From Myxococcales bacterium (GTDB lineage Bacteria > Myxococcota_A > Polyangia > Haliangiales > Haliangiaceae), in contig JAQBQE010000002.1 in the NCBI GenBank assembly GCA_028287135.1, positions 1 to 64,000 of the forward strand: a stretch of 64,000 nucleotides of DNA, written 5' to 3'. Made by a program: the position numbers and the translations under genes. Positions 1 to 64,000 of this stretch are shown piece after piece; within the stretch, counting starts at the first letter, position 1, and the number at the start of each line of letters is the position of its first letter. The notes beneath the pieces were generated by a model. That model saw nothing but the letters and a program-made list of their open reading frames with translations, did no database searches and had not been told where the DNA came from.

Positions 1-2
1 GC

Positions 3-206
3 GATGTCGGTGCCGTTGAACATGTCGGGAAAACGAGCGAAGCCGATCGACACAACCGGTACGCGATCGCACGGGGCGAGGCGATGGAATGCGGCGCAAT
101 CATCGACGTCGTCCGGCTGGTCGGCGCCGTGCCTGAGTCGGACCTGTCGGCGGGCAAGCAGCTCTTGGTCCGCGTGGTCGGAATGCTGAGCAAGCTCTGC
201 CGATGA
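3..206 (+). CDS. Four-helix-bundle protein (23S rRNA intervening-sequence protein family), C-terminal part
   Basis: The frame starting at base 3 is open from the window edge to a TGA at 204-206 and gives 67 residues. It contains the family-typical stretch GKTSEADRHNRYAIARGEAM, then ECGAIIDVVRLVGAV, and ends VVGMLSKLCR. Proteins of this family are small helical bundles first known from open frames inside intervening sequences of 23S rRNA genes; their molecular role is unclear. Here the gene sits directly against a CACGTG-rich inverted-repeat arm, as in the decayed copy at 62975-63350, so gene and repeats appear to travel together. The start codon lies upstream of the window. Family assignment is by recognition of sequence pattern only. 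Confidence 0.7.
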   Translation, partial: DVGAVEHVGKTSEADRHNRYAIARGEAMECGAIIDVVRLVGAVPESDLSAGKQLLVRVVGMLSKLCR

Positions 207-252
207 TCGTGGACGTGAACGAGCACGTGGCACGTGGACGTGCACGAACGAC

Positions 253-280
253 CTTAACCGAGTGGCATTGGGGCTAGGCT
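253..280 (+). promoter_or_regulatory. Candidate sigma-70-type promoter in the right arm of element copy A
   Basis: CTTAAC (253-258), a 16-bp spacer and TAGGCT (275-280) point outward from the repeat toward the NO reductase gene, whose start is about 25 nt downstream. The -35 lies inside the element and the -10 in its flank. The same geometry recurs at the right end of copy C (63438-63465). Confidence 0.35.
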
Positions 281-305
281 GCCCTGACCATCGCGCGCAT
301 CCGGT

Positions 306-2537
306 GTGATGCGTGCATGGTGGTCTCCGATGCGCCGTTTGTGGATCGGGTTCGTGGTCGTCGTCGTGGTCTCGTTCGCGATCCTCGCGTGGGTCGGCAC
401 GCGGATCTATCAAGAGGCGCCTCCGATCCCTGACCAGGTGATCACCGAGGATGGGCGCGTCGTGTTCGCCCGGGGCGACGTCGCGGCGGGCCAGGACGCG
501 TGGCGAGCTCTCGGAGGAATGGAGCTCGGCTCGATCTGGGGACACGGGTCGTATGTCGCGCCCGACTGGACCGCCGACTGGTTGCACCGCGAGCTGCTCG
601 AGGTGCTCGAGGTGTGGGCGACGAGAGACGGCGCTGCGTCGTACGACGCGCTGGCGCCGGAGCGTCGGGCGGCGCTGCGTGAGCGCCTGCGTGGGCTGTA
701 CCGCGTCAACCGGTTCAACACCGCGACCATGACGCTGACCGTCTCGGCCGACCGCGCTCGCGCGATCGACGCGAACATTGCCTACTACACGACGCTGTTT
801 CGCGACGGCCGCGAAGACTACGCCTTGCCGGCAGGATCGATCGTCGACCCCGCGCGAGCGCGCATGCTGTCCGCCTTCTTCTTCTGGTCCGCTTGGGCAG
901 CGGCGACGCATCGCCCAGGCGACAACCTCACGTACACGAGCAACTGGCCCCACGAGCCGCTGATCGGCAACGTTCCAACGTCCGATGCTCTGGTGTGGAC
1001 CGGTGTCAGCATCCTGCTGCTGCTCGGTGGCATCGGTGCGATGGGCTTCTGGCACGCGGCGCGGCGCAACGAGGGTCCCGCGGAGATTCCGGAACAGGAT
1101 CCTCTCCTCGGCGCGTCGCCGACGAAGTCCCAGCTCGCGACGGTGAAGTACTTCTGGGTGGTCTGTCTGCTCATCGTGCTTCAGATCGTCGCTGGCATCA
1201 TCACGGCGCACTACGGGGTCGAGGGCAGCAGCTTCTACGGCATCCCGCTCGCCAAGATCTTCCCGTACTCGGTGGCGAGGACGTGGCACGTCCAGCTCGG
1301 CATCTTCTGGATCGCGACCGCGTGGCTGGCGGCGGGTCTTGCGATCGCCCCGATGGTCGGCGCGGAGCCGCGAGGTCAGCGTCTCCTGGTCAACGTCCTG
1401 TTCGGCGCACTTCTGGTCGTCGTGCTCGGCTCCCTCGCGGGCGAGCTGCTAGCCGTCTATGGCGTGTTCGACGACGACGGCGTGTGGTGGTTCGGGCACA
1501 GCGGGTACGAGTACATCGACCTCGGTCGGATCTTCCAGCTCGCGCTGATGGTCGGCCTCGCGCTGTGGGTGTTCCTGGTCGGGCGCGCGATGTGGCCGGC
1601 CCTCAAGAAGCGCGACGCACAGCGGCCGCTGCTGATCATGTTGCTGATCTCGACGGTCGCGATCGGTGGCTTCTACTTCGCGGCGCTCGGTGCCGGCCGG
1701 CACACCAATCTCGCGATCGCAGAGTACTGGCGGTGGTGGGTCGTTCACCTGTGGGTCGAGGGCTTCTTCGAGGTGTTCGCGACGGTGATCATCGCGTTCC
1801 TGTTCGTGCGGCTCGGGCTGGTTCGCGCCGCCGTGGCGAGCCGCGCGACGGTGCTTGCTGCGACGATCTTCCTTGCGGGAGGCATCATCGGCACGCTCCA
1901 TCACCTGTACTTCAGCGGGACGCCAACCGCGGTGATCGCGTTCGGTGCCGCGTTCAGTGCGCTCGAGGTCGTGCCGCTGGTGTTCCTTGGCTACGACGCC
2001 TGGGAGAACTGGCGTCATACGAAGTCGACACACTGGATGCGCGGCTATCGCTGGCCGATCTACTTCTTCATCGCGGTCGCGTTCTGGAACCTCGTCGGCG
2101 CCGGTCTGTTCGGCTTCATGATCAATCCGCCGATCGCCCTCTACTACATGCAGGGCCTCAACACGACGCCGGTCCACAGTCACGCTGCGCTGTTCGGGGT
2201 CTACGGCATGCTCGGGATGGGCCTCGTGCTGTTCGTCGTCAAGTCGCTGCGACCGACCCTGGCGTGGCCCGATCGGCTGCTCAAGCTGGCGTTCTGGGGC
2301 ATCAACCTCGGCCTCGGCGCGATGGTGCTGCTCAGCGTGCTCCCGGTCGGGCTGCTGCAGACCTGGGCCGCCGTCGAGACCGGATACTGGTACGCGCGCA
2401 GCGCCGAGTTCCTGCAGTCTCCGCTGATGGATACGTTCCGCTGGCTTCGCGTGATCGGTGACACCGTCTTTGCGCTCGGCGCCTTTGTGTTCGTGGCCGC
2501 GGTGATCCGCATGACCGTGGTGCGCCGCTCGGCGTAG
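306..2537 (+). CDS. norB: Quinol-dependent nitric oxide reductase (qNOR)
   Basis: Single-chain NO reductase that reduces two NO to N2O at a haem b3/FeB centre in the inner membrane, taking electrons from quinol. At 743 residues it has the qNOR length: a first membrane helix (about 13-33), a periplasmic region (about 36-225) fused upstream, then the haem-copper-oxidase-like helical core. Metal and haem ligands are recognisable: H328 in WHVQLG, H481 and E485 in HLWVEG, H532 and H533 in HHLYFSG. The GTG at 306 is followed directly by ATG at 309, and ATG 330 is a further possible start. It stands alone about 100 bp upstream of the cbb3 operon and probably detoxifies or respires NO. An inverted-repeat element with an outward promoter lies immediately upstream. 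Confidence 0.93.
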   Translation: MMRAWWSPMRRLWIGFVVVVVVSFAILAWVGTRIYQEAPPIPDQVITEDGRVVFARGDVAAGQDAWRALGGMELGSIWGHGSYVAPDWTADWLHRELLEVLEVWATRDGAASYDALAPERRAALRERLRGLYRVNRFNTATMTLTVSADRARAIDANIAYYTTLFRDGREDYALPAGSIVDPARARMLSAFFFWSAWAAATHRPGDNLTYTSNWPHEPLIGNVPTSDALVWTGVSILLLLGGIGAMGFWHAARRNEGPAEIPEQDPLLGASPTKSQLATVKYFWVVCLLIVLQIVAGIITAHYGVEGSSFYGIPLAKIFPYSVARTWHVQLGIFWIATAWLAAGLAIAPMVGAEPRGQRLLVNVLFGALLVVVLGSLAGELLAVYGVFDDDGVWWFGHSGYEYIDLGRIFQLALMVGLALWVFLVGRAMWPALKKRDAQRPLLIMLLISTVAIGGFYFAALGAGRHTNLAIAEYWRWWVVHLWVEGFFEVFATVIIAFLFVRLGLVRAAVASRATVLAATIFLAGGIIGTLHHLYFSGTPTAVIAFGAAFSALEVVPLVFLGYDAWENWRHTKSTHWMRGYRWPIYFFIAVAFWNLVGAGLFGFMINPPIALYYMQGLNTTPVHSHAALFGVYGMLGMGLVLFVVKSLRPTLAWPDRLLKLAFWGINLGLGAMVLLSVLPVGLLQTWAAVETGYWYARSAEFLQSPLMDTFRWLRVIGDTVFALGAFVFVAAVIRMTVVRRSA

Positions 2538-2610
2538 CGCAGGCTTTGCGGGTCGACCTCTCACCCGCGCAAGGTGTGCGCGGTCGGGGCCCGCGACATG
2601 CAGATCGGGT

Positions 2611-2626
2611 GGGCACGCCAGTTGCG
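2611..2626 (+). promoter_or_regulatory. Sigma-54 (-24/-12) promoter of the cbb3 operon
   Basis: GGGCACG-CCAG-TTGCG matches the RpoN consensus TGGCACG-N4-TTGCW at all but the first and last positions, with the required GG-N10-GC spacing (2612-2613 and 2624-2625). Transcription would begin near 2636-2638, only a few bases before ATG 2640, which argues against the longer GTG start at 2574. An imperfect dyad (TTGCGGGT at about 2550, ACCCGCGCAA at about 2563) upstream could be an activator site. Confidence 0.6.
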
Positions 2627-2639
2627 AGAGTGGCCGCCG

Positions 2640-4817
2640 ATGCCCAACGAGTCTCTGCGCTACGACGACGCGATCGTCAGAAAGTTCGTGACCGCGACGA
2701 TCGTGTGGGGCGCCGTCGGGATGCTGGTAGGCCTGTGGTGCGCCCTCCAGCTCGCGTTGCCGAGCCTCAACGTCGGCCCCTACTTCACGTTCGGTCGCCT
2801 TCGTCCGCTGCACACGAACGCGGTGATCTTCGCGTTCGCGGGCAATGGCATCTTCGCCGCTGTCTACTACTCGTCGCAGCGCCTGCTCAAGGCTCGGCCT
2901 CTCGCCCGGCTCTCGAGCCTCCACTTCTGGGGCTGGCAGGCGATCATCGTCGCCGCGGCCATCACCCTGCCGCTCGGGTTCACCCAGGGCAAGGAGTACG
3001 CCGAGCTCGAGTGGCCCATCGATATCGCGATCGCGATCATCTGGGTCACGTTCGGCGTGAACTTCTTCGCGATGGTGCGCAACCGGCGCGAGAAGCACCT
3101 CTACGTCGCGCTGTGGTTCTACATCGCGACGATCGTCACGGTCGCGATCCTCCACATCTTCAACAACCTCGTGGTCCCGGCGGGACTGTTCAAGAGCTAC
3201 TCGATCTACGCGGGCGTCGAGGACGCGTTCATGCAGTGGTGGTACGGCCACAACGCGGTCGCGTTCATCCTGACGACGCCGTTCCTCGGCCTCATGTACT
3301 ACTTCCTGCCGAAGGCGGCGGAGCGGCCGGTGTTCAGCTACCGGCTGTCGATCCTTCACTTCTGGTCGCTGGTGTTCATCTACATCTGGGCCGGCCCGCA
3401 TCACCTCCACTACACGGCGTTGCCCCAGTGGGCGGCGACCCTCGGCATGATCTTCAGCGTAATGCTGTGGATGCCGTCATGGGGCGGCATGATCAACGGC
3501 CTGCTCACGCTGCGCGGCGCGTGGAACAAGGTCGCCGAGGATCCCGTCCTCAAGTTCTTCGTCGTCGCCATCACGTTCTACGGCATGGCCACCTTCGAGG
3601 GCCCGATGCTCTCGATCAAGAGCGTCAACGCGCTCTCGCACTACACCGACTGGAACATCGCCCACGTCCACGGCGGCGCTCTCGGCTGGGTCGGTTTCAT
3701 GGTGTTCGGGATGATCTACTGGCTCGTCCCGCGCCTGTACCAGACGACCCTGCACTCGAAGAAGCTCGCGACCACGCACTTCTGGGTCGCGACGATCGGC
3801 ATCGTGCTCTACGTCGTCTCGATGTGGGCGGCCGGGATCACGCAGGGCCTGATGTGGCGCGCCTTCGACGAGACCGGACGGCTCCAGTATCCCGACTTTC
3901 TGCAGACCGTGACGCGGCTCGTGCCGATGTACTGGGTCCGTGCGCTCGGCGGCTCGCTCTACATCGCGGGGCTTCTGATCGGCGCGTACAACATCTTCAA
4001 GACCTGGCAGTCGCGCCCGAACGTGTACGCCGACATCGAGGTCGAAGCACCGCCGATGGTCCGCGACGCGCGTGTGATGGCCAGGGAAGCGCGCGTGCTC
4101 GAGCGAGCCGCGCATGCGCCGGAGCACTGGCACCGCCGCTGGGAGGGGCTGCCTGCGCTGTTCACGACCCTGACGGTCCTCGCCGTGCTCGTCGCCTCGG
4201 CCTTCGAGATCGTCCCGACCTTTCTGATCGCCGACAACGTGCCGCGGATCAAGACGGTCAAGCCGTACACGCCCCTCGAGCTCTACGGTCGCGATATCTA
4301 CCTCGCCGAGGGTTGTTACAACTGCCACTCGCAGATGGTCCGTCCCTTCATCGACGAAACCGTTCGCTACGGCCAGAACGGTCAGCCGGCGGAGTACTCG
4401 AAGGCCGGCGAGTTCGTCTACGACCATCCTCATCAGTGGGGCAGCAAGCGGACCGGGCCTGACCTCGCGCGCGAGGGCGGTCGGCGTGACGAGCTATGGC
4501 ACCTCCGTCACTTCGAGAATCCGCGTGCCACGTCGCCGGGCTCGGTGATGCCGGCGTACCCGCACCTGCTCGAGGACACGATCGCATGGAACGTGATCCA
4601 GGACCGCGTCGACGCGATGGCGATGCTCAACGTCCCCTATGACGCTCGTGCACTGGCGAGCGCCGAGGACATGGCTCGCGAGCAGGCGAGGGCGGTCGCT
4701 GCACGCTTGGTCGCGCAGGGTGGTCCCGACATCGCCGACAAGGACGTGATCGCCTTGATCGCCTACATGCAGCGACTCGGCGTCGATATCCGCCTGTCGC
4801 AAGGAGGTACCCGATGA
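2640..4817 (+). CDS. ccoNO: cbb3-type cytochrome c oxidase, fused subunits I and II (CcoN-CcoO)
   Basis: Terminal oxidase reducing O2 to water with high affinity. Residues 1-460 or so are the CcoN core, with haem and copper histidines in HTNAVIFAF, WYGHNAV, AGPHHLHYTALP and HVHGGALGW. A linker leads to a membrane anchor (about 505-530) and the CcoO cytochrome c domain with its haem site CYNCHSQMVRP (C559, C562, H563) and a probable Met ligand in SVMPAYP. CcoN and CcoO are usually separate, but fusions are known in several bacteria. ATG 2640 is chosen because the sigma-54 promoter would start transcription just before it. The stop overlaps ccoQ by 4 bp (ATGA). Confidence 0.93.
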   Translation: MPNESLRYDDAIVRKFVTATIVWGAVGMLVGLWCALQLALPSLNVGPYFTFGRLRPLHTNAVIFAFAGNGIFAAVYYSSQRLLKARPLARLSSLHFWGWQAIIVAAAITLPLGFTQGKEYAELEWPIDIAIAIIWVTFGVNFFAMVRNRREKHLYVALWFYIATIVTVAILHIFNNLVVPAGLFKSYSIYAGVEDAFMQWWYGHNAVAFILTTPFLGLMYYFLPKAAERPVFSYRLSILHFWSLVFIYIWAGPHHLHYTALPQWAATLGMIFSVMLWMPSWGGMINGLLTLRGAWNKVAEDPVLKFFVVAITFYGMATFEGPMLSIKSVNALSHYTDWNIAHVHGGALGWVGFMVFGMIYWLVPRLYQTTLHSKKLATTHFWVATIGIVLYVVSMWAAGITQGLMWRAFDETGRLQYPDFLQTVTRLVPMYWVRALGGSLYIAGLLIGAYNIFKTWQSRPNVYADIEVEAPPMVRDARVMAREARVLERAAHAPEHWHRRWEGLPALFTTLTVLAVLVASAFEIVPTFLIADNVPRIKTVKPYTPLELYGRDIYLAEGCYNCHSQMVRPFIDETVRYGQNGQPAEYSKAGEFVYDHPHQWGSKRTGPDLAREGGRRDELWHLRHFENPRATSPGSVMPAYPHLLEDTIAWNVIQDRVDAMAMLNVPYDARALASAEDMAREQARAVAARLVAQGGPDIADKDVIALIAYMQRLGVDIRLSQGGTR

Positions 4818-5005
4818 TCCGTCTGTCCGAGCTGGTCTCCGCGTTGACGCCCGCGCAGTACGCAGAGCTTGCGCTCGTGCTGTTCGTGCTGGTGTTCATC
4901 GGTGTCGCGATCCGTCATGGCGGCAAGCGCCGCGCCATCGAGCACGCGTCGTGTGCGCAGTTGCCGCTCGCCGATGATGCGTGCCCGCGCGGAGGTCTGT
5001 CATGA
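4814..5005 (+). CDS. ccoQ: cbb3 oxidase small subunit CcoQ-like
   Basis: A 63-residue protein with one membrane helix (about 18-34, ELALVLFVLVFIGVAI) followed by basic residues, in the CcoQ position between ccoO and ccoP. CcoQ stabilises the oxidase complex. A strong ribosome site (AAGGAGG, 4801-4807) lies before the ATG, and the gene overlaps both neighbours by 4 bp. The sequence is too short for identification by residues alone, so the call rests on size, helix and place. Confidence 0.8.
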   Translation: MIRLSELVSALTPAQYAELALVLFVLVFIGVAIRHGGKRRAIEHASCAQLPLADDACPRGGLS

Positions 5006-5595
5006 ACACGCCCGGCGCGGATCTCGAGACAGGCGCGCGGGTGCTGCCGCACGACTACGACGGCATCCGCGAGTACGACAATCCGATGCCCGGCTGGTGG
5101 AAGTCGATCTTCATCGGCTCGGTCATGTTCGCGGGGTTCTATGGTCTGTACTTCCACCTCATGGACTGGGGGCACACGGACGCCCAGGCGTACCGGCTGG
5201 AGCTCGCGGACTACGACAGCAAGAAGGAGGTGCGAGCACGTGCCGAGGCGGCGAACGTCTCGGAGAATGCGCTCGCGAGCGGCGCGCGGGATCCGAGGAT
5301 GCTCGAGCACGGTGCTGCGGTGTTCAAGACCAAGTGCGTCACCTGTCACGCCGACGACGGCCGTGGGTTGATCGGGCCGAACCTGACGGATCTCCGTCAG
5401 CTTCACGGCGCGACGCGGATGGATCTGTACGCGACGATCACGAACGGCGTCCCGGGGACCGCGATGCTCGCATGGGGCGAGCAGCTCCCGCAGACCGACA
5501 TCCTCGCTGTTGCGGCGTTCGTCACGACGCTGCGTGGTCAGAACATCGCAGGCAAGGCACCCGAAGGCGTCGCCGTGGAGCGCTTCGCGCCATGA
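5002..5595 (+). CDS. ccoP: cbb3 oxidase cytochrome c subunit CcoP, monohaem form
   Basis: Membrane-anchored cytochrome c that feeds electrons to the oxidase. The 197-residue protein begins with the CcoP-like YDGIREYDNPMPGWW segment and one membrane helix (about 34-52), then a single cytochrome c domain with CVTCH (C112, C115, H116) and a likely Met ligand in GTAML. Classical CcoP carries two CXXCH haems; only one exists here. ATG 5002 has GGAGG (4991-4995) in front and overlaps the ccoQ stop. The upstream in-frame GTG at 4981 lies inside ccoQ and is less likely. Confidence 0.9.
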   Translation: MNTPGADLETGARVLPHDYDGIREYDNPMPGWWKSIFIGSVMFAGFYGLYFHLMDWGHTDAQAYRLELADYDSKKEVRARAEAANVSENALASGARDPRMLEHGAAVFKTKCVTCHADDGRGLIGPNLTDLRQLHGATRMDLYATITNGVPGTAMLAWGEQLPQTDILAVAAFVTTLRGQNIAGKAPEGVAVERFAP

Positions 5596-5602
5596 GGCTC
5601 GC

Positions 5603-6997
5603 ATGACGCCACCTCTTGCGACCGAGCGCGTGCTGTCCACCCTGAATCAGGATGGCTCGCGCCACTGGATCCATCCCCGCCTCGCGCAGGGACGGTTTCT
5701 GCGCGGACGCAAGATCGTCGGCTATGCGCTGATCGCGATGTTTCTCGCCCTTCCGTTCGTCCACATCGGGGGCCGTCCGGCGCTGCTGCTCGATGTGCTG
5801 ACCCAGGAGCTCAGCGTGTTCGGCGCGGTGTTCAAGGCCAGCGACGGTGTCCTGTTGATGCTGCTCGGCCTGACGATCGTCGTCGCCGTGTTCCTGGTCA
5901 CCGCACTGTTCGGCCGTGTGTGGTGCGGGTGGGGCTGTCCGCAGACGGTCTACCTCGAGCATGTGTTTCGACCGATCGAGCGCTGGCTCGAAGGGTCACC
6001 ATCGCAGCGTCGCAAGCTCGATGCGAGCTCCCGGCCCCATGGCCGCCGCGTGCTCAAGTGGGTGATCTACGCGGCGCTGTCGTTCGTGCTGTCGAACGTG
6101 TTCCTCGCGTACTTCGTCGGCGTCGACCGCCTCGCGCTGTGGGTGCTGCACTCCCCGCTGCAGCACCCGGGCGGCTTCATGGTGGTCGCCGGGGTCGCGG
6201 CGCTGATGCTGTTCGACTTCGGATACTTTCGCGAGCAGACCTGCATCGTTGCGTGCCCATACGGACGGTTGCAGTCGGTGCTGCTCGACCGTCAATCGTT
6301 GATCATCGGCTACGACCAGCGACGCGGCGAGCCGCGCGCCAAGCCGAAGAAGCACCTGCCGGTGATCGGCGAGCGTGGCGACTGCATCGATTGCAGCGCG
6401 TGCGTCGCGGTGTGCCCCACCGGGATCGATATCCGCGAGGGCCTGCAGATGGAGTGCATCGGCTGCGCGCAGTGCATCGATGCCTGCGACGCGGTGATGG
6501 ATCGGGTCGGCAAGCCGCGGAACCTGATCGGGTACACGTCGCAGGACGAGCTGGCAGGCAAGCCACGACGTCTGCTCCGCGCGCGCACGATCATCTATCC
6601 CGTGCTGCTCGCGGCGATCGCGGGGCTGTTCGTGTGGTCACTCGGAGGGCGGGTGACGAGCAACGTGCTCGTCGAGCGCAGCCAGGGCCCGAGCTTCGTC
6701 GAGCTCCCGGACGGTACGATCTCGGCCCAGGCGCGGATCCGGATCGCCAACGACACCGATGGTGACCGCAGCTATGTCGTCGATCTGTCGCGCGCCCCGG
6801 ATGCGAAGCTGCGCACGCCGCAGCTCACCTGGCAGCTCCACCCCGGGAAGTCGCTCTCGATCCCGCTGTTCGTCGATGTGCCGAGGGCGTCGTTTGTCCT
6901 CGGGAAGCGCACGATCCACCTCCGGATCCAGGACGACCTTGGCTTCGCACGCGTCCTCGTGGTCACGCTGCTCGGCCCCGAAGGAAGTGCCCGTTGA
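5603..6997 (+). CDS. ccoG: Cytochrome c oxidase accessory protein CcoG (polyferredoxin, RdxA/FixG family)
   Basis: Membrane iron-sulfur protein implicated in copper reduction during cbb3 assembly. The 464-residue protein has membrane helices, the family signature CGWGCPQTVYLEHVFRP, a CIVACPYGR motif, and two ferredoxin-type clusters (CIDCSACVAVCP and CIGCAQCIDACD). A C-terminal Ig-like periplasmic domain (about 360-464, FixG C-terminal type) follows a last helix. ATG 5603 lies 7 bp after the ccoP stop, and the TGA stop overlaps the TTG start of ccoH. Confidence 0.93.
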   Translation: MTPPLATERVLSTLNQDGSRHWIHPRLAQGRFLRGRKIVGYALIAMFLALPFVHIGGRPALLLDVLTQELSVFGAVFKASDGVLLMLLGLTIVVAVFLVTALFGRVWCGWGCPQTVYLEHVFRPIERWLEGSPSQRRKLDASSRPHGRRVLKWVIYAALSFVLSNVFLAYFVGVDRLALWVLHSPLQHPGGFMVVAGVAALMLFDFGYFREQTCIVACPYGRLQSVLLDRQSLIIGYDQRRGEPRAKPKKHLPVIGERGDCIDCSACVAVCPTGIDIREGLQMECIGCAQCIDACDAVMDRVGKPRNLIGYTSQDELAGKPRRLLRARTIIYPVLLAAIAGLFVWSLGGRVTSNVLVERSQGPSFVELPDGTISAQARIRIANDTDGDRSYVVDLSRAPDAKLRTPQLTWQLHPGKSLSIPLFVDVPRASFVLGKRTIHLRIQDDLGFARVLVVTLLGPEGSAR

Positions 6998-7446
6998 AGG
7001 CTGCAACGAAGTGGACCGCGGCGATCGTCGGGTTGCTCGGGGGCAACGTCCTCGCCATGGTGGCGCTCGCGGTCAGCGCGCAGCACGGCACCGCGCAAGT
7101 GATCCCCGGCTACTACCAGAAGGCCGTGCACTACGACGACGCGCTCGATGAAGCGGCGCGCAGCAGCGCGCTCGGATGGTCCGCCGAGGTCTCGGTGGTC
7201 GCAGGGACGGTCGAGGTCCGCGTCCGCGATCGCGCGGGCGCGATGCTCACAGGTGCACGCGTGCACGTCGGTGGCTACCAGCGGTCGCGAGCGGCCGACC
7301 GCTTCGAGCTCGAGCTGGTTGCCGCCGGCGATGGCGTTTATCGCGGTGTGCTGCACGGCAGCCGACTCGGATGGCACGATCTGACGATCGCGGTCGAGCA
7401 CGGAGGCCGCCACTTCACCGAACGCGCGACGACGGAGGCTCGATGA
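6994..7446 (+). CDS. ccoH: cbb3 assembly protein CcoH/FixH
   Basis: Membrane-anchored accessory protein needed for cbb3 oxidase maturation. The 150 residues comprise an N-terminal helix (about 8-27), then a periplasmic FixH-type domain beginning with the characteristic PGYYQKAVHYDD segment. A TTG start at 6994 is inferred from the overlapping ccoG stop and AAGGAAG at 6981. It sits between ccoG and the SafE-like gene, the standard order for cbb3 accessory genes. Confidence 0.85.
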   Translation: MKAATKWTAAIVGLLGGNVLAMVALAVSAQHGTAQVIPGYYQKAVHYDDALDEAARSSALGWSAEVSVVAGTVEVRVRDRAGAMLTGARVHVGGYQRSRAADRFELELVAAGDGVYRGVLHGSRLGWHDLTIAVEHGGRHFTERATTEAR

Positions 7447-8135
7447 TCGCGCTCCTCCCAGGCATCCTGGTCGCGAGCCTCGTAGGTAGTGTGCACTGCA
7501 TCGCGATGTGCGGGCCGCTCGTCGGTCTGCACGGGACCGGGCGCACGCTACGGCTGGCGCTCGTCCACGCCCTCGGCCGCCTGACGACGTACGTCAGCCT
7601 CGGTGTCGCCGCGGGCCTCGTCGGAGGCGCGCTCGACATCGCAGGCCGGCTCGGCCAGGTCCAGCACGTCGCTGCGATCGTCGCTGGCGTCGTGATCGTC
7701 GGCTGGGGGCTCTACACGATCGCCGTCGCGCTGGGCTGGCGGCACGAAGCCCACCTCCAGGCGGTGCTGTTCCGGCGCGGGCTCGTCCAGCTCCGTGCGC
7801 GCCGTCCCGCGACACGGGCGTGGCTCGTCGGAGTGCTGACCGGCCTCCTGCCTTGCGGCTGGCTGTGGGCGTTCGTCGTCTCGGCGGCGGGAACCGGCAG
7901 CCCGGTCGGCGGCGGTGTGGTGATGGCGGTGTTCTGGCTGGGGACGGTCCCGGCGATGACCGGCGTGCTGACCGCCGGCAGGCCCGTGATCGGCTGGCTG
8001 CAGCGGCGCCTGCCGATCGTCACCGCGCTGGTGCTGATCTCGCTCGGTCTCGGCACGCTCGCCTGGCGATGGTCCGATGCCGGTGTGCAGGGCGTCGCTC
8101 GCCCGTCGTGTCATGACACGGCAGGTGGACGATGA
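7443..8135 (+). CDS. Sulfite exporter TauE/SafE-family membrane protein of the cco operon
   Basis: Polytopic membrane protein of 230 residues. The N-terminus has GSVHCIAMCGPLVGLHGTG, and a second segment is GLLPCGWLWAFVVSAAGTG; paired Cys/His motifs of this kind mark the SafE-like proteins that accompany ccoGHIS. Such proteins (for example in Rhodobacter) are linked to copper supply for cbb3 assembly, but a substrate cannot be shown from sequence. It starts at ATG 7443 with a 4-bp overlap with ccoH, and its stop overlaps ccoI by 4 bp. Confidence 0.85.
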   Translation: MIALLPGILVASLVGSVHCIAMCGPLVGLHGTGRTLRLALVHALGRLTTYVSLGVAAGLVGGALDIAGRLGQVQHVAAIVAGVVIVGWGLYTIAVALGWRHEAHLQAVLFRRGLVQLRARRPATRAWLVGVLTGLLPCGWLWAFVVSAAGTGSPVGGGVVMAVFWLGTVPAMTGVLTAGRPVIGWLQRRLPIVTALVLISLGLGTLAWRWSDAGVQGVARPSCHDTAGGR

Positions 8136-10558
8136 CCGCCGTCGCGAACCGGCTCGCCGAGCCGGCGTGTGCGCACTGCGGTCTGCCGGTGCCAGCGGGG
8201 CGGTCGGTCTCCACCGGAGACGCGTTCTGCTGCGCGGGCTGCGAGATCGTTCACGCCGCGATCGCCGAGCATGGTCTCGAACGGTTCTACGATCTGCGCG
8301 GCGAGAGCGATCGGATCGCCGCACCCGCCCACCCCACGGCGCGGCCATACACCGAGCTCGACGATCCGGCGTTCCAGCGAGTCCACGTGCAAGTGACGGC
8401 CGATGGCTTCGCGTGTGCGGCGCTCTACCTCGAAGATCTGCAATGCGCTGCATGCATCTGGCTCGTCGAGAGCGCGCCGCGGTGCATCGCCGGCGTCCGC
8501 GAGATCCGGGTCGACCTCGGCCGGGGTCGCGCGGATGTGATGTGGGATCCGCGCACGACGACGCTGTCGGCCGTCGCGCGCTACCTCGATCGGATCGGCC
8601 ATGTCCCGCACCCGTATCGCGGCCTCGACCGCGATCGACAGCGCCGCGGCGAGGACCGCACGCTGCTCGTCAAGCTCGGCGTCGCCGGTGCTGCGATGGG
8701 CAACCTGATGCTGCTCGCGGTCGCGCTCTATGCGGGCCTGTTCGACGGCATGTCAGGTGCGGATACCTCGTTCTTTCGCTGGGCCTCGATGGCGGTCGCG
8801 ATCCCGGCGCTCGGGTATGCGGCAACGCCGTTCTTTCGCACGGCGCTCGGTGCGCTCCGCGCAGGTCGGCTGCACCTCGACCTGCCGCTCTCGATCGGGA
8901 TCACCGCCGGGCTCGGCTGGGGCGCAGCGAACGTCATTCGCGGGACCGGTGAGATCTACTTCGACAGTCTCGCGATGCTCGTGTTCCTCCTCCTGGTCTC
9001 GCGCTGGGTCGTGCTGCGCCACCAGCGACGTGCCTCGAGCGCGGCGGAGCTGCTCCTCGCGCTGACGCCGAGCCGCGCGCGGCGGATCGATGCCACGGGC
9101 GTGGTGGATGTCCCGATCGAGGCCATCGTCCCGGGCGACCACTTGCGCGTGCTGGTCGGGGACGTGATCCCGGTCGATGGCGTCATCATCGAGGGAGTCT
9201 CCGCGCTCGACGTCGGTCTCCTCACCGGCGAGTCGCGGCCCGCGGACGTTCGACCGGGAGATGCCGTGCATGCCGGGACGGCCAACCTCGCCGGGCCCCT
9301 CGTGATCGAGGCGACGGCGGTCGGCGAGGCCACCCGCGTCGGTGCACTCGTCGCCAGCATCGAAGCACTGTCTGCACACAAGGCTCCGATCGAGCGGCTC
9401 GTCGATCGGATCGCCGGCACGTTCGTCATGGTCGTCGCACTCGCGTCCGTGCTGACGTTGCTCGGCTGGTCATTCGTGGCACCGGCGCTTGCTGCAGAAC
9501 ATGCGATGGCGCTGCTGATCGTCACGTGCCCGTGCGCTCTCGCGCTCGCCACGCCACTCGCCGTGACGGTGGCACTTGGCCGCGCCGCGCGTCGTGGGAT
9601 CCTCGTGAAGGGCGCCGACGCACTCGAGCGCCTGGCGACGCCGGGCACGATGTTCGTGGACAAGACCGGCACGCTGACCGCTGGCCGCCTGGCCGTGGTG
9701 TCGTGGCGCGGCGACCTCGATGCAGCAGAGCTCGCGGCCGCCGTCGAGGCCGGCAGCGACCACCCGATCGCGCGTGCGATCCGCGCGTATGCCGCGAGCT
9801 CGCACGTGGCCACGGAGATCCGCGAGGAGCTGGGGCGCGGGATCTCAGCCCTGGTCGCCGGACGCAAAATCCTCGTCGGTGCGCCGCCGTGGGTTCGTGC
9901 GCAGGCCACCTCGCGGCCGGTGATCGAGGGGTGGATCGCCGAGCTCGCAGAACGTGGCGAGACGCCGATCGTGATCGCCGTCGACGGCGTGCCGGTCGCG
10001 GTGGCCGGGCTCGCGGATCCGATCCGCGACGATGCGCGTGCTGCGGTAGTGGCACTGATCGAGCTCGGCTGGCGCGTCGAGATCCTGTCGGGCGATGACC
10101 AGCGCGTCGTCCAGCGGATCGCTGGCGCGCTCGGCGTCCCGTCGACCCGGGCCCACGGTGGCGTGTCACCGGAGGGCAAGGTGTTCGCGGTGACCTCGGC
10201 GCGAGCGCACGGGCCGGTCGTGATGGTCGGCGATGGCGTCAACGATGCAGCCGCGATGACGGCCGCGACCGCGGGCATTGCCGTCTCCGGTGCGGCCGAG
10301 ATCGCGATCGAGGTGGCGGATGTCTATCTGCGCTCCCCTTCGATCACAGCGATCGCGGCGACGCTCGCGGGCGCGCGCGCCACCCTCGATACGATCCGCC
10401 GCAACCTGCGCTTCTCGCTCGTCTACAACGTCGCTGCCGGCACGCTGGCGATCACCGGCGTGATCCATCCCCTGATCGCTGCGATCTTGATGCCGCTGAG
10501 CTCGCTGACCGTGCTCGCGAGCTCGTTGCGGTCCCGCGCATTTCGAGGTCCGTCGTGA
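8132..10558 (+). CDS. ccoI: Copper-translocating P-type ATPase CcoI/FixI
   Basis: Pumps copper across the inner membrane for the cbb3 CuB site. The 808 residues carry an N-terminal Cys-rich metal domain (CAHCG and CCAGC), a heavy-metal-associated domain with CAAC (C105, C108), eight predicted membrane helices with the CPC transport motif (C466, C468), the phosphorylation site DKTGT (D510), a nucleotide-site DHP, and the hinge GDGVND. The metal-binding N-terminal arrangement is typical for the CcoI subgroup. It overlaps safE and ccoS by 4 bp each. Confidence 0.95.
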   Translation: MTAVANRLAEPACAHCGLPVPAGRSVSTGDAFCCAGCEIVHAAIAEHGLERFYDLRGESDRIAAPAHPTARPYTELDDPAFQRVHVQVTADGFACAALYLEDLQCAACIWLVESAPRCIAGVREIRVDLGRGRADVMWDPRTTTLSAVARYLDRIGHVPHPYRGLDRDRQRRGEDRTLLVKLGVAGAAMGNLMLLAVALYAGLFDGMSGADTSFFRWASMAVAIPALGYAATPFFRTALGALRAGRLHLDLPLSIGITAGLGWGAANVIRGTGEIYFDSLAMLVFLLLVSRWVVLRHQRRASSAAELLLALTPSRARRIDATGVVDVPIEAIVPGDHLRVLVGDVIPVDGVIIEGVSALDVGLLTGESRPADVRPGDAVHAGTANLAGPLVIEATAVGEATRVGALVASIEALSAHKAPIERLVDRIAGTFVMVVALASVLTLLGWSFVAPALAAEHAMALLIVTCPCALALATPLAVTVALGRAARRGILVKGADALERLATPGTMFVDKTGTLTAGRLAVVSWRGDLDAAELAAAVEAGSDHPIARAIRAYAASSHVATEIREELGRGISALVAGRKILVGAPPWVRAQATSRPVIEGWIAELAERGETPIVIAVDGVPVAVAGLADPIRDDARAAVVALIELGWRVEILSGDDQRVVQRIAGALGVPSTRAHGGVSPEGKVFAVTSARAHGPVVMVGDGVNDAAAMTAATAGIAVSGAAEIAIEVADVYLRSPSITAIAATLAGARATLDTIRRNLRFSLVYNVAAGTLAITGVIHPLIAAILMPLSSLTVLASSLRSRAFRGPS

Positions 10559-10755
10559 GCGTCCTCTACCTCGTCCTTCCGCTCGCGCTGTTGATCTCGG
10601 CGTGCTCGGTTCTCGCCTTCGTGTGGGCGGTCCGAAGTGGCCAGCTCGACGATCTCGACACGCCGGCTCTACGGGCTCTTCTCGATGAGCCGACCACGAC
10701 GCCGATCCGCGCAATGCTTGCATCATCGAGGGTGAACGACGCAGATCCTGCGTGA
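10555..10755 (+). CDS. ccoS: cbb3 maturation protein CcoS
   Basis: A 66-residue protein with a single N-terminal helix and the CcoS-type motif FVWAVRSGQLDDLDTPA. CcoS is required to insert haem and copper into the oxidase. It starts at GTG 10555, overlapping the ccoI stop, and is the last gene of the operon. The C-terminal tail (about 45-66) is longer than the core family and low in conservation. Confidence 0.9.
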   Translation: MSVLYLVLPLALLISACSVLAFVWAVRSGQLDDLDTPALRALLDEPTTTPIRAMLASSRVNDADPA

Positions 10756-10795
10756 CGATCTTGGAGCCTACGCACTAGCCCCCATATCGCGGGTG

Positions 10796-10823
10796 TTCAC
10801 GTCGGCACGCATCGTGTTACTGG
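10796..10823 (+). promoter_or_regulatory. Candidate promoter of the multihaem operon
   Basis: TTCACG (10796-10801), 16-bp spacer, TACTGG (10818-10823), then 7 nt to the ATG at 10831, implying a leaderless or nearly leaderless transcript. The match to a sigma-70 type -10 is weak beyond the TA. Confidence 0.35.
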
Positions 10824-10830
10824 CCATACG

Positions 10831-12969
10831 ATGCGCGTTCTCGCCCTGGTCTGTGTCGCTCTGATCGCCTGCGAAGGTCCGGCGGGCCCCCCGGGCGCGA
10901 ATGGGATCGATGGTGATCCAGGCGATGCCAATCCCGGCGAGCCGGGGCAGCCCACCGGTCCGTGGGTCGTCGGCGACGGCGTCGACATCACGGTCACCGC
11001 GCTGGCGGTGTCTGCGACCGCTGCGACGGTGCGGTTCACGCTGAAGGACGGCGCGGGCAAGCCGCTCGATCGATCCGGCATGCTGACCGAAGGCACCGTG
11101 AGTGTGAGCTTCGTGCTCGCGCAGCTCGCGGTCCTCTCCGACAGCACGCCCGGCCAGTACACCGCGTACACGCAGAATGCAGGTGCCACCAAGGCCGTCG
11201 CCGAGTCGACCGGCACGTTCGCCACCATCGATCTCCTGCAAGGCATCTACGAGTACACGTTCGCTGCGCCGCTCACCGGCTTTGACGCCCAGCGGACCCA
11301 GACCGTCGCCGCTCTCGTGGTGCGGACGTTCCGCGGCGCGCAGACGATCGATCGCGACACGTCGTCCATGGTCCCGGGCGGCGGCACGCCGGCACATCGT
11401 GAGGAAGTCGCCGACGCGCGGTGTGATAGCTGCCACGGCGATCTGGCGTCCCACGGCGGTCGGTGGAACAGCGTGGACCAGTGCGTGATGTGTCACCAGC
11501 CGCAGTCCTCGGACCTCGGCGGCAAGCCGATCGACTTCAAGGTGATGGTCCACAAGATCCATCGCGGCAAGAACCTGCCCACCGTGATCGCCGGCCAGCC
11601 GTACCAGCTCACCGGGTTCGGCAACTCGGTGCACGACTTCTCGACGGTCGTGTATCCGCAGAACATCGCGAACTGCACGTCGTGTCACGCCGGCGCGCAG
11701 GGCGATCGGTGGAAGACGAAGATGTCGATCGCAGCGTGCACGTCGTGCCACGACACCACGATCTTCGACGGTGTTCCGATCCCGCCGCAGGTTGCGCACT
11801 CCGGTGGCACCGGTCCGAACGTCAACGAGGCGAGCTGCGTCACCTGCCACTCCGCGGTCTCCGTGATCGCCCCGGTCGACACGCGGCACATGAACGGCCT
11901 GCTCGATCCCGCCGCGCCGAAGTTCTCGATCGACATCCTGTCGATGACGAACACGGCACCGGGGCAAACGCCGGTGATGACGTTCAAGGCGCTCGAGAAC
12001 AACGCGCCTCGCAACTTGCTGACCGCGCCGATGAGCATCGTCGCGACCGTCGCGGGCCCGAACACCGACTTCGCGAGCTTCTTCCAGGCGCGCATCCAGG
12101 GCACCGGCGCCGTGGGCACGCTCGCCGCCGTCGATGCGATGATGGGCGTGTTCTCGTACACGTTCCCGGCGACCGCCGCGATTCCGCCGACGGCGACCGG
12201 CAGCTTCTCGGTCGGCATCGAGGCCTCGTTCAACCCGCCGATCGTCGCGCCCGCCACGAGCTCGCCGCGGTACGCCCCGCTGTCGCCGGTGTTCCCGTTC
12301 GCGGTCACCGACGCGACCGTCACGCCGCGCCGCCAGATCGTCGCCGCGGCGACGTGCAACGGCTGCCACAACGACCTCTCGTTCCACGGTGGCGCGCGCA
12401 AGAACCCGAACTACTGCGTGATGTGCCACAACCCGAACAAGGCCAACGATCAGCGAATCAGCCGGTTCGAGGGCTCGACCGTGATCGCGGAGTCCGTCGA
12501 CTTCCGCGTGATGATCCACAAGATCCACATGGGCGAGGAGCTGAGCCAGCCCTACATCCTCGGCGCCAACCCGACCCCGACCGCCGCGAACCCCGCGGGC
12601 ACACCGACGGACTTCGGCGAGGTCCGCTACCCACGCAAGCGGACGGACTGCGCGGCCTGCCACACCAGCATGAACTGGACGCTGCCGATGATGGCGTCGA
12701 CCGCGTATCTGCCGAGCACCGCGCTCGAGATGACGTGCACCGAGCCGCTCGGCAATGACACCAACAGTCTCTGTGATCCGCCGTTCTGGACCGTGAGCAA
12801 CACCCTCAAGACCGCGCCGCAGGCATCGGTCTGTACGAGCTGTCACGACTCGCCGTCGGCAGCAGCCCACGCCCTGGTCAACACGACACTCATGGGCGCG
12901 GAGTCGTGCGCGACCTGTCACGGCGACGGCAAGGAGTTCGACGTCTCCAGGTATCACGGCCTGCCGTGA
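10831..12969 (+). CDS. OmcA/MtrC-like decahaem c-type cytochrome, lipoprotein
   Basis: Probable outer-surface electron-transfer cytochrome. The signal peptide ends in a lipobox (ALIAC, Cys14). A short collagen-like Gly-X-Y stretch follows ([16 protein letters not shown]). There are exactly ten CXXCH motifs in two groups of five (CDSCH, CVMCH, CTSCH, CTSCH, CVTCH; then CNGCH, CVMCH, CAACH, CTSCH, CATCH), each group preceded by a beta-rich domain. The two-by-five layout and flanking beta domains match the OmcA/MtrC family of extracellular reductases. It heads an operon of overlapping genes encoding four further multihaem cytochromes and a barrel. The natural acceptor (metal oxide, mineral, partner cell) cannot be read from sequence. 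Confidence 0.9.
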
Positions 12970-14138
12970 AGTGGCTCGTCGTGCTCCTCGTCGTGGGTTG
13001 TTCCGAGTCGCGCGAGCTCTCGGTACCCTGCGTCGATTGCACGGTCACCGTGCATCCGCGCGGGATCCTCGACCAGGCCAGCGACGACTTCCACGGCAAG
13101 GAGCTCGCGCGTCAGGGCTACGACTTCGGCGTCTGCGCGAGCTGTCATGGGGATGACCTCCGTGGTGGAGCGGCGAAGGTCGATTGCATGAGCTGTCACT
13201 CCGACGGCCCGTCCGCATGCGTGACCTGTCACGGCGACGGGCCGACGACCGGCGCCCACCTCGCACATCGCGGCACGACGCCCTGCGCCGAGTGCCACAC
13301 GGTCCCTGCCGCGTGGGACGCCCCGGGCCACATCCTCGGCGACCGCGCGCCCGCCGAGGTCACGTTCGGTGCACGCGCGCGGCTGACACCGGTGGCAGCG
13401 GATCGCGAGGGGCCGCCCGCGTTCGCCGATGGAACCTGTTCGAACGTGTACTGCCACGGCGACGCGCTTGGCGCCGCCGGCGGCACTGCGACCCGGCCGC
13501 GCTGGAACGAGGCGGCTCCGACTGGCACCTGCGTTCGGTGCCACGCGGCACCACCGCCCAGCCACCTCGCGGCGCAGACCACATGCATCGCGTGTCATCC
13601 CGCATCGGCACACATCGACGGCATCACGCAGGTCGGTTCGTCGAGCGGATGCGATGGCTGTCACGGCACCGCGGCGTCTGCCGCCCCGCCGCGCGACCTG
13701 CTCGGCAACATGTTCACCACCGCGCTCGGTGTCGGCGCTCATCAGGCGCATCTGCAGGCACCCGCCGGCCTGCGTGGACCGATCGCCTGCACGACGTGTC
13801 ACCTGGTGCCGGGGGCGCTGACCGCCACGGGCCACATCGACAGCGCGCTCCCCGCCGAGATCGAGTCCACGCTCGCGTGGGATCGCACGTCCGCGACCTG
13901 TTCCTCCGCGTGGTGTCACGGCGTCGCGAGACCCGTGTGGACGCAGACCGGCGGCGCGGCGTGTGGCAGTTGCCACGGTATCCCGCCGGCCACGGCCAGC
14001 CATGCGCCGGGCATGCCGCTGACGAGCTGCGCAACGTGCCATCCGCAGACCGTGACCTCGACGGGATCGATCGTGATCACGGCGGGCCCGAACGGGTCGA
14101 CGAGCGAGCACATGGATGGAGACATCGATGCACCTTGA
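12966..14138 (+). CDS. Dodecahaem CxxCH/CxxxxCH cytochrome, lipoprotein
   Basis: A 390-residue secreted cytochrome starting at GTG 12966, which overlaps the previous stop by 4 bp. The signal peptide has a lipobox ending LVVGC. Twelve haem motifs are present: ten CXXCH and two of the rarer CX4CH type (CSNVYCH, CSSAWCH). Alternation of CX4CH and CXXCH is typical of a large Geobacter-type multihaem family. No other catalytic domain is visible, so it is best seen as an electron wire between periplasm and surface. An early CVDC lacks the following His and is not counted. Confidence 0.85.
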
Positions 14139-14769
14139 CCCCTTCATCGCTCTCGCGCTCGCCACCACGGGCATCGCGGTGGTCCTGCTCGTGTGGTTCC
14201 TGATCAAGCGACCCACGCTGACGCGCAACACCAAGCTCGTCCTGCTGTTTGGCATCGGCATCCTTCCGGTGATGACCGCCGCCAACGGCAACGTCGCCGG
14301 CTATCACGCGATGAAGACGCGGACGTTCTGCGGCTCGTGCCACGTGATGACACCGTACAAGGACGACTCCGCAGATCCGAACAGCCTGGGGCTCGCCGCG
14401 CGACACGGACGCAACGAGGCCTTCGGCGCCGAGAACTGCTACACGTGCCACGCCGACTACGGGATGTTCGGCACGATCACGACCAAGCTCGGCGGATTGC
14501 GCCACGTGTACGAGTACACGCTGAACTTCCACCAGCTCACGCTCGAGGAGGCGATCCCGAAGATCCACATCCGCAAGCCGTTCCCGAACTCGACGTGCAT
14601 CCGCTGTCACTCGACGCAGAACCCGCTGTGGATGAAGATCGGTGAGCACGCGAGCACGCTGGTCGAGACCCGCGCGGGGACGCTGAGCTGCGCGAGCGCG
14701 GGCTGCCATGGTGCAGCGCACCCGTTCAGTCACGACATCCACGAGCGCGCAAAGCTGGGTGCGAAGTGA
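14128..14769 (+). CDS. NapC/NrfH/CymA-type membrane tetrahaem cytochrome (quinol dehydrogenase)
   Basis: Likely takes electrons from the quinol pool into the multihaem chain. The protein (213 residues from ATG 14128) has N-terminal membrane segments (about 7-27 and 38-54), then CGSCHVM, the NapC-family first haem site, followed by CYTCH, CIRCH and an unusual CX4CH site CASAGCH. GGAG at 14118-14121 is well placed for ATG 14128; ATG 14116 is an alternative giving four more residues. It overlaps the end of the dodecahaem gene. Its place in the operon supports the role of inner-membrane entry point. Confidence 0.85.
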   Translation: MHLDPFIALALATTGIAVVLLVWFLIKRPTLTRNTKLVLLFGIGILPVMTAANGNVAGYHAMKTRTFCGSCHVMTPYKDDSADPNSLGLAARHGRNEAFGAENCYTCHADYGMFGTITTKLGGLRHVYEYTLNFHQLTLEEAIPKIHIRKPFPNSTCIRCHSTQNPLWMKIGEHASTLVETRAGTLSCASAGCHGAAHPFSHDIHERAKLGAK

Positions 14770-15032
14770 CCCGCCTGCTGCGATTGTCGGCGGTCCTCAC
14801 GATCGTCGCGCTCGCGCTGATGGTGTGGTCGATGCTCGCGCCCACACCGATGCCGGTGATGGTCGCGATGACGGTCGGGCAGGGGCTCGGCACGCTCGCG
14901 TTTGCGCTCTACCTCTTCGTGATCGTCCGCGATCTGCGGGAGCACTGGCGCGCGGACCGGGTGGAGCAGATCACCGTGGACATCCCGGCGCTCGCCGAGG
15001 GACCCCGGATCGACGACGGGCCGCCTTCGTGA
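14766..15032 (+). CDS. Small membrane protein of the multihaem operon
   Basis: An 88-residue protein from GTG 14766, with a 4-bp overlap at each end. Two membrane helices (about 7-25 and 31-52) are followed by a short acidic cytoplasmic tail. No family was recognised. Its tight coupling between the NapC-type cytochrome and the barrel gene suggests a partner or assembly factor of the quinol-oxidising unit. Confidence 0.75.
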   Translation: MTRLLRLSAVLTIVALALMVWSMLAPTPMPVMVAMTVGQGLGTLAFALYLFVIVRDLREHWRADRVEQITVDIPALAEGPRIDDGPPS

Positions 15033-16201
15033 AGCTCGCGCCGCTCGTCGGGATCGCGCTCGCTGCAGCGCCGGTCGCCGCGGACCCGTTGCGTCTGCGC
15101 GCCGACGCGCTCGCGACGACAGCGTCGCCCGCGGGCTTGCTCGTGCTCGAGGCCGATGGCGCGCTGCGGTCCGGAATGTCGGCGGAGGCCGTGGTCTGGA
15201 TGGCAGGCGACCGCACGTCGGGGGAGGGCGCGAGCGGTGACGTCCTCGTGATCGCCGTCCAGGCGCAGACCAAGACGGGGTTCGCCCGTGGCAAGGTGGG
15301 ACGCTTCGTCTCGAGCCTCGGTGCGCTGCGCCCGGTTCACGTCGACGGCGGCGCGTTGCGGCTGCGGCTTCCGAAGCGCTTCGATGCCGAGGTGTTCGCG
15401 GGCATGCCGGTGTCACCTGCCGGCTTCATCGACGGACGCTCGTGGGACTGGATCGCAGGTGGCCGGGTGGCTCGCCGCCTCGGCGACTACGGCTCGGTCG
15501 GTGTCGGCTACGCACAGCGCCGCGATGCGGGACGGCTCGCGACCGAGGAGCTCGGGCTCGATGCGGGCGCGGCGATCGACAAGCGCCATGACCTTGGAGC
15601 ACGTCTCGCCTACGACCTCGTGACACCGGGACTCGCGGAGGTCGGGGTGTCCGCGAGTCGGCGCACCGGCGGCGTGCGGACCGAGCTGTACGCGCGGCAT
15701 CGATCGCCTTCTCACCTGTTGCCCGCGACCTCGCTGTTCTCGGTGATCGGAGATGTCCCATCGCAGCGCGCGGGAACCGTGATCACGTGGCGCGCCGCGC
15801 CGCGGCTCGATCTGATCGCCGACCTCGCGGCGCGCCGGGTCGATGACGAGTACGGCGAGGAGCTTGTCGGGCGTGCTCGGTTGCGGCTCGATCCGCGTGG
15901 CGCGAGTGTCGTCGGCGGCGAGCTGCGTCGCAGCGGCGGTGGCCTGTCCGCGTGGACCGGAGTCCGGGCACTCGCGCGGATCGCATTGCCGCACGCGTTC
16001 GCGATCGCGACCGAGCTGGAGCTCGTGATCCCCGACGAGGATCGCGGCCGTGGCGGTGTGTGGCCCTGGGGGCTCGTCGCGACGACCTGGGAGCGTAGCG
16101 ACTGGCAGGCCGCGGTAGCCGTCGAGGCGAGTGCCTCGCCCGAGTACCGGCATCGCATCGACGCGCTGTTCCAGCTGTCCCGTCGCTGGAGCGTGAAGTG
16201 A
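15029..16201 (+). CDS. Putative outer-membrane beta-barrel of the cytochrome conduit
   Basis: A 390-residue protein from GTG 15029 with a cleavable signal peptide (about 1-20, ending AAPVAADP). The rest alternates polar and apolar residues with many Gly/Arg/Asp turns (for example YGSVGVGYAQRRDAGRL and RLDLIADLAARRVDDEYGEEL), as in outer-membrane barrels, and has no haem motif. In porin-cytochrome conduits (MtrAB, Geobacter PCC) a barrel sheathes a multihaem protein across the outer membrane; position between cytochrome genes suggests that role. No clear similarity to MtrB was recognised, so the function is inferred from context. Confidence 0.6.
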   Translation: MKLAPLVGIALAAAPVAADPLRLRADALATTASPAGLLVLEADGALRSGMSAEAVVWMAGDRTSGEGASGDVLVIAVQAQTKTGFARGKVGRFVSSLGALRPVHVDGGALRLRLPKRFDAEVFAGMPVSPAGFIDGRSWDWIAGGRVARRLGDYGSVGVGYAQRRDAGRLATEELGLDAGAAIDKRHDLGARLAYDLVTPGLAEVGVSASRRTGGVRTELYARHRSPSHLLPATSLFSVIGDVPSQRAGTVITWRAAPRLDLIADLAARRVDDEYGEELVGRARLRLDPRGASVVGGELRRSGGGLSAWTGVRALARIALPHAFAIATELELVIPDEDRGRGGVWPWGLVATTWERSDWQAAVAVEASASPEYRHRIDALFQLSRRWSVK

Positions 16202-17226
16202 AGCGCGCGGTAGGGGCACTCCTGTGCGTGGCGCTCGTCGCGTGTGCCGGGATCCTCGGGCTGACCAGGCCTGCGTCGACACAGTTCCCGCATCGTGCGC
16301 ACGTCATCGCCGGCGTGACCTGCACGAAGTGTCATCAGGGCGTCGAGGCTGGCGGGCCGGGGCTGCACCTCCCCGACGATGCATCGTGCTTGACGTGTCA
16401 CGCCAAGCCCCACGACACGCGCTCGTGTCTCGGCTGTCACGTGCCACCGGGGCGGATCGAGGCGCTCGTCGAGGCCAAGCAGCACCTCATCTTCGATCAT
16501 GCGAAGCACCTGAAGGGTGAAGCGCAGGGCAACTGCATGCGCTGTCACGTCGGGGTCGCTGACGGAGACGCGCGCATGCGTCCCGTGATGGCGACCTGCT
16601 TCAAGTGTCATGGCGAGGCGCAGAGCGCGCGGAAGTGCGATGGCTGCCACAAGGATCTCGCGGAGGACGGCTCGCTACCACAGAGCCACCTCGCGCACGA
16701 CGGCAACTGGGTCCGCGACCACGGCATGCGCGCGGCGTCGTCGGGCGATCTGTGCGAGACCTGTCACAAGCAGTCGTTCTGCGCGGACTGCCACGGCCAG
16801 ACCGTACCGACCCTGACATCGAGACGGCGTCTCGCTGATCCGTTCAGCGCGAGCGCTCATCGGGCGGGTTTTTCGGCCCGCCACAGCCTCGAGGCGCGCG
16901 CGGATCCAGGAGCGTGCGCGACCTGTCATCAGCCCGACAAGTGCATCGCATGTCACACCGCGAAGCAGGTCGCGGGCGACACCCGCGCGACGCCGCACCC
17001 ACGCGGCTGGGTGGGCCTGACCTCGGCGGAGAATCTCCACGGCCGCGAAGCGCGTCGCGATCCTGCGGCGTGCGCGAGCTGTCACGGTGGAGCCGGCGAG
17101 AAGCTGTGCGTGCAATGTCATGCCGTCGGTGGCGTCGGCGGCACGCCGCATCCGCCGGGCTGGTCGAGCCGTCAGCCGCTCAGCGCGATGCCGTGCCGGC
17201 TGTGCCATCCGATCGGAGCGCGGTGA
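16198..17226 (+). CDS. 13-haem c-type cytochrome, lipoprotein
   Basis: A 342-residue protein from GTG 16198, overlapping the barrel stop. The N-terminus has a hydrophobic signal with lipobox LVAC (Cys16). Thirteen CXXCH motifs are spread over the chain (from CTKCH near residue 42 to CRLCH near 335), interspersed with free His residues that can serve as distal ligands (for example FPHRAH and FDHAKH, typical of cytochrome c3/c7-like repeats). No enzymatic signature is seen. Probably a periplasmic or outer-membrane-associated electron carrier. Confidence 0.85.
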   Translation: MKRAVGALLCVALVACAGILGLTRPASTQFPHRAHVIAGVTCTKCHQGVEAGGPGLHLPDDASCLTCHAKPHDTRSCLGCHVPPGRIEALVEAKQHLIFDHAKHLKGEAQGNCMRCHVGVADGDARMRPVMATCFKCHGEAQSARKCDGCHKDLAEDGSLPQSHLAHDGNWVRDHGMRAASSGDLCETCHKQSFCADCHGQTVPTLTSRRRLADPFSASAHRAGFSARHSLEARADPGACATCHQPDKCIACHTAKQVAGDTRATPHPRGWVGLTSAENLHGREARRDPAACASCHGGAGEKLCVQCHAVGGVGGTPHPPGWSSRQPLSAMPCRLCHPIGAR

Positions 17227-18848
17227 AGCCACGGACGATCGCCGTCGCGGGCGTCGCGATCAGCGTGCTGATCGCCGTGCTCGGGGTCGCGTGCGGCCGG
17301 GATCGCGCACCACCGCGCACGGTGCCGAAGAGCTGGCAGGACGTCCGGACGAGCGCGGGTCACACCGTGCACGTCCAGCAGCACAAGGTGCCGTGTCGCG
17401 ACTGTCACGGCGACGCGGGGTTCACGCCGCCGCCCGCCGAGGTCTGCGAGCGCTGTCACGGTCCCGTGCAGACCCCACTTCATCCGACGAATCCGATCGG
17501 GCTCGTCCCGGTTCCCGCGTGTCAGGACTGTCACGGGTTTGGCGCGGACCTGACGGTTCGTCCGACGAGCTGCATGCGCTGCCACGAGCAAGCCCAGGGC
17601 CTTCATGTGCCTCCCGTCGGTGCGCACGCGGACCAGCCCTGCGGCGACTGTCACCGCGCGCACGCGACGCCCACGCTCGACGTCAAGCCCTGTACGTCGT
17701 GTCATCAGGAGCAACAGACCAAGCACGCGGGGACGCGCGGCTGCCTCGATTGCCACTCGATGCACGAGCCCGCGCTGGTCGCGGACGCCACGTGCGCCCG
17801 CTGTCATTCCAAGCAGCCCGCCAAGGCCGGCAAGGTCACGGTCGCGGCGCTGACCACCGGTCATCCCAGGTGCACGAGCTGCCACACGCCACACGCGTTC
17901 GGCGCCGACGAAGCGAGACCATGCGCGAGCTGTCATGCGGCCAAGCCCGTGCTCGCGTCGGCGAAGCATGCGGCGTGCACGACCTGCCACGATCCGCACG
18001 AGGCCTCGGCTCCACGGTCGTGCGCCTCGTGCCACACGAAGAAGGTCGAGCATCCGGGCACGTGCATCGGGTGTCACCCCGCGCATTCGCTCGCGGCGGG
18101 GCAGATCGCCGTCACCTGCGAGAGCTGTCATGCCAAGCCGCATCACGCGACCGCGAAGTGCCTCGATTGCCACACGCCGCATGCCGGTAAGCCCGCGCTG
18201 ACCGTCGCGCTCTGCGCGAAGTGCCACACGGAGAAGGTGCGTAGCGTCGGCGCGACGGGCCACCGTGCGTGCGAGGGCTGCCATGCGCAGGCCGCTCACG
18301 TGCCGTCGGCTCCGGCCCCCGCGTGTGCGATCTGCCATGGGCCGATCGCGTCGAAGGTCAACACGGGCCACGGTACGTGCCTCAGCTGTCACACCGGAGG
18401 TGCACACGAGCCGCAGAAGCCGCCGCCCGCGTGCGCGAGCTGCCACACCGCCGAGGCGTCGAGTGCCCCGAAGGGACACCAGGCCTGCGCGTCGTGCCAC
18501 GATCCACACAGCGGCAAGATCCGACCCGCCGCGACCTGCGCGAGCTGTCACGCGGACAAGGCAGCGACCGGTCACGGCAAGCATGTGGACTGCGCGAGCT
18601 GCCATCGGCCCCACGGACCCGACGGCGTCGCGAAGCCGCCGACCTGCGCCAGCTGTCACGCGCCCGCGACGAGGCCGGGCCTCCACCGCGTGCCGGGTCA
18701 CGCCACGTGCGCGAGCTGCCATCTCGCGCACGAAGGCGTTCCGAAGGATGACCGCGCGAGCTGCCTGACCTGCCACAAGACCCAGGTCAACCACGAGCCG
18801 ACCGCGGCGCGCTGCTCCGGCTGCCATCCCTTCGGCGACGGCTCGTAG
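17223..18848 (+). CDS. 27-haem c-type cytochrome
   Basis: A 541-residue protein from GTG 17223 with a lipobox-like signal (LGVAC) and 27 CXXCH motifs, one about every 19 residues after the leader. The C-terminal third is a quasi-repeat of CASCH units (residues 400-510 or so) with intervening HxPH or GHxxC segments that supply extra histidines. It lacks other domains. Such haem-dense proteins form nanowire-like electron conductors in other bacteria; whether this one polymerises is unknown. It is the last gene of the operon, 4 bp overlapped with the 13-haem gene and convergent with the globin kinase at 18855. Confidence 0.88.
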   Translation: MKPRTIAVAGVAISVLIAVLGVACGRDRAPPRTVPKSWQDVRTSAGHTVHVQQHKVPCRDCHGDAGFTPPPAEVCERCHGPVQTPLHPTNPIGLVPVPACQDCHGFGADLTVRPTSCMRCHEQAQGLHVPPVGAHADQPCGDCHRAHATPTLDVKPCTSCHQEQQTKHAGTRGCLDCHSMHEPALVADATCARCHSKQPAKAGKVTVAALTTGHPRCTSCHTPHAFGADEARPCASCHAAKPVLASAKHAACTTCHDPHEASAPRSCASCHTKKVEHPGTCIGCHPAHSLAAGQIAVTCESCHAKPHHATAKCLDCHTPHAGKPALTVALCAKCHTEKVRSVGATGHRACEGCHAQAAHVPSAPAPACAICHGPIASKVNTGHGTCLSCHTGGAHEPQKPPPACASCHTAEASSAPKGHQACASCHDPHSGKIRPAATCASCHADKAATGHGKHVDCASCHRPHGPDGVAKPPTCASCHAPATRPGLHRVPGHATCASCHLAHEGVPKDDRASCLTCHKTQVNHEPTAARCSGCHPFGDGS

Positions 18849-18854
18849 CGGCGG

Positions 18855-20017
18855 TCACTGCCAGCGGGGGAACGTCAGATCGAAGCGCGTGCCGCGCGTG
18901 GTGCTCTCGAGCGCGATCGAACCACCGTGCAGCGAGATCAGGCTGTGGACGATCGACATCCCGAGCCCGGTGCCACCTTCCTTGGTCGAGAAGAACGGCT
19001 CGTAGATGCGCGCCTGCACGTCTGCGGGCATGCCGCCGCCGTCATCCTCCACGTTGATCATGAACGTGTCGTGCGATCCGGCGAGCGCGACCTGCACGAC
19101 GCCGTTCGCCGTGACCGCCTCCACCGCATTGCGCACGAGGTTCAGCATGATCTGTTGCAACTTCGGAGCATCAACCCGGGCAGGGATCGCGATCGCCGGG
19201 TGACTGAACGTCAGCGTCGCGCCGCGCTTCTCCGCGGAGATCCGCTCGAGGTCGCACACGTGGCGGACGATGCCGACGACGTCGTGGTCCTGGAGATGCA
19301 GCTCGGGCGGGCGAGCGAAGGCGAGGAAGTCATTCAGGAGGTTGGTGAGCCGCTCGATCTCCTTCTGCGCGAGCTCGCTCGGTTCGAGCAGCCGCGGATC
19401 GTCGTGCTCGCGGCGTAGCCGACGTTCGAGCAGCTCGAGTTGCAGCTTTGCAGCGTTTAGCGGGTTGCGGACCTCGTGCGCGAGACCGGCGGTCATCGTC
19501 TGCATCGCGGTGATCCGGTCGGACTGCATGCGCCGTTCACGCGCGACCAGCTTCTCGTCGGAGTCGAGCTTGTAGTGCCGCACCATGATCGAGAGCTCGA
19601 TGTCGAGGAGCTTGTTGACGGAGCGCAGCACCAGGCTCGCTTCGGCCGCTGGATAGAGCTCGGCGATCATCTCCTGGTACGCGGTCCTCACGACGTTCAT
19701 CGACGTGAACATGTACTGATGCGCGAGCCCGATCTCGACGTGGCGGCGACCGATCCGCGACCGCTTCTCGTAGAACCGGTCGTCATACGGACCGAGCAGG
19801 CCGGTCGACATCCAGTCGATCAGCGACGCGCGTAGGCGCTCGACCTGCGCAGGACTGTCGAGCACCGAGGCGGTGCCCGGATTCGCCCACACCGCCTCGT
19901 AGAACCGCTCGGCGATCGCCGGGAACCGTGGCGACAGCTTCGGATGAAGCGCGAGCAGCCGGGTGCGGTCTTTGTCGTCGAAGCTGACGTACCGCAGGAT
20001 CTCCGCGAGGAACGTGC

Positions 20018-20021
<4 letters not shown>
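18855..20021 (-). CDS. Globin-coupled sensor histidine kinase (NtrB-like)
   Basis: The 388 residues begin with a protoglobin domain (about 1-155) carrying the hallmark segment RIGRRHVEIGL, in which H94 should be the proximal haem ligand. A coiled linker leads to HisKA (H182 in GLAHEVRNPLNAAKL) and an HATPase domain with NLVRNAVEA, DDGGGM and GTGLGMSI. Globin-coupled sensors bind O2, NO or CO. GTG 20021 overlaps the stop of the upstream sigma-54 regulator by 4 bp, so the two form a two-component pair. Its location beside the NO reductase, cbb3 and multihaem genes makes a respiratory signal likely. Confidence 0.85.
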
Positions 20022-21430
<1,409 letters not shown>

Positions 21431-21444
21431 GGGTACCTTCGGGT

Positions 21445-21460
21445 AGCCAGGATCGTGCCA
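21445..21460 (-). promoter_or_regulatory. Candidate sigma-54 promoter of the NtrC/globin-kinase pair
   Basis: On the reverse strand the sequence reads TGGCACG-ATCC-TGGCT, differing from the RpoN consensus TGGCACG-N4-TTGCW by one base in the -12 element. Transcription would start around 21435, just before ATG 21430. This would make the pair autoregulated. Confidence 0.4.
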
Positions 21461-21551
21461 TCGCGATCTCGGCTACTTACGACGCCAAGTGTGCACGGTT
21501 TGCGCGCCACGTCGAGCGGGCGCAAGACTTGCGCGAATTCACGGTGCGCTG

Positions 21552-23489
21552 TCAGGTCGACCGGGCAAGCAGCTCTTCGAGCACCAGCGTCAGCTCGGCG
21601 ACCTTCACCGGCTTGGTCAGGTAGCGATAGAAGCCGGCATCCATGGCGCGAGCGGTGTCGCGGGGCAGCGCAGCCGCCGACAGGCCAATCACCGGGATGT
21701 GGTGAGTCTCGGGCCACTCGCGCAGCCGCTTGACGGCATCGAAGCCGCTGATCCCCGGGAGGTTGATGTCCATGATCACCACCGCTGGTCGGTGCGTGCG
21801 GATCAGCTCGAGGCCGATCTCCGCCGTGGGTGCGACGATCAGATCCACGCGCGGGAGCTCGCCGATCAGGTCGCGCATGAAGGCGATGTTCGACGGATTG
21901 TCCTCGACGTAGACCACCTTGTGGCGCAGCTCGGTGGCTACGGTGGGAGGTGAGCTCTGCCCGATCGGCTGCGCAGCGGGATCCCGATCGCTCGCGCTCT
22001 CGTGATGAACCGGAACCTCGACCCAGAACCGTGAGCCGGTACCCGCGGTGCTCGTGAATCCGACGGCGCCGTTCATGAGCTCGGCCAGTCGCTTGCTGAT
22101 CGTCAATCCGATGCCGGTGCCCTCGATCGCGCCGGCCTCCTGACCTGCGCGCTGGAACGGCTCGAACAGCTTGTGGCGTTTGTTCTCCGGGATCCCGATC
22201 CCATCGTCGGTCACCGTGATCCGCAGCCTGTCCGCGCGTGGCGTGACGTCGAAGCTGACATGACCGCCAGGCTTGCCGTACTTGATCGCGTTGGAGCCGA
22301 AGTTGATCAGGATCTGCGCGAGCCGCGTGCGATCGGCGAGCAGCGTGGGTAAGCCGTCCGGAACACGCAGTGACGCGATGTGAATCTCCGCACGCGTGGC
22401 CATCGGCTCGAGCGTCGCCACGACCTCCTGCATCAGCTCGGCGACGCCGACGTGCTCGACCGTGATCGTGATCCGACCTGCCTCGATCTTCGCGAGATCG
22501 AGGACATCGTCGATCAGCCGCAGGAGATGCTCGCCGCCACGCAGCACGTACTGCAGGCGCTCGATCTGACGCGCATCGAGCGGGTTCTTTCGATCGCGTT
22601 CGAGGAGCTGGGCAAATCCGAGGATCGCGTTCATCGGTGTGCGGAGCTCGTGACTCATCGACGACAGGAACTCGCTCTTCGCAGCGCTCGCAGCCTCGGC
22701 GGTCTCTCGCGCGGCCCGCAGCTCCTCCGCGCGAAGGACATCGTCGGTGACATCTGCGATCATGGAGACGGTGCCGTGCTCGGCAGTCTTTCGCTCGGTG
22801 ACGCGCAGGTAGCGGCCTCGGCCGGTCCGGACGTCGAGCGTGCCCGACGGTGCGTGGTGATAGCTGATCCATCGATCGTAGAACGAGTCGCGGGTCTCGT
22901 TGCTGAAGTCGAACGTGCCGCTGCCGAGTGCGTTGCGCAGCACTTCGTCGAACGGTAGTCCGACGATCGAGCCGCCGAGGTTGCTGCCGAGCAGCTCGCG
23001 CCCCGCGCTGTTCACCATCACGACACGGTCGTGCTCGTCGAACAGCGCGAAGGCATCCTGCACGGCATCGACGGCCGACGTCAGGTACGCAGTCGCTCGC
23101 CGCTTGTCTCCCTCGAGGGCGCGGCGCTCGGTGATGTCGCGGATCCCCGCTGTGATCAGCAGGCCCTGCGACGTCTCGATCGGCGACAGGCTGATCTCGA
23201 CCGGGAACTCGCTGCCATCCTTGCGTGTCCCCTTGAGCTCGAGCCCCGAGCCCATCGGGCGAAGCCGAGGCGTGCCGGTGAATCCCGCGATGTAGGCGTC
23301 GTGGCGATGGCGCACGGATGCGGGCACCAGCATCTCGACGGGCTTGCCGATCATCTCGTCGTGCCCGTACCCGAACATCCGTGTGGCCTCCGCGTTGATG
23401 AGCAGGATCGTTCCCTTGGCATCGCACACCACCAGCCCGTCGGGGGTGGCGTCGAGCAGTTCGCGGTACGGGAGATCAGTCAGGAACAT
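21552..23489 (-). CDS. Hybrid sensor histidine kinase (PAS-PAS-HisKA-HATPase-REC)
   Basis: A soluble 645-residue kinase. PAS domains at about 5-125 (ending GIRDITERRAL) and 130-250 are followed by HisKA with SSMSHELRTPMNAILGF, an HATPase with NFGSNAIKYG, DDGIGIPE and GTGIGLTIS, and a C-terminal receiver (VYVEDNPSN, phospho-Asp in VVIMDINLPGISG, Lys in YLTKPV). There is no membrane segment, so it senses an internal signal. The first 14 bp overlap the end of the REC-kinase gene upstream, indicating one transcript. Confidence 0.9.
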   Translation of the reverse strand: MFLTDLPYRELLDATPDGLVVCDAKGTILLINAEATRMFGYGHDEMIGKPVEMLVPASVRHRHDAYIAGFTGTPRLRPMGSGLELKGTRKDGSEFPVEISLSPIETSQGLLITAGIRDITERRALEGDKRRATAYLTSAVDAVQDAFALFDEHDRVVMVNSAGRELLGSNLGGSIVGLPFDEVLRNALGSGTFDFSNETRDSFYDRWISYHHAPSGTLDVRTGRGRYLRVTERKTAEHGTVSMIADVTDDVLRAEELRAARETAEAASAAKSEFLSSMSHELRTPMNAILGFAQLLERDRKNPLDARQIERLQYVLRGGEHLLRLIDDVLDLAKIEAGRITITVEHVGVAELMQEVVATLEPMATRAEIHIASLRVPDGLPTLLADRTRLAQILINFGSNAIKYGKPGGHVSFDVTPRADRLRITVTDDGIGIPENKRHKLFEPFQRAGQEAGAIEGTGIGLTISKRLAELMNGAVGFTSTAGTGSRFWVEVPVHHESASDRDPAAQPIGQSSPPTVATELRHKVVYVEDNPSNIAFMRDLIGELPRVDLIVAPTAEIGLELIRTHRPAVVIMDINLPGISGFDAVKRLREWPETHHIPVIGLSAAALPRDTARAMDAGFYRYLTKPVKVAELTLVLEELLARST

Positions 23490-24588
23490 CGGGGAACCTC
23501 AGGCAGAACACCGCACCAGGCGCCGCATCCTCGATCGAGATGGTTCCGCCGTGGGCCTCGACCGCGAGCTTGCAGAACGCGAGGCCGAGCCCGCGGTTCT
23601 CGGTCGTGGTGCCGCGTCCGCTCTCGAACCGGTGGAACACCTGCGCACGCTGCTCCGGGGGGATCCCGGGACCCGCGTCGCAGATCCGGATCTGCGTTGC
23701 GCCCGCGAGTGGACGCGTCGTGACGGTCACCGCGGTCCCCTCCGGGGCGTAGCGGATCGCGTTCTCCACGAGGTTGGTCAGCACGCGATGGATCAGGCCG
23801 GGATCCGCGTCGACCGTCGCCGCGCCGACATCGGCTCGTAGCGCGACCTGGGACGCTGCGGCCCGCAGTTGCATGTCGTCGAGAGCGGCCCGGATGATCG
23901 TCTCGGTATCGAGGCGCTGGCAGACGGGCATCAACCGTCCCTCGTCGGCACGGCTGACGTCGAGCAAGTTCAGGATCATCCTCATCAGCGCGCGGGCCTC
24001 GTCGCAGATGGCGTTGGCAGCGCTCCGCGAGCGATCGGTCGCGCCCGGATCGCGGAGCACGCGCTGGACCTGCAGCTCGATCGTGCTGACCGGGTTCTTC
24101 AGGTCGTGAACGAGGAAGTTGGTCAGCTGCTCCTTGTGGAGCTGGAGGCGCTGGAGGTCATCGCGCTGTCGTTTGACCTGCTCGAAGAGGCCAGAGCGCT
24201 CCCCCGCGAGCTTGCGTGCGCGAAGTGCCGCCTGCACGCGAACGACGAGCTCGCTGGGGCGGAACGGCTTGGTCAAAAAATCATCGCCGCCGGCCGCGAT
24301 CGCGCGATCGAAGGTCTCGACCTCGCGCTGCGCGGTCACGAAGACGATCGCGACCGTCTCACCGCCGGGCAGTGCGCGGATCTGTTCGCACGCGGTCAGG
24401 CCGTCGACGCCGGGCATCCGTACGTCGAGCAGGATGCAATCGGGGTGATGCTGCTGGAAGGCGGCAATTCCGGTCGTCCCGTCGGTGGCGAGCACGACGC
24501 GATAACCTTCGTCCTCGAGCGCCGCGCGTGCGAGTGCTCGGTTCTCGGCATTGTCGTCGACAACCAGCACCGTGGCGGAGGTGAGCAC
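23476..24588 (-). CDS. REC-histidine kinase
   Basis: A 370-residue protein with an N-terminal receiver (VLVVDDNAENRAL, phospho-Asp in CILLDVRMPGVDG, Lys in FLTKPF), a coiled coil, HisKA (FLVHDLKNPVSTIEL) and an HATPase (NLVENAIRYAPEG, DAGPGIP, NRGLGLAFC). Such REC-HK proteins pass signals between phosphorelays. GTG 24588 is selected because it precedes the receiver directly and a TATGGT box lies 8 nt upstream (24597-24602 on the reverse strand). Longer in-frame extensions to ATG 24633 or beyond are low-quality sequence. Confidence 0.82.
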   Translation of the reverse strand: MLTSATVLVVDDNAENRALARAALEDEGYRVVLATDGTTGIAAFQQHHPDCILLDVRMPGVDGLTACEQIRALPGGETVAIVFVTAQREVETFDRAIAAGGDDFLTKPFRPSELVVRVQAALRARKLAGERSGLFEQVKRQRDDLQRLQLHKEQLTNFLVHDLKNPVSTIELQVQRVLRDPGATDRSRSAANAICDEARALMRMILNLLDVSRADEGRLMPVCQRLDTETIIRAALDDMQLRAAASQVALRADVGAATVDADPGLIHRVLTNLVENAIRYAPEGTAVTVTTRPLAGATQIRICDAGPGIPPEQRAQVFHRFESGRGTTTENRGLGLAFCKLAVEAHGGTISIEDAAPGAVFCLRFPDVPD

Positions 24589-24656
24589 CGAGGCGGACCA
24601 TACCCCGCTGCGCAATTCTTGCGTACACGCCATCCGTGCGCGAGGCGTACCTCCGG

Positions 24657-24896
24657 TCAGCGGCGGAATGCGATGGGTCGACGAGCCGAGATCTCGTCGA
24701 GAACGGCACGAACACATGCAACGCGCGCTGCCGAAGGCGTCCGCGGCTCCTCGAGAGGCTCGCCCGAGCGCACCTGTTCGATCGCCCGGTAGAGCTCGGT
24801 CCGGGACGGCGCCGCCACCAGGATCCGCGCGACCGTCCTGACGTCGAGACTACCCAGCAGTCGCTGGACGTCGGTCGTCGTCGCAAGTTGATCCAT
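24657..24896 (-). CDS. Small unknown protein, paralogue 1 of a tandem pair
   Basis: A 79-residue soluble protein from ATG 24896. It aligns along its length with the product of 25009-25233: shared pattern LAT-x2-DV-x-RLLG-x-LD near the N-terminus, then IL-x3-PSRxEL, and TPSxARVA-x2-R-x-VL near the C-terminus. The conservation across two adjacent genes shows it is real coding sequence. No family recognised. It is short, charged and predicted helical. It lies upstream of and in the same direction as the kinase block. Confidence 0.6.
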   Translation of the reverse strand: MDQLATTTDVQRLLGSLDVRTVARILVAAPSRTELYRAIEQVRSGEPLEEPRTPSAARVACVRAVLDEISARRPIAFRR

Positions 24897-25008
24897 CGAT
24901 CACCGGTCGTGCAGCACGCACGCCACGCCCGACCCCGCCACGACCGATGTTGCGCGGGTCCTGCGCGCATTCCGTGCACAACGACGACAACCGTGCAAAT
25001 CCTGCGCG

Positions 25009-25233
25009 TCACCGCGGAGGGAGTGACGCGAGGACGCGGCGGATGCTGGCGACCCGCGCACACGAGGGTGTCTTTGGTTCGCCGGCGGCGCGGGTCCCTC
25101 CTCCACCCACGGCCTTCTCGAGCTCGAGGCGTGTCGGGAGCGTTGAAAGGATCAGCACGACGGTCTCGGGGTCGAGGTTCCCGAGCAGCCGCCGAACGTC
25201 GTCCGCGGTTGCGAGGTGATTCCCGAACATCAT
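25009..25233 (-). CDS. Small unknown protein, paralogue 2 of a tandem pair
   Basis: A 74-residue protein starting at ATG 25233 (a second ATG follows at once). HLATADDVRRLLGNLDPETV and PTRLELEKAV match the paralogue at 24657-24896, as does TPSCARVASIRRVL at the end, while the middle Gly-rich stretch differs. A longer in-frame start at 25281 exists, but the paralogue begins at the equivalent of 25233. Together they look like a recent-to-moderate duplication of an undescribed family. Confidence 0.55.
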   Translation of the reverse strand: MMFGNHLATADDVRRLLGNLDPETVVLILSTLPTRLELEKAVGGGGTRAAGEPKTPSCARVASIRRVLASLPPR

Positions 25234-25433
25234 CTGGTCGACCGGTGCAGGGCACGAGCCACCGGAGATCGGCGGAGGCATCGCGGTCAGTCCACATCCA
25301 CGCATTCCGTGCGCAGCGCGATCGAACCGGCGCAGGTCGTGCGGCGAGCGCCGTGGCGCGTCCTCGTTCCACGCACGAGGGTGGTCTCGTGCGGTTGCCC
25401 CATCGGGCACGCCGCATGCTGTGATCTGGGAGC

Positions 25434-26141
25434 ATGAAGGCCAAGCTCGCCTTGCTCGCACTCCTCGTGCCCGCCGCGACAGCGACGACCGCGCCGTCTT
25501 CGCAGCCGGGCTCGCATCCGGCGTTGCCGTGGCTGGTCAATCTCCAGGACGTGGTCGCGGCCGACGCCAACGATCCACTCCAGACATTTCCGATCGAGCG
25601 ATCCGGCGATCCGGCCAGCGATCCGGGGCTCGAACCTGCGGATCCGATGTGCCGCGACGACGCCTCCCAGGGACTCGTCCTCTCGGCCGACGTGTCGCCG
25701 GCCCCAGGATCCGAGACGCTCCTCGCGTCGTTCTCGCAGGGCGTGACCGTGCTCGGCAGCGAGGGCCAGGAGCTCGCCTCGACGCCCGGCTACCCGTGCT
25801 TTGGCAGCGCCGATCAGGTCGACGTGCTCGCGGCGGGCACGGCGTTCGGCACGCCGACCGTCGTGCTGGCGGTCACCGTGGGGGGCCGGCGCGAGCAGGC
25901 AACCTGGCTCGCGATGTTCCGGATCGGTACCGCGGGTCGGCTCGAGCCGGTGTTCACGACGGTCGTGGAGGAACGCGAGGACGAGATCGTGCGCCGCGGC
26001 AGCGTCACCGTCCTGCGCGACGGACTCCTCGTTCGCCATCCGTCCGGGCGCACGGCGGTCTGGAGGTGGGACGCGGCGGCCGGGGTCTATCTGCCGCCGG
26101 TCGCCCGCGACGAGCTCGCAGGCGACCACGGCCAGAGCTAG
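25434..26141 (+). CDS. Secreted protein of unknown function
   Basis: A 235-residue protein with a signal peptide (about 1-18, ATG 25434). The mature part has an acidic N-terminal region with Cys73 (PADPMCRDDA) and Cys120 (GYPCFGSAD) that may form a disulfide. Beta-rich segments such as ADVSPAPGSETLLASFSQG and DQVDVLAAGTAFGTPTVVL follow, resembling a repeat-containing readout of stored quantities (VCBS/FG-GAP flavour). It is convergent with the PolA-like gene, the two stops overlapping at 26138-26141. No confident family. Confidence 0.7.
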   Translation: MKAKLALLALLVPAATATTAPSSQPGSHPALPWLVNLQDVVAADANDPLQTFPIERSGDPASDPGLEPADPMCRDDASQGLVLSADVSPAPGSETLLASFSQGVTVLGSEGQELASTPGYPCFGSADQVDVLAAGTAFGTPTVVLAVTVGGRREQATWLAMFRIGTAGRLEPVFTTVVEEREDEIVRRGSVTVLRDGLLVRHPSGRTAVWRWDAAAGVYLPPVARDELAGDHGQS

Positions 26142-28699
26142 ATCGCGACCGGCTCGAGATCGGCCCAGGTCTTCCCCGCCTCGACGCCGACGACGAGCGG
26201 GACCTCGAGCTCGAACGCATGGCGCATCGCCGTCGCTGCCACCCGCGACGCCTCGGCGAGCTCGTCCTCGGGTACCTCGAACAGGACCTCGTCGACGACC
26301 TGGAGCAGCGGCACCGCGCGGAGCCCGGCGCGTCGCAGCGCACGGTCCGCCTCGAGCAGCGAGCGACGCGAGACGTCGGCGACCGAGCCCTCGTGCGTCG
26401 CGCGGCGTGCGAGGCGCTCGGCGTACGATCGATCGTGCGGATCGAGCGACTCGAGACCTCCGATCGGCCACCTGCGTCCCGCGAGCGTCACGATGTACCC
26501 GCGCTCGCGCGCGAGTCGGAGCTGCTCGTCCTGGAAGCTGCGGACCATCGCGTAGCGCTGATCGAAGCGCGCGATCAGTGCCTTGGCTTCCTGCGGTGGA
26601 ACGCCGAGCGCCAGGGCGAGCGCACTCGATCCCTGGCCCGCAAACGTCGCGAAGTTGACGACCTTGCCGATCTGCCGGTCTTCCATGGTGATCGCCTCGA
26701 CGGGCTTCTCGAGCACGGCGGACGCCGTCAACAGGTGCATGTCGTCGCGGCGGCGCAGCGGCTCGACGAGCGCCGGATCCTTCGTGAGGTGCGCGAGCAC
26801 GTAGAGCCCGAGCTGCTGGAAATCGACCGACATCAGCAGGCAGCCGGGTGGTGCGACGAACGCGCGCCGGATCCGCGCCATCTCGGGAGTCCGGCCCGGG
26901 ACGCGGCCGAGATCCGGGTTGGTGTTGACGAGGTGGCCCGAGAACGATCGCGCGGGATGGAACCGCGAGTGCACGCGCCCGTCGACGTCGATGCAGCGGC
27001 GCAGGGCGATCACCCAGCTGTCGCGCAGCCGGCGCAGGAGTCGCCAGCGGATGACGAGCGGGACGATCGGGTGAGCGTGCTCGATCTTCTCGAGCGCTTC
27101 GGTCGCCGTGCTCCACCCGGTCTTGGTGTGGCTCGCGATCGGAAGCTTGAGCTCCTCGAACAGCACGCTGCCGAGCTGCTTGGTCGAGTTGATGTTGAAG
27201 GTGTGACCCGCGAGCGCCTCGATCTGCGCTGTCAGCTCGGCCTCGATCTCGGCGAACGCGACCTCGGCGCGCTCGAGCTCGCCCGGATCGACGATCAGGC
27301 CGGTCAGCTCCATGCGGACGAGCGTGCGCTCGAGCTCGAGGTACTCCGCGAGCAGCGCACCGTCGACGCTCGGCGCGAGCGAGCGCCACACCGCGATCGA
27401 CGCATCGGCGCGCTGGGCAGCATGGGCGGCGGCGCGCTCGACCGGCAGCGCTGTCCACGGCTTGCGCGCACGGCCGACACCACGCACGACATCCTCCTCG
27501 GGGAGCGCCCGGCCGAGCACGTGCTTCGCGACGATCGTCAGGTCGTGAGGCGCCCAGTTGCTCGGCTGCGTGAGATGAGACGCGCACGCGGAGTCGCCCG
27601 CGATCCCGGCGAGCTTCACCCCGGCCCGTTCGAGCGCGACGATCGTGCCGACCAGATCGTGGCCGAGCTTGGTCGCCGCATCGTCCTCGAGCCAGCGCAC
27701 GAGCGCGGGCCACGCCGTGCTCGAGCATGCGACGTAGTACGCGATGCCATCACCGATCGTGAGCGCGATGCCGGCGAGCTCTCCGCGCACCGCCGCCGGG
27801 TCCTCGATCAGCGCGTGGATCGCGATCGGACCGGCACCCAGCTGCACGAGTGCGGCGTCGACGTCCTCGGGGCGCTCGCACAGCTCGACGCGAAGCGAGC
27901 CGCCGTCCGCGACGAGGAGCTCGGCGAACCCGAGGCGATCGAACAGCTCGTTGAGCCCCGCCGCCGCGGGTGGCGCGTACGCGAGGTCGGCGAGCGGCAC
28001 GGGCAGGGCGCGGTGGGTATCGAGCCGGGAACGCGCGACCTCGCGTGGAATGCCCTCGCGCGCCGCGCGCAGCGCATTGCCGAGCCGGCCCTTGATCGTG
28101 TCGATCACGGCGAACGCGCCATCGATCGAGCCGTAGGTCTCGATCAGCGTGGTCGCGCCCTTGGCTCCGATCCCGGCGACGCCGGGCAGGGCATCCTCGT
28201 CGCCGACCAGCGCGAGCCACTCGGCGACCGCCGTCGTCGGCACGCCAAACCGCTTGTGAACGATCTCCGCGGTGTACCGCGTGTCCTTGTTGACGTCGTA
28301 CCACCACACCCGATCGCCCACGAGCTGCGCGTAGCGCTTGTCGACGCCGACCACGATCACGTCATCACCGGCATCGAGCGCGGCCTGCGCATACGATGCG
28401 ACGACGTGGACCTCGTCGCGCGCGTCGACGACCTGGATCCCGAGCGCGGAGAGCAGCCCGGGAAGCGGACCGAGCTGGGCGCGCAGCACCGCCGGCCAGC
28501 CGGTCGTGTCGACCCTGGAGTCGACCACCGCGACCGCCCGCGCGGGTGCCTTCAGCGCGATCACCCGCTGGATGCCGCGAGCGACGGCGAACAGCGCATT
28601 GACCGGCTCGCCCGCGCGCGACTGGCGATCCGTGGGCACGACAAGGAATCCGCGGGTCAGCAGATTGGTGGCAGAGGCAACGAGCGTCCGGTCCGACAT
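26138..28699 (-). CDS. DNA polymerase I-like protein with altered active sites
   Basis: An 853-residue protein with the PolA order: 5' nuclease-like, 3'-5' exonuclease-like and family A polymerase domains. Many catalytic residues differ from E. coli Pol I. The first nuclease metal Asp is Ala8 (LVASATN), and several later acidic ligands are missing (VGVDKRYAQ, GDEDALPG). The exonuclease DxE is replaced by IAIHALIED. In the polymerase, motif A reads DFQQLGLY (D626 kept, the steric-gate Glu replaced by G631). The O-helix has RQIGKVVNF with Ala where Tyr766 should be, and TGRLSS is SGHLVN. Motif C is VVDE (V802-D803-E804) instead of HDE. The catalytic carboxylates of the palm remain. Start ATG 28699 is chosen by alignment of the nuclease domain. 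It is probably a specialised paralogue rather than the replicative-repair PolA. Confidence 0.82.
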   Translation of the reverse strand: MSDRTLVASATNLLTRGFLVVPTDRQSRAGEPVNALFAVARGIQRVIALKAPARAVAVVDSRVDTTGWPAVLRAQLGPLPGLLSALGIQVVDARDEVHVVASYAQAALDAGDDVIVVGVDKRYAQLVGDRVWWYDVNKDTRYTAEIVHKRFGVPTTAVAEWLALVGDEDALPGVAGIGAKGATTLIETYGSIDGAFAVIDTIKGRLGNALRAAREGIPREVARSRLDTHRALPVPLADLAYAPPAAAGLNELFDRLGFAELLVADGGSLRVELCERPEDVDAALVQLGAGPIAIHALIEDPAAVRGELAGIALTIGDGIAYYVACSSTAWPALVRWLEDDAATKLGHDLVGTIVALERAGVKLAGIAGDSACASHLTQPSNWAPHDLTIVAKHVLGRALPEEDVVRGVGRARKPWTALPVERAAAHAAQRADASIAVWRSLAPSVDGALLAEYLELERTLVRMELTGLIVDPGELERAEVAFAEIEAELTAQIEALAGHTFNINSTKQLGSVLFEELKLPIASHTKTGWSTATEALEKIEHAHPIVPLVIRWRLLRRLRDSWVIALRRCIDVDGRVHSRFHPARSFSGHLVNTNPDLGRVPGRTPEMARIRRAFVAPPGCLLMSVDFQQLGLYVLAHLTKDPALVEPLRRRDDMHLLTASAVLEKPVEAITMEDRQIGKVVNFATFAGQGSSALALALGVPPQEAKALIARFDQRYAMVRSFQDEQLRLARERGYIVTLAGRRWPIGGLESLDPHDRSYAERLARRATHEGSVADVSRRSLLEADRALRRAGLRAVPLLQVVDEVLFEVPEDELAEASRVAATAMRHAFELEVPLVVGVEAGKTWADLEPVAI

Positions 28700-28803
28700 C
28701 TGAAGCGGGTCCGGGGGCAAGTCTACGTCACGACCGAGCGGTCCGCGTCTCGCAGTGCGCGTGCGCTCGTCGTGGTGTGAGGGTGTCATCCGGTGGCTGG
28801 CTC

Positions 28804-28831
28804 TTGTCGGACCCGAACCAGGACCTAGCCT
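28804..28831 (+). promoter_or_regulatory. Candidate sigma-70-type promoter, leaderless
   Basis: TTGTCG (28804-28809), 16-bp spacer, TAGCCT (28826-28831), then 5 nt to ATG 28837. Confidence 0.45.
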
Positions 28832-28836
28832 GTTGC

Positions 28837-29112
28837 ATGCAAGCTTATCGACTCCTCTCGCGTACCTTGATCGCCGCCACGCTCCTCGGCGCACCGCTCG
28901 CCGCCGCTGCCGAGCCCGCGGCTCCTGCGATCGCCGTCGTCACCCAGCAGCCGGCAGCGCCGGTGCCCGCCGGGGACGCGACTGACTACGCCCAGCGCGA
29001 GAAGACCTCGACGGCCGCAGCGGACTATGCAGGCGGCGGCAGCAGCATCTACATCGGTGGTGGTGCGCTGACCGTCGTGCTCGTCGTGCTGCTGATCGTG
29101 ATCCTGATCTGA
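28837..29112 (+). CDS. Small exported membrane-anchored protein
   Basis: A 91-residue protein with a signal peptide (about 1-25, ending APLAAAAEP), an Ala/Pro-rich then Gly-rich middle (DYAGGGSSIYIGGG) and a C-terminal membrane helix (LTVVLVVLLIVILI). Such a layout suits a small surface or inner-membrane protein of unknown role. The start is supported by a promoter whose -10 lies 5 nt upstream. Confidence 0.65.
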   Translation: MQAYRLLSRTLIAATLLGAPLAAAAEPAAPAIAVVTQQPAAPVPAGDATDYAQREKTSTAAADYAGGGSSIYIGGGALTVVLVVLLIVILI

Positions 29113-29151
29113 TCCGGTTCTGACGTCGCGTGGTAGACCGTCGTCAGCGGG

Positions 29152-29760
29152 ATGCTGCTGTTCAAGAAGTCGTTCTGGGAGGGTCTGCAGAGCGGCGCGA
29201 TCACCCTGACGTTCCGGCGGTGGGCCAAGCCCCACGTCAAGCCGGGCGGTCGCTATCGCTGTCATCCGATCGGTGTCCTCGAGGTCACGACGATCGCCCG
29301 GGTCACCGCGAGCAGCCTGACCGCGGACGACGCGACGCGCGCCGGGTTTCCGTCGCCGGAAGCGCTCCGCGCCTATCTCGGTGAGCTCGGTCCGCTCGAC
29401 GACGCCACCGAGCTGTGGCGGGTCGAGCTGCACCACGGCGGTGACGGTGATCGCGTCGAGATCGCGCTCGACGACGCGCTGACCGCCGACGACATCGCGG
29501 CGATCCGCGACAAGCTCGCGCGCCTCGATCGCACGACACCGTGGACCAAGAAGACGCTCGCGGTGATCGGGAAGCACCCGCGCACGGCGGCGTCGAAGCT
29601 TGCCGTGAAGCTCGAGCGCGAGACCCAGGAGCTCAAGACCGACATCCGCAAGCTCAAGCGCCTCGGGCTGACCCAGAGCTTCGAGGTCGGGTACGAGATC
29701 TCTCCGCGCGGGCGCGCGTTTCTCGCGGCACGGCCGGCTGCCAGGCGCCGCGCCGGTTGA
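29152..29760 (+). CDS. ASCH/PUA-like domain protein
   Basis: A 202-residue soluble protein. The first 75 residues resemble ASCH domains (EGLQSGAITLTFRRW, then KPGGRYRCHPIGVLEVTTI), a PUA-related fold that can bind RNA or modified nucleotides. The C-terminal part (about 120-190) looks like a winged helix: TKKTLAVIGKHPRTAASKL followed by LKTDIRKLKRLGLTQ, with a final basic tail. The target is unknown. A TAGACC box and AGCGGG precede ATG 29152. Confidence 0.6.
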   Translation: MLLFKKSFWEGLQSGAITLTFRRWAKPHVKPGGRYRCHPIGVLEVTTIARVTASSLTADDATRAGFPSPEALRAYLGELGPLDDATELWRVELHHGGDGDRVEIALDDALTADDIAAIRDKLARLDRTTPWTKKTLAVIGKHPRTAASKLAVKLERETQELKTDIRKLKRLGLTQSFEVGYEISPRGRAFLAARPAARRRAG

Positions 29761-30060
<300 letters not shown>

Positions 30061-30534
30061 ATGCAGGACGCGACCGCCGACGACATCTCCGATCCTCGGC
30101 TGTGGAAGAAGGACGGCTGGATCGCACGCGTGATCAAGAACGAGGACGACGATGGCTGGGCGATCGAGATGATCCGTCGCGGCGACTCGGAGCCCGCGCT
30201 GGTCACCCCGTGGACGATGGGGCGCGACAAGAAGAACCCCAAGCCGCTGGATCACGCGTCGTTCCACACGCTGGTCAAGACCGTGACCGAGGTGCTGCGA
30301 CGTCACGAGCACGCGGCGCGTGCGCAGCTCCATCGCACGTTCTCGTATGCGGACGGCGACGGTCGTCGGATCCGGATCGATCTCGATATCGTTCCGGACG
30401 ATGACGATCCGCATGCGATCGTCGGCGCGTTCGACGAGCGGACCAACGAGCTGATCCGGTCGGGGCGGACGAGCCCGACGTTCAAGCTCACCGCAACCAC
30501 GGCGCAACGCTTCGTGCGGACCGGCGAGGCCTAG
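30061..30534 (+). CDS. Hypothetical protein
   Basis: A 157-residue soluble protein from ATG 30061, rich in charged residues (KNEDDDGW, VPDDDDPH) and in regular alpha/beta pattern. No signal peptide, membrane segment or known motif was found. An in-frame extension to 29818 crosses low-complexity sequence and is rejected. Its stop codon TAG (30532-30534) lies inside one copy of the 10-bp duplication that flanks element copy B, meaning it originally shared overlapping stop codons with the convergent receiver gene at 30648. Confidence 0.65.
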   Translation: MQDATADDISDPRLWKKDGWIARVIKNEDDDGWAIEMIRRGDSEPALVTPWTMGRDKKNPKPLDHASFHTLVKTVTEVLRRHEHAARAQLHRTFSYADGDGRRIRIDLDIVPDDDDPHAIVGAFDERTNELIRSGRTSPTFKLTATTAQRFVRTGEA

Positions 30535-30654
30535 CCCCAATGCTGGTCAGTTAGCGGGTTCCGTCGTCGTGCACGTGCACGTGGCACGTGGCACGTGGCA
30601 CGTGCACGTGCACGTGCACGAACGACCTTAACCGAGTGGCATTGGGCCTAGCCC
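30528..30654. mobile_element. Inverted-repeat element, copy B (short form without FHB gene)
   Basis: A 107-bp core (30538-30644) begins CAATGC and ends GCATTG, with imperfect inverted arms extending inward into CACGTG-rich sequence, so the whole can fold as one long hairpin. The core is flanked by the perfect 10-bp direct repeat GGCCTAGCCC (30528-30537 and 30645-30654), as expected of a target-site duplication. Each duplication contributes the stop codon of one of the two convergent neighbouring genes. As a hairpin it may now also serve as a bidirectional terminator. Confidence 0.7.
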
Positions 30655-31031
30655 GCGGACGACTTCAGCCGCTCGGGTGCCGCTGCGGGCGTCGCGGTGC
30701 CGAGGTGCTCCATCAGCGCGTCGATGCGGAACGGCTTGCGGATGAAGCCCGCCCACGAGGGCACGGTCGCCTGGAGACCCGAGACCACGATCACCTTCAT
30801 CGTCTTGAAGCCGGGGTGCTTGGGCAGGGCGCTCAGCACCGTCCACCCGCTGCCATCGTCCATCTCGAGATCGAGCAGGATGATCGACGGCGTATCGCGC
30901 GCGAGATAGGCGATGGCTTCGGCGCCGCTGCTTACTGCTACGACCTCGAAACCCCGTCGTTCCAGCGCTGACTGCATCAGCGCGCGGATGTCGTCCTCGT
31001 CGTCCACGATCAAGATCCGGTTCGTACGCAC
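30648..31031 (-). CDS. Single-domain response regulator
   Basis: A 127-residue receiver with acidic pair VDDEDD, phospho-Asp D54 in IILLDLEMDDGSGW, and the conserved Lys in FIRKPFR. There is no output domain, so it acts by protein contact or as a phosphate relay or sink. It probably pairs with one of the many hybrid kinases of this genome; no kinase is adjacent. Its stop TAG overlaps the right duplication of element copy B. Confidence 0.88.
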   Translation of the reverse strand: MRTNRILIVDDEDDIRALMQSALERRGFEVVAVSSGAEAIAYLARDTPSIILLDLEMDDGSGWTVLSALPKHPGFKTMKVIVVSGLQATVPSWAGFIRKPFRIDALMEHLGTATPAAAPERLKSSAG

Positions 31032-31095
31032 GTGACGAACCTATCCAATCTCCGTGCCGCATGCGATCCAGTGAGGGCGACCTACCGAAGAGGCG

Positions 31096-32478
31096 TCAAA
31101 GCGCTCCCGTAGGGGTTTCTAGGGGGTAATCGCCGATCGGAGCGCGGGTCGGACGCCGGTACACGACCTGGACGTGCGTCACGTACTGGAGCAGCTCCTC
31201 CGCACTGTGGCGCAGTGTCTCGTGGTGTCCGAGATCGACGCCGTGCTCCAGCGCCGCCGCGTGACGACCGATCTCGAGAAAGCCGAACTCCACCGCGCTC
31301 AGCTTCAGCGCCTGGGCGGCCTTCCGGACGTGATCGAGGTGGCCGGTGTGGAGGGCGTGGGAGATCCCCCGCACCTCGTCGCGGACGTCATCGAGGAAGT
31401 GCGGAATCCGGTCCGCGAACCACGGATCCGCGAACACCGGAGCGAACCTTTGCCACATCTGCCCGGACACGCGCGATGGGCGGGTCAGCGGGGCGTCGCC
31501 GCCCACCTGGTTGCGACCTTGCGCCTTGGCGCGGAGCAACGCGGCGTCGGCCGCCGCGACCAGGCGATCGACGGACAGGTCTCCCAGCACCCGCAACGAC
31601 GCGAAGCCGGCGGTGATCGTGACGACCTGCGAGCACATGGACGCGGCGTGCGGGATCGCGAGCGCTTCGACGGACGACCGCAGGCGCTCGGAGACGATCT
31701 TCGCACCGACCGCATCGGTGTTCGGCAGGACTGCGATGAACTCCTCGCCGCCATAGCGACCGAGGAAGTCGGACGGTCTCCGCAGGCAGGTGACCATCGC
31801 CTCGGTCACTCGCTGCAAGCAGGTGTCTCCGCCGAGGTGGCCGTACTGCTCGTTGTACGAGTGATAGCAGTCGAGATCGATCATCACGACGCCGAGCGCG
31901 AGCCGCTCGCGAGCTGCACGTCTCCACTCGGCCTCGAGCAGGGCGAACGTGTGCCGGCGATTCGCGACGCCGGTCAGCGGGTCCACGCAGACCAGGCGCT
32001 CGAGATCTTGCTTCTCCTGCTGGAGCGCGGCGATCGCGTCTGACATCTTGCGCTCGCGATGTGTGCGCCGAACATTCTCGTTACGAAACCGCAGCGTCTT
32101 GCGCAGCCGGCTGCGTAGCTCGTCGGCACGGATCGGCTGGACGGCGCAATCCGCCACGCCCGCGGCGAACGCGACGTCCATCGTGCTCGCGGAGCACAGC
32201 GCGACGATCGGGACCTCGCGGAAGCGCGCCACCAGCCGCTGCAGTACGCCGCTTCCGACGGCGGGCACGTCGACGACGATCAGGTCAGGCGTGGGATCCG
32301 GATCGCCGAGCAGCGCGTGCTCGGACGACGCGGTCTCGATATCGAGACAGCCCGCATCCGACAGCGCATGGCGGATGCATGCGTCCTGGGACGCGTCGTC
32401 GTTGATCACGAGTGCGTTGAACAAGCCGGCGAGGTTCATCAAGTCGTGTGCCAGCGACGAGGTCGCGTTCGCACCCAC
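31096..32478 (-). CDS. Diguanylate cyclase with degenerate receiver and HPt-like domains
   Basis: A 460-residue protein. The N-terminal receiver-like domain (about 19-135) keeps an Asp in LIVVDVPA, but the invariant Lys is Gln (CAVQPI), so phosphorylation control is doubtful. A coiled linker precedes the GGDEF domain with catalytic GGEEF and an inhibitory-site RPSD five residues upstream. The C-terminal 90 residues resemble an HPt helix bundle, but the phospho-His position is Gln (KAAQALKLSAVEFGF). It synthesises c-di-GMP. GTG 32478 is used; ATG 32439 is an alternative. Confidence 0.85.
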   Translation of the reverse strand: MGANATSSLAHDLMNLAGLFNALVINDDASQDACIRHALSDAGCLDIETASSEHALLGDPDPTPDLIVVDVPAVGSGVLQRLVARFREVPIVALCSASTMDVAFAAGVADCAVQPIRADELRSRLRKTLRFRNENVRRTHRERKMSDAIAALQQEKQDLERLVCVDPLTGVANRRHTFALLEAEWRRAARERLALGVVMIDLDCYHSYNEQYGHLGGDTCLQRVTEAMVTCLRRPSDFLGRYGGEEFIAVLPNTDAVGAKIVSERLRSSVEALAIPHAASMCSQVVTITAGFASLRVLGDLSVDRLVAAADAALLRAKAQGRNQVGGDAPLTRPSRVSGQMWQRFAPVFADPWFADRIPHFLDDVRDEVRGISHALHTGHLDHVRKAAQALKLSAVEFGFLEIGRHAAALEHGVDLGHHETLRHSAEELLQYVTHVQVVYRRPTRAPIGDYPLETPTGAL

Positions 32479-32649
32479 CTACGTTGGGCACGGCATCAAC
32501 TCTTCGAGGTACTTGGACGCGTTCGCCGCCACTCGCGCACGTTGCAGCGCGATCACGCTGTGTTGACGACGCGCGCTGCGACGGCAGCGCACTCCGCGAT
32601 GCACGACCCGCTCCCACACGTGGGGGCGCCCACGTAGCGTCGCCGCCGG

Positions 32650-33894
32650 TCAGTCGATCAGTGCAGGTGGCGTCGAGCGAAAGCCTTGCGGCCTCGCGCC
32701 CGTGGTCACTCGCACCCGGATTCGCCCGACCCCACCGCCACCGCCGCCGCCGCCATCGTCCTGGCGCTGGCCGTTGTCACCGGCGCCGGGCGGCGTGGTG
32801 CCGACCCCGCCGTTACCGCCGGGATTACTTCCCAGACCTGCGAGTGCAGCGATCGACGTGCAGGTCGCGTCGAGGCCGTCCTCGGTCGACTCCGCCTGAT
32901 GGCTGCCGGCGCCGCCGCCGCCACCGTTCGCGCACAGGATCGCATTCGCCGCGATCGTGACGCTCGGGCCCTCGATCAGGATCGCGCCGCCGCTGCCGCC
33001 GCCACCGCCGCCCGCGCCCACGTGATAGCCGCCGACGATCGGAAGGACGTTGGCGGCGCGGCCACCGCCTCCGCCGTTCGCGGCAATCGCCGCGGTGTCA
33101 CCGAGAGTGAGCGCGTCACGCACGCTGATCTGGATCGCGCCGCCACCGCCACCGCCGGCACCGGGGGTCGAGCCCGACTGGCAGCGCGGATCTTCCTGTC
33201 CGCCCGACCCGCCGCGACAACCGCCTCGCAACGGGACGAGCTGCGCGCTGCCTTGCGCCGCCATCGGCGTCCCGCCGGCGGTCTTCGGGAATCCTGGGTC
33301 GGTGTCGCCGAATCCACCACCGGCACCGACGGTGCCAAACGCACCACCCGCTCCACCGCCGCCGGCACCCCAGCGTGGCGCGGTGCTCGGACTTGCGCCC
33401 TCCATCGCGACGCAGTCACCGCCGCCGGGGCCGGGCTGGGCGAGCCGCGCCGACGCGACGATCGCACCGTCGATCACCGCCGGCCCGTGGACGCTGATGA
33501 TCACCGGGACGGTGCCGAGGATCTCGAGCCGCGCGGTCGGCTCGATCGTGAGCCCCGCCAGCGAGAGGATGACGGGCGATGTCCCCGTGGTGGTGAGCGT
33601 GGTGACGGTCGTTGGTCCCGTCGTCGGGCCGGTCGCCAGCACGCCGGTGGCCGGCGAGAACGTGAAGGTCGCCCCACTGAGGGTCACCACCGGGTTCGGC
33701 GCGCCCTGGGCACATGGATCGAAGTTCGAAGGGGTGTACGTCCACAGGTCCGCGCAGGTCGGGTCGACCGGGGCATCGATGGCGACCGGCGCATCGGGAT
33801 CGCCGCCACCGTCGCCGCCGACGCTGGAACTGCCCTGGACCTCGAACGAGCACGCCGCGAGGAGGGCGCAAGGAACGAGCGCGCGGTTCAACAC
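32650..33894 (-). CDS. Gly-rich secreted lipoprotein
   Basis: A 414-residue protein with a lipobox (LLAACS). A Thr/Val-rich beta segment (about 65-130) is followed by a long Gly-rich region with runs such as AGGGGAGGAFG and GGGGGGVGRIRVRV. Proteins of this type are common in myxobacterial genomes and may be surface structural or adhesive components, but no function is known. The GTG start at 33894 is supported by a TAAGCT box 6 nt upstream on the reverse strand (33901-33906). It is divergent from the ATP-grasp gene. Confidence 0.75.
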   Translation of the reverse strand: MLNRALVPCALLAACSFEVQGSSSVGGDGGGDPDAPVAIDAPVDPTCADLWTYTPSNFDPCAQGAPNPVVTLSGATFTFSPATGVLATGPTTGPTTVTTLTTTGTSPVILSLAGLTIEPTARLEILGTVPVIISVHGPAVIDGAIVASARLAQPGPGGGDCVAMEGASPSTAPRWGAGGGGAGGAFGTVGAGGGFGDTDPGFPKTAGGTPMAAQGSAQLVPLRGGCRGGSGGQEDPRCQSGSTPGAGGGGGGAIQISVRDALTLGDTAAIAANGGGGGRAANVLPIVGGYHVGAGGGGGGSGGAILIEGPSVTIAANAILCANGGGGGAGSHQAESTEDGLDATCTSIAALAGLGSNPGGNGGVGTTPPGAGDNGQRQDDGGGGGGGGVGRIRVRVTTGARPQGFRSTPPALID

Positions 33895-33956
33895 GCGCGC
33901 AGCTTACGTCAACACCGTGCACGCGTGGACGATTGTTCAGGCCCGTGGCACGGTCG

Positions 33957-35267
33957 ATGTCGATGCGCATCCTCGGCGTCGGTGACTACAACGACTTCGG
34001 CTCCTTGTACCTTCGTCTCGCGGCCGAGGGTCACGACGTCCGAGTTCACATCGCCGAGCCTGACTCGCGCGACGTGCTGGCGGGCATGGTCGAGCTCACG
34101 CCGAGCTGGGAGCAGGAGCTGCCGTGGATCCGGGAGGCCGGTCCCGATGGCTTGATCCTGTTCGAGGATGCCGGGCGCGGCGAGCTCCAGGATCGGCTCC
34201 GCCGTGAGGGCTATCGGGTCGTCGGTGGCAGTGCGATCGGCGATCGGCTCGAGCAGGATCGCGCGTACGGGCAGGAGGTCCTGCGCGGCTCGGGGCTGCA
34301 CACGCTGGCCTCGCATCCGTTCACGGACTTCGACGAGGCGATGGCATTCATCGCCCACCACCCGGGGCGCTACGTCCTCAAGTTCAACGGCTCGTTCCTG
34401 CCATCGGACATGAACTATGTCGGGATGCGCGAGGACGGTGCGGATGTCGTCGCCGCGCTGACCCGTCATCGTCGGACCTGGGCCGATGACTACGACGAGG
34501 ATCCCGAGTTCATCCTGATGGAGTTCGTGAAGGGGATCGAGACCGGACTGGGCGCCTTCTTCAACGGCCGCGAGTTCGTCGGCCCGATCAACCTCGACTG
34601 GGAGCACAAGCGGTTCTTCGCCGGCGATCTCGGTGAGTTGACCGGCGAGATGGGGACCGTCGTCACCTATCGTGGTGGCGAGAAGCTGTTCGACGCAACG
34701 CTCGCGCGGGTGGCGCCGATCCTTCGCGAGGCGGGTCACGTCGGCTACGTGAACCTCAACACGATCATCAACGACCGCGGGATCTGGCCGCTCGAGTTCA
34801 CGTGCCGGTTCGGCTACCCGGGATTTGCGATCCTCTCGGCGCTGTTCGAGGAGCCGTGCGCGACGATCCTGCAGCGGATCGGATCCGGATCGTCGACGCC
34901 GCTCGCGACCTATGACGGCTTCGCGGTCGGCGTCGTGCTCACCGTTCCACCGTTCCCGTACCACCACGGCTACGAGGAGCTGTCGAAGGGGATGCCGATC
35001 TGTCTGCCCGCCGATCTCACGGCCGAGGAGAGGACTCATCTCCACTTCGGCGAGGTCGCGATGGACGGTGCGCAACTCGTGACCGCGGGGCAGGTCGGCT
35101 ACATCATGGTCGTCACCGGACGCGGAGCGACGATCGCGGACGCCCAGCGCGCCGCGTATGCGCTCGCCGGCAAGGTCGCGATCCCGAACGTGCGCTACCG
35201 CAACGACATCGGCGACGCGCTGCGGACCGCCGGACTGTCGGAGCTGACCCGGCTCGGCTGGATCTGA
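33957..35267 (+). CDS. ATP-grasp ligase related to phosphoribosylamine-glycine ligase (PurD)
   Basis: About 436 residues. The N-terminus MRILGVGDYNDFGSLYLRL forms a Rossmann-like start as in PurD. The ATP-grasp core follows with YVLKFNGSF (ATP-binding Lys), ILMEFVKGIETGLGAFF and a metal-site segment LEFTCRFGYPG, where PurD has LEFN.RFGDPE. The changes at that site (Asn to Thr, Asp-Pro-Glu to Tyr-Pro-Gly) suggest a different substrate from true PurD. The start is ATG 33957 or ATG 33963. Its end overlaps the convergent di-iron protein gene by 73 bp. Confidence 0.75.
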   Translation: MSMRILGVGDYNDFGSLYLRLAAEGHDVRVHIAEPDSRDVLAGMVELTPSWEQELPWIREAGPDGLILFEDAGRGELQDRLRREGYRVVGGSAIGDRLEQDRAYGQEVLRGSGLHTLASHPFTDFDEAMAFIAHHPGRYVLKFNGSFLPSDMNYVGMREDGADVVAALTRHRRTWADDYDEDPEFILMEFVKGIETGLGAFFNGREFVGPINLDWEHKRFFAGDLGELTGEMGTVVTYRGGEKLFDATLARVAPILREAGHVGYVNLNTIINDRGIWPLEFTCRFGYPGFAILSALFEEPCATILQRIGSGSSTPLATYDGFAVGVVLTVPPFPYHHGYEELSKGMPICLPADLTAEERTHLHFGEVAMDGAQLVTAGQVGYIMVVTGRGATIADAQRAAYALAGKVAIPNVRYRNDIGDALRTAGLSELTRLGWI

Positions 35268-36121
35268 GCGAACCCGAGCTCGCGGCGGTAGCGCTCGAAG
35301 CAGCGCCGGCCGGCCTCGAGGCGGAGCAGGGCGCCCTCGGCGATCGCCTGGGCGGCGCCAGGCTCGCTCTCGACGATCGGACGAAGGACCTCCGCGTTCC
35401 ACGCCGCTGAATGCTTGATGTCGAGCGTGGCGTGAAGCGCGAAGTAATGGCGCGCGTGCGAGGCGATCCGCAGGCGCTTGAGCCCGGCGTTGACATGGAC
35501 CGCACGTCCCGGCGCCGTCAGCTCGATCACACCGAGTGCGCCGAGCGACTGATAGGCGTAGCGGCGATTCGCTGCGAGCCCGAGCATGATGTTGCCGAGC
35601 GCGAGCGATTCCCACACGATCGGAACGCTCGCCTCGAGCGACGCGAGGTCGACCGCGATCGCGAGCCGCGACAGCATCGGGCCGTGCATCCCGCCGGCCG
35701 TGCCTCGACCCATCTCGTCCCAGTAGTTGCGGGCGAGCTCGAGCTTGGGTTGCTCACCGAGCTTGAGCTGGCTGAGTGCGACGAGATCCTCGAAGCCAGC
35801 CTCGCCGGCGACCTCCTGGCGGAGGAACCAGCGCATCTGCTCGACGGTCGCGGTCGTCGCGAGCCACGGAAACAACGGGTCGTTCTGGCCCGGGCCGGTG
35901 GCCGCGAGCGCCTCGTACCACGCGATGAACCGATCGGGGTCGGTCGGCACGGTCGCCACGTGGTCGCGGAGGGTAGCGCGCTCGCCCTCGATCGCCTCGA
36001 CCTCGAGGAGGCGCAGCGCGTGCTCCCGCTCGAGCTCCGCGCGCCAGTCGCTGCCGGGAAGTCGCGGAGTCAACCGGTCGTGGTTGAGGTCGGCGAGCCT
36101 GCGATGAAGCACTTCTGACAT
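35195..36121 (-). CDS. Haem-oxygenase-like iron-containing redox enzyme (HDO superfamily)
   Basis: A 308-residue, all-helical protein. Metal-ligand patterns match the haem-oxygenase-like di-iron oxidase group: Glu in RQEVAGEAGFED, GTAGGMHGPML, and the paired HxxxDxxH in ALHATLDIKHSAAW. Members oxidise amines, fatty acids or amino acids (for example BesC, SznF, UndA). The substrate is unknown. ATG 36121 is chosen, with a TATCCA box about 7 nt upstream on the reverse strand. It neighbours an ATP-grasp ligase and a methyltransferase, a combination seen in small-molecule pathways. Confidence 0.7.
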   Translation of the reverse strand: MSEVLHRRLADLNHDRLTPRLPGSDWRAELEREHALRLLEVEAIEGERATLRDHVATVPTDPDRFIAWYEALAATGPGQNDPLFPWLATTATVEQMRWFLRQEVAGEAGFEDLVALSQLKLGEQPKLELARNYWDEMGRGTAGGMHGPMLSRLAIAVDLASLEASVPIVWESLALGNIMLGLAANRRYAYQSLGALGVIELTAPGRAVHVNAGLKRLRIASHARHYFALHATLDIKHSAAWNAEVLRPIVESEPGAAQAIAEGALLRLEAGRRCFERYRRELGFAQIQPSRVSSDSPAVRSASPMSLR

Positions 36122-36202
36122 CACGTTCTGGATACCTTGCGGCGGGAGTTCACGTAGTCGGAGCAAAGTGAGCCATCAGCGAGGGCCGCTGCGCATGCGG
36201 CA

Positions 36203-37132
36203 TCAGAGCACGGTCGCGACCGCGGCCACCACGGCGATCCGGTCCACACCACCGTAGGTCGGGATCTCGAGCTCTTCTCCGAACACATCGGGGTCGAGCT
36301 CCTCGTAGCTCCAGCGCGCCGCGTGGCGCTCGAGGACCGGGGCGATCGCAGCGCGGACCCGGTCGACGCCGTCGACGATCGGCGCACCGGTGTAGAGGAT
36401 CAGTCGCCCACCAGGCGCGAGGCGTGCGAGTCCCTCACGGACGATCCGGACCCCGAGGCCGATCCCGAGCTCGCCACCGCCGTTGCGATAGACCCGGCCG
36501 GCCGGATCGAGGAGGTACGGCGGGTTTCCGATCACCAGATCGATCGTGCCCTCCACGGGCGCGAACAGATCACCGAGCACCAGCTCGACGCGGTCGGCGA
36601 TGCCGGCGATGTGCGCATTGACCCGCGCGAAGCCGAGGGCGTGGGGGTTGATGTCCGCCAGCACGATCCGGTCGACGCGATCGGCGAGCGAGAGGCCACC
36701 GACCCCCGAGCCACATCCGACGTCGACCAGCCGCTGTGCGCGGTCGACCACGCGGCGGTTCAGGGCGCAGAACCGATACGTGTCGGGGCCGAAGAACACC
36801 GCCTGCTCGTCGGTCGTCGGATACGCCGAGTGGACGTAGAGCCCACCGCTCAGCGTCGAGAACCGCACGCGACTCGCGAGCAGGCCGTCTCGCTCGATCA
36901 CCGCGTCGGCGCGCCGCAGGTCCGTGAGGAGCGCGGCGGGGAGCAGGGATGGCTCGAACGGCCGGCTCCACCCGAACACGTCACGCAGCGATCGCGCGCG
37001 CGCCGCCTCGGGGCGGGCGTTGACCCGGCGATGCGTCTCGGGTGTCACCGTCGTGAACTCGTACCCGACGTCGCGCAACCGGTGCCCGACCGCGACCAGT
37101 CGGCGCTGCGCTTCGGTGAGGTCGGTATCCAT
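36203..37132 (-). CDS. SAM-dependent methyltransferase with NPPY motif
   Basis: A 309-residue protein. SAM-binding motif VDVGCGSGVGGLSL is followed by acidic LADINPHAL and the catalytic NPPY (LVIGNPPYLLDP) typical of HemK/PrmC, RsmC and N6-adenine or N5-glutamine methyltransferases. An N-terminal 110-residue domain (FGWSRPFEPSLLP) precedes it. The substrate could be rRNA, a release factor or a small molecule. ATG 37132 has a TAGTGT box 7 nt upstream on the reverse strand, and the promoter region is shared with the divergent phosphatase gene. Confidence 0.8.
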   Translation of the reverse strand: MDTDLTEAQRRLVAVGHRLRDVGYEFTTVTPETHRRVNARPEAARARSLRDVFGWSRPFEPSLLPAALLTDLRRADAVIERDGLLASRVRFSTLSGGLYVHSAYPTTDEQAVFFGPDTYRFCALNRRVVDRAQRLVDVGCGSGVGGLSLADRVDRIVLADINPHALGFARVNAHIAGIADRVELVLGDLFAPVEGTIDLVIGNPPYLLDPAGRVYRNGGGELGIGLGVRIVREGLARLAPGGRLILYTGAPIVDGVDRVRAAIAPVLERHAARWSYEELDPDVFGEELEIPTYGGVDRIAVVAAVATVL

Positions 37133-37175
37133 CGCGCCGACACTACCGACCACTGGCCGTGGCGCCTAGCCCTGT

Positions 37176-37181
37176 TAAGGT
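37176..37181 (+). promoter_or_regulatory. -10 element, leaderless
   Basis: TAAGGT lies 6 nt before GTG 37188. No clear TTG-type -35 was found (CTGGCC at 37153-37158 is the closest). It faces away from the divergent TAGTGT box of the methyltransferase gene. Confidence 0.35.
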
Positions 37182-37187
37182 GAAGCA

Positions 37188-37970
37188 GTGAGCGCGACCC
37201 AGGCGCAGCAGAGCATCGAGACCTGGCCCGAGCGGCTGTGGATCGTGCGGCACGGCGAGAGCGCCGGGAACGTCGCGCTCGCGGCTGCCGAGAAAGCCGG
37301 ACTTCCAAGGATCGAGATCGATCATCGCGATCAGGACGTGCCGCTCTCGGAGCTCGGCCGCGAACAGTCCCGCACGCTCGGCCGCTGGTTCGGCTCGTTG
37401 CCCGAGGCCGACCGGCCCACCGTGGTCGTGTGCTCGCCGTTCGTTCGAGCGATGCAGACCGCGGAGCTGCTCGTCGAGTCGGCAGGGCTCTCGCTCGCGG
37501 GGCCCGTGATGGACGAGCGGCTTCGCGAGAAGGAGTTCGGTCACCTCGATCGGTACACGAAGGCCGGGATCACGGCGCAGTTTCCCGACGAGGTCAGCCT
37601 GCGAGAGCGGCTCGGTAAGTTCTACTACCGGCCGCCGGGTGGCGAGAGCTGGTGCGACGTGATCCTGCGGTTGCGGAGCTTCGTCGACTCCGTGCAGCTC
37701 CAGTTCCGCCACGAGCGCGTGCTCGTCGTCGGGCACCAGGTGATCGTGCTGTGCTTCCGCTACCTGCTCGAGCGGATGACCGAATCGCAGATCCTCGCCA
37801 TCGATCGCGAGAAGGACGTCGCGAACTGCTCGGTGACGTCGTACGTGCTGCGCACCGACGCAGCCGGTCGACCGTCCCTCGATCTCAGCGCGTACAACTT
37901 CGTCGCGCCGCTCGAGGCAGCGGACACCAAGGTCACGAAGGAGCCGGATCGCCCGGCGAAGCTCGAGTGA
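37188..37970 (+). CDS. Histidine phosphatase family protein (phosphoglycerate-mutase-like)
   Basis: A 260-residue cytoplasmic protein with the catalytic RHGESAGN motif near residue 21, LSELGREQ, CSPFVRAMQTAE and the second His in VVGHQVIV. The family covers phosphoglycerate mutases and broad phosphatases; the substrate is not determinable. GTG 37188 is the start. Its stop overlaps the NAD(P)H-hydrate dehydratase start by 4 bp, linking it to metabolite repair or nucleotide salvage. Confidence 0.88.
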   Translation: MSATQAQQSIETWPERLWIVRHGESAGNVALAAAEKAGLPRIEIDHRDQDVPLSELGREQSRTLGRWFGSLPEADRPTVVVCSPFVRAMQTAELLVESAGLSLAGPVMDERLREKEFGHLDRYTKAGITAQFPDEVSLRERLGKFYYRPPGGESWCDVILRLRSFVDSVQLQFRHERVLVVGHQVIVLCFRYLLERMTESQILAIDREKDVANCSVTSYVLRTDAAGRPSLDLSAYNFVAPLEAADTKVTKEPDRPAKLE

Positions 37971-38884
37971 CGCGCCGCGCGAAGCCCGGCCTACGACCGA
38001 CCGCGGTCACGCCGGCACTGCTCCGTCGGTGGGCACTGCCCTCGCTCGACGAACGGCTCGGCAAGGTCGCGCGCGGTCAGGTGCTCGTGATCGGCGGCTC
38101 CGACGAGATTCCCGGGGCGGCGATCCTTGCTGCGATCGCTGCGCTCCGTGCGGGCGCCGGAACCCTGATCGTCGCGACCAGCACGCGCAGTGCATCGCCG
38201 GTGGCGGTGGCCGTCCCCGAGGCCCGGGTGATCCGTCTGCGCACGACCAGCAAGGGTGAGCTCGCAGCGAGCGCGGTGGGTGGCCTGCGCGCCGACATCG
38301 CGCGCAGCGACGCGATCCTCGTCGGCCCGGGAATGCGCGATGGCCGGGTGACCACGGGTGTGATCGCCGAGCTCCGCAAGACGGAAGGCGCGGCGACGCT
38401 GGTGCTCGACGCCGGCGCGCTCGACGTGGTGGCGACGCTGCGGCCCGCCGCACGGGCGCCTCGCGCGCTGATCACACCGCATCCCGGCGAGATGGCGAAG
38501 CTGCTCGACATCGACGTGGCGAGGGTCCTCGCGGAGCCGCTCACGATTGCAAGGAGCGCCGCTCGTGACCTCGGCGTGACGGTGGTGCTCAAGGGCAACA
38601 TCACGCACATCGCCGCGCCGGACGGCACGTGCTTCATCAACACCGCCGGAAACCTCGGGCTCGGGACGTCGGGATCCGGAGACACCCTGTCGGGGATCAT
38701 TGCCGGCCTGTGCGCACGCGGCGCTGACGCGATGCAGGCGGCGGTGTGGGGCGTCCACGTCCATGCAAAAGCCGGCGAGGTCCTCGCCCGCACGGTCGCA
38801 CCGCTCGGATACCTCGCGCGCGAGCTGCTCGCCGAGGTCCCCGCGTTGATCGGGCAGTACTCGCGGCGCGCTCCGCGCAGGTAG
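37967..38884 (+). CDS. nnrD: ADP-dependent NAD(P)H-hydrate dehydratase
   Basis: Repairs damaged NAD(P)H hydrates. The 305-residue protein matches the NnrD/YjeF C-terminal domain: GQVLVIGGSDEIPGA at the N-terminal part, ITPHPGEMAKLL, VVLKGNITHIAAPDG and the catalytic GSGDTLSGIIAGL. There is no epimerase (NnrE) domain attached, and none is adjacent. GTG 37967 overlaps the phosphatase stop (GTGA). Confidence 0.88.
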   Translation: MTRRAKPGLRPTAVTPALLRRWALPSLDERLGKVARGQVLVIGGSDEIPGAAILAAIAALRAGAGTLIVATSTRSASPVAVAVPEARVIRLRTTSKGELAASAVGGLRADIARSDAILVGPGMRDGRVTTGVIAELRKTEGAATLVLDAGALDVVATLRPAARAPRALITPHPGEMAKLLDIDVARVLAEPLTIARSAARDLGVTVVLKGNITHIAAPDGTCFINTAGNLGLGTSGSGDTLSGIIAGLCARGADAMQAAVWGVHVHAKAGEVLARTVAPLGYLARELLAEVPALIGQYSRRAPRR

Positions 38885-39081
38885 CCAGCTGGAAGGTGCG
38901 CTGGTGCGAAACGCTCCGGTAGCTCGCAGGTAGACGCGACATATCGCTGTACGCATTCACGAGCGATGTGGTCCCCTGGTGTGTCGACCGCAGATGGACT
39001 TCGTGTACGGGCGTCGGCAGAAAGCGTGAGTGGGACTGTGCAAGACGTCGAATCGCTGCTCGTTGTTAGAGACCCCGCCAC

Positions 39082-42000
39082 GTGAGTAACCGCAGCGCGT
39101 TGATCCTCGTGATCGATAGCAATCCGGTCACCCGCAACGTCGTGCGCAGCGCCCTCGGGACCGAGGGTTTCACGGTGCTCGAGGCGAGCGGCGGGCGAGA
39201 AGCGATCGAGATCGCCTCGCAGGCGGCGCCCGACCTGATCGTCCAGGATCTGGCACTTCCCGACATCGATGGCTTCGAGCTGATCGCGCGGCTGCGCTCG
39301 ATCCCGGCGATCGAGAGCATTCCGATCATCGCGTACTCGGGAATGCTGTCGCGGGTCGAGTACGGTCGCGCGGCGAGCCTCGGGTTCACGGACTTTCTCC
39401 AGAAGCCGGTCAATGCCGATCGGTTGCTCCAGCTCGTCGAGAGTCACCTGCCTCATGTGGGGGAGCTCGAGCAGATCGGGCAACAGCGACGCGTCCTCGT
39501 GGTCGATGACAGCCGGGTCCAGCTCAAGCTCACCCGGTTTCTGCTCGCCGATCTGGGCTTCGAGGTCACGACGGCCCTGAGCAGCATCGAGGGGCTGGCG
39601 CTGTTGCGGAGCCGGCCGTTCGACGTGGTGCTCAGCGATGTGTTGATGCCGCAGCCCGATGGCTTCCGGTTCTGTGCCGCGATCCGGAATGACCCGACGC
39701 TCGCGCACGTGCCGGTGGTGCTGATGTCCTCCAACTTCGTCGATCCGGCGGATCGTGAGGTCGCACGCAGGGCGGGTGCAAATGCGATGATCGAGCGCGC
39801 GCCGCGGCTCACCGAGGTGATCGTCGCGCTGCAGCACGCGTTGACCCACGGGCCGCAACCCGCCTCGGGGAGTCTCGAGTTCAGCGACTACAGCGATCGC
39901 ATGCTGCGCCAGCTCGACCGGCAGGTGTCACTCAACGATGCGATCGTTCGGCGGGCCGCGATCCACGCCGCGATCCTGTCGGTGACCAGCGGAATCGCGG
40001 AGACCTTGACCCGCCAGCAGACGCTCGACGATGCGCTTCCGGACGTCCTCACCAACCTCCTCGTGGCGAGCAACGTCGCGCGCGGCGCCTTGTTCATCCG
40101 CGAAGCGGCCGGCGCCCACCCGCAGCTGGTGCTCGCCACCACACAGGGGTTCACCGCCGAGATCGCGGACACTCTGCGAACCTTCTGCGGGCACAAGGCT
40201 GTGTTCGACCGCGTGGCCGGAGCGGTCTCTCCCCTCGTGCTGGGGTCGTCACGAAACCCTGAAGACGTGAAGGCTCTGCTGAGAGCGCTCGCAGGGGAAT
40301 CCGCGCTCCTGATCCCACTGGTCGCAGACCGGGTGTGTCTCGGGATCCTGGTGCTCGTCTCGAGGGGCGAGGATCTGCTCGAGCATGACTGGGCTCCGTT
40401 CGCGCGGAGCATGGGGCTGCAGATCGGCCAGGCGTTCGCCTTGAGCCGGACGATCGCGAAGCTCGCCGAGTCGGAGAGTCGGTACCGGCGGATCGTCGAG
40501 ACCGCGAGTGAAGGCGTGTGGACGATCGACGCGAACGGCGTGACGACGTTCGTCAACGCCCGAATGGCCGCGATGCTCGGCTACGAGGTCGCCGAGATGG
40601 TCGGGCACGTGCCGACGAAGTTCCTCGCACCCGAGGGGATCGTGACGTTCGAGAAGGCGGCGGTCCTCCATCGCGCGCGGCAGCCCGCACAGAGCGAGAT
40701 CCGGTTTCTCCGCCGCGATGGCACCGAGCTGTGGACGATGGTCGGGTCACGCCCGATCTTCGATGGCGACGGGCGACCCGACGGGGTGCTCGCCATGGTG
40801 ATGGATATGACCGAGAGGAGGGCTGCCGATACGGCTCGTCGGCAAAGCGAAGCCAGGTTCAAGGGGCTGTGGGACTCCGGGATGTTGATGATCACCATCA
40901 CCGACCTCGCGGGAAACATCCGCGACATCAATGATGCCGGCGTCCGGATGCTCGGCTACTCGCGCGAGGAGCTGATCGAGGGAACCTCCCGATGGGCCGA
41001 CCTGACGCCGCCCGCGTGGTACGCGATCGATGCGGAGCAGGCCGCCTTGCTCCGGTCCCGAGGGTTTGCATCCTGGGAAAAAGAGCTCGTCCGCAAGGAT
41101 GGGGTGCGCGTGCCAGTGCTCGCGGGAGCCTTGATGATCGAGGACGAGATGGTCGCGATCTCGATCGATCTCAGTGCGGCCAAGCTCTCCGAGCGAGCCC
41201 ACAAGACCTCGGTGGCCGCGAACATGTCGCTGCAGGCCCAGCTCCAGCAATCGCAGAAGATGGATGCGATCGGACGGCTCGCCGGCGGCATCGCACATGA
41301 CTTCAACAATCTGCTGTCGGTCATCCTCAGCTACGGCGAGATGCTCGTCGACGAGCTTCCGGCGAGCCCGGTTCGCGAGGACGTCGAGGAGATCTGTCGG
41401 GCCGGACACCGCGCTGCCGACCTGACGCGGCAGCTCCTGATGTTCAGTCGCCAGCAGGTGATCGAGCCCAAGGTGCTCGACCTCAACGAGCGCCTGCTGG
41501 AGCTCGACAAGATGGTGCTGCGGATCCTCGGTGCGGACGTGGAGGTCCTCTCGCTGCGCGCAGAGCACCTCGGCAGGGTCCACGTCGACCCCGGGAGCAT
41601 CGAGCAGGTCATCCTCAACCTGATCGTCAATGCGCGCGATGCCATGCCCACGGGCGGCAAGCTGACGATCGAGACCGCCAACGTGCTGCTCACCGACGAG
41701 CATGCGATCTCCCATGTCGGCGTGAGACCCGGGCGCTACGTGATGCTCTCGGTCACCGACACCGGAACGGGCATGGACGAGGCGACGCGCGCGCGCATCT
41801 TCGAGCCGTTCTTCACCACCAAGGCCGTCGGCAAGGGGACCGGGCTTGGCCTGGCGACCGTGTTCGGGATCGTCGATCAGTTCCGCGGCGCGGTCCTCGT
41901 CAGCAGCTCGCCGGGGAATGGCGCACGGTTCGAGGTCTACATTCCTCGCGTCGATGCGATGCCGGAGCGTGACGCCTCGTCGGATGCGATCAAGACCTCG

Positions 42001-42387
42001 ATGCGCGGCACCGAGACGATCCTCCTGGTCGAGGATGACGAGCAGGTGCGCAATGTGGCGCGCACGATCCTCCGCAAGCACGGCTACACGGTGATGGAGG
42101 CGAGCAACGCAGGCGAAGCGATGCTGCTCGCAGAGGGTTCCGTCGCGATCGACATGCTGCTGAGCGATGTGGTGATGCCGCAGATGAGCGGGCCCGAGCT
42201 CGCCAAGCGGCTCGCCAAGGGGCGACCCGCCATGAAGATCCTCTGCATGTCGGGGTACACCGACGACAGCATCGTCCGGCACGGCGTCCTCGAAGGCGCG
42301 CTCGCGTTCCTCCAGAAGCCGATCACCTCGGACACGCTGTCGAAGAAGGTTCGCGACCTGCTCGACGCCCCTCACGCACGCAGCTGA
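39082..42387 (+). CDS. Hybrid sensor histidine kinase (REC-REC-GAF-PAS-PAS-HK-REC)
   Basis: A 1101-residue soluble kinase. Two N-terminal receivers (1-125 with [15 protein letters not shown]; 134-255 with [13 protein letters not shown]) are followed by a GAF domain (about 290-455), two PAS domains (about 470-590 and 595-710), HisKA with H739 in [15 protein letters not shown], an HATPase ([27 protein letters not shown]) and a third receiver ([28 protein letters not shown]). The second receiver lacks the usual Lys (MIERAP). GTG 39082 is the start. The gene stands alone; 38885-39081 upstream holds no gene. Confidence 0.9.
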
Positions 42388-42443
42388 GCGCGGGAGAGAC
42401 GTGGGCCACACCCACCGGTAGACGTCCATCCGGTCCGCACACC

Positions 42444-42471
42444 TTGTGGCGGCCGCGCGCAGCCCTACGTT
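42444..42471 (+). promoter_or_regulatory. Candidate sigma-70-type promoter, leaderless
   Basis: TTGTGG (42444-42449), 16-bp spacer, TACGTT (42466-42471), then 7 nt to ATG 42479. Confidence 0.45.
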
Positions 42472-42478
42472 GATCCGA

Positions 42479-43297
42479 ATGCAACGCCCACTCGCCTTGT
42501 TCCTCCTGCTCACAGCGGCTGCGTGCGGCGATGACGGGTCCTCGGGCCCAGATGCCCAGGGCCCCGATGGAAACAATCATCCGCCCAACCCCTCCGGTCT
42601 CGGACCGGCGCCCGTCGCGCTGGGGTCGAGCACCGACACGACCGCCGCAGGCAGCTACGCGATCATCGCCAAGACCGGCATCACGAACGTCACGGGCTCG
42701 CTGATCACCGGCGGAAACCTCGGTCTCAGTCCTGCCGCCGCGAGCTTCGTCACCGGGTTCGCACCGGTCGCAGACGCCAGCGGGATGTTCGCGACGTCGG
42801 TCGCGGTCGCGCCACCGGGGAAGATCTACGCAAGCAACTACACCGCGCCGACTCCGTCGAACCTGACCACCGCCGTGCTCGCGATGCAGACCGCGTACAC
42901 CGATGCTGCAGGCCGCAGCGACCCGGACTTCGTGAACTTCCACAGTGGCGACCTCGGCGGGCAGACGCTGGCGCCCGGCGTCTACAAGTTCGGAACCGGC
43001 GTCACGATCCCGACCGACGTTACGTTCTCTGGCGGAGCGAACGACACGTGGATCCTGCAGGTCAGCAACGATGTCGACCTGTCCGCGTCGAAGCGCGTGA
43101 TCCTCGCAGGTGGTGCCGACGCGAAGAACATCGTCTGGCAGGTCGCCGGCAAGGTGACGGTCCACGCCAATGCTCACCTCGAGGGCGTGGTCCTGTGCAA
43201 AACGGGAATCACCCTGCAGACGATGGCGACCGTTCGGGGGCGACTGTTCGCACAGACTCTCGTCGCGATCGACAACAATGCGATCACGGTTCCGTAG
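42479..43297 (+). CDS. Ice-binding-like (DUF3494) lipoprotein
   Basis: A 272-residue protein from ATG 42479 with lipobox LTAAACGDD. After a short acidic/Pro linker the DUF3494 beta-solenoid begins (about 55-272): YAIIAKTGITNVTGSLITGG, then DLGGQTLAPGVYKFGTGVTI, DTWILQVSNDVDL and VVLCKTGITLQ, all recognisable family blocks. Members bind ice or act as adhesins, and many bacterial versions have no shown antifreeze activity. It lies 28 bp upstream of the selenoprotein gene but probably has its own promoter. Confidence 0.85.
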   Translation: MQRPLALFLLLTAAACGDDGSSGPDAQGPDGNNHPPNPSGLGPAPVALGSSTDTTAAGSYAIIAKTGITNVTGSLITGGNLGLSPAAASFVTGFAPVADASGMFATSVAVAPPGKIYASNYTAPTPSNLTTAVLAMQTAYTDAAGRSDPDFVNFHSGDLGGQTLAPGVYKFGTGVTIPTDVTFSGGANDTWILQVSNDVDLSASKRVILAGGADAKNIVWQVAGKVTVHANAHLEGVVLCKTGITLQTMATVRGRLFAQTLVAIDNNAITVP

Positions 43298-43313
43298 CGC
43301 GTCGTCGGTACGC

Positions 43314-43319
43314 TATGGT
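43314..43319 (+). promoter_or_regulatory. -10 element before the selenoprotein gene
   Basis: TATGGT lies 6 nt before ATG 43326. No convincing -35 was found. The placement supports ATG 43326 as the true start of the signal-peptide-encoding frame. Confidence 0.35.
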
Positions 43320-43325
43320 CGGGCG

Positions 43326-45155
43326 ATGCAGTCCCGCCTCGCCGCGTTCGTCGTCATCGCCGCCGCTCTGCTCGGGGTCGATCCACGCGTCGTGCGCGCC
43401 GGCGGTGCTTGAGCGGGTTGAAGCAATCCAAACCTTCCGGTCGGGAAGGTCGATAACGAGACACTGACGCCAGGCCAGGTCGTGCTGAACCTGACGTGGC
43501 TCGGTACGTACGTGCAGACCCAGCACGACGATCACGAGGATGTGGTCGGGCAGGGCGAGATCGATCTCGTCCACGATCAGAATCTGGTGATCAGCGAGGC
43601 ACGGCTCGCGATCGACATCGGGCTGACGCGGCGATTCGGTGTGTCGATGATGGTCCCGGCCCGGTTCGTTGCGACGTCGATCCGCTACCTCGATACCGGC
43701 GGCGCCGAGGTCGAGCTGGTCCGCCCGGGGATCCATCACCGCAACGAGAGGGTCACGGGACTCGGCGATCCGCTGGTGCTCGGATCCTTCGCGGGACATC
43801 TCGCCGGGTGGCGGCTGACCGCACGCGCGGGGATGTCACTGCCGCTGGGTCGCACCGAGGAGAATCCGTTCGTGCTCGGGGACGTCGGGCTGGCGCACCA
43901 GCACATCCAGCTCGGCACGGGCACGGTGAACCCGGTGTTCGCGGCGGAGGCCGCACGGTCGGCAGGTGCCTGGCGGTTCGGCGTGTTCGCGCTGACCCAG
44001 CAGGTCGTCTACGAGAATGCGAAGGGGTACCAGGCGGGCGATCGCTACGCGGCAGGTCTCGCGCTGCGCCGTCGGATGGGACCACGCTGGAGCTTGCGCA
44101 CCGGCCTCGACGTGCAGGCCGAGACCGCCGAGCGCTGGGACGGGATCGTCCACACGGATGACGGCAATCGCGGTCGGCTCGACCTGATCCTCGGAGCGGG
44201 CGCGTCGTGGTCGGCGACTCCGCGGCTCACGCTCGATCTCGCGGTCAAGATCCCGCTGGTGACCTACGCCGTGGGCGGCCAGCTCGAGATGCCCGCGATC
44301 GTCGAGCTCGGTGCCGCGTGGTCGTTCGGCGGGCCTGCGGTCGAGCCCGACGAGCATGGCGAGGAGCACGAGCACGGGGACCAGCACGACCATGGCGACG
44401 AGCACGGCCACGCCGACGAGCACGACGCTCCGAAGGTCGACACCGCCGGTCTCGACGTCGCCGATCTCGGTGCGCCGGGCGAAGCGGTCGCGCTCGTGCC
44501 GGTGCCGGGCAAGCTGACGATCTTCGACTTCTGGGCACCGTGGTGCGAGCCGTGCAAGATCCTCGAGCCCGCCCTGGTCGAGATCGCACGCGCGCATCCC
44601 GACACCGTCGCGATCCGCCGGATCGATGTCGTCGACTGGGACAGTGCGGCGGCGGCGAAGTACCTGACGCCGGGTGGCTTCAACCTGCCGCACCTCAAGA
44701 TCTACGACGCGCGCGGGCAGCTCGTGCTCGAGGAGAGCAGCGCGACCGGCAAGCTCGAGGCGCTGATCGAGCGCGTCCGCGGGCTCGCGGCACCACGCCC
44801 CACGGCGGCTCCGCCGTCGCCCGTCAGGCCACCAGCACAGCCCTCGACGCCGCCGGTTTCGCGCACGCCGGCACCACCGCGCGCGCTGGCACCGATCGCG
44901 ATCAAGGTGACCGCGAACGGCTTCGAGCCGGCGAACGTCACGGTCCCCCGCGGCACGCCGGTCACCCTTCGCTTCGAGCGCACGACGGAGCGCACGTGCG
45001 CGACGGAGGTCGTGCTCGATCTCGACGGCAAGAAGATCGTCAAGGATCTCCCGCTCCACCAGCACGTCGACCTCACGCTGACGTTCGCGCAGGCCGGCAC
45101 GGTCAGCTATGCCTGCGCGATGAACATGGTGCGTGGGACGATCACCGTTCGGTGA
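43326..45155 (+). CDS. Probable selenoprotein: outer-membrane barrel-thioredoxin-cupredoxin fusion with UxxU motif
   Basis: Read from ATG 43326, the frame encodes a signal peptide (MQSRLAAFVVIAAALLG, ending VRAGGA), then TGA-GCG-GGT-TGA (43410-43421), then continues uninterrupted in the same frame to 45155. Reading both TGA as selenocysteine gives 609 residues with U29-A-G-U32 at the mature N-terminus, followed by SNPNLPVGK. Domains: a beta-barrel of about 270 residues; a His/Asp/Glu-rich linker (about 340-368) that could bind metal; a thioredoxin domain with WCEPCK (C407, C410); a Pro-rich linker; and a C-terminal cupredoxin-type domain (about 525-609) with ERTCATEV and YACAMNM as likely copper ligands. 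If only the downstream GTG 43482 were used, the protein would lack any export signal. A SECIS-like hairpin follows the second TGA. It is likely an outer-membrane redox or copper-handling protein. Confidence 0.7.
43432..43450 (+). promoter_or_regulatory. Bacterial SECIS-like hairpin
   Basis: ACCTTCC (43432-43438) pairs perfectly with GGAAGGT (43444-43450) around the 5-base loop GGTCG. The loop GGUC resembles the E. coli fdhF SECIS apical loop, where G and U contact SelB. The loop is 17 nt after the second TGA and 26 nt after the first, both within the spacing known for bacterial SECIS elements. Confidence 0.65.
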
Positions 45156-45174
45156 AGGTGGCTATCATGGACCC

Positions 45175-45231
45175 GTGGCGGAGGGTCCCGAATCCAGGCT
45201 GGCAGGTCGTACGGTCGCGAACCGCTACTGA
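45175..45231 (+). pseudogene. Remnant of a gene start resembling a Ser/Thr protein kinase N-terminus
   Basis: GTG 45175 opens a short frame VAEGPESRLAGRTVANRY that stops at TGA 45229-45231. The GRTVANRY ending resembles the first residues of myxobacterial Ser/Thr kinases just before the P-loop. A TATCAT box (45163-45168) lies 6 nt upstream of the GTG, so the old promoter seems intact. The rest of the gene is gone. Confidence 0.4.
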
Positions 45232-45284
45232 GCGCGAGCTGCTCGCAGCGCCCGCGACGCCGCCATAGCGCACCGACGACGAAG

Positions 45285-45436
45285 ACCATGGGCAACGGGC
45301 CTCGGCCGCGGTGTTCGCCAGGGCGATCGCCTGACCGAAGCTGGCCCGGGCGTCTGCCGTACGGCCGAGCTGCTGGACAAGCGCGACCTTTACCGCATCG
45401 TCCTTGTCCTTGTCCTTGGACCAGGCGCTGACGACC
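45285..45436 (-). pseudogene. Remnant resembling an ECF sigma factor C-terminus or other helical-repeat protein
   Basis: On the reverse strand the segment reads SKDKDKDDAVKVALVQQLGR, then TADARASFGQAIALANTAAE. The LGRTADARASFGQAIAL pattern resembles the TPR-like tail of ECF (DUF6596-type) sigma factors. No start codon or upstream domains exist before the NtrC gene end at 45437, so it is a fragment. A TPR protein remnant is the alternative. Confidence 0.3.
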
Positions 45437-46810
45437 TCAGTCGGTGCTGGGGATCTGCGCGTTCGGATTCTCGAGCCGGCGGTACAGCGAGCGGCGATCG
45501 ATCCCGAGCACGCGGGCGGTGTGGGTCTTGTTGCCGCGAAGGCTCGCGAGCACCTGCCGGACGTAGCGGCGCTCCATCTCGGCCAGCGTGATCATCTCGG
45601 CCGGGGCGTCGGTCGTGATCTCGAGACGGGCCGACTGGTACTGCAGCACCTTCGGCGGGAGGTGCTCGGCGCGGATCTCCTTGCCGTCGGAGATCGCGAC
45701 AGCGCGCTCGATGTAGTTCTCGAGCTCGCGGACGTTGCCGGGCCAGTTGTAATCCATCAGCTTGCGGGCTGCGTCGGAGGTGACCTCGAGCTTGGGCTTG
45801 CCACTGCGGGTGGCGATCTTCTCGAGGACATGATTCGCGAGCAGCAGCACGTCGCCGGCGCGCGCGCGCAGCGGCGGGACCTCGATCGCCACGACGTTGA
45901 TCCGGTGGAACAGATCCTCGCGGAACCGCTTCTCGTCGACCTCGCTCTCGAGGTCGCGGTTGGTCGCGGTGACCACCCGGGCCTCGAACGGCACCTCGGT
46001 GTCGCCACCGACCGGGCGGACGGTTCGCTGCTGCAGCACGCGGAGCAGCTTGACCTGCATCTCGAGCGGCATCTCGCCGACCTCGTCGAGGAAGATCGTG
46101 CCTGCGCCGGCCTGGACGAACAGACCCGACCGCGAGGTCTTGGCATCGGTGAAGGCGCCGCGAACGTGACCGAACAGCTCGCTCTCGAGCAGCGGGGCCG
46201 GCATCGCAGCACAGTTGATCGCGACGAACGGGGCCGCCTTGCGCGACGACAGCTCGTGGAGCGAGCGTGCGACGAGCTCCTTGCCCGTGCCGCTCTCGCC
46301 GGTGATCAGCACGGTCGCATCGCTATCGGCGACGCGCCGGATCATGTCGGTCATCTCGCGAAGGGCCGAGCTGTTGCCGGCAAATCCCTTGATCGGGAGC
46401 TCCCGGTCAGCGACCGCACGAAGGCGGCGGACCTCGTTCTTCACATTGAGGTGCTCGAGCGCGCGGCGCACCGCGACCTCGAGGGCATCGGTCTTCACCG
46501 GCTTCGCGAGGAAGTCGTACGCACCGGCGCGAATGGCGGCCACGGCAGTGTCGAGATCGCCGATGCCGGTGAGGACGATCGGCAGCAGATCGGGATGGCG
46601 CTCGTGGAGAGCGGCGCACAGCTCGACGCCCGTCATCCCGGGCATCTGGACATCCGTGATGACGACGTCGACCGTCAAGGTGCGGAGCTTGGTCAGCGCC
46701 TCGCGGCCCGACGCCGCCGTCTCGACGGTGTAGCCGCGCCGCTGCATCGCCTCGCAGAGGAGGGCGGCCGTATCTTCTTCGTCGTCGACAATCAGGATCG
46801 ATCCAGCCAT
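45437..46810 (-). CDS. NtrC-family sigma-54-dependent response regulator
   Basis: A 457-residue protein from ATG 46810. Receiver with D53 (VVITDVQMPGMTG) and Lys in FLAKPV; AAA+ domain with GESGTGKE (171-178) and the sigma-54 contact loop GAFTDA (218-223) where GAFTGA is canonical; Walker B FLDEVGEMP; arginine-finger region; C-terminal Fis-type HTH (HTARVLGIDRRSLYRRL). The Asp substitution in the loop is found in some myxobacterial activators, so activity cannot be excluded. No kinase is adjacent. Confidence 0.9.
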   Translation of the reverse strand: MAGSILIVDDEEDTAALLCEAMQRRGYTVETAASGREALTKLRTLTVDVVITDVQMPGMTGVELCAALHERHPDLLPIVLTGIGDLDTAVAAIRAGAYDFLAKPVKTDALEVAVRRALEHLNVKNEVRRLRAVADRELPIKGFAGNSSALREMTDMIRRVADSDATVLITGESGTGKELVARSLHELSSRKAAPFVAINCAAMPAPLLESELFGHVRGAFTDAKTSRSGLFVQAGAGTIFLDEVGEMPLEMQVKLLRVLQQRTVRPVGGDTEVPFEARVVTATNRDLESEVDEKRFREDLFHRINVVAIEVPPLRARAGDVLLLANHVLEKIATRSGKPKLEVTSDAARKLMDYNWPGNVRELENYIERAVAISDGKEIRAEHLPPKVLQYQSARLEITTDAPAEMITLAEMERRYVRQVLASLRGNKTHTARVLGIDRRSLYRRLENPNAQIPSTD

Positions 46811-46945
46811 GCGCGCGCTACCGTACAAGTTTCGTTCCCACCGCTGAAACGACTGGAACCAATCAAATCGCCAGGTTCAGTGATGCGCGCAAGAGCACGT
46901 TAGGGCGCGCGAAATCGCCCACCGTGCGGTATGGGTACACAGCCC

Positions 46946-47626
46946 ATGACGCACCATCTCCCAGCCGAGGTCCTCGCCCGCCGCGATCGCCTGCCGGGGA
47001 AGCCGGCAGCGGTCGTCCTGACCGGGACCCGGGTCGAGCTCCGGCCCCTCGATCTCGACGAGCATGTCGAGGCCTTGTTCGCAGTCTCCTGCGGTCAGCC
47101 CTACACCCTCGGCGATCGGCGGATCGAGGCCTACGACCCCGACGCCCTGGTCTGGCGCTACATGAAGGGCGGCCCTCATCCGGACGTCACCGCGCTCCGC
47201 GCGTACCTCGCACCGCAGGTCCTCGCCTCCGACATGCTCGCACTGGCCGTGATCGATCGCGTGCACGGTACGCCGGTCGGAGTCGCTGCCTTCATGGCGA
47301 ACCAGCCCGCGGATCTCAAGATCGAGCTCGGCAGCATCTGGTACGGCCCGATCGCGCAGGGCACCGGCGCGTCCCGTGAGGCCACGATGCTGATGCTGTC
47401 CCACGCGTTCGGTCTCGGCTACCGCCGCGTCGAGTGGAAGTGCGACTCGCTCAACGAGCGATCACGCAGCGCAGCGATCTCGTACGGCTTCACGTTCGAA
47501 GGGATCCAGCAGGCCCACTACATCGTGAAGGGCAAGAACCGCGACACGGCGTGGTACCGGATGCTCGACCACGAGTGGCCCGACGTGCGTCAGCGCGCCC
47601 AGGCGAGCGGACTGGTCTTGAAGTAG
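46946..47626 (+). CDS. GNAT-family N-acetyltransferase (RimJ/RimL-like)
   Basis: About 226 residues. After VVLTGTRVELRPLDLDEHVE, the acetyl-CoA fold includes VGVAAFMANQ, ELGSIWYGPIAQGTGASREA (pyrophosphate-binding loop) and RRVEWKCDSLNERSRSAAISYGF, typical of RimJ/RimL-type enzymes that acetylate protein N-termini or small amines. ATG 46946 is preferred over ATG 46931 because the TATGGG box at 46930-46935 would place the latter inside the promoter. Its 3' end overlaps the convergent porin gene by 37 bp. Confidence 0.87.
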   Translation: MTHHLPAEVLARRDRLPGKPAAVVLTGTRVELRPLDLDEHVEALFAVSCGQPYTLGDRRIEAYDPDALVWRYMKGGPHPDVTALRAYLAPQVLASDMLALAVIDRVHGTPVGVAAFMANQPADLKIELGSIWYGPIAQGTGASREATMLMLSHAFGLGYRRVEWKCDSLNERSRSAAISYGFTFEGIQQAHYIVKGKNRDTAWYRMLDHEWPDVRQRAQASGLVLK

Positions 47627-48840
47627 AAGCCGAGGTTGACGTTGAACATCGAGTGCCACCGCCCATCGGGTGCGCCGGTGGTGAACGCGACCCCGGTCGG
47701 CGCACCGATGTAGGGCGCGTTCTTCGCGCTGATCAGATCGACAAACCCGAAGATCGGGCCTGCGAGGACCGAGAAGCCGACGACGTTCATCGCCGAGTCC
47801 TGGAACGACGGCTCGTCCTTCAGCAGCATCGAGTAGTTGTTGTAGAGCCTCAGCGTGTCGATCCCCTTCGAGAAGTGGATCTCGTAGCCGATGTTGGCCT
47901 CGACGATCCGCGCGCGAGCCGCGATCGGATAGGCATCGGCGAACGCGCCGATCACGACGACATTGCGATCCTCGCCGGGCGCGTTCTTCGGAGAGAACCC
48001 GTACTGCATCGCCTGCAGCTGCGCGCTCCAGTTGCCGTGCGTCGCGTTGATGTGCACTGCCGCCGCCCACTGCCGGCCGGTGTCTCGCGTGTCGTGGTTG
48101 TACAGCCCACCGTACTGGCCGGAGACCCCGGCCTCGACCCCGGCGTGGGTGATCGCGAGCCGCGCGTTGACCTGGTTGGTCTCCTCGTTGCGAGCGAGCG
48201 GATTCCCGGTGGCGGTGACGACATCGTACGAGAACCGGTTGAGGTCATCCGCCGCGGCGATATCCGAGCTCTTGAAGAAGCCGGTCTGGAGCTGGAGCCG
48301 GTTGGCGACCAGCTCGCTCGTCCACTTCACGCCGACGTCGTACTGGTTGTTGAGGCCAACGTAGTACGGGATGTTGAACCAGTAGTCGTAAGCGGCGTAG
48401 GGCAGGACGCCGAACGGCACCTTGGTCATCCCGACCTCGAGCTGCGAGCCGCCGGACCAGCGATACCCGACCCAGCCGTACTCCCAGACCCGCGCGTAGC
48501 TGTACCAGCGCATGCGGAACGACGCGATCACGCCGGCCTTCCGCGCGTCGAAGCCGAGCCGGAACATCGAGTTGCCGGGCCCGAAGTCGCCGACCTTGTC
48601 GCGATCGGTCGCGTCGAACAGGTTGTACGTGTAGTTGAGCCAGAACCCGCCGTTGAACGAGAGCTCGTCGGGCAGCGCCGGCGGCTCCGTGGCCGTGATC
48701 GGCTCCGGCAGGCTCGGCTCCTTCGGATGCTTGGCGGGCTCGACCGGATGGGCAGCGTCGTCGTCATCGCCCGCGGCAACGGTCGGCGCAACGACCGCGA
48801 ACGCGGACACCATCACGACGCAGCGGACAGCGCGGTTCAT
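47590..48840 (-). CDS. Outer-membrane beta-barrel porin-like protein
   Basis: A 416-residue protein with a signal peptide (about 1-23, ending TVAAGDDD), a Pro/Glu/Ala-rich N-terminal linker, then a barrel with many aromatic-ended strands (SFNGGFWLNYTYNLF, WEYGWVGYRWSGGSQLEVG) and a C-terminus rich in alternating aromatic residues (MFNVNLGFYFKTSPLAWAR). The VPFGVLPY pattern resembles phosphate-selective or DcaP-like porins. The substrate is unknown. GTG 48843 directly precedes ATG 48840. Confidence 0.78.
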   Translation of the reverse strand: MNRAVRCVVMVSAFAVVAPTVAAGDDDDAAHPVEPAKHPKEPSLPEPITATEPPALPDELSFNGGFWLNYTYNLFDATDRDKVGDFGPGNSMFRLGFDARKAGVIASFRMRWYSYARVWEYGWVGYRWSGGSQLEVGMTKVPFGVLPYAAYDYWFNIPYYVGLNNQYDVGVKWTSELVANRLQLQTGFFKSSDIAAADDLNRFSYDVVTATGNPLARNEETNQVNARLAITHAGVEAGVSGQYGGLYNHDTRDTGRQWAAAVHINATHGNWSAQLQAMQYGFSPKNAPGEDRNVVVIGAFADAYPIAARARIVEANIGYEIHFSKGIDTLRLYNNYSMLLKDEPSFQDSAMNVVGFSVLAGPIFGFVDLISAKNAPYIGAPTGVAFTTGAPDGRWHSMFNVNLGFYFKTSPLAWAR

Positions 48841-48869
48841 CACCAGCGATCAGGCCGGGGTGGACGGGG

Positions 48870-49190
48870 CTACTCGCCGCCGTCGCACGGATCGGCGGTC
48901 TTCGATCCACCCTTGGGCTTGGGAACCGCGCCGCGCGTGCGCGGTGGCGGAGCCGGTGGTGCAGCGGGTGCGGCCTCGACGGGCGTGGCGGCAGGTGCGG
49001 GAGATGCGGCGCCTTCCGCCTCGACGGCGGGGACGGCACCGGTCCCCGGTCCCTCGGTCTCCGTCGCAGCCGGCGCAGTCTCGCTGCTCGGCTCGGGCGG
49101 GGAGGTCGGCATCGTCTGCGCGGACTTGCTCCCGCCACCGCAGGCGGTGACGAGGAGCGCGAGGAGGAGGGTGGAACGGGCGAGCGTCAT
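48870..49190 (-). CDS. Ala/Pro-rich lipoprotein
   Basis: A 106-residue protein with signal peptide and lipobox LLVTACGGG, followed by Ala/Pro/Glu-rich low-complexity sequence and a basic end (PRTRGAVPKPKGGSK). Probably a cell-envelope lipoprotein without enzymatic domain. ATG 49190 is supported by a TACGAT box about 7 nt upstream on the reverse strand; ATG 49199 is an alternative. It is divergent from the TPR-CHAT gene. Confidence 0.6.
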   Translation of the reverse strand: MTLARSTLLLALLVTACGGGSKSAQTMPTSPPEPSSETAPAATETEGPGTGAVPAVEAEGAASPAPAATPVEAAPAAPPAPPPRTRGAVPKPKGGSKTADPCDGGE

Positions 49191-49229
49191 CTGCCGCATC
49201 GTATCGCGTCCGTGACAGAATCGGCCGCG

Positions 49230-52214
49230 ATGCGCATCGTCTCGTGGGTCGTCGCCGTCGCCGTCGCGCTGGGTACCCTGTCGCTCCCCCGAGACGTCGG
49301 GGCGAACCCGACGATCCAGGAGGTCGAGATCCAGAAGCTCGAGAAGGAATTCTACGAGCTGCAGGGCAAGCAGGCGTACGTCCCGGCCGTGAAGATCGCG
49401 CGCAAGCTGTACGAGGCGCAGAAGAAGATCACCGGCGACGGATCGGTGCTGACGCAGCGACGCAAGCAAGCGCTCGCGTCGGCGCTGCAGATGGCGGGCG
49501 CTCACGCCGAGGCGATCGCCCTGTACACCGAGATGCTGCGCACCGTCGAGAAGGACAAGGGCGTCGAGTCGCGCGAGGCGATGTATGCGCTGATGCCGCT
49601 GGTCGGGCTGTACTGGCAGCAGAACCGCGTCGACGACCTCGAGCCGATCTATCACCGCCTGCTCACGATCACGAAGAAGCTCGATGGCGAGCAGAGCATC
49701 GCGTATGCGCAGCAGCTCAACGCGTATGCGACGCTGCTCAACGCGCGTAACGAGTACTCGTCGGCGTTGCGGCTGTACGAGCAGGCGCTCGCGATCCACG
49801 AGGCCCTCGCGAAGACCAAGGATGACATCTCGCTGGTCAGCGCGATGAGCACCCTCGGCGCCGTGTACTGGCAGTCCAACCAGCGGGCCAAGGCGATCGC
49901 GATCTACGATCGGATGATCAAGATCCTCGACGCGTCGTCCCAGCCGGTGATGACGCGCGCGAGCATGATGTGGGGCGTCGCCGCGATGTACCACTACGGC
50001 GAGCGCGAGGACCTCGCCCGCCCGCTGTCGAAGCGCGTGGTCGACATGTTCCAGAAGGAGATCGCCCAGCTCGAGAAGGCGAATCCCGATGATCCTCAGA
50101 TCGTCGCGATGCTAGGTCAGCTCGGGATGAACTACCGGCAGCTCGACGACCTCGCGAACGCGGACAAGGTGCTGTCGCGGGCGGTGTCACTCGAGGACAA
50201 GCGCGGCGGGTTCTCCGGCTACTCGTCGATGCTCGCCGACATCCGGCGCGCGCAGGGCAAGCCGAAGGAGGCCCTCGCCCTGCTCGAGAAGGCGCAGGCC
50301 GCCTTGACCAAGATCGCGCCGTCGAGTGCGACCGCCTACAACACGACGATCGCCGACGTGCTGCGCGAGCTTCGCGAGTTCAAGCGCGCCGAGGCGCTGC
50401 TCGCCGCGCACACCGCCTATCTCGAGAAGACGTACGGCAAGAAGCATCCGGTCTACGGGATGACGCTGATGGGGATGGCCCGGATCTACATGGCGAGCGG
50501 CAAGCTCGCGCTCGCCGAGAAGATGCTCGCCGAGAGCCTCGAGATCTCGGAGAAGGAGCTGACGCTCGTGCTGAAGACCGGCACCGAGGCCGACCACGCG
50601 GTGTACTTCGCGCGCAACGGCTACCAGCTCGACAGCGCGATCGACTTCGAGCACAGCTATGCGCCGGGTAGCACGAGCGCCGCTCGGCTCGGGCTGACCA
50701 CGCTGCTGCGCCGCAAGGGTCGCGTGCTCGATGCCGCCGCTGCGAGCCTCGCGACGATCCGATCCAAGCTGTCAGCCGATGACAAAAAGTTGCTCGACGA
50801 TCTGTCGAGCGCACGCACCCAGCTCGCGAAGCTGACGGTGGCCGGGCCGACCGCCACCGGCGCCGCGGACTACGCGAAGGAGATCGCCGCGCTCGAGGAT
50901 CAGATCCAGAAGCTCGAGCTGCAGGTCGGCAAGAAGAGCGCGGCGTATCGCGTCGTCAGCCAGCCGATCGTGCTCGCCGGCGTGCAGAAGTTGATCCCGA
51001 AGGATGCCCGGCTCGTCGAGCTCGTGAACTTCACACCGAGCGACCCCAAGGCTCCGTATCAACCGAAGTACGTGCCGCTGCCGCGCCGCTACGCCGCGTA
51101 CGTGGTCGGTTCAGCCGGTGATCCGGTGTTCATCGACCTCGGCGGTGCCGCGGCGATCGACGCTGCGGTCGAGAAGTTCCGCAAGGCGCTCTCGGATCCG
51201 AGCGATGCGAAGGCCGTCGTGCACGGGCGAGCCCTCTACGACCTGACGATGGCGAAGGTGATCCCGCAGCTCAACGGCGCGACCAGCATCCTGATCGCGC
51301 CGGACGGGACGCTCAACGTCGTCCCGTTCTCCGCGCTCGTGGATGATCGGGGCGAGTTCTTGATCAAGCGGTTCACGTTCACCTACCTGACGTCGGGTCG
51401 CGATCTGCTCCGCCTCAACGTCAAGACCGTCGCGCAGGGTGGTGGCGTGATCTTCGCCGACCCGAGCTTCGATGGCGCCGCGCCCGCCGCGAAGGGGCCG
51501 AACGCGACCCCGAACGAGACCCCCAACGGTACAAAGAGCCGTGGCAGTCGCTCGGTCGATCTCGCGTCGCTGAGCTGGCCGGCACTGCCGGGCACCGGCG
51601 CGGAGGCGACCGAGGTGGAGAAGACGATGCGCGGGATGACGGTGTTTCGCGGCGCGCGGGCGACCGAGGGTGAGCTCAAGCGGATCCACGGTCCCAGGAT
51701 TCTCCACCTGGCGACCCACGGCTTCTTTCTGCCCGATGAACCGCCGCCGAAGGTCCGCGAGGGCGCGCCTGCGGCGACCGAGAAGCACGAGAACCCGCTG
51801 CTGCGCTCGGGACTGGCGTTCGCCGGCGCCAACAAGCTGTCGTCGGGAACCGATGACGGCATCCTCACTGCGATGGAGGCGTCGGGCCTCGACCTGTGGG
51901 GCACCAAGCTCGTCGTGCTGTCCGCGTGCGAGACCGGCGCCGGCAAGGTGACCAATGGCGACGGCGTCTACGGACTGCGTCGCGCACTCGTGATCGCGGG
52001 CGCGGAGAGCCTGGTGATGTCGCTGTGGCAGGTCGATGACGAGGCGACGAAGGAGCTGATGGCCGGGTACTACAAGCGACTCACCGCGGGCAAACCGCGA
52101 AGCGCGGCACTGCGCGACGTTCAGCTCGAGATCCACGGACGCCCGCAGTATGCGCACCCGTATTTCTGGGCGAGCTTTCTGCCCGCGGGCGACAATACGC
52201 CACTGACGAAGTGA
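49230..52214 (+). CDS. TPR-CHAT domain protein, exported
   Basis: A 994-residue protein from ATG 49230 with a signal peptide (VSWVVAVAVALGTLSLPRDVGA). Residues about 30-480 are TPR-type helical repeats; a coiled stretch follows, then the CHAT (caspase-like, clan CD) domain with the catalytic dyad H830 (LHLATHGFF) and C900 (VVLSACETGAG), and SLWQVDDEAT near the end. CHAT proteases act in caspase-like signalling and defence, but here the export signal suggests a periplasmic or surface role. A longer reading from GTG 49212 adds six residues and weakens the signal peptide. Confidence 0.88.
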   Translation: MRIVSWVVAVAVALGTLSLPRDVGANPTIQEVEIQKLEKEFYELQGKQAYVPAVKIARKLYEAQKKITGDGSVLTQRRKQALASALQMAGAHAEAIALYTEMLRTVEKDKGVESREAMYALMPLVGLYWQQNRVDDLEPIYHRLLTITKKLDGEQSIAYAQQLNAYATLLNARNEYSSALRLYEQALAIHEALAKTKDDISLVSAMSTLGAVYWQSNQRAKAIAIYDRMIKILDASSQPVMTRASMMWGVAAMYHYGEREDLARPLSKRVVDMFQKEIAQLEKANPDDPQIVAMLGQLGMNYRQLDDLANADKVLSRAVSLEDKRGGFSGYSSMLADIRRAQGKPKEALALLEKAQAALTKIAPSSATAYNTTIADVLRELREFKRAEALLAAHTAYLEKTYGKKHPVYGMTLMGMARIYMASGKLALAEKMLAESLEISEKELTLVLKTGTEADHAVYFARNGYQLDSAIDFEHSYAPGSTSAARLGLTTLLRRKGRVLDAAAASLATIRSKLSADDKKLLDDLSSARTQLAKLTVAGPTATGAADYAKEIAALEDQIQKLELQVGKKSAAYRVVSQPIVLAGVQKLIPKDARLVELVNFTPSDPKAPYQPKYVPLPRRYAAYVVGSAGDPVFIDLGGAAAIDAAVEKFRKALSDPSDAKAVVHGRALYDLTMAKVIPQLNGATSILIAPDGTLNVVPFSALVDDRGEFLIKRFTFTYLTSGRDLLRLNVKTVAQGGGVIFADPSFDGAAPAAKGPNATPNETPNGTKSRGSRSVDLASLSWPALPGTGAEATEVEKTMRGMTVFRGARATEGELKRIHGPRILHLATHGFFLPDEPPPKVREGAPAATEKHENPLLRSGLAFAGANKLSSGTDDGILTAMEASGLDLWGTKLVVLSACETGAGKVTNGDGVYGLRRALVIAGAESLVMSLWQVDDEATKELMAGYYKRLTAGKPRSAALRDVQLEIHGRPQYAHPYFWASFLPAGDNTPLTK

Positions 52215-52285
52215 GTCTCCCGTGAGCGCGTGTACCGCGAGAATCGCCGAGCAGCGATCGCTCGCAGTCTCACGCGGACCATACG

Positions 52286-52323
52286 TCTACGTAGATTGAC
52301 GGTGTCGGGGGCAGATGTAAGCG
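52286..52323 (+). promoter_or_regulatory. Promoter of the kai operon with overlapping palindrome
   Basis: TTGACG (52296-52301), 16-bp spacer, TAAGCG (52318-52323), then 7 nt to GTG 52331. The perfect 10-bp palindrome TCTACGTAGA (52286-52295) abuts the -35 and could be an operator. Confidence 0.5.
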
Positions 52324-52330
52324 TTGCCTC

Positions 52331-54067
52331 GTGCCCGCGACCCTGCCCCGCAAGACCGCTCGAGCCAGAAAGCTCCCTGGCATCGAGAAGGCGCCGTCGG
52401 GGATCGACGGGTTCGATCAGATCACCGGTGGCGGACTCCCGCGGGGGAGGACGTCGCTGGTGTGCGGAAGCGCGGGCTCGGGCAAGACCCTGTTCGCGAT
52501 GGAGTTCCTGATCAACGGTGCCGTCGAGTGCAAGGAGCCCGGGGTGTTCCTCGCGTTCGAGGAGACCGCGGACGAGCTCGCGGAGAACGTCGCGTCGCTC
52601 GGCTTCGATGTCGAAAGCCTGGTCGCGAAGAACATGCTGTCGGTCGACTTCGTGAAGATCGACCGCAGCGAGATCGAGGAGGCGGGCGACTACGACCTCG
52701 AGGGTCTGTTCGTCCGGCTCAATCACGCGATCGATTCGATCAAGGCCAAGCGCGTCGTGCTCGACACGCTCGAGGCGCTGTTTGCGGGCTTCACCAACGA
52801 GGCGCTGCTGCGCTCCGAGCTGCGGCGGCTGTTCCACTGGCTCAAGGGCAAGGGCGTCACCGCGCTGATCACCGGCGAGCGCGGCGACGGCGAGCTGACC
52901 CGGTACGGGCTCGAGGAGTACGTCTCGGATTGCGTGATCAGCCTCGATAACCGCGTCGTCGATCAGGTCTCGACGCGGCGGATGCGGATCGTCAAGTACC
53001 GAGGCTCCGCGCACGGCAGCAACGAGTATCCATTCCTCATCGACGAGACCGGGTTCTCGGTCCTCCCGGTCACGAGCCTTGGCCTCGACTATTCGGTCTC
53101 GACCGAGCGCGTGCCGACCGGCGTTGCCGCGCTCGACGACATGCTCGATGGCGGCGGCTACTTCCGCGGCTCCAGCATCCTGGTCTCCGGCACCGCGGGC
53201 ACCGGCAAGAGCAGCCTCGCGGCGCTGTTCGCGGACGCGAGCTGCCGGCGCACGGAGAAGACCCTGTACTTCGCGCTCGAGGAGTCATCGGGCCAGGTCT
53301 GCCGGAACATGAAGTCGATCGGGATCGATCTGCAGAGCTGGCAGGACAGGAAGCTGCTCCAGATCCACGCCGCCCGGCCCACCGTGTTCGGGCTCGAGAT
53401 GCACCTCGTCACGATGCACAAGGCCGTCGAGGAGTTTCAGCCGCGGTCCCTCGTGCTCGATCCGATCTCGAGCCTGACGACGACGGGCAACCCGAGTGAG
53501 GTCAAGTCGATGCTCGTGCGGCTGTTCGACTACCTCAAGATGAAGCAGATCACCTGCCTGGTGACCTCGCTGACCTCCAAGCCCGGGTTCGAGGAGACCG
53601 ATCTCGGGATCTCGTCGCTGATCGACACCTGGTTCCAGGTCCGTGACATCGAGATCTCCGGCGAGCGGACGCGCGGGCTCTACCTCGTGAAGTCGCGCGG
53701 CATGGGGCACTCGAACCAGGTCCGCGAGTTCCTGATCACGTCGCACGGCGTCGACCTGGTGCCGGTCGCGGTGGGCCCCCACGGCGTGCTGACCGGCTCC
53801 GCGCGAGAGCACCAGGAATCGGAGCAGCGCGCGCAGGCGCTACATCGACAGCAGGAGATCGAGCGCAAGCAACGCGGGCTGCTGCGCAAGAGCAAGGCGC
53901 TCGACGCGCAGATCGAAGCGATGCGTGCCGAGCTCGCGGCCGAGGAGGAGGAGGCGCGTGCGAGCGCAGACGAGAGTACGGCGCGCGAAGACCGGCTGAC
54001 TGCGGCTCGCGCTCTGCTCTCGGAGAACCGGAGCGCGGCGCGGTCGAAGAATGGACGGCGCGCATGA
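52331..54067 (+). CDS. kaiC: KaiC-family double ATPase
   Basis: A 578-residue RecA-fold protein with two KaiC domains. Walker A motifs are GSAGSGKT (46-53) and GTAGTGKS (287-294); catalytic Glu pairs occur in FEETADE and LEESSGQ. At the position of the cyanobacterial autophosphorylation sites S431/T432 it has S428-S429 (GISSLIDTW). The C-terminus ends in a long coiled coil (about 500-565) instead of the KaiA-binding tail. It heads an operon with two kaiB genes and a hybrid kinase. KaiBC systems without KaiA occur in many non-cyanobacteria as timers or stress regulators. Confidence 0.92.
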
Positions 54068-54492
54068 GTCCGGTCAGGCGCCCACGGGCCACGCCGTCGC
54101 AGCCTGCGGCGCGAACGACCAAGGTGGGACGCGCTCGCAAGCCAGCGTCGAGCGTCCAGCTGGCCTCGAGCGCGCGCAAGAAGGCCGCGCATGCGGCGAC
54201 CGGCGAGTACTTGCTCCGGCTCTACGTCGCCGGCCAGACCCCGAAGAGCGTGCAGGCGTTCCATAACCTTCGCCAGATCTGCGAGGAGCATCTTCCGGGT
54301 CGGTACCGCATCGAGGTCGTCGACCTGATGGAGAACCCCGCGCTCGCGCGTGGCGATCAGATCCTCGCGTTGCCAGCGGTCGTCCGGCAGCTCCCGCCAC
54401 CGGTCAAGAAGATCATCGGAGACTTCTCGGACGCGGAGCGCGTGCTCGTCGGCCTCGACCTCCGCCCGCTCAAGAAGGGGCGGCCCGCGTGA
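54064..54492 (+). CDS. kaiB: KaiB-like protein 1
   Basis: A 142-residue protein whose C-terminal 95 residues form the KaiB thioredoxin-like fold: [52 protein letters not shown] and VLVGLDLRP. The N-terminal 47 residues are basic and disordered, unlike cyanobacterial KaiB, and could be a localisation or binding tail. The start overlaps the kaiC stop by 4 bp. Confidence 0.92.
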
Positions 54493-54812
54493 AGCCCCGG
54501 AGCTCGACCAAGGCGTTCGAGCGGGTGACAGAGAAGCGAGCGAAGACGGTCCTCCGGCTGTACATCGCCGGGTCCTCCGCGCGATCGACGACCGCGATCG
54601 AGAATGCCAAGCAGATCTGCGAGCAGTATCTCGACGGGCGCTACGAGCTCCAGATCATCGACATCTTCCAGCAACCAAAGCTCGCCAAGGACGATCAGAT
54701 CCTCGCGGTGCCGACGCTGATCCGGAAGCTACCGGCTCCACTGCGTCGGTTCATCGGCGATCTCTCGAACCGCAACGTCGTGCTGGTCGGTCTCGATCTC
54801 AAGAAGAAGTAG
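54489..54812 (+). CDS. kaiB: KaiB-like protein 2
   Basis: A 107-residue KaiB paralogue starting at GTG 54489, overlapping kaiB1. Blocks [51 protein letters not shown] and [11 protein letters not shown] are diagnostic. It lacks the long basic extension of KaiB1. Two tandem divergent kaiB genes may bind KaiC and the downstream kinase separately. Confidence 0.93.
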
Positions 54813-54814
54813 CG

Positions 54815-56950
54815 ATGACGAAGCAGGCACAGCGCACCGCGCGAACGAAGAAGCCGGCCGCGCGAACGTCGGCGGCGCGCGCGAAGCCAACGCCTGCAGC
54901 GAAGCCGAGGGCCAGGCCGGCCGCACGCAAGCCGGTCTCGCGTGCGGTGCTCGAGGCGCGGCTCCGCGAGGCCGAGGAGACCCTCGACGCGATCCGGTCG
55001 GGCGACGTCGACGCCCTCGTCGTGCAGGGACCGACCGGCGATCAGGTGTTCACGCTGAAGGGCGCCGACCATCGCTACCGCCAGCTCGTCGAGACGATGA
55101 ACGAAGGCGCCCTGATGCTGACCCAGGACTGCACGATCGTGTACGCGAACGCTCGGTTCGCCACCCTGGTCGACGTTCCGCTCGAGAAGCTGATCGGCTC
55201 GGAGCTGCAGGCGTACATCGCGGACACGTCGCACGACATGGTCGGTGCCTTGCTCCAGCAGCGCGTCGGAGGCGCGGCCAAGGCGGAGGTCGATCTGGTC
55301 GCGACGGATGGAACTCGCGTCCCCGTCTACCTGTCTGCGACCGCGAGCTGGGACGAAGATCATCAGCTGACGTGCGTGATCGCTACCGACCTGTCCGAGC
55401 AGAAACGCAGCCTCGAGATGGTCGCCGCGGAGCGCTTGACCGCACGGATCGTCGAACAGGCCGCTGAAGGCATCGTGGTCTGCGACCTCTCGGGCTCGGT
55501 GATCCGGGCGAGCAAGGCCGCGCATCGGATCGCGGGGACGAATCCGCTGCTTCGCTCGTTCGAGGACGTGTTCGAGCTCCACGCCGCCGACGATCTACGC
55601 GCGTCGCGGACCGTCCTCGATCTCGCGCTTCACGGCTCGACAACCAGTGGCCGCGAGCTGACGCCGCTCCGCGACGGGCATGAGACGATCGATCTGCTGC
55701 TGTCGGCGGGCCCGATCCTCGGCAGCGACGGCGAGCCGCTCGGTTGCGTGATCTCGTTCATCGATGTCACCGATCGCCGGCGAGCCGCTGCCGAGCGCCT
55801 GCAGCTGCTCGAGCGGACCAACGAGGCCTGGCTCGAGGCGGAGAGTGCGAACCGTGCAAAGGACGAGTTCCTCGCGATGCTCGGCCACGAGCTGCGCAAT
55901 CCACTCGCGCCGATCCTGACCGCACTCGAGCTGATGAAGCTGCGCGATGAGGAGTCATCTCGCCGCGAGCGCGATGTGATCGAGCGCCAGGTCACGCACG
56001 TCGTCCGGCTGGTCAGCGATCTGCTCGACGTGTCGCGGATCGCGCAGGGCAAGGTCGAGCTACATCGGCGCCCGCTCGGCCTCGCGGATGTGATCGCCCG
56101 GGCGATCGAGGTGGCCAGTCCGATCCTCGAGGAGCGCGAGCACGAGCTCGATATCGACATCGCGGACGGCCTGTTCCTGCATGGCGACGAGGCGCGCGTC
56201 TGCCAGGTGCTCTCGAACCTCCTCACCAACGCCGCGAAGTACACCGAGCGGCGGGGCCAGATCGAGATCCGCGCGTCCCGGGTCGGAAAGGAGCTGGTCG
56301 TGGTGGTCCGCGACAACGGCATGGGGATCGCCCCCGAGCTGCTACCGAACCTGTTCGACCTGTTCGTCCAGGGTACGCGGACGATCGAGCGGTCCGAAGG
56401 TGGCCTCGGACTCGGGCTGTCGATCGTGCGGAGCCTGGTCCAGCTCCACGGCGGCAGGGTCGCGGTGCGCAGTGACGGGGTGGGCAAGGGCAGCGAGTTC
56501 GAGGTCCGGTTCCCGGCGATCGAACCGGCGCGTGCGCAGGTCGCGCCCGTGGTGGTCGAGCCGGCCGCCGGTGATGCGGACGGCGCAGCGTCGCGGCGCG
56601 TGCTGATCGTCGACGACAACACGGATGCTGCCGAGATGCTGGCGGAGGCGCTGTCCGAGCTCGGGCACGAGACGCGGATCGCCCACGACGGTCCGTCCGG
56701 GCTCGGGGTCGTCGAGAGCTTCGTCCCCGACATCGCGTTTCTCGATATCGGCCTGCCCGCGATGGATGGCTACGAGCTCGCTCGGCGGATGCGCGTCCAG
56801 GTGGCCAGGCCCGAGCTGCGGCTGGTCGCGCTGACCGGCTATGGCCAGGATTCCGATCGAAAACGCAGCGCCGAGGCGGGTTTCGATTACCACCTGGTCA
56901 AGCCGATCGACGTCCGGGCGGTCGTGTCCACGATCAAGCGCCTGACCTAG
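54815..56950 (+). CDS. Hybrid histidine kinase of the kai operon (PAS-PAS-HisKA-HATPase-REC)
   Basis: A 711-residue soluble kinase starting 2 bp after the kaiB2 stop. The first 40 residues are Lys/Ala-rich. PAS domains (about 85-195 and 205-325) precede HisKA with H358 (MLGHELRNPLAPIL), an HATPase (NLLTNAAKYT, DNGMGI, GLGLGLSIV) and a C-terminal receiver (VLIVDDNTDA, phospho-Asp in AFLDIGLPAMDG, Lys in HLVKPID). In cyanobacteria the SasA kinase with a KaiB-like domain is the Kai output; this kinase lacks that domain, but operon membership suggests an analogous role. Confidence 0.9.
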   Translation: MTKQAQRTARTKKPAARTSAARAKPTPAAKPRARPAARKPVSRAVLEARLREAEETLDAIRSGDVDALVVQGPTGDQVFTLKGADHRYRQLVETMNEGALMLTQDCTIVYANARFATLVDVPLEKLIGSELQAYIADTSHDMVGALLQQRVGGAAKAEVDLVATDGTRVPVYLSATASWDEDHQLTCVIATDLSEQKRSLEMVAAERLTARIVEQAAEGIVVCDLSGSVIRASKAAHRIAGTNPLLRSFEDVFELHAADDLRASRTVLDLALHGSTTSGRELTPLRDGHETIDLLLSAGPILGSDGEPLGCVISFIDVTDRRRAAAERLQLLERTNEAWLEAESANRAKDEFLAMLGHELRNPLAPILTALELMKLRDEESSRRERDVIERQVTHVVRLVSDLLDVSRIAQGKVELHRRPLGLADVIARAIEVASPILEEREHELDIDIADGLFLHGDEARVCQVLSNLLTNAAKYTERRGQIEIRASRVGKELVVVVRDNGMGIAPELLPNLFDLFVQGTRTIERSEGGLGLGLSIVRSLVQLHGGRVAVRSDGVGKGSEFEVRFPAIEPARAQVAPVVVEPAAGDADGAASRRVLIVDDNTDAAEMLAEALSELGHETRIAHDGPSGLGVVESFVPDIAFLDIGLPAMDGYELARRMRVQVARPELRLVALTGYGQDSDRKRSAEAGFDYHLVKPIDVRAVVSTIKRLT

Positions 56951-56964
56951 CGTAGTGTGGAGAG

Positions 56965-57957
56965 GTGGGGACGCGGCCGGCTCGGACGAACAACGGCATC
57001 CTGTTCACGTTCCGGATGATCCCGATGATCTCCGCGGAGCTCGCGCGGAGGTCGATCGACAGTCAGTCACTGCTCGCCGAAGCCGGGCTTCCCGGTGATG
57101 CGCTGCGCGGCGAGATCACGGCGCCGCTCGCGCGGATCCAGCAGTTCATCGATCTCGCTGCGAAGGCTCTCGAGGCCGAGTTGTTCGGGCTCGATCTCGC
57201 GGAGCGCATCCCGCCCGGTGCGTACGGCGTGGCGGAGTTCCTCGTGCGCAGCGCACCCAACGTGGAGACGTCGCTCCGCGCTCTGTGCGACTTCGCGGCG
57301 CTGATCAACCCGATCGGCCGCTTCCACTTCACGCTCGCCGCGAGTGAAGGCGAGCTGCACTACACGGTGCCCGCACAGCGCGACACCCTCGGCGTGCACC
57401 TCAACGAGTACTCGATCGCGTATCTGATCCGGCAGTTCAGCGCGGTGCTCGGTGAACCGCTCCCGCTGACCCGCGCCTGGTTTTCACACGGGCGGCGCGA
57501 TCATGCGGAGACGGTCGCTCGCCGGATCGGCACGAGCGTGCGGTTCCAGGCTGCCGACTGTGGGTTCGCCGTGTCGCGCGAAATCCTCGCGCGCCGCCCG
57601 ATCACGGCAGATCCGGCGCTCCACGAGTTCTTGCTCGGCCAGGCGCGTGCCCAGCTCGGCCGCATCGGGCCGGTCGATATCGTCTCGCAGGTCGCGCGGG
57701 TGATCGAGGTCCGGCTCCCGCAGGGCGAGGTCGGCGCCTCCGATATTGCTCGCGCGATGGCGACGACGGTGCGGAGCCTGCAGCGTCACCTCGCCGAGGC
57801 CGGGACCGCCTATCGCGATGTGCTGATGCACGTCCGGTTGCGCCGGCGTGCCGAGCTGCGTCAGGGCGGGATCGCCGAGGGTGAGATCTCGCGGCAGCTC
57901 GGGTTCGCGGATGCCCGGTCGATGCGGCGCTCGCTCGACGAGGGCGCCACGGACTGA
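56965..57957 (+). CDS. AraC-family regulator with shortened DNA-binding domain
   Basis: A 330-residue protein (GTG 56965). The N-terminal ligand-type domain (about 20-200, Arabinose_bd/OruR-like) is followed by an HTH segment: EVGASDIARAMATTVRSLQR in the first helix-turn-helix and EISRQLGFADARSMRRSL in the second. The chain ends 8 residues after the second motif, whereas AraC proteins normally continue with FxRxWTGxTPxxYR. So the last helix is absent and DNA binding may be impaired. The sequence after the stop carries a foreign-looking coding remnant. Confidence 0.75.
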   Translation: MGTRPARTNNGILFTFRMIPMISAELARRSIDSQSLLAEAGLPGDALRGEITAPLARIQQFIDLAAKALEAELFGLDLAERIPPGAYGVAEFLVRSAPNVETSLRALCDFAALINPIGRFHFTLAASEGELHYTVPAQRDTLGVHLNEYSIAYLIRQFSAVLGEPLPLTRAWFSHGRRDHAETVARRIGTSVRFQAADCGFAVSREILARRPITADPALHEFLLGQARAQLGRIGPVDIVSQVARVIEVRLPQGEVGASDIARAMATTVRSLQRHLAEAGTAYRDVLMHVRLRRRAELRQGGIAEGEISRQLGFADARSMRRSLDEGATD

Positions 57958-58074
57958 TGCGCCACGTGGCGCGCAGGTCGCGTCCTGAAGAGCGACATCC
58001 CGAGCTTCGTGCTGCCGACCGCACCGGCACCGTTCGAGCTCGTTCGCTTCGACCCCGCACAGTTCGACCTCTGA
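57958..58074 (+). pseudogene. C-terminal coding remnant in frame with the AraC gene
   Basis: Directly after the AraC stop and in the same frame, sequence reads VLKSDIPSFVLPTAPAPFEL then VRFDPAQFDL and a stop at 58072-58074. It has no start codon or ribosome site and looks like the last 30 or so residues of an unidentified protein left by a deletion. No family was recognised. Confidence 0.3.
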
Positions 58075-58097
58075 GCACGGGCTGCTACACAGCAGGG

Positions 58098-58418
58098 ATG
58101 CCGCGAACCACCGAGCATTCGATCACCGCGACCGACCTCCGAAATCTCCTCAGCGGGGAGGGCGGGGTCGATCTGGAAAGAATCGTCGAGGGCGGAACGC
58201 AGGTCGCGATGCGGATCGTCGGGGTCTCGCCGGGGACCACCGCAGCACGGCTCGGAGCGCAGAACGGGGACACGATCGAATCGATCAACGACATGCCCCT
58301 GCTCAGCATCGCCGCCGCGTATCAGGCCGGTGATGCCGCAGCGAAGCAGGACCGGATCGTGATCAAGGGCAAGCGCGATGGCGAGCCGTACGTCACGATC
58401 CTGACGATGAAGCGCTGA
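58098..58418 (+). CDS. PDZ-like domain protein
   Basis: A 106-residue protein. Residues about 25-105 form a compact PDZ-like fold: GGTQVAMRIVGVSPGTTAARL, then LGAQNGDTIESINDMPLLSI and RIVIKGKRDGEPYVTILTMKR, as in the PDZ domain of GspC-type proteins. It has no signal peptide, membrane anchor or protease domain, so it may be an adaptor. ATG 58098 has AGCAGGG directly upstream and a TACACA box at 58086-58091. Confidence 0.7.
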   Translation: MPRTTEHSITATDLRNLLSGEGGVDLERIVEGGTQVAMRIVGVSPGTTAARLGAQNGDTIESINDMPLLSIAAAYQAGDAAAKQDRIVIKGKRDGEPYVTILTMKR

Positions 58419-58447
58419 GCGCGCTCGGGTCACGGCGCACGCTGGCG

Positions 58448-58729
58448 TCAGCGCCGCGGACACAGTGACAGGATCTCGGCGCGCTCGCTGGTCAGGTGAT
58501 ACTGGAGGCGAAACCCACCGACGAAGACCTCACGGATCGCCCAGCTGCTGAGCTCGGGGACGAGGCGCCCATCGTCGGCAAACTTCACGAGCTCGTCGGC
58601 GGCGGTGAAGACGTCGAACATGAAGTCATCGCGAGCGAGCTCGGAGATGCTCGCGACCGCCTCGATCGCGCGGTCGAGCATCGTCGCTGCGGTCTCCGTC
58701 CACACTACGTCGCGGGTTGCGTGCCCCAT
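58448..58729 (-). CDS. ParE/RelE-type toxin
   Basis: A 93-residue protein with the ParE fold pattern: DVVWTETAATMLDRAIEAVA, a helical SELARDDFMFDVFTAADELV, then GRLVPELSSWAIREVFVGGF followed by RLQYHLTSERAEILSLCPRR. The REVFVGGFRLQYH block is diagnostic. ParE toxins poison gyrase, whereas related RelE cleaves mRNA; which applies is unclear. Its start at 58729 lies 25 bp inside the end of the upstream antitoxin gene, as in translationally coupled pairs. Confidence 0.75.
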   Translation of the reverse strand: MGHATRDVVWTETAATMLDRAIEAVASISELARDDFMFDVFTAADELVKFADDGRLVPELSSWAIREVFVGGFRLQYHLTSERAEILSLCPRR

Positions 58730-58899
58730 TTGTTCCTCGCTCGGGCCCGCATCTCGTCTTGCGAGATCGTCTTGGCACGGGCCACATCGGCGAGACCATG
58801 CTCGATCGCGTCGGTGACATAGACGAAGTACTGGATGTCCTCGTCGGTCGGCGTGGGCCGATGCGAGAAGTAGTGGTCTCGATCTTCCTTGGTCCCCAC
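58705..58899 (-). CDS. Putative antitoxin of the ParE-like toxin
   Basis: A 64-residue acidic protein (MGTKEDRDHYFSHRPTPTDE, then IEHGLADVARAKTISQDEMR). The C-terminal part has the helix pattern of Phd/YefM- or ParD-like antitoxins, which wrap the toxin and may repress their own promoter. Recognition rests mainly on size, order (antitoxin first) and overlap with the toxin gene. Confidence 0.55.
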   Translation of the reverse strand: MGTKEDRDHYFSHRPTPTDEDIQYFVYVTDAIEHGLADVARAKTISQDEMRARARNKWGTQPAT

Positions 58900-58949
58900 G
58901 GCGCAACGTGATGCACGCCTCGCGCCGCGATCGCGATACGCTCGGGTTC

Positions 58950-59567
58950 GTGACCCGCGTGATCGTCTACGATCGGACCTGCGTGCGATCGCGCGGGCGG
59001 CTCTCTCCGATCTGGGCGGCCGGCGCGAGGATGTACCGGTCGCTCGGGCGGACGGATGACATCGTCGGCGTCGCGAGCTGGAGCGAGGCGTTCGCGTGGC
59101 TCGCCGGGCGCCGGGATCCGATCTCGGAGATCCAGTACTGGGGACACGGCAACTGGGGGGCCGCGCGCGTCGGTGACGACGTCCTCGACGCGAGAGCGCT
59201 GATGGCTACGCATCCGTCGCATCGCGAGCTCGAGGCAGTGCGCGAACGACTCGCACCCGACGCGCTGCTGTGGTTTCGCACCTGCGAGACGTTCGGCGCG
59301 CGTGCGGGTCGCGAGCTCGCGATGCGGCTCGCTGACTTCCTCGGAGCGCGGGTCGCCGGCCACACGTATGTGATCGGCTTTCATCAGAGCGGCCTCCACG
59401 GGCTCGCGCCGGGAACCACCCCCGACTGGTCGCCCAACGAGGGACTTGCCGAAGGGACCGCCGATGCACCGCGCCGCGCGAAGTCATCACGGCCGTGGGC
59501 GGCGCGAACGATCACGTGTCTGACCGGCCACGTGCCCGCCGCGTGGTTTGCCGGCACGATCGGTTAA
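58950..59567 (+). CDS. Possible caspase-fold (clan CD-like) protein
   Basis: A 205-residue soluble protein from GTG 58950. A His in ISEIQYWGHGNWGAARVGD and a Cys in LLWFRTCETFGARAGREL sit about 60 residues apart, each after a hydrophobic strand, as in caspase-fold proteins (DUF4347, CHAT, C80). The remainder includes VAGHTYVIGFHQSGLHGLAP. Activity and family are uncertain. The start is chosen because a TACGCT box (58937-58942) lies 7 nt upstream; an alternative is 58908. It is divergent from the toxin-antitoxin pair. Confidence 0.5.
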   Translation: MTRVIVYDRTCVRSRGRLSPIWAAGARMYRSLGRTDDIVGVASWSEAFAWLAGRRDPISEIQYWGHGNWGAARVGDDVLDARALMATHPSHRELEAVRERLAPDALLWFRTCETFGARAGRELAMRLADFLGARVAGHTYVIGFHQSGLHGLAPGTTPDWSPNEGLAEGTADAPRRAKSSRPWAARTITCLTGHVPAAWFAGTIG

Positions 59568-59580
59568 CATCCGAACTAAC
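59563..59580 (+). promoter_or_regulatory. Possible MarR operator
   Basis: GTTAACATCCGAACTAAC is an imperfect dyad (GTTA...TAAC) lying immediately before ATG 59582 and overlapping the expected promoter. MarR proteins bind such palindromes of 16-20 bp to repress their own genes. Confidence 0.35.
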
Positions 59581-59581
59581 G

Positions 59582-60007
59582 ATGCGCGCGAAGGGACCCA
59601 AGCTGTTCTTGCTGCTCGACCGTGCCTCGCACGCGGTCCGCCAGCGGCTCGAGCGGCGTGCCCGCGAGGAGCTCGACGCGAGCATGGTCCAGGTCGGAGC
59701 CCTGTTTCACCTCGCGGCGCATGATGGGTGCCTCGCCAAGGAGCTCGCGGAGGCGCTCGGGATCCAGCCGGCCGGTGTGTCGGGCCTGGTCGATCGGATG
59801 GAGGCCGGCGGTCTCGTGCAGCGCAAGGCGTGTGCGGAGGACCGCCGCGCGCAGCGGCTCCACATCACACCTGCCGGGAAGCGCGCGGTCACCAGGGCGC
59901 TGCCGATGGTCGGCAAGATGCAGGGCGCGCTGATCGACGGTTTCACCGACGCGGAGATCGCGATCGTCGTCCGGTTCCTCGAGGCGGCGACCGAGCGCGA
60001 GCTGTGA
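59582..60007 (+). CDS. MarR-family transcriptional regulator
   Basis: A 141-residue winged-helix protein. The helix-turn-helix reads CLAKELAEALGIQPAGVSGL and the wing has MEAGGLVQRKACAEDRRAQR, both typical of MarR. Dimerisation helices flank it (LFLLLDRASHAVRQRLERRA at the N-terminus). The ligand and targets are unknown. ATG 59582 starts after a dyad that may be its operator. Convergent with the CYTH gene, with 1 bp between stops. Confidence 0.88.
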   Translation: MRAKGPKLFLLLDRASHAVRQRLERRAREELDASMVQVGALFHLAAHDGCLAKELAEALGIQPAGVSGLVDRMEAGGLVQRKACAEDRRAQRLHITPAGKRAVTRALPMVGKMQGALIDGFTDAEIAIVVRFLEAATEREL

Positions 60008-60008
60008 C

Positions 60009-60488
60009 TCAGCGCTTCCAGCTCTTGTACGGCGCGGCGATCAGGTTCGAGTTGTAGTACCGCGGATCGCTCGAGACCTCCTCGACGATCCACGGCGGCC
60101 ACGTGAACGTCTCGTCCTCGGAGCTGAGCTCGAGCTCGGCCATCACGAGACCGTCGTTGTCGCCGTGGAACACGTCGATCTCCCACAGCTTGCCGCCGTG
60201 GGTCTCCTTGTGCCGGGTCTTCTCGATCAACGGACGCTCGCACAGCGTGCGCAGCATCAGCTCGGCGTCCTCGGCGGGGATCGGGTACTCGAGCTCGACC
60301 CGCGTGATGCCCTGGGTGGCCCCCTTGATCGTCAGCTTGCCGGCATCACCTTCGAGCCGGACGCGCACGACCCGCTCCTTCGTCGAGCTGAGGTAGCCCT
60401 GCTTGTACAGGGTGCCCGGACCCTCGGGGACCCAGACCTTCCTATCGACGAGGAACTTACGCTCGATCTCGGTCGGCTCGTTCGCCAT
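60009..60488 (-). CDS. CYTH-domain protein (triphosphate tunnel metalloenzyme)
   Basis: A 159-residue protein with the family-defining N-terminal EIERKFLV, then [35 protein letters not shown] and [20 protein letters not shown]. These charged residues line the beta-barrel tunnel that binds triphosphates and Mg2+. Members include class IV adenylate cyclases, thiamine triphosphatases and inorganic triphosphatases. ATG 60488 overlaps the end of purT by 32 bp, suggesting co-transcription. Confidence 0.9.
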
Positions 60489-61689
60489 CGCCAGACTGTG
60501 CATCGCGGAGCGACAGCTTGCCAGCCACCGTCTTGGCCTTCGCGAGCGCGGCGTCCCAGCTGTCGCCGGTGGCGAGCACGACACCGAGGCGGCGGCGGGG
60601 GCCGGCGGTCGGCTTCCCGAAGAACCGCACGTCCGTATCGGCGATCGTGTAGGCCTCGGCGAGGCCGTCGATGACCGGTGATGACAGGTCGGTCTCGGCG
60701 CGCAGCGCGACGCTCGCGCCGCTCGCATGGCGACGGATGGCCGGGATCGGAAGTCCGAGGATCGCACGCGCGTGAAGCGCGAACTCGCTCCAGGTCTGGG
60801 TCGCGAGCGTGACCATCCCGGTGTCGTGCGGACGCGGGCTGACCTCGCTGAACATCACCTGATCGTCGGGACACAGGAACAGCTCGACGCCGAACAGGCC
60901 GTGCCCGCCGAGCCGATCGGTGATCGCCTTCGCGATCGCCTGTGACTTCTCGAGCTGGACCGCCGACATCGGATGCGGTTGCCAGCTCTCGACGTAGTCG
61001 CCACCGACCTGACGATGCCCGACGGGATCGCAGAACGACGTCCCGCTGACCGCGCGCACGGTGAGCATCGTGATCTCGCTGTCGAACTTGATGAATTCCT
61101 CGACGATCACCCGGCCTGCACCGGTGCGGCCACCGGTCTGCGCGTAGTGCCAGCTGTTCTCGAGGTCGGCCTCGGTCTTCGCGAGCGACTGCCCCTTGCC
61201 CGACGAGCTCATGATCGGCTTGATCACGACGGGCCAGCCGAGCTCCTTGGCGGCGGCGGCCAGCTCCTCGTAGGTGTCCGCGAACTGATAGCGCGCGGTC
61301 GGCAGCTTCAGCTCCTCGGCGGCGACCCGGCGGATCGCCTCGCGATCCATGGTCAGGCGAGCCGCCTGTGCGGTCGGGATCACGGTCCAGCCCTCGCGCT
61401 CGAGCTCGACCAGCTCGGCGGTCGCGATCGCCTCGATCTCGGGGACGATCAGGTGCGGCCTCTCGGCCTCGACGACCCGGCGCAGCGCCGCGCGATCGAG
61501 CATGTCGATCACGTGGCTGCGATGAGCGACCTGCATCGCCGGTGCATCGGCGTAGCGATCGCACGCGATCACCTCGACGCCGAACCGCTGGAGCTCGATC
61601 ACGACTTCCTTGCCGAGCTCGCCCGACCCGAGCATCAGGACGCGGGTGGCGTGAGGGCTGTTCGGAGTGCCGATCGAGACGGGCTTCAT
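60457..61689 (-). CDS. purT: Formate-dependent phosphoribosylglycinamide formyltransferase
   Basis: Catalyses the ATP- and formate-dependent formylation of GAR in purine synthesis. The 410-residue protein has [20 protein letters not shown] at the N-terminus, [10 protein letters not shown], the ATP-grasp loop [33 protein letters not shown], and the metal site [19 protein letters not shown], all diagnostic for PurT. A short extra C-terminal tail overlaps the CYTH gene. Confidence 0.94.
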
Positions 61690-61717
61690 GCCGTGCTCGT
61701 AGCACGCCGCCCCGACA

Positions 61718-62056
61718 TCAGTGCGGCATCGGAACGCTGCGGGTTGCGGCCAGATAACGCAGGATCTGCAGGGTCTTCTCGACGTACGAGTGACCGTTGG
61801 CCTCGCGGATCGTGACGCCGGGGACGACGACCGGCGGACCGCCGAGGACGAGCATCGGGGCTGCCTGGTGGTCCTCGCCGAGCAGGGTGGTCAGCGGCGT
61901 GCGCGGCCTGGGAAATTCGAGCTCGATCACGTCGAGCGAGTCGCGAACCTGCGGGTAGTAGCTCAAGAAGCCGATGACCTGCGCGCTGAACGGGCAGAAG
62001 TACGACGTCTCTTGATCCGCGAACCCCGGCTTCAGCACGAACAACCTGTCCTTCAT
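61718..62056 (-). CDS. DUF3088-type protein
   Basis: A 112-residue protein resembling DUF3088: [14 protein letters not shown], then [20 protein letters not shown] with one Cys in a thioredoxin-like position, [19 protein letters not shown] and [19 protein letters not shown]. The fold is probably thioredoxin- or GST-N-terminal-like with a single Cys. Function unknown. It lies 28 bp upstream of purT on the same strand. Confidence 0.75.
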
Positions 62057-62095
62057 GGGGCCGAGGATAGCGTACCCGCGGCTCGATCAAGATGG

Positions 62096-62124
62096 TTTGC
62101 ATGTGAACTAGTTTGGGCTATCGT
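62096..62124 (+). promoter_or_regulatory. Candidate sigma-70-type promoter, leaderless
   Basis: TTTGCA (62096-62101), 17-bp spacer, TATCGT (62119-62124), then 6 nt to ATG 62131. Confidence 0.5.
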
Positions 62125-62130
62125 CAGCTC

Positions 62131-62898
62131 ATGAGCCAGTACGTGCAGGTCACCACGGCGGGCCGGATCACCACGATCCGGTTCGATCGGCCGGACAAGA
62201 AGAACGCGATCACGCTCGAGATGTACGCGGCACTTCGCGCAGCGCTCGAGGCCGCAGCAGCGGACCCCCAGGTCCGGGCCGTCGTGATCGCCGGCGGCCC
62301 GGACTGCTTCACCGCGGGCAATGACCTCGGGGACTTCGTGCGCGCCAGCGCCAGCGGCGCGGGGGACCTGACCGCGCCGTTCGGCTTCCTGCAGGCGCTG
62401 GCCACCTTCGAGAAGCCGTTGATCGCAGCCGTCCGCGGCGTGGCCATCGGTATCGGCACCACGCTGCTGCTCCATTGCGACCTCGTGTTCGCGGCACCGA
62501 GCGCGAAGCTCAGGACCCCGTTCGTCGATCTCGGCCTGGTCCCCGAGGCCGGATCCTCGCTGCTGCTGCCGGCCCTAATCGGTGAGCGCCGGGCGGCGCA
62601 GATGCTGCTCCTCAACGAAGCCATCGACGGCGCGACCGCGCTGGCCTGGGGCCTCGTAAATCATGTGAGCGAGGACCCCGAAACCGCAGCCCAGGCCTGC
62701 GCCGCGAAGCTCGCGGCCAGTGCGCCGTCCTCGGTGCGCGCGACCAAGGGCCTGATGCGCCGCCCTGGCCGTGCCGCCGTGCTCGAGGCGATGCGGGTCG
62801 AGGGCGAGGCGTTCGCCGAGCGGCTGCGTCACCCCGAGGCGATGGAAGCGATCCAGGCCGCGATGACGAAGCGCGCGCCGGACTTCTCCAAGTGCTGA
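62131..62898 (+). CDS. Enoyl-CoA hydratase/isomerase family protein
   Basis: A 255-residue crotonase-fold protein. The start YVQVTTAGRITTIRFDRPDK is followed by KKNAITLEMYAAL, oxyanion-hole segments VVIAGGPDCFTAGNDLGDF and AVRGVAIGIGTTLLLHCDLV, and DLGLVPEAGSSLLLP. The catalytic Glu of hydratases fits the Glu in VPEAGSS. It may act in beta-oxidation or a related acyl-CoA step. ATG 62131 is set by the promoter 6 nt upstream; the in-frame TTG at 62113 lies within that promoter. The stop is followed at once by element copy C. Confidence 0.88.
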   Translation: MSQYVQVTTAGRITTIRFDRPDKKNAITLEMYAALRAALEAAAADPQVRAVVIAGGPDCFTAGNDLGDFVRASASGAGDLTAPFGFLQALATFEKPLIAAVRGVAIGIGTTLLLHCDLVFAAPSAKLRTPFVDLGLVPEAGSSLLLPALIGERRAAQMLLLNEAIDGATALAWGLVNHVSEDPETAAQACAAKLAASAPSSVRATKGLMRRPGRAAVLEAMRVEGEAFAERLRHPEAMEAIQAAMTKRAPDFSKC

Positions 62899-62974
62899 CC
62901 TGCTAAGGTCCATGCTGCTCAGGAAGCGGGGGTTCGGACGTGCACGTGCACGTGTCACGTGCTCGTCCACCTCC

Positions 62975-63350
62975 ACGATCTCCGGCAGGGCTTGCTCAGC
63001 ATGCCGACCACGCGGAGCAGGCGCGATCGATCGGTTCGGCAACTGCCCCAACGAGGCCGGCAAGGTCGAGCTCAGGTTGGAACGCCAAGCAGCTGGTTCG
63101 GATCACCGGGCAGAACAAACTCCTCGACGATGTGGCGAACCGCCTGTCGTCCGACGGCTTTGGCGAGGAGCAGCCGATTGCTTGGCCGCCGACAGGTCCG
63201 CCTCCGGCGCAGTGCCGACCAGCGGACGACGTCGATGATGGCTCCGCAGTCCACCTGCCGATCTATCCACGCTGGGATTGGAATGGTCATGAACCCGAAC
63301 GCCAGCTGTTCGAGCGCACGTTGATCGTCATGGAGTGTCTCGTCCGTCGA
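62975..63350 (-). pseudogene. Decayed four-helix-bundle protein gene
   Basis: Reverse-strand pieces match the intact C-terminus at 3-206: VDCGAIIDVV (about 63210-63260), a degenerate LSAGKQLL-like region, and LLRVVGMLSKPCR next to the left arm (about 62980-63015). About 160 bp of unrelated sequence is inserted between the last two pieces, the central KTSEADR region is missing, and frames are shifted. Not expected to encode a functional protein. Confidence 0.6.
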
Positions 63351-63437
63351 GCATGCCGGACGTATCGGCCGGGCTTCAGCCGGTTGCCCGTTCGTGGACG
63401 TGGACGGGCACGTGGCACGTGCACGTGCACGAACGGC

Positions 63438-63465
63438 CTGAACTGCGTGGCATTGCTGCTAAGGT
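63438..63465 (+). promoter_or_regulatory. Hybrid promoter formed at the right end of element copy C
   Basis: CTGAAC (63438-63443) inside the element arm, 16-bp spacer, and TAAGGT (63460-63465) in the target duplication, 9 nt before ATG 63475. The -10 existed in the target; the -35 is supplied by the element. Confidence 0.35.
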
Positions 63466-63474
63466 CCGCCGTCC

Positions 63475-63996
63475 ATGGGCCGCCTCGACGAGCAGACGTT
63501 CGAATCCACGGTTGCCGCCGGCTGTCCCGGCTGCGGCTCCGCCAAGGTCGAGATCAAGAGCTTCATCGACCGTCGGCTCCTGATGATGCTGGCCGACCCC
63601 AACGACGCGGGCCGCTGGGTCCACGACGGGGAGAAGTTCATCGACGGGACCTACGAGATCGCGTGCGCGGCCTGCAAGAAGGTCGTGTTCGAGCACCCGG
63701 ACTGCCCGCGCTGCCACGCGGAAGGTGGGCTCGCCAGGGCGCTCGGTGACACCAGCCGGCTGACCATCCCCAAGCGGTGCCCGGCCTGCAACGAGATCGA
63801 GCTGCTCGCACTCGCGCTGGTGCCGGCGAGCGCGCGTTACGGCGGTGGCGAGACGCCCAAGCCGAAGCCGCTTGCCGAGTTTGGTGACCCGGGACATCAC
63901 GTCGTCGCGTTCGCATGCGAGTCGTGTGATGCCGCCACCGTGACGCAGAAGTGCCCACTGTGTGATGCACCCGGTCCGCTTCGCGTGCGTCCTTGA
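63475..63996 (+). CDS. Zinc-ribbon protein of unknown function
   Basis: A 173-residue soluble protein with five Cys-pair motifs: CPGCGS (about 17), CAACKK (about 64), CPRCHA (about 76), CPACNE (about 101) and, near the end, CESCDAATV and CPLCDAP. These should form two or three structural zinc ribbons with no other recognised domain. It may bind nucleic acid or proteins. ATG 63475 is complete and the stop TGA is at 63994-63996, just before the window end. Confidence 0.72.
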   Translation: MGRLDEQTFESTVAAGCPGCGSAKVEIKSFIDRRLLMMLADPNDAGRWVHDGEKFIDGTYEIACAACKKVVFEHPDCPRCHAEGGLARALGDTSRLTIPKRCPACNEIELLALALVPASARYGGGETPKPKPLAEFGDPGHHVVAFACESCDAATVTQKCPLCDAPGPLRVRP

Positions 63997-64000
63997 TCGA

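Follow-up and report, generated by a model that had tools for sequence, protein, structure and literature searches.

Two types that are outer-membrane proteins by name figure among the 119 selenoprotein families or subfamilies in the available text of PMC13188914. The GSU2204/MtrB-PioB-type selenoprotein (NF041027, Table 1 of that paper) is an outer-membrane barrel carrying one Sec. The TonB-dependent receptor of the FCYXU type (NF049945; PMC13188914 Table 1; PMC12013277 Table 3), reported from Desulfosarcina sp. BuS5, is a predicted outer-membrane selenoprotein, also with one Sec, placed in a CxxU motif. A UxxU motif is given in the same text for a Prx-like protein, a metal-binding protein and FmdB; the entry named metal-binding protein/putative mercuric reductase (NF041115, Table 1), which has this motif and mercury in its name, is not listed as a barrel. 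Finally, in the available part of PMC5877670, the porin of the Geobacter ExtI/ExtKL cluster, implicated in selenite/tellurite reduction, is clustered with a selenoprotein gene.

The gene analysed here lies in the window, the whole stretch of 64,000 nucleotides of Myxococcales DNA that was studied. Its predicted product is likewise an outer-membrane barrel with Sec, but it differs from the NF041027 type by its UxxU motif, its PF13557 domain and its thioredoxin partner, and from the NF049945 receptor by its barrel family and its second Sec. In the Geobacter cluster, by comparison, the porin is not itself a selenoprotein, and cytochromes are found instead of a thioredoxin. At E up to 1, the window protein matched neither the NF041027 nor the NF041115 model, and its barrel matched no NCBIfam model. 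The barrel domain is shared with the PF13557 (Phenol_MetA_deg) outer-membrane proteins, but its best stretch in the window protein (residues 128-309) excludes the Sec N-terminus, and at E up to 0.01 the model matches 6 of the 27 aligned relatives. PF13557 is given for none of the 119 families in the available text of PMC13188914. Such a family appeared in none of the titles and abstract beginnings listed for selenoproteins with the MetA-pathway of phenol degradation or Myxococcota, nor did we find an earlier description of a double-Sec barrel family in the parts of the literature available, although published tables may already list it. The double-Sec barrel thus appears to be a new selenoprotein family. 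Because gene calling ends at UGA, such a family readily escapes notice.

Structure of the gene in the window

The features of the gene and of its two neighbours are as follows.

42446-43297, + strand: ice-binding-like neighbour (PF11999, 222.5 bits)
43326..45155, + strand: whole gene, 609 codons including two TGA codons read as Sec in the proposed translation, then the stop
43326..43400, + strand: predicted signal peptide, about residues 1-25; homologues have similar N-termini
43350..44321, + strand: match to the family profile, 487.6 bits, the window's own protein being one of the profile's 27 rows
43410..43412, + strand: TGA1, putative Sec29, first U of UAGU (from translation and comparison of homologues)
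43419..43421, + strand: TGA2, putative Sec32, second U of UAGU (from translation and comparison of homologues)
43432..43450, + strand: SECIS-like hairpin, 7 bp stem, loop GGTCG at 43439-43443
43707..44252, + strand: best stretch of PF13557 Phenol_MetA_deg, an outer-membrane beta-barrel family
44349..44426, + strand: linker rich in His, Asp and Glu, residues 342-367, a possible metal-binding stretch; relatives have similar linkers
44511..44708, + strand: thioredoxin domain with WCEPC, 40.2 bits (cut-off 23.5)
44889..45149, + strand: cupredoxin-like domain, 44.5 bits (cut-off 27)
45437-46828, - strand: adjoining gene for a sigma-54 response regulator

A single frame runs from the ATG at 43326 to the final stop, a TGA at 45153-45155, and TGA1 and TGA2, separated by GCG GGT, are the only stops inside it. 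The earlier note had described a signal peptide and a signal-less barrel lying in one frame and split by TGA-GCG-GGT-TGA, and both the coordinates and the translation agree with this. Reading through the two codons gives, in order, a hydrophobic signal-like stretch, GGA-U-AG-U-SNPNLPVG, the barrel, the His-rich linker, the thioredoxin and the cupredoxin-like domain, that is, the exported-type protein with U-A-G-U before SNPNLP that had been proposed. The fusion of the barrel to thioredoxin and cupredoxin domains, also claimed there, holds as well, all three being over their Pfam cut-offs (40.8 bits for the barrel, against a gathering cut-off of 22). Cleavage of the signal was placed by eye after ...VRA. 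A later in-frame start, GTG 43482, opens 557 codons, and ordinary gene calling probably yields just the post-stop part, for example from this codon.

Concerning the structure of the barrel, a profile search of PDB sequences gave no relative at E up to 0.1, and a two-row prediction produced a strand-rich model of low confidence (mean pLDDT 47.2). With such a poor model, the topology of the barrel and the side of the membrane on which its N-terminus lies are inferred.

The two TGA codons in homologues

When 56 relatives were searched with read-through of stops, 23 gave matches, and 21 of these have TGA at one or both sites. With a profile of 27 rows, matches were obtained in 68 of the 377 genomes of the phylum. 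A pattern search of genome contigs gave one barrel relative, L038 (apparently the same contig as L012), together with three matches confined to the thioredoxin part. Plasmids, searched at the protein level, gave no match. Duplicates (L038, L042-L049, L111) were removed before counting, and L063, whose N-terminus is cut, was omitted.

The N-terminus could be read in 82 loci, of which 64 have UxxU, 5 CxxU (L013, L015, L027, L052, L110) and 8 CxxC (L050, L061, L064, L100-L104). The 5 others (L029, L033-L036) form a paralogue with one Cys, which keeps the second position only (QATC/RATC). No UxxC form was found among the 82 loci. With the paralogue set aside, the first site holds U 64 times and C 13 times in 77 loci; the second, over all 82, holds U 69 times and C 13 times. 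The homologues thus have Cys at both Sec sites in 8 loci and at the first in 5, the Cys counterparts that the earlier note had asked to be looked for; against this stands the paralogue, with Cys at the second site only. The 69 Sec-type loci are spread over 67 genomes, which bear 18 different family codes within the phylum. These counts leave aside the weak matches L032 and L105-L109, whose N-termini are not aligned by the profile; near the presumed mature N-terminus, L032 has CASC and L108 has CGAC, and no such Cys pair is present there in L105-L107 and L109.

Every stop at the two sites over the 82 loci is a TGA (133 of 133), a figure that rests on the stops listed inside matches, as the motif finder sought U or C at both sites. 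In both read-through searches, no stop codon other than TGA was listed inside a match. The signal-like N-terminal sequence and the SNPNLP-like sequence on either side of the TGA codons are conserved as well. Since the same two sites are used in 64 of 82 homologous loci, the shared TGA pair is more than chance. Among the loci found, UxxU predominates and the Cys pair (8 of 82) is exceptional, a balance that may be biased by a search profile made up mainly of Sec forms. In L077, L078, L084 and L089, the motif immediately follows AFA, and the mature chain might begin with Sec in these loci; residue +1 is perhaps Sec in some members of the family, as in ...AFA/UPGU.

The hairpin downstream of the TGA codons

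The sequence ACCTTCC-GGTCG-GGAAGGT occurs once in the window, and its loop starts 17 nt past TGA2, the position and sequence that had been claimed for a SECIS-like element. The loop had also been likened to that of fdhF, a resemblance that we presume. As the loop lies 26 nt past TGA1, one hairpin could serve both TGA codons.

When the 27-nt segments at this place were folded, an apical loop was found in 69 of 69 Sec-type loci versus 7 of the 13 others. Stems with at least 5 uninterrupted pairs were present in 63/69 and 5/13 respectively, and a G among the first two loop bases in 69/69 and 9/13. Of the six Sec-type loci with shorter runs, L011, L012, L014, L015 and L018 fold with a single bulged base; the sixth is L066. 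Stems and loops vary by lineage; examples are CTCCCGGTCGGG or CTGCCGGTCGGC, CTCCCGGGTGGAG, and CTCCAGGTTGGAG. The near-identical CxxC loci L100, L101 and L104 also fold well at the hairpin place.

The genetic code leaves the third bases of the Leu and Gly codons unconstrained, and across the 31 LPVG-containing Sec-type loci these two bases change in a compensatory way: they are C-G in 18, G-C in 10, U-G in 2 and G-U in 1, always pairable. The covariation score of these 31 rows, which are 19 distinct, related rows, was 0.288, whereas shuffles gave 0.145, none of the 500 being as high; when the position was slid, it did not exceed 0.094. Paired cells amounted to 96.5%, again with 0 of 500 shuffles as high. 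Among the five covariation measures, the number of pairs changed on both sides (75/500 shuffles) and the number of pair types (105/500) were unremarkable. With the amino acids fixed, the stability of the hairpin was only moderately unusual, 19 of the 64 UxxU loci reaching p up to 0.05, with a mean z of -1.51. Given that this synonymous-codon test is weak, and that 7 of 13 non-Sec loci also form a loop, the argument for a SECIS is carried by covariation and stem length. Backed by the covariation, the proposal that the hairpin downstream of both TGA codons acts as a SECIS is strongly supported at the sequence level.

Selenocysteine machinery

The genome of the window was searched for the genes of Sec synthesis and insertion, whose absence, by the earlier note, would refute the selenoprotein reading. 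Three were present: a tRNA-Sec gene (selC; 73.6 bits, called tRNA-SeC with anticodon tca by ARAGORN), selA (525.3 bits) and a selD of Sec type (L134, G000:C66:77-922), with an in-frame TGA in the active-site region (GGGUAAKL). The fourth, selB, was not found over cut-off in this draft genome, which is 59.5% complete. Of the two outcomes that were to refute the reading, neither an absence of the Sec machinery nor homologues devoid of Cys/Sec at the sites was observed.

Over the 56 relatives, 38 have selB over cut-off. In the 21 Sec-type genomes of this set (own included), tRNA-Sec exceeded the gathering score in 18, selB the cut-off in 16 and selA in 19; selB was missing over cut-off in 4 of the other 20 besides the window's genome. 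For the 46 further Sec-type genomes, the numbers were 39 for tRNA-Sec and 40 for selA. For tRNA-Sec, the gathering score draws no sharp line: it is passed by 5 of the 14 named controls, while selA matched E. coli alone among them. At 55 bits or more, a tRNA-Sec was present in 57 of 67 Sec-type genomes versus 0 of 8 CxxC genomes, a line picked after the scores had been seen (at Rfam's 47 bits, 57/67 versus 1/8), and the Fisher value of 2.6e-6 for this contrast is nominal and ignores relatedness. For selA, the ratios were 59/67 and 1/8. The 10 Sec-type genomes without a 55-bit match include G033, which is 98% complete and has SelB and SelA over cut-off all the same. Among the CxxC genomes, G307 has selA and an 84-nt tRNA match of 50.5 bits, above the Rfam gathering score; the other seven have neither selA nor tRNA-Sec over cut-off.

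One genome, G159, brings these genes together: a fused barrel-thioredoxin gene, tRNA-Sec and selA are successive on one strand (L119:4669-7801, -), the barrel at 6821-7801 (frame open to 6281), the tRNA-Sec at 6020-6119 and the selA match at 4669-5889 (357.9 bits to PF03841).

Thioredoxin partner and gene neighbourhoods

Partner genes were counted by profile rather than from the list of the gene caller, which had chosen wrong frames (around L129 and L130, for example). Over the 82 loci, the linked-thioredoxin profile matches a domain of the barrel protein itself in 24, including 5 paralogues, and a gene immediately upstream on the same strand in 45, which makes 69 altogether. No partner was found in the remaining 13, including L020 and L022, which run up to contig ends. 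In 21 large neighbourhoods, the thioredoxin is fused in 5, and in 9 it is encoded upstream with a match that extends into an N-terminal HMA (heavy-metal-associated) part; in the CxxC loci L129-L131, the upstream match covers the thioredoxin part only, and 4 neighbourhoods are without thioredoxin. The Pfam HMA scan, which left out the partner genes of L116, L120 and L128, was over cut-off for L115, L124, L125 and L126, and below it for L118 and L127.

Some neighbourhoods hold further genes. In G043 (L116:4687-8199, +), the order is MerR, a MerT-HMA fusion, an HMA-thioredoxin lipoprotein and the UxxU barrel. MerR and MerT were recognised in at least one of the 21 large neighbourhoods (L116), among the genes listed, of which selected ones only were named by Pfam. 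At L114, a separate cupredoxin gene lies downstream of the barrel. In the CxxU genome G336, a lipoprotein-like gene of AhpC/TSA type directly follows the barrel (L121:7501-8184, +). It scores 21.8 bits, below the cut-off of 26, and contains an in-frame TGA, in FWUSLCK, followed by a predicted hairpin, CCACC-GGTCA-GGTGG; it is a candidate second selenoprotein.

Reading of the gene and proposed mechanism

Taken together, the comparisons make it very probable that the gene is a real double selenoprotein gene, whose predicted product is an exported barrel protein. Both TGA codons would be read as Sec by SelB and Sec-tRNA, with the help of one hairpin, located in the coding sequence shortly downstream and at a distance suited to both codons. 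The product would be exported, and its signal peptide cut a few residues before the first Sec, or right at it, so that the mature protein would start with the UxxU site, followed by SNPNLP. The remainder would fold as an outer-membrane beta-barrel, as family and signal evidence suggest, with the UxxU N-terminus most likely on the periplasmic side. From its near-constant linkage, we consider it rather probable that the thioredoxin, either fused or encoded just upstream, keeps the Sec pair reduced. The reduced pair might then bind or reduce a substrate dealt with at the barrel, either a soft metal or metalloid or a thiol. That the Sec pair has a role with metals is suggested by the HMA domains, the His-rich linker, the cupredoxin and one MerR-MerT neighbourhood, and we regard it as possible, short of probable. 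A broader picture, in which many lineages of one phylum would share an outer-membrane module whose N-terminal diselenol site is recharged by a dedicated thioredoxin and serves to move or detoxify soft metals and metalloids, is put forward tentatively. In such a family, paired Sec would be placed at the outer membrane across a large phylum, and with the double-Sec barrel a new way of dealing with metals or redox chemistry at the cell surface may come to light.

Among other explanations, the one that survives best accepts a selenoprotein, but assigns the Sec pair to the assembly or gating of the barrel, with the thioredoxin assisting its folding and without a metal substrate. The N-terminal CXXC of MtrB may serve such a purpose. 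The available text of PMC6831781 and PMC7198977 speaks of haem motifs only, with no such role for an N-terminal CXXC. The location of the site, at the mature N-terminus of a barrel, fits assembly or gating, and so do the neighbourhoods, the thioredoxin being the regular partner, with HMA and cupredoxin present in some loci and absent from others, and the CxxC neighbourhoods L129-L131 matching the partner profile in its thioredoxin part only. On the other hand, a structural bond would, in our judgement, hardly need two Sec, and the HMA domains, the His-rich linkers and the MerR-MerT neighbourhood point to metals. We give this explanation an appreciable, if minor, share of the probability.

A selenoprotein acting as an outer-membrane peroxide or disulfide reductase, with the thioredoxin as electron donor and no part in transport, seems unlikely. 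UxxU is among the motifs of a Prx-like selenoprotein (PMC13188914, Table 1), and in G336 the barrel is adjoined by the AhpC/TSA-like gene with its own TGA (FWUSLC). However, PF13557 is by its fold a channel or transporter-like family, and the thioredoxin domain does not contain the UxxU motif.

Reading of the TGA codons as Cys, Trp or another standard amino acid, through a changed code or a suppressor, is very improbable. Loading of tRNA-Sec with Cys is known elsewhere, and some relatives have Cys at the sites. Yet the window gene itself ends in TGA, its genome has its own tRNA-Sec, selA and Sec-type selD, Sec-type genes accompany the Sec machinery, and the SECIS-type hairpin covaries; on the gene's own TGA stop, the machinery and the covarying hairpin, we rejected a changed code. 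As to a decayed or mis-sequenced gene, whose TGA codons would be accidental and which would yield a leaderless barrel alone, from a start farther down, GTG 43482 does exist and draft assemblies do contain errors, but the comparison refutes it, leaving it a negligible probability unless the homologues shared the same error, since both TGA codons recur at the same sites in 64 of 82 loci with TGA as the sole stop there (133/133), the signal-like and SNPNLP-like flanks are conserved, Cys replaces Sec elsewhere, and the product of the later start would have no signal peptide.

Exchange of Sec and Cys

The very probable double selenoprotein occurs naturally in UxxU, CxxU and CxxC forms that share their thioredoxin partner, which makes the question of why Sec is kept over Cys directly testable. 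Their relationships were followed on a quick tree of the barrels, from whose alignment the motif was excluded. At site 2 (U/C), at least 3 changes are needed on the tree, and at site 1 at least 7, with the paralogue counted as a third state. Sec and Cys have therefore replaced each other on more than one occasion, a conclusion that is safest for the first site. If starred branches only are counted, CxxU requires at least 3 changes and CxxC just 1. L050 (CAGC, family f14) is placed beside UxxU rows, apart from the other CxxC rows, with a support of 89 on a branch that is not starred. The one-Cys paralogue is a clade of 5 loci, all of family f1. One of them, L034 (G000:C3:250354-251319), is a second barrel-thioredoxin gene on the contig of the window; it reads QATCSNPG, the first redox position being lost and one Cys left.
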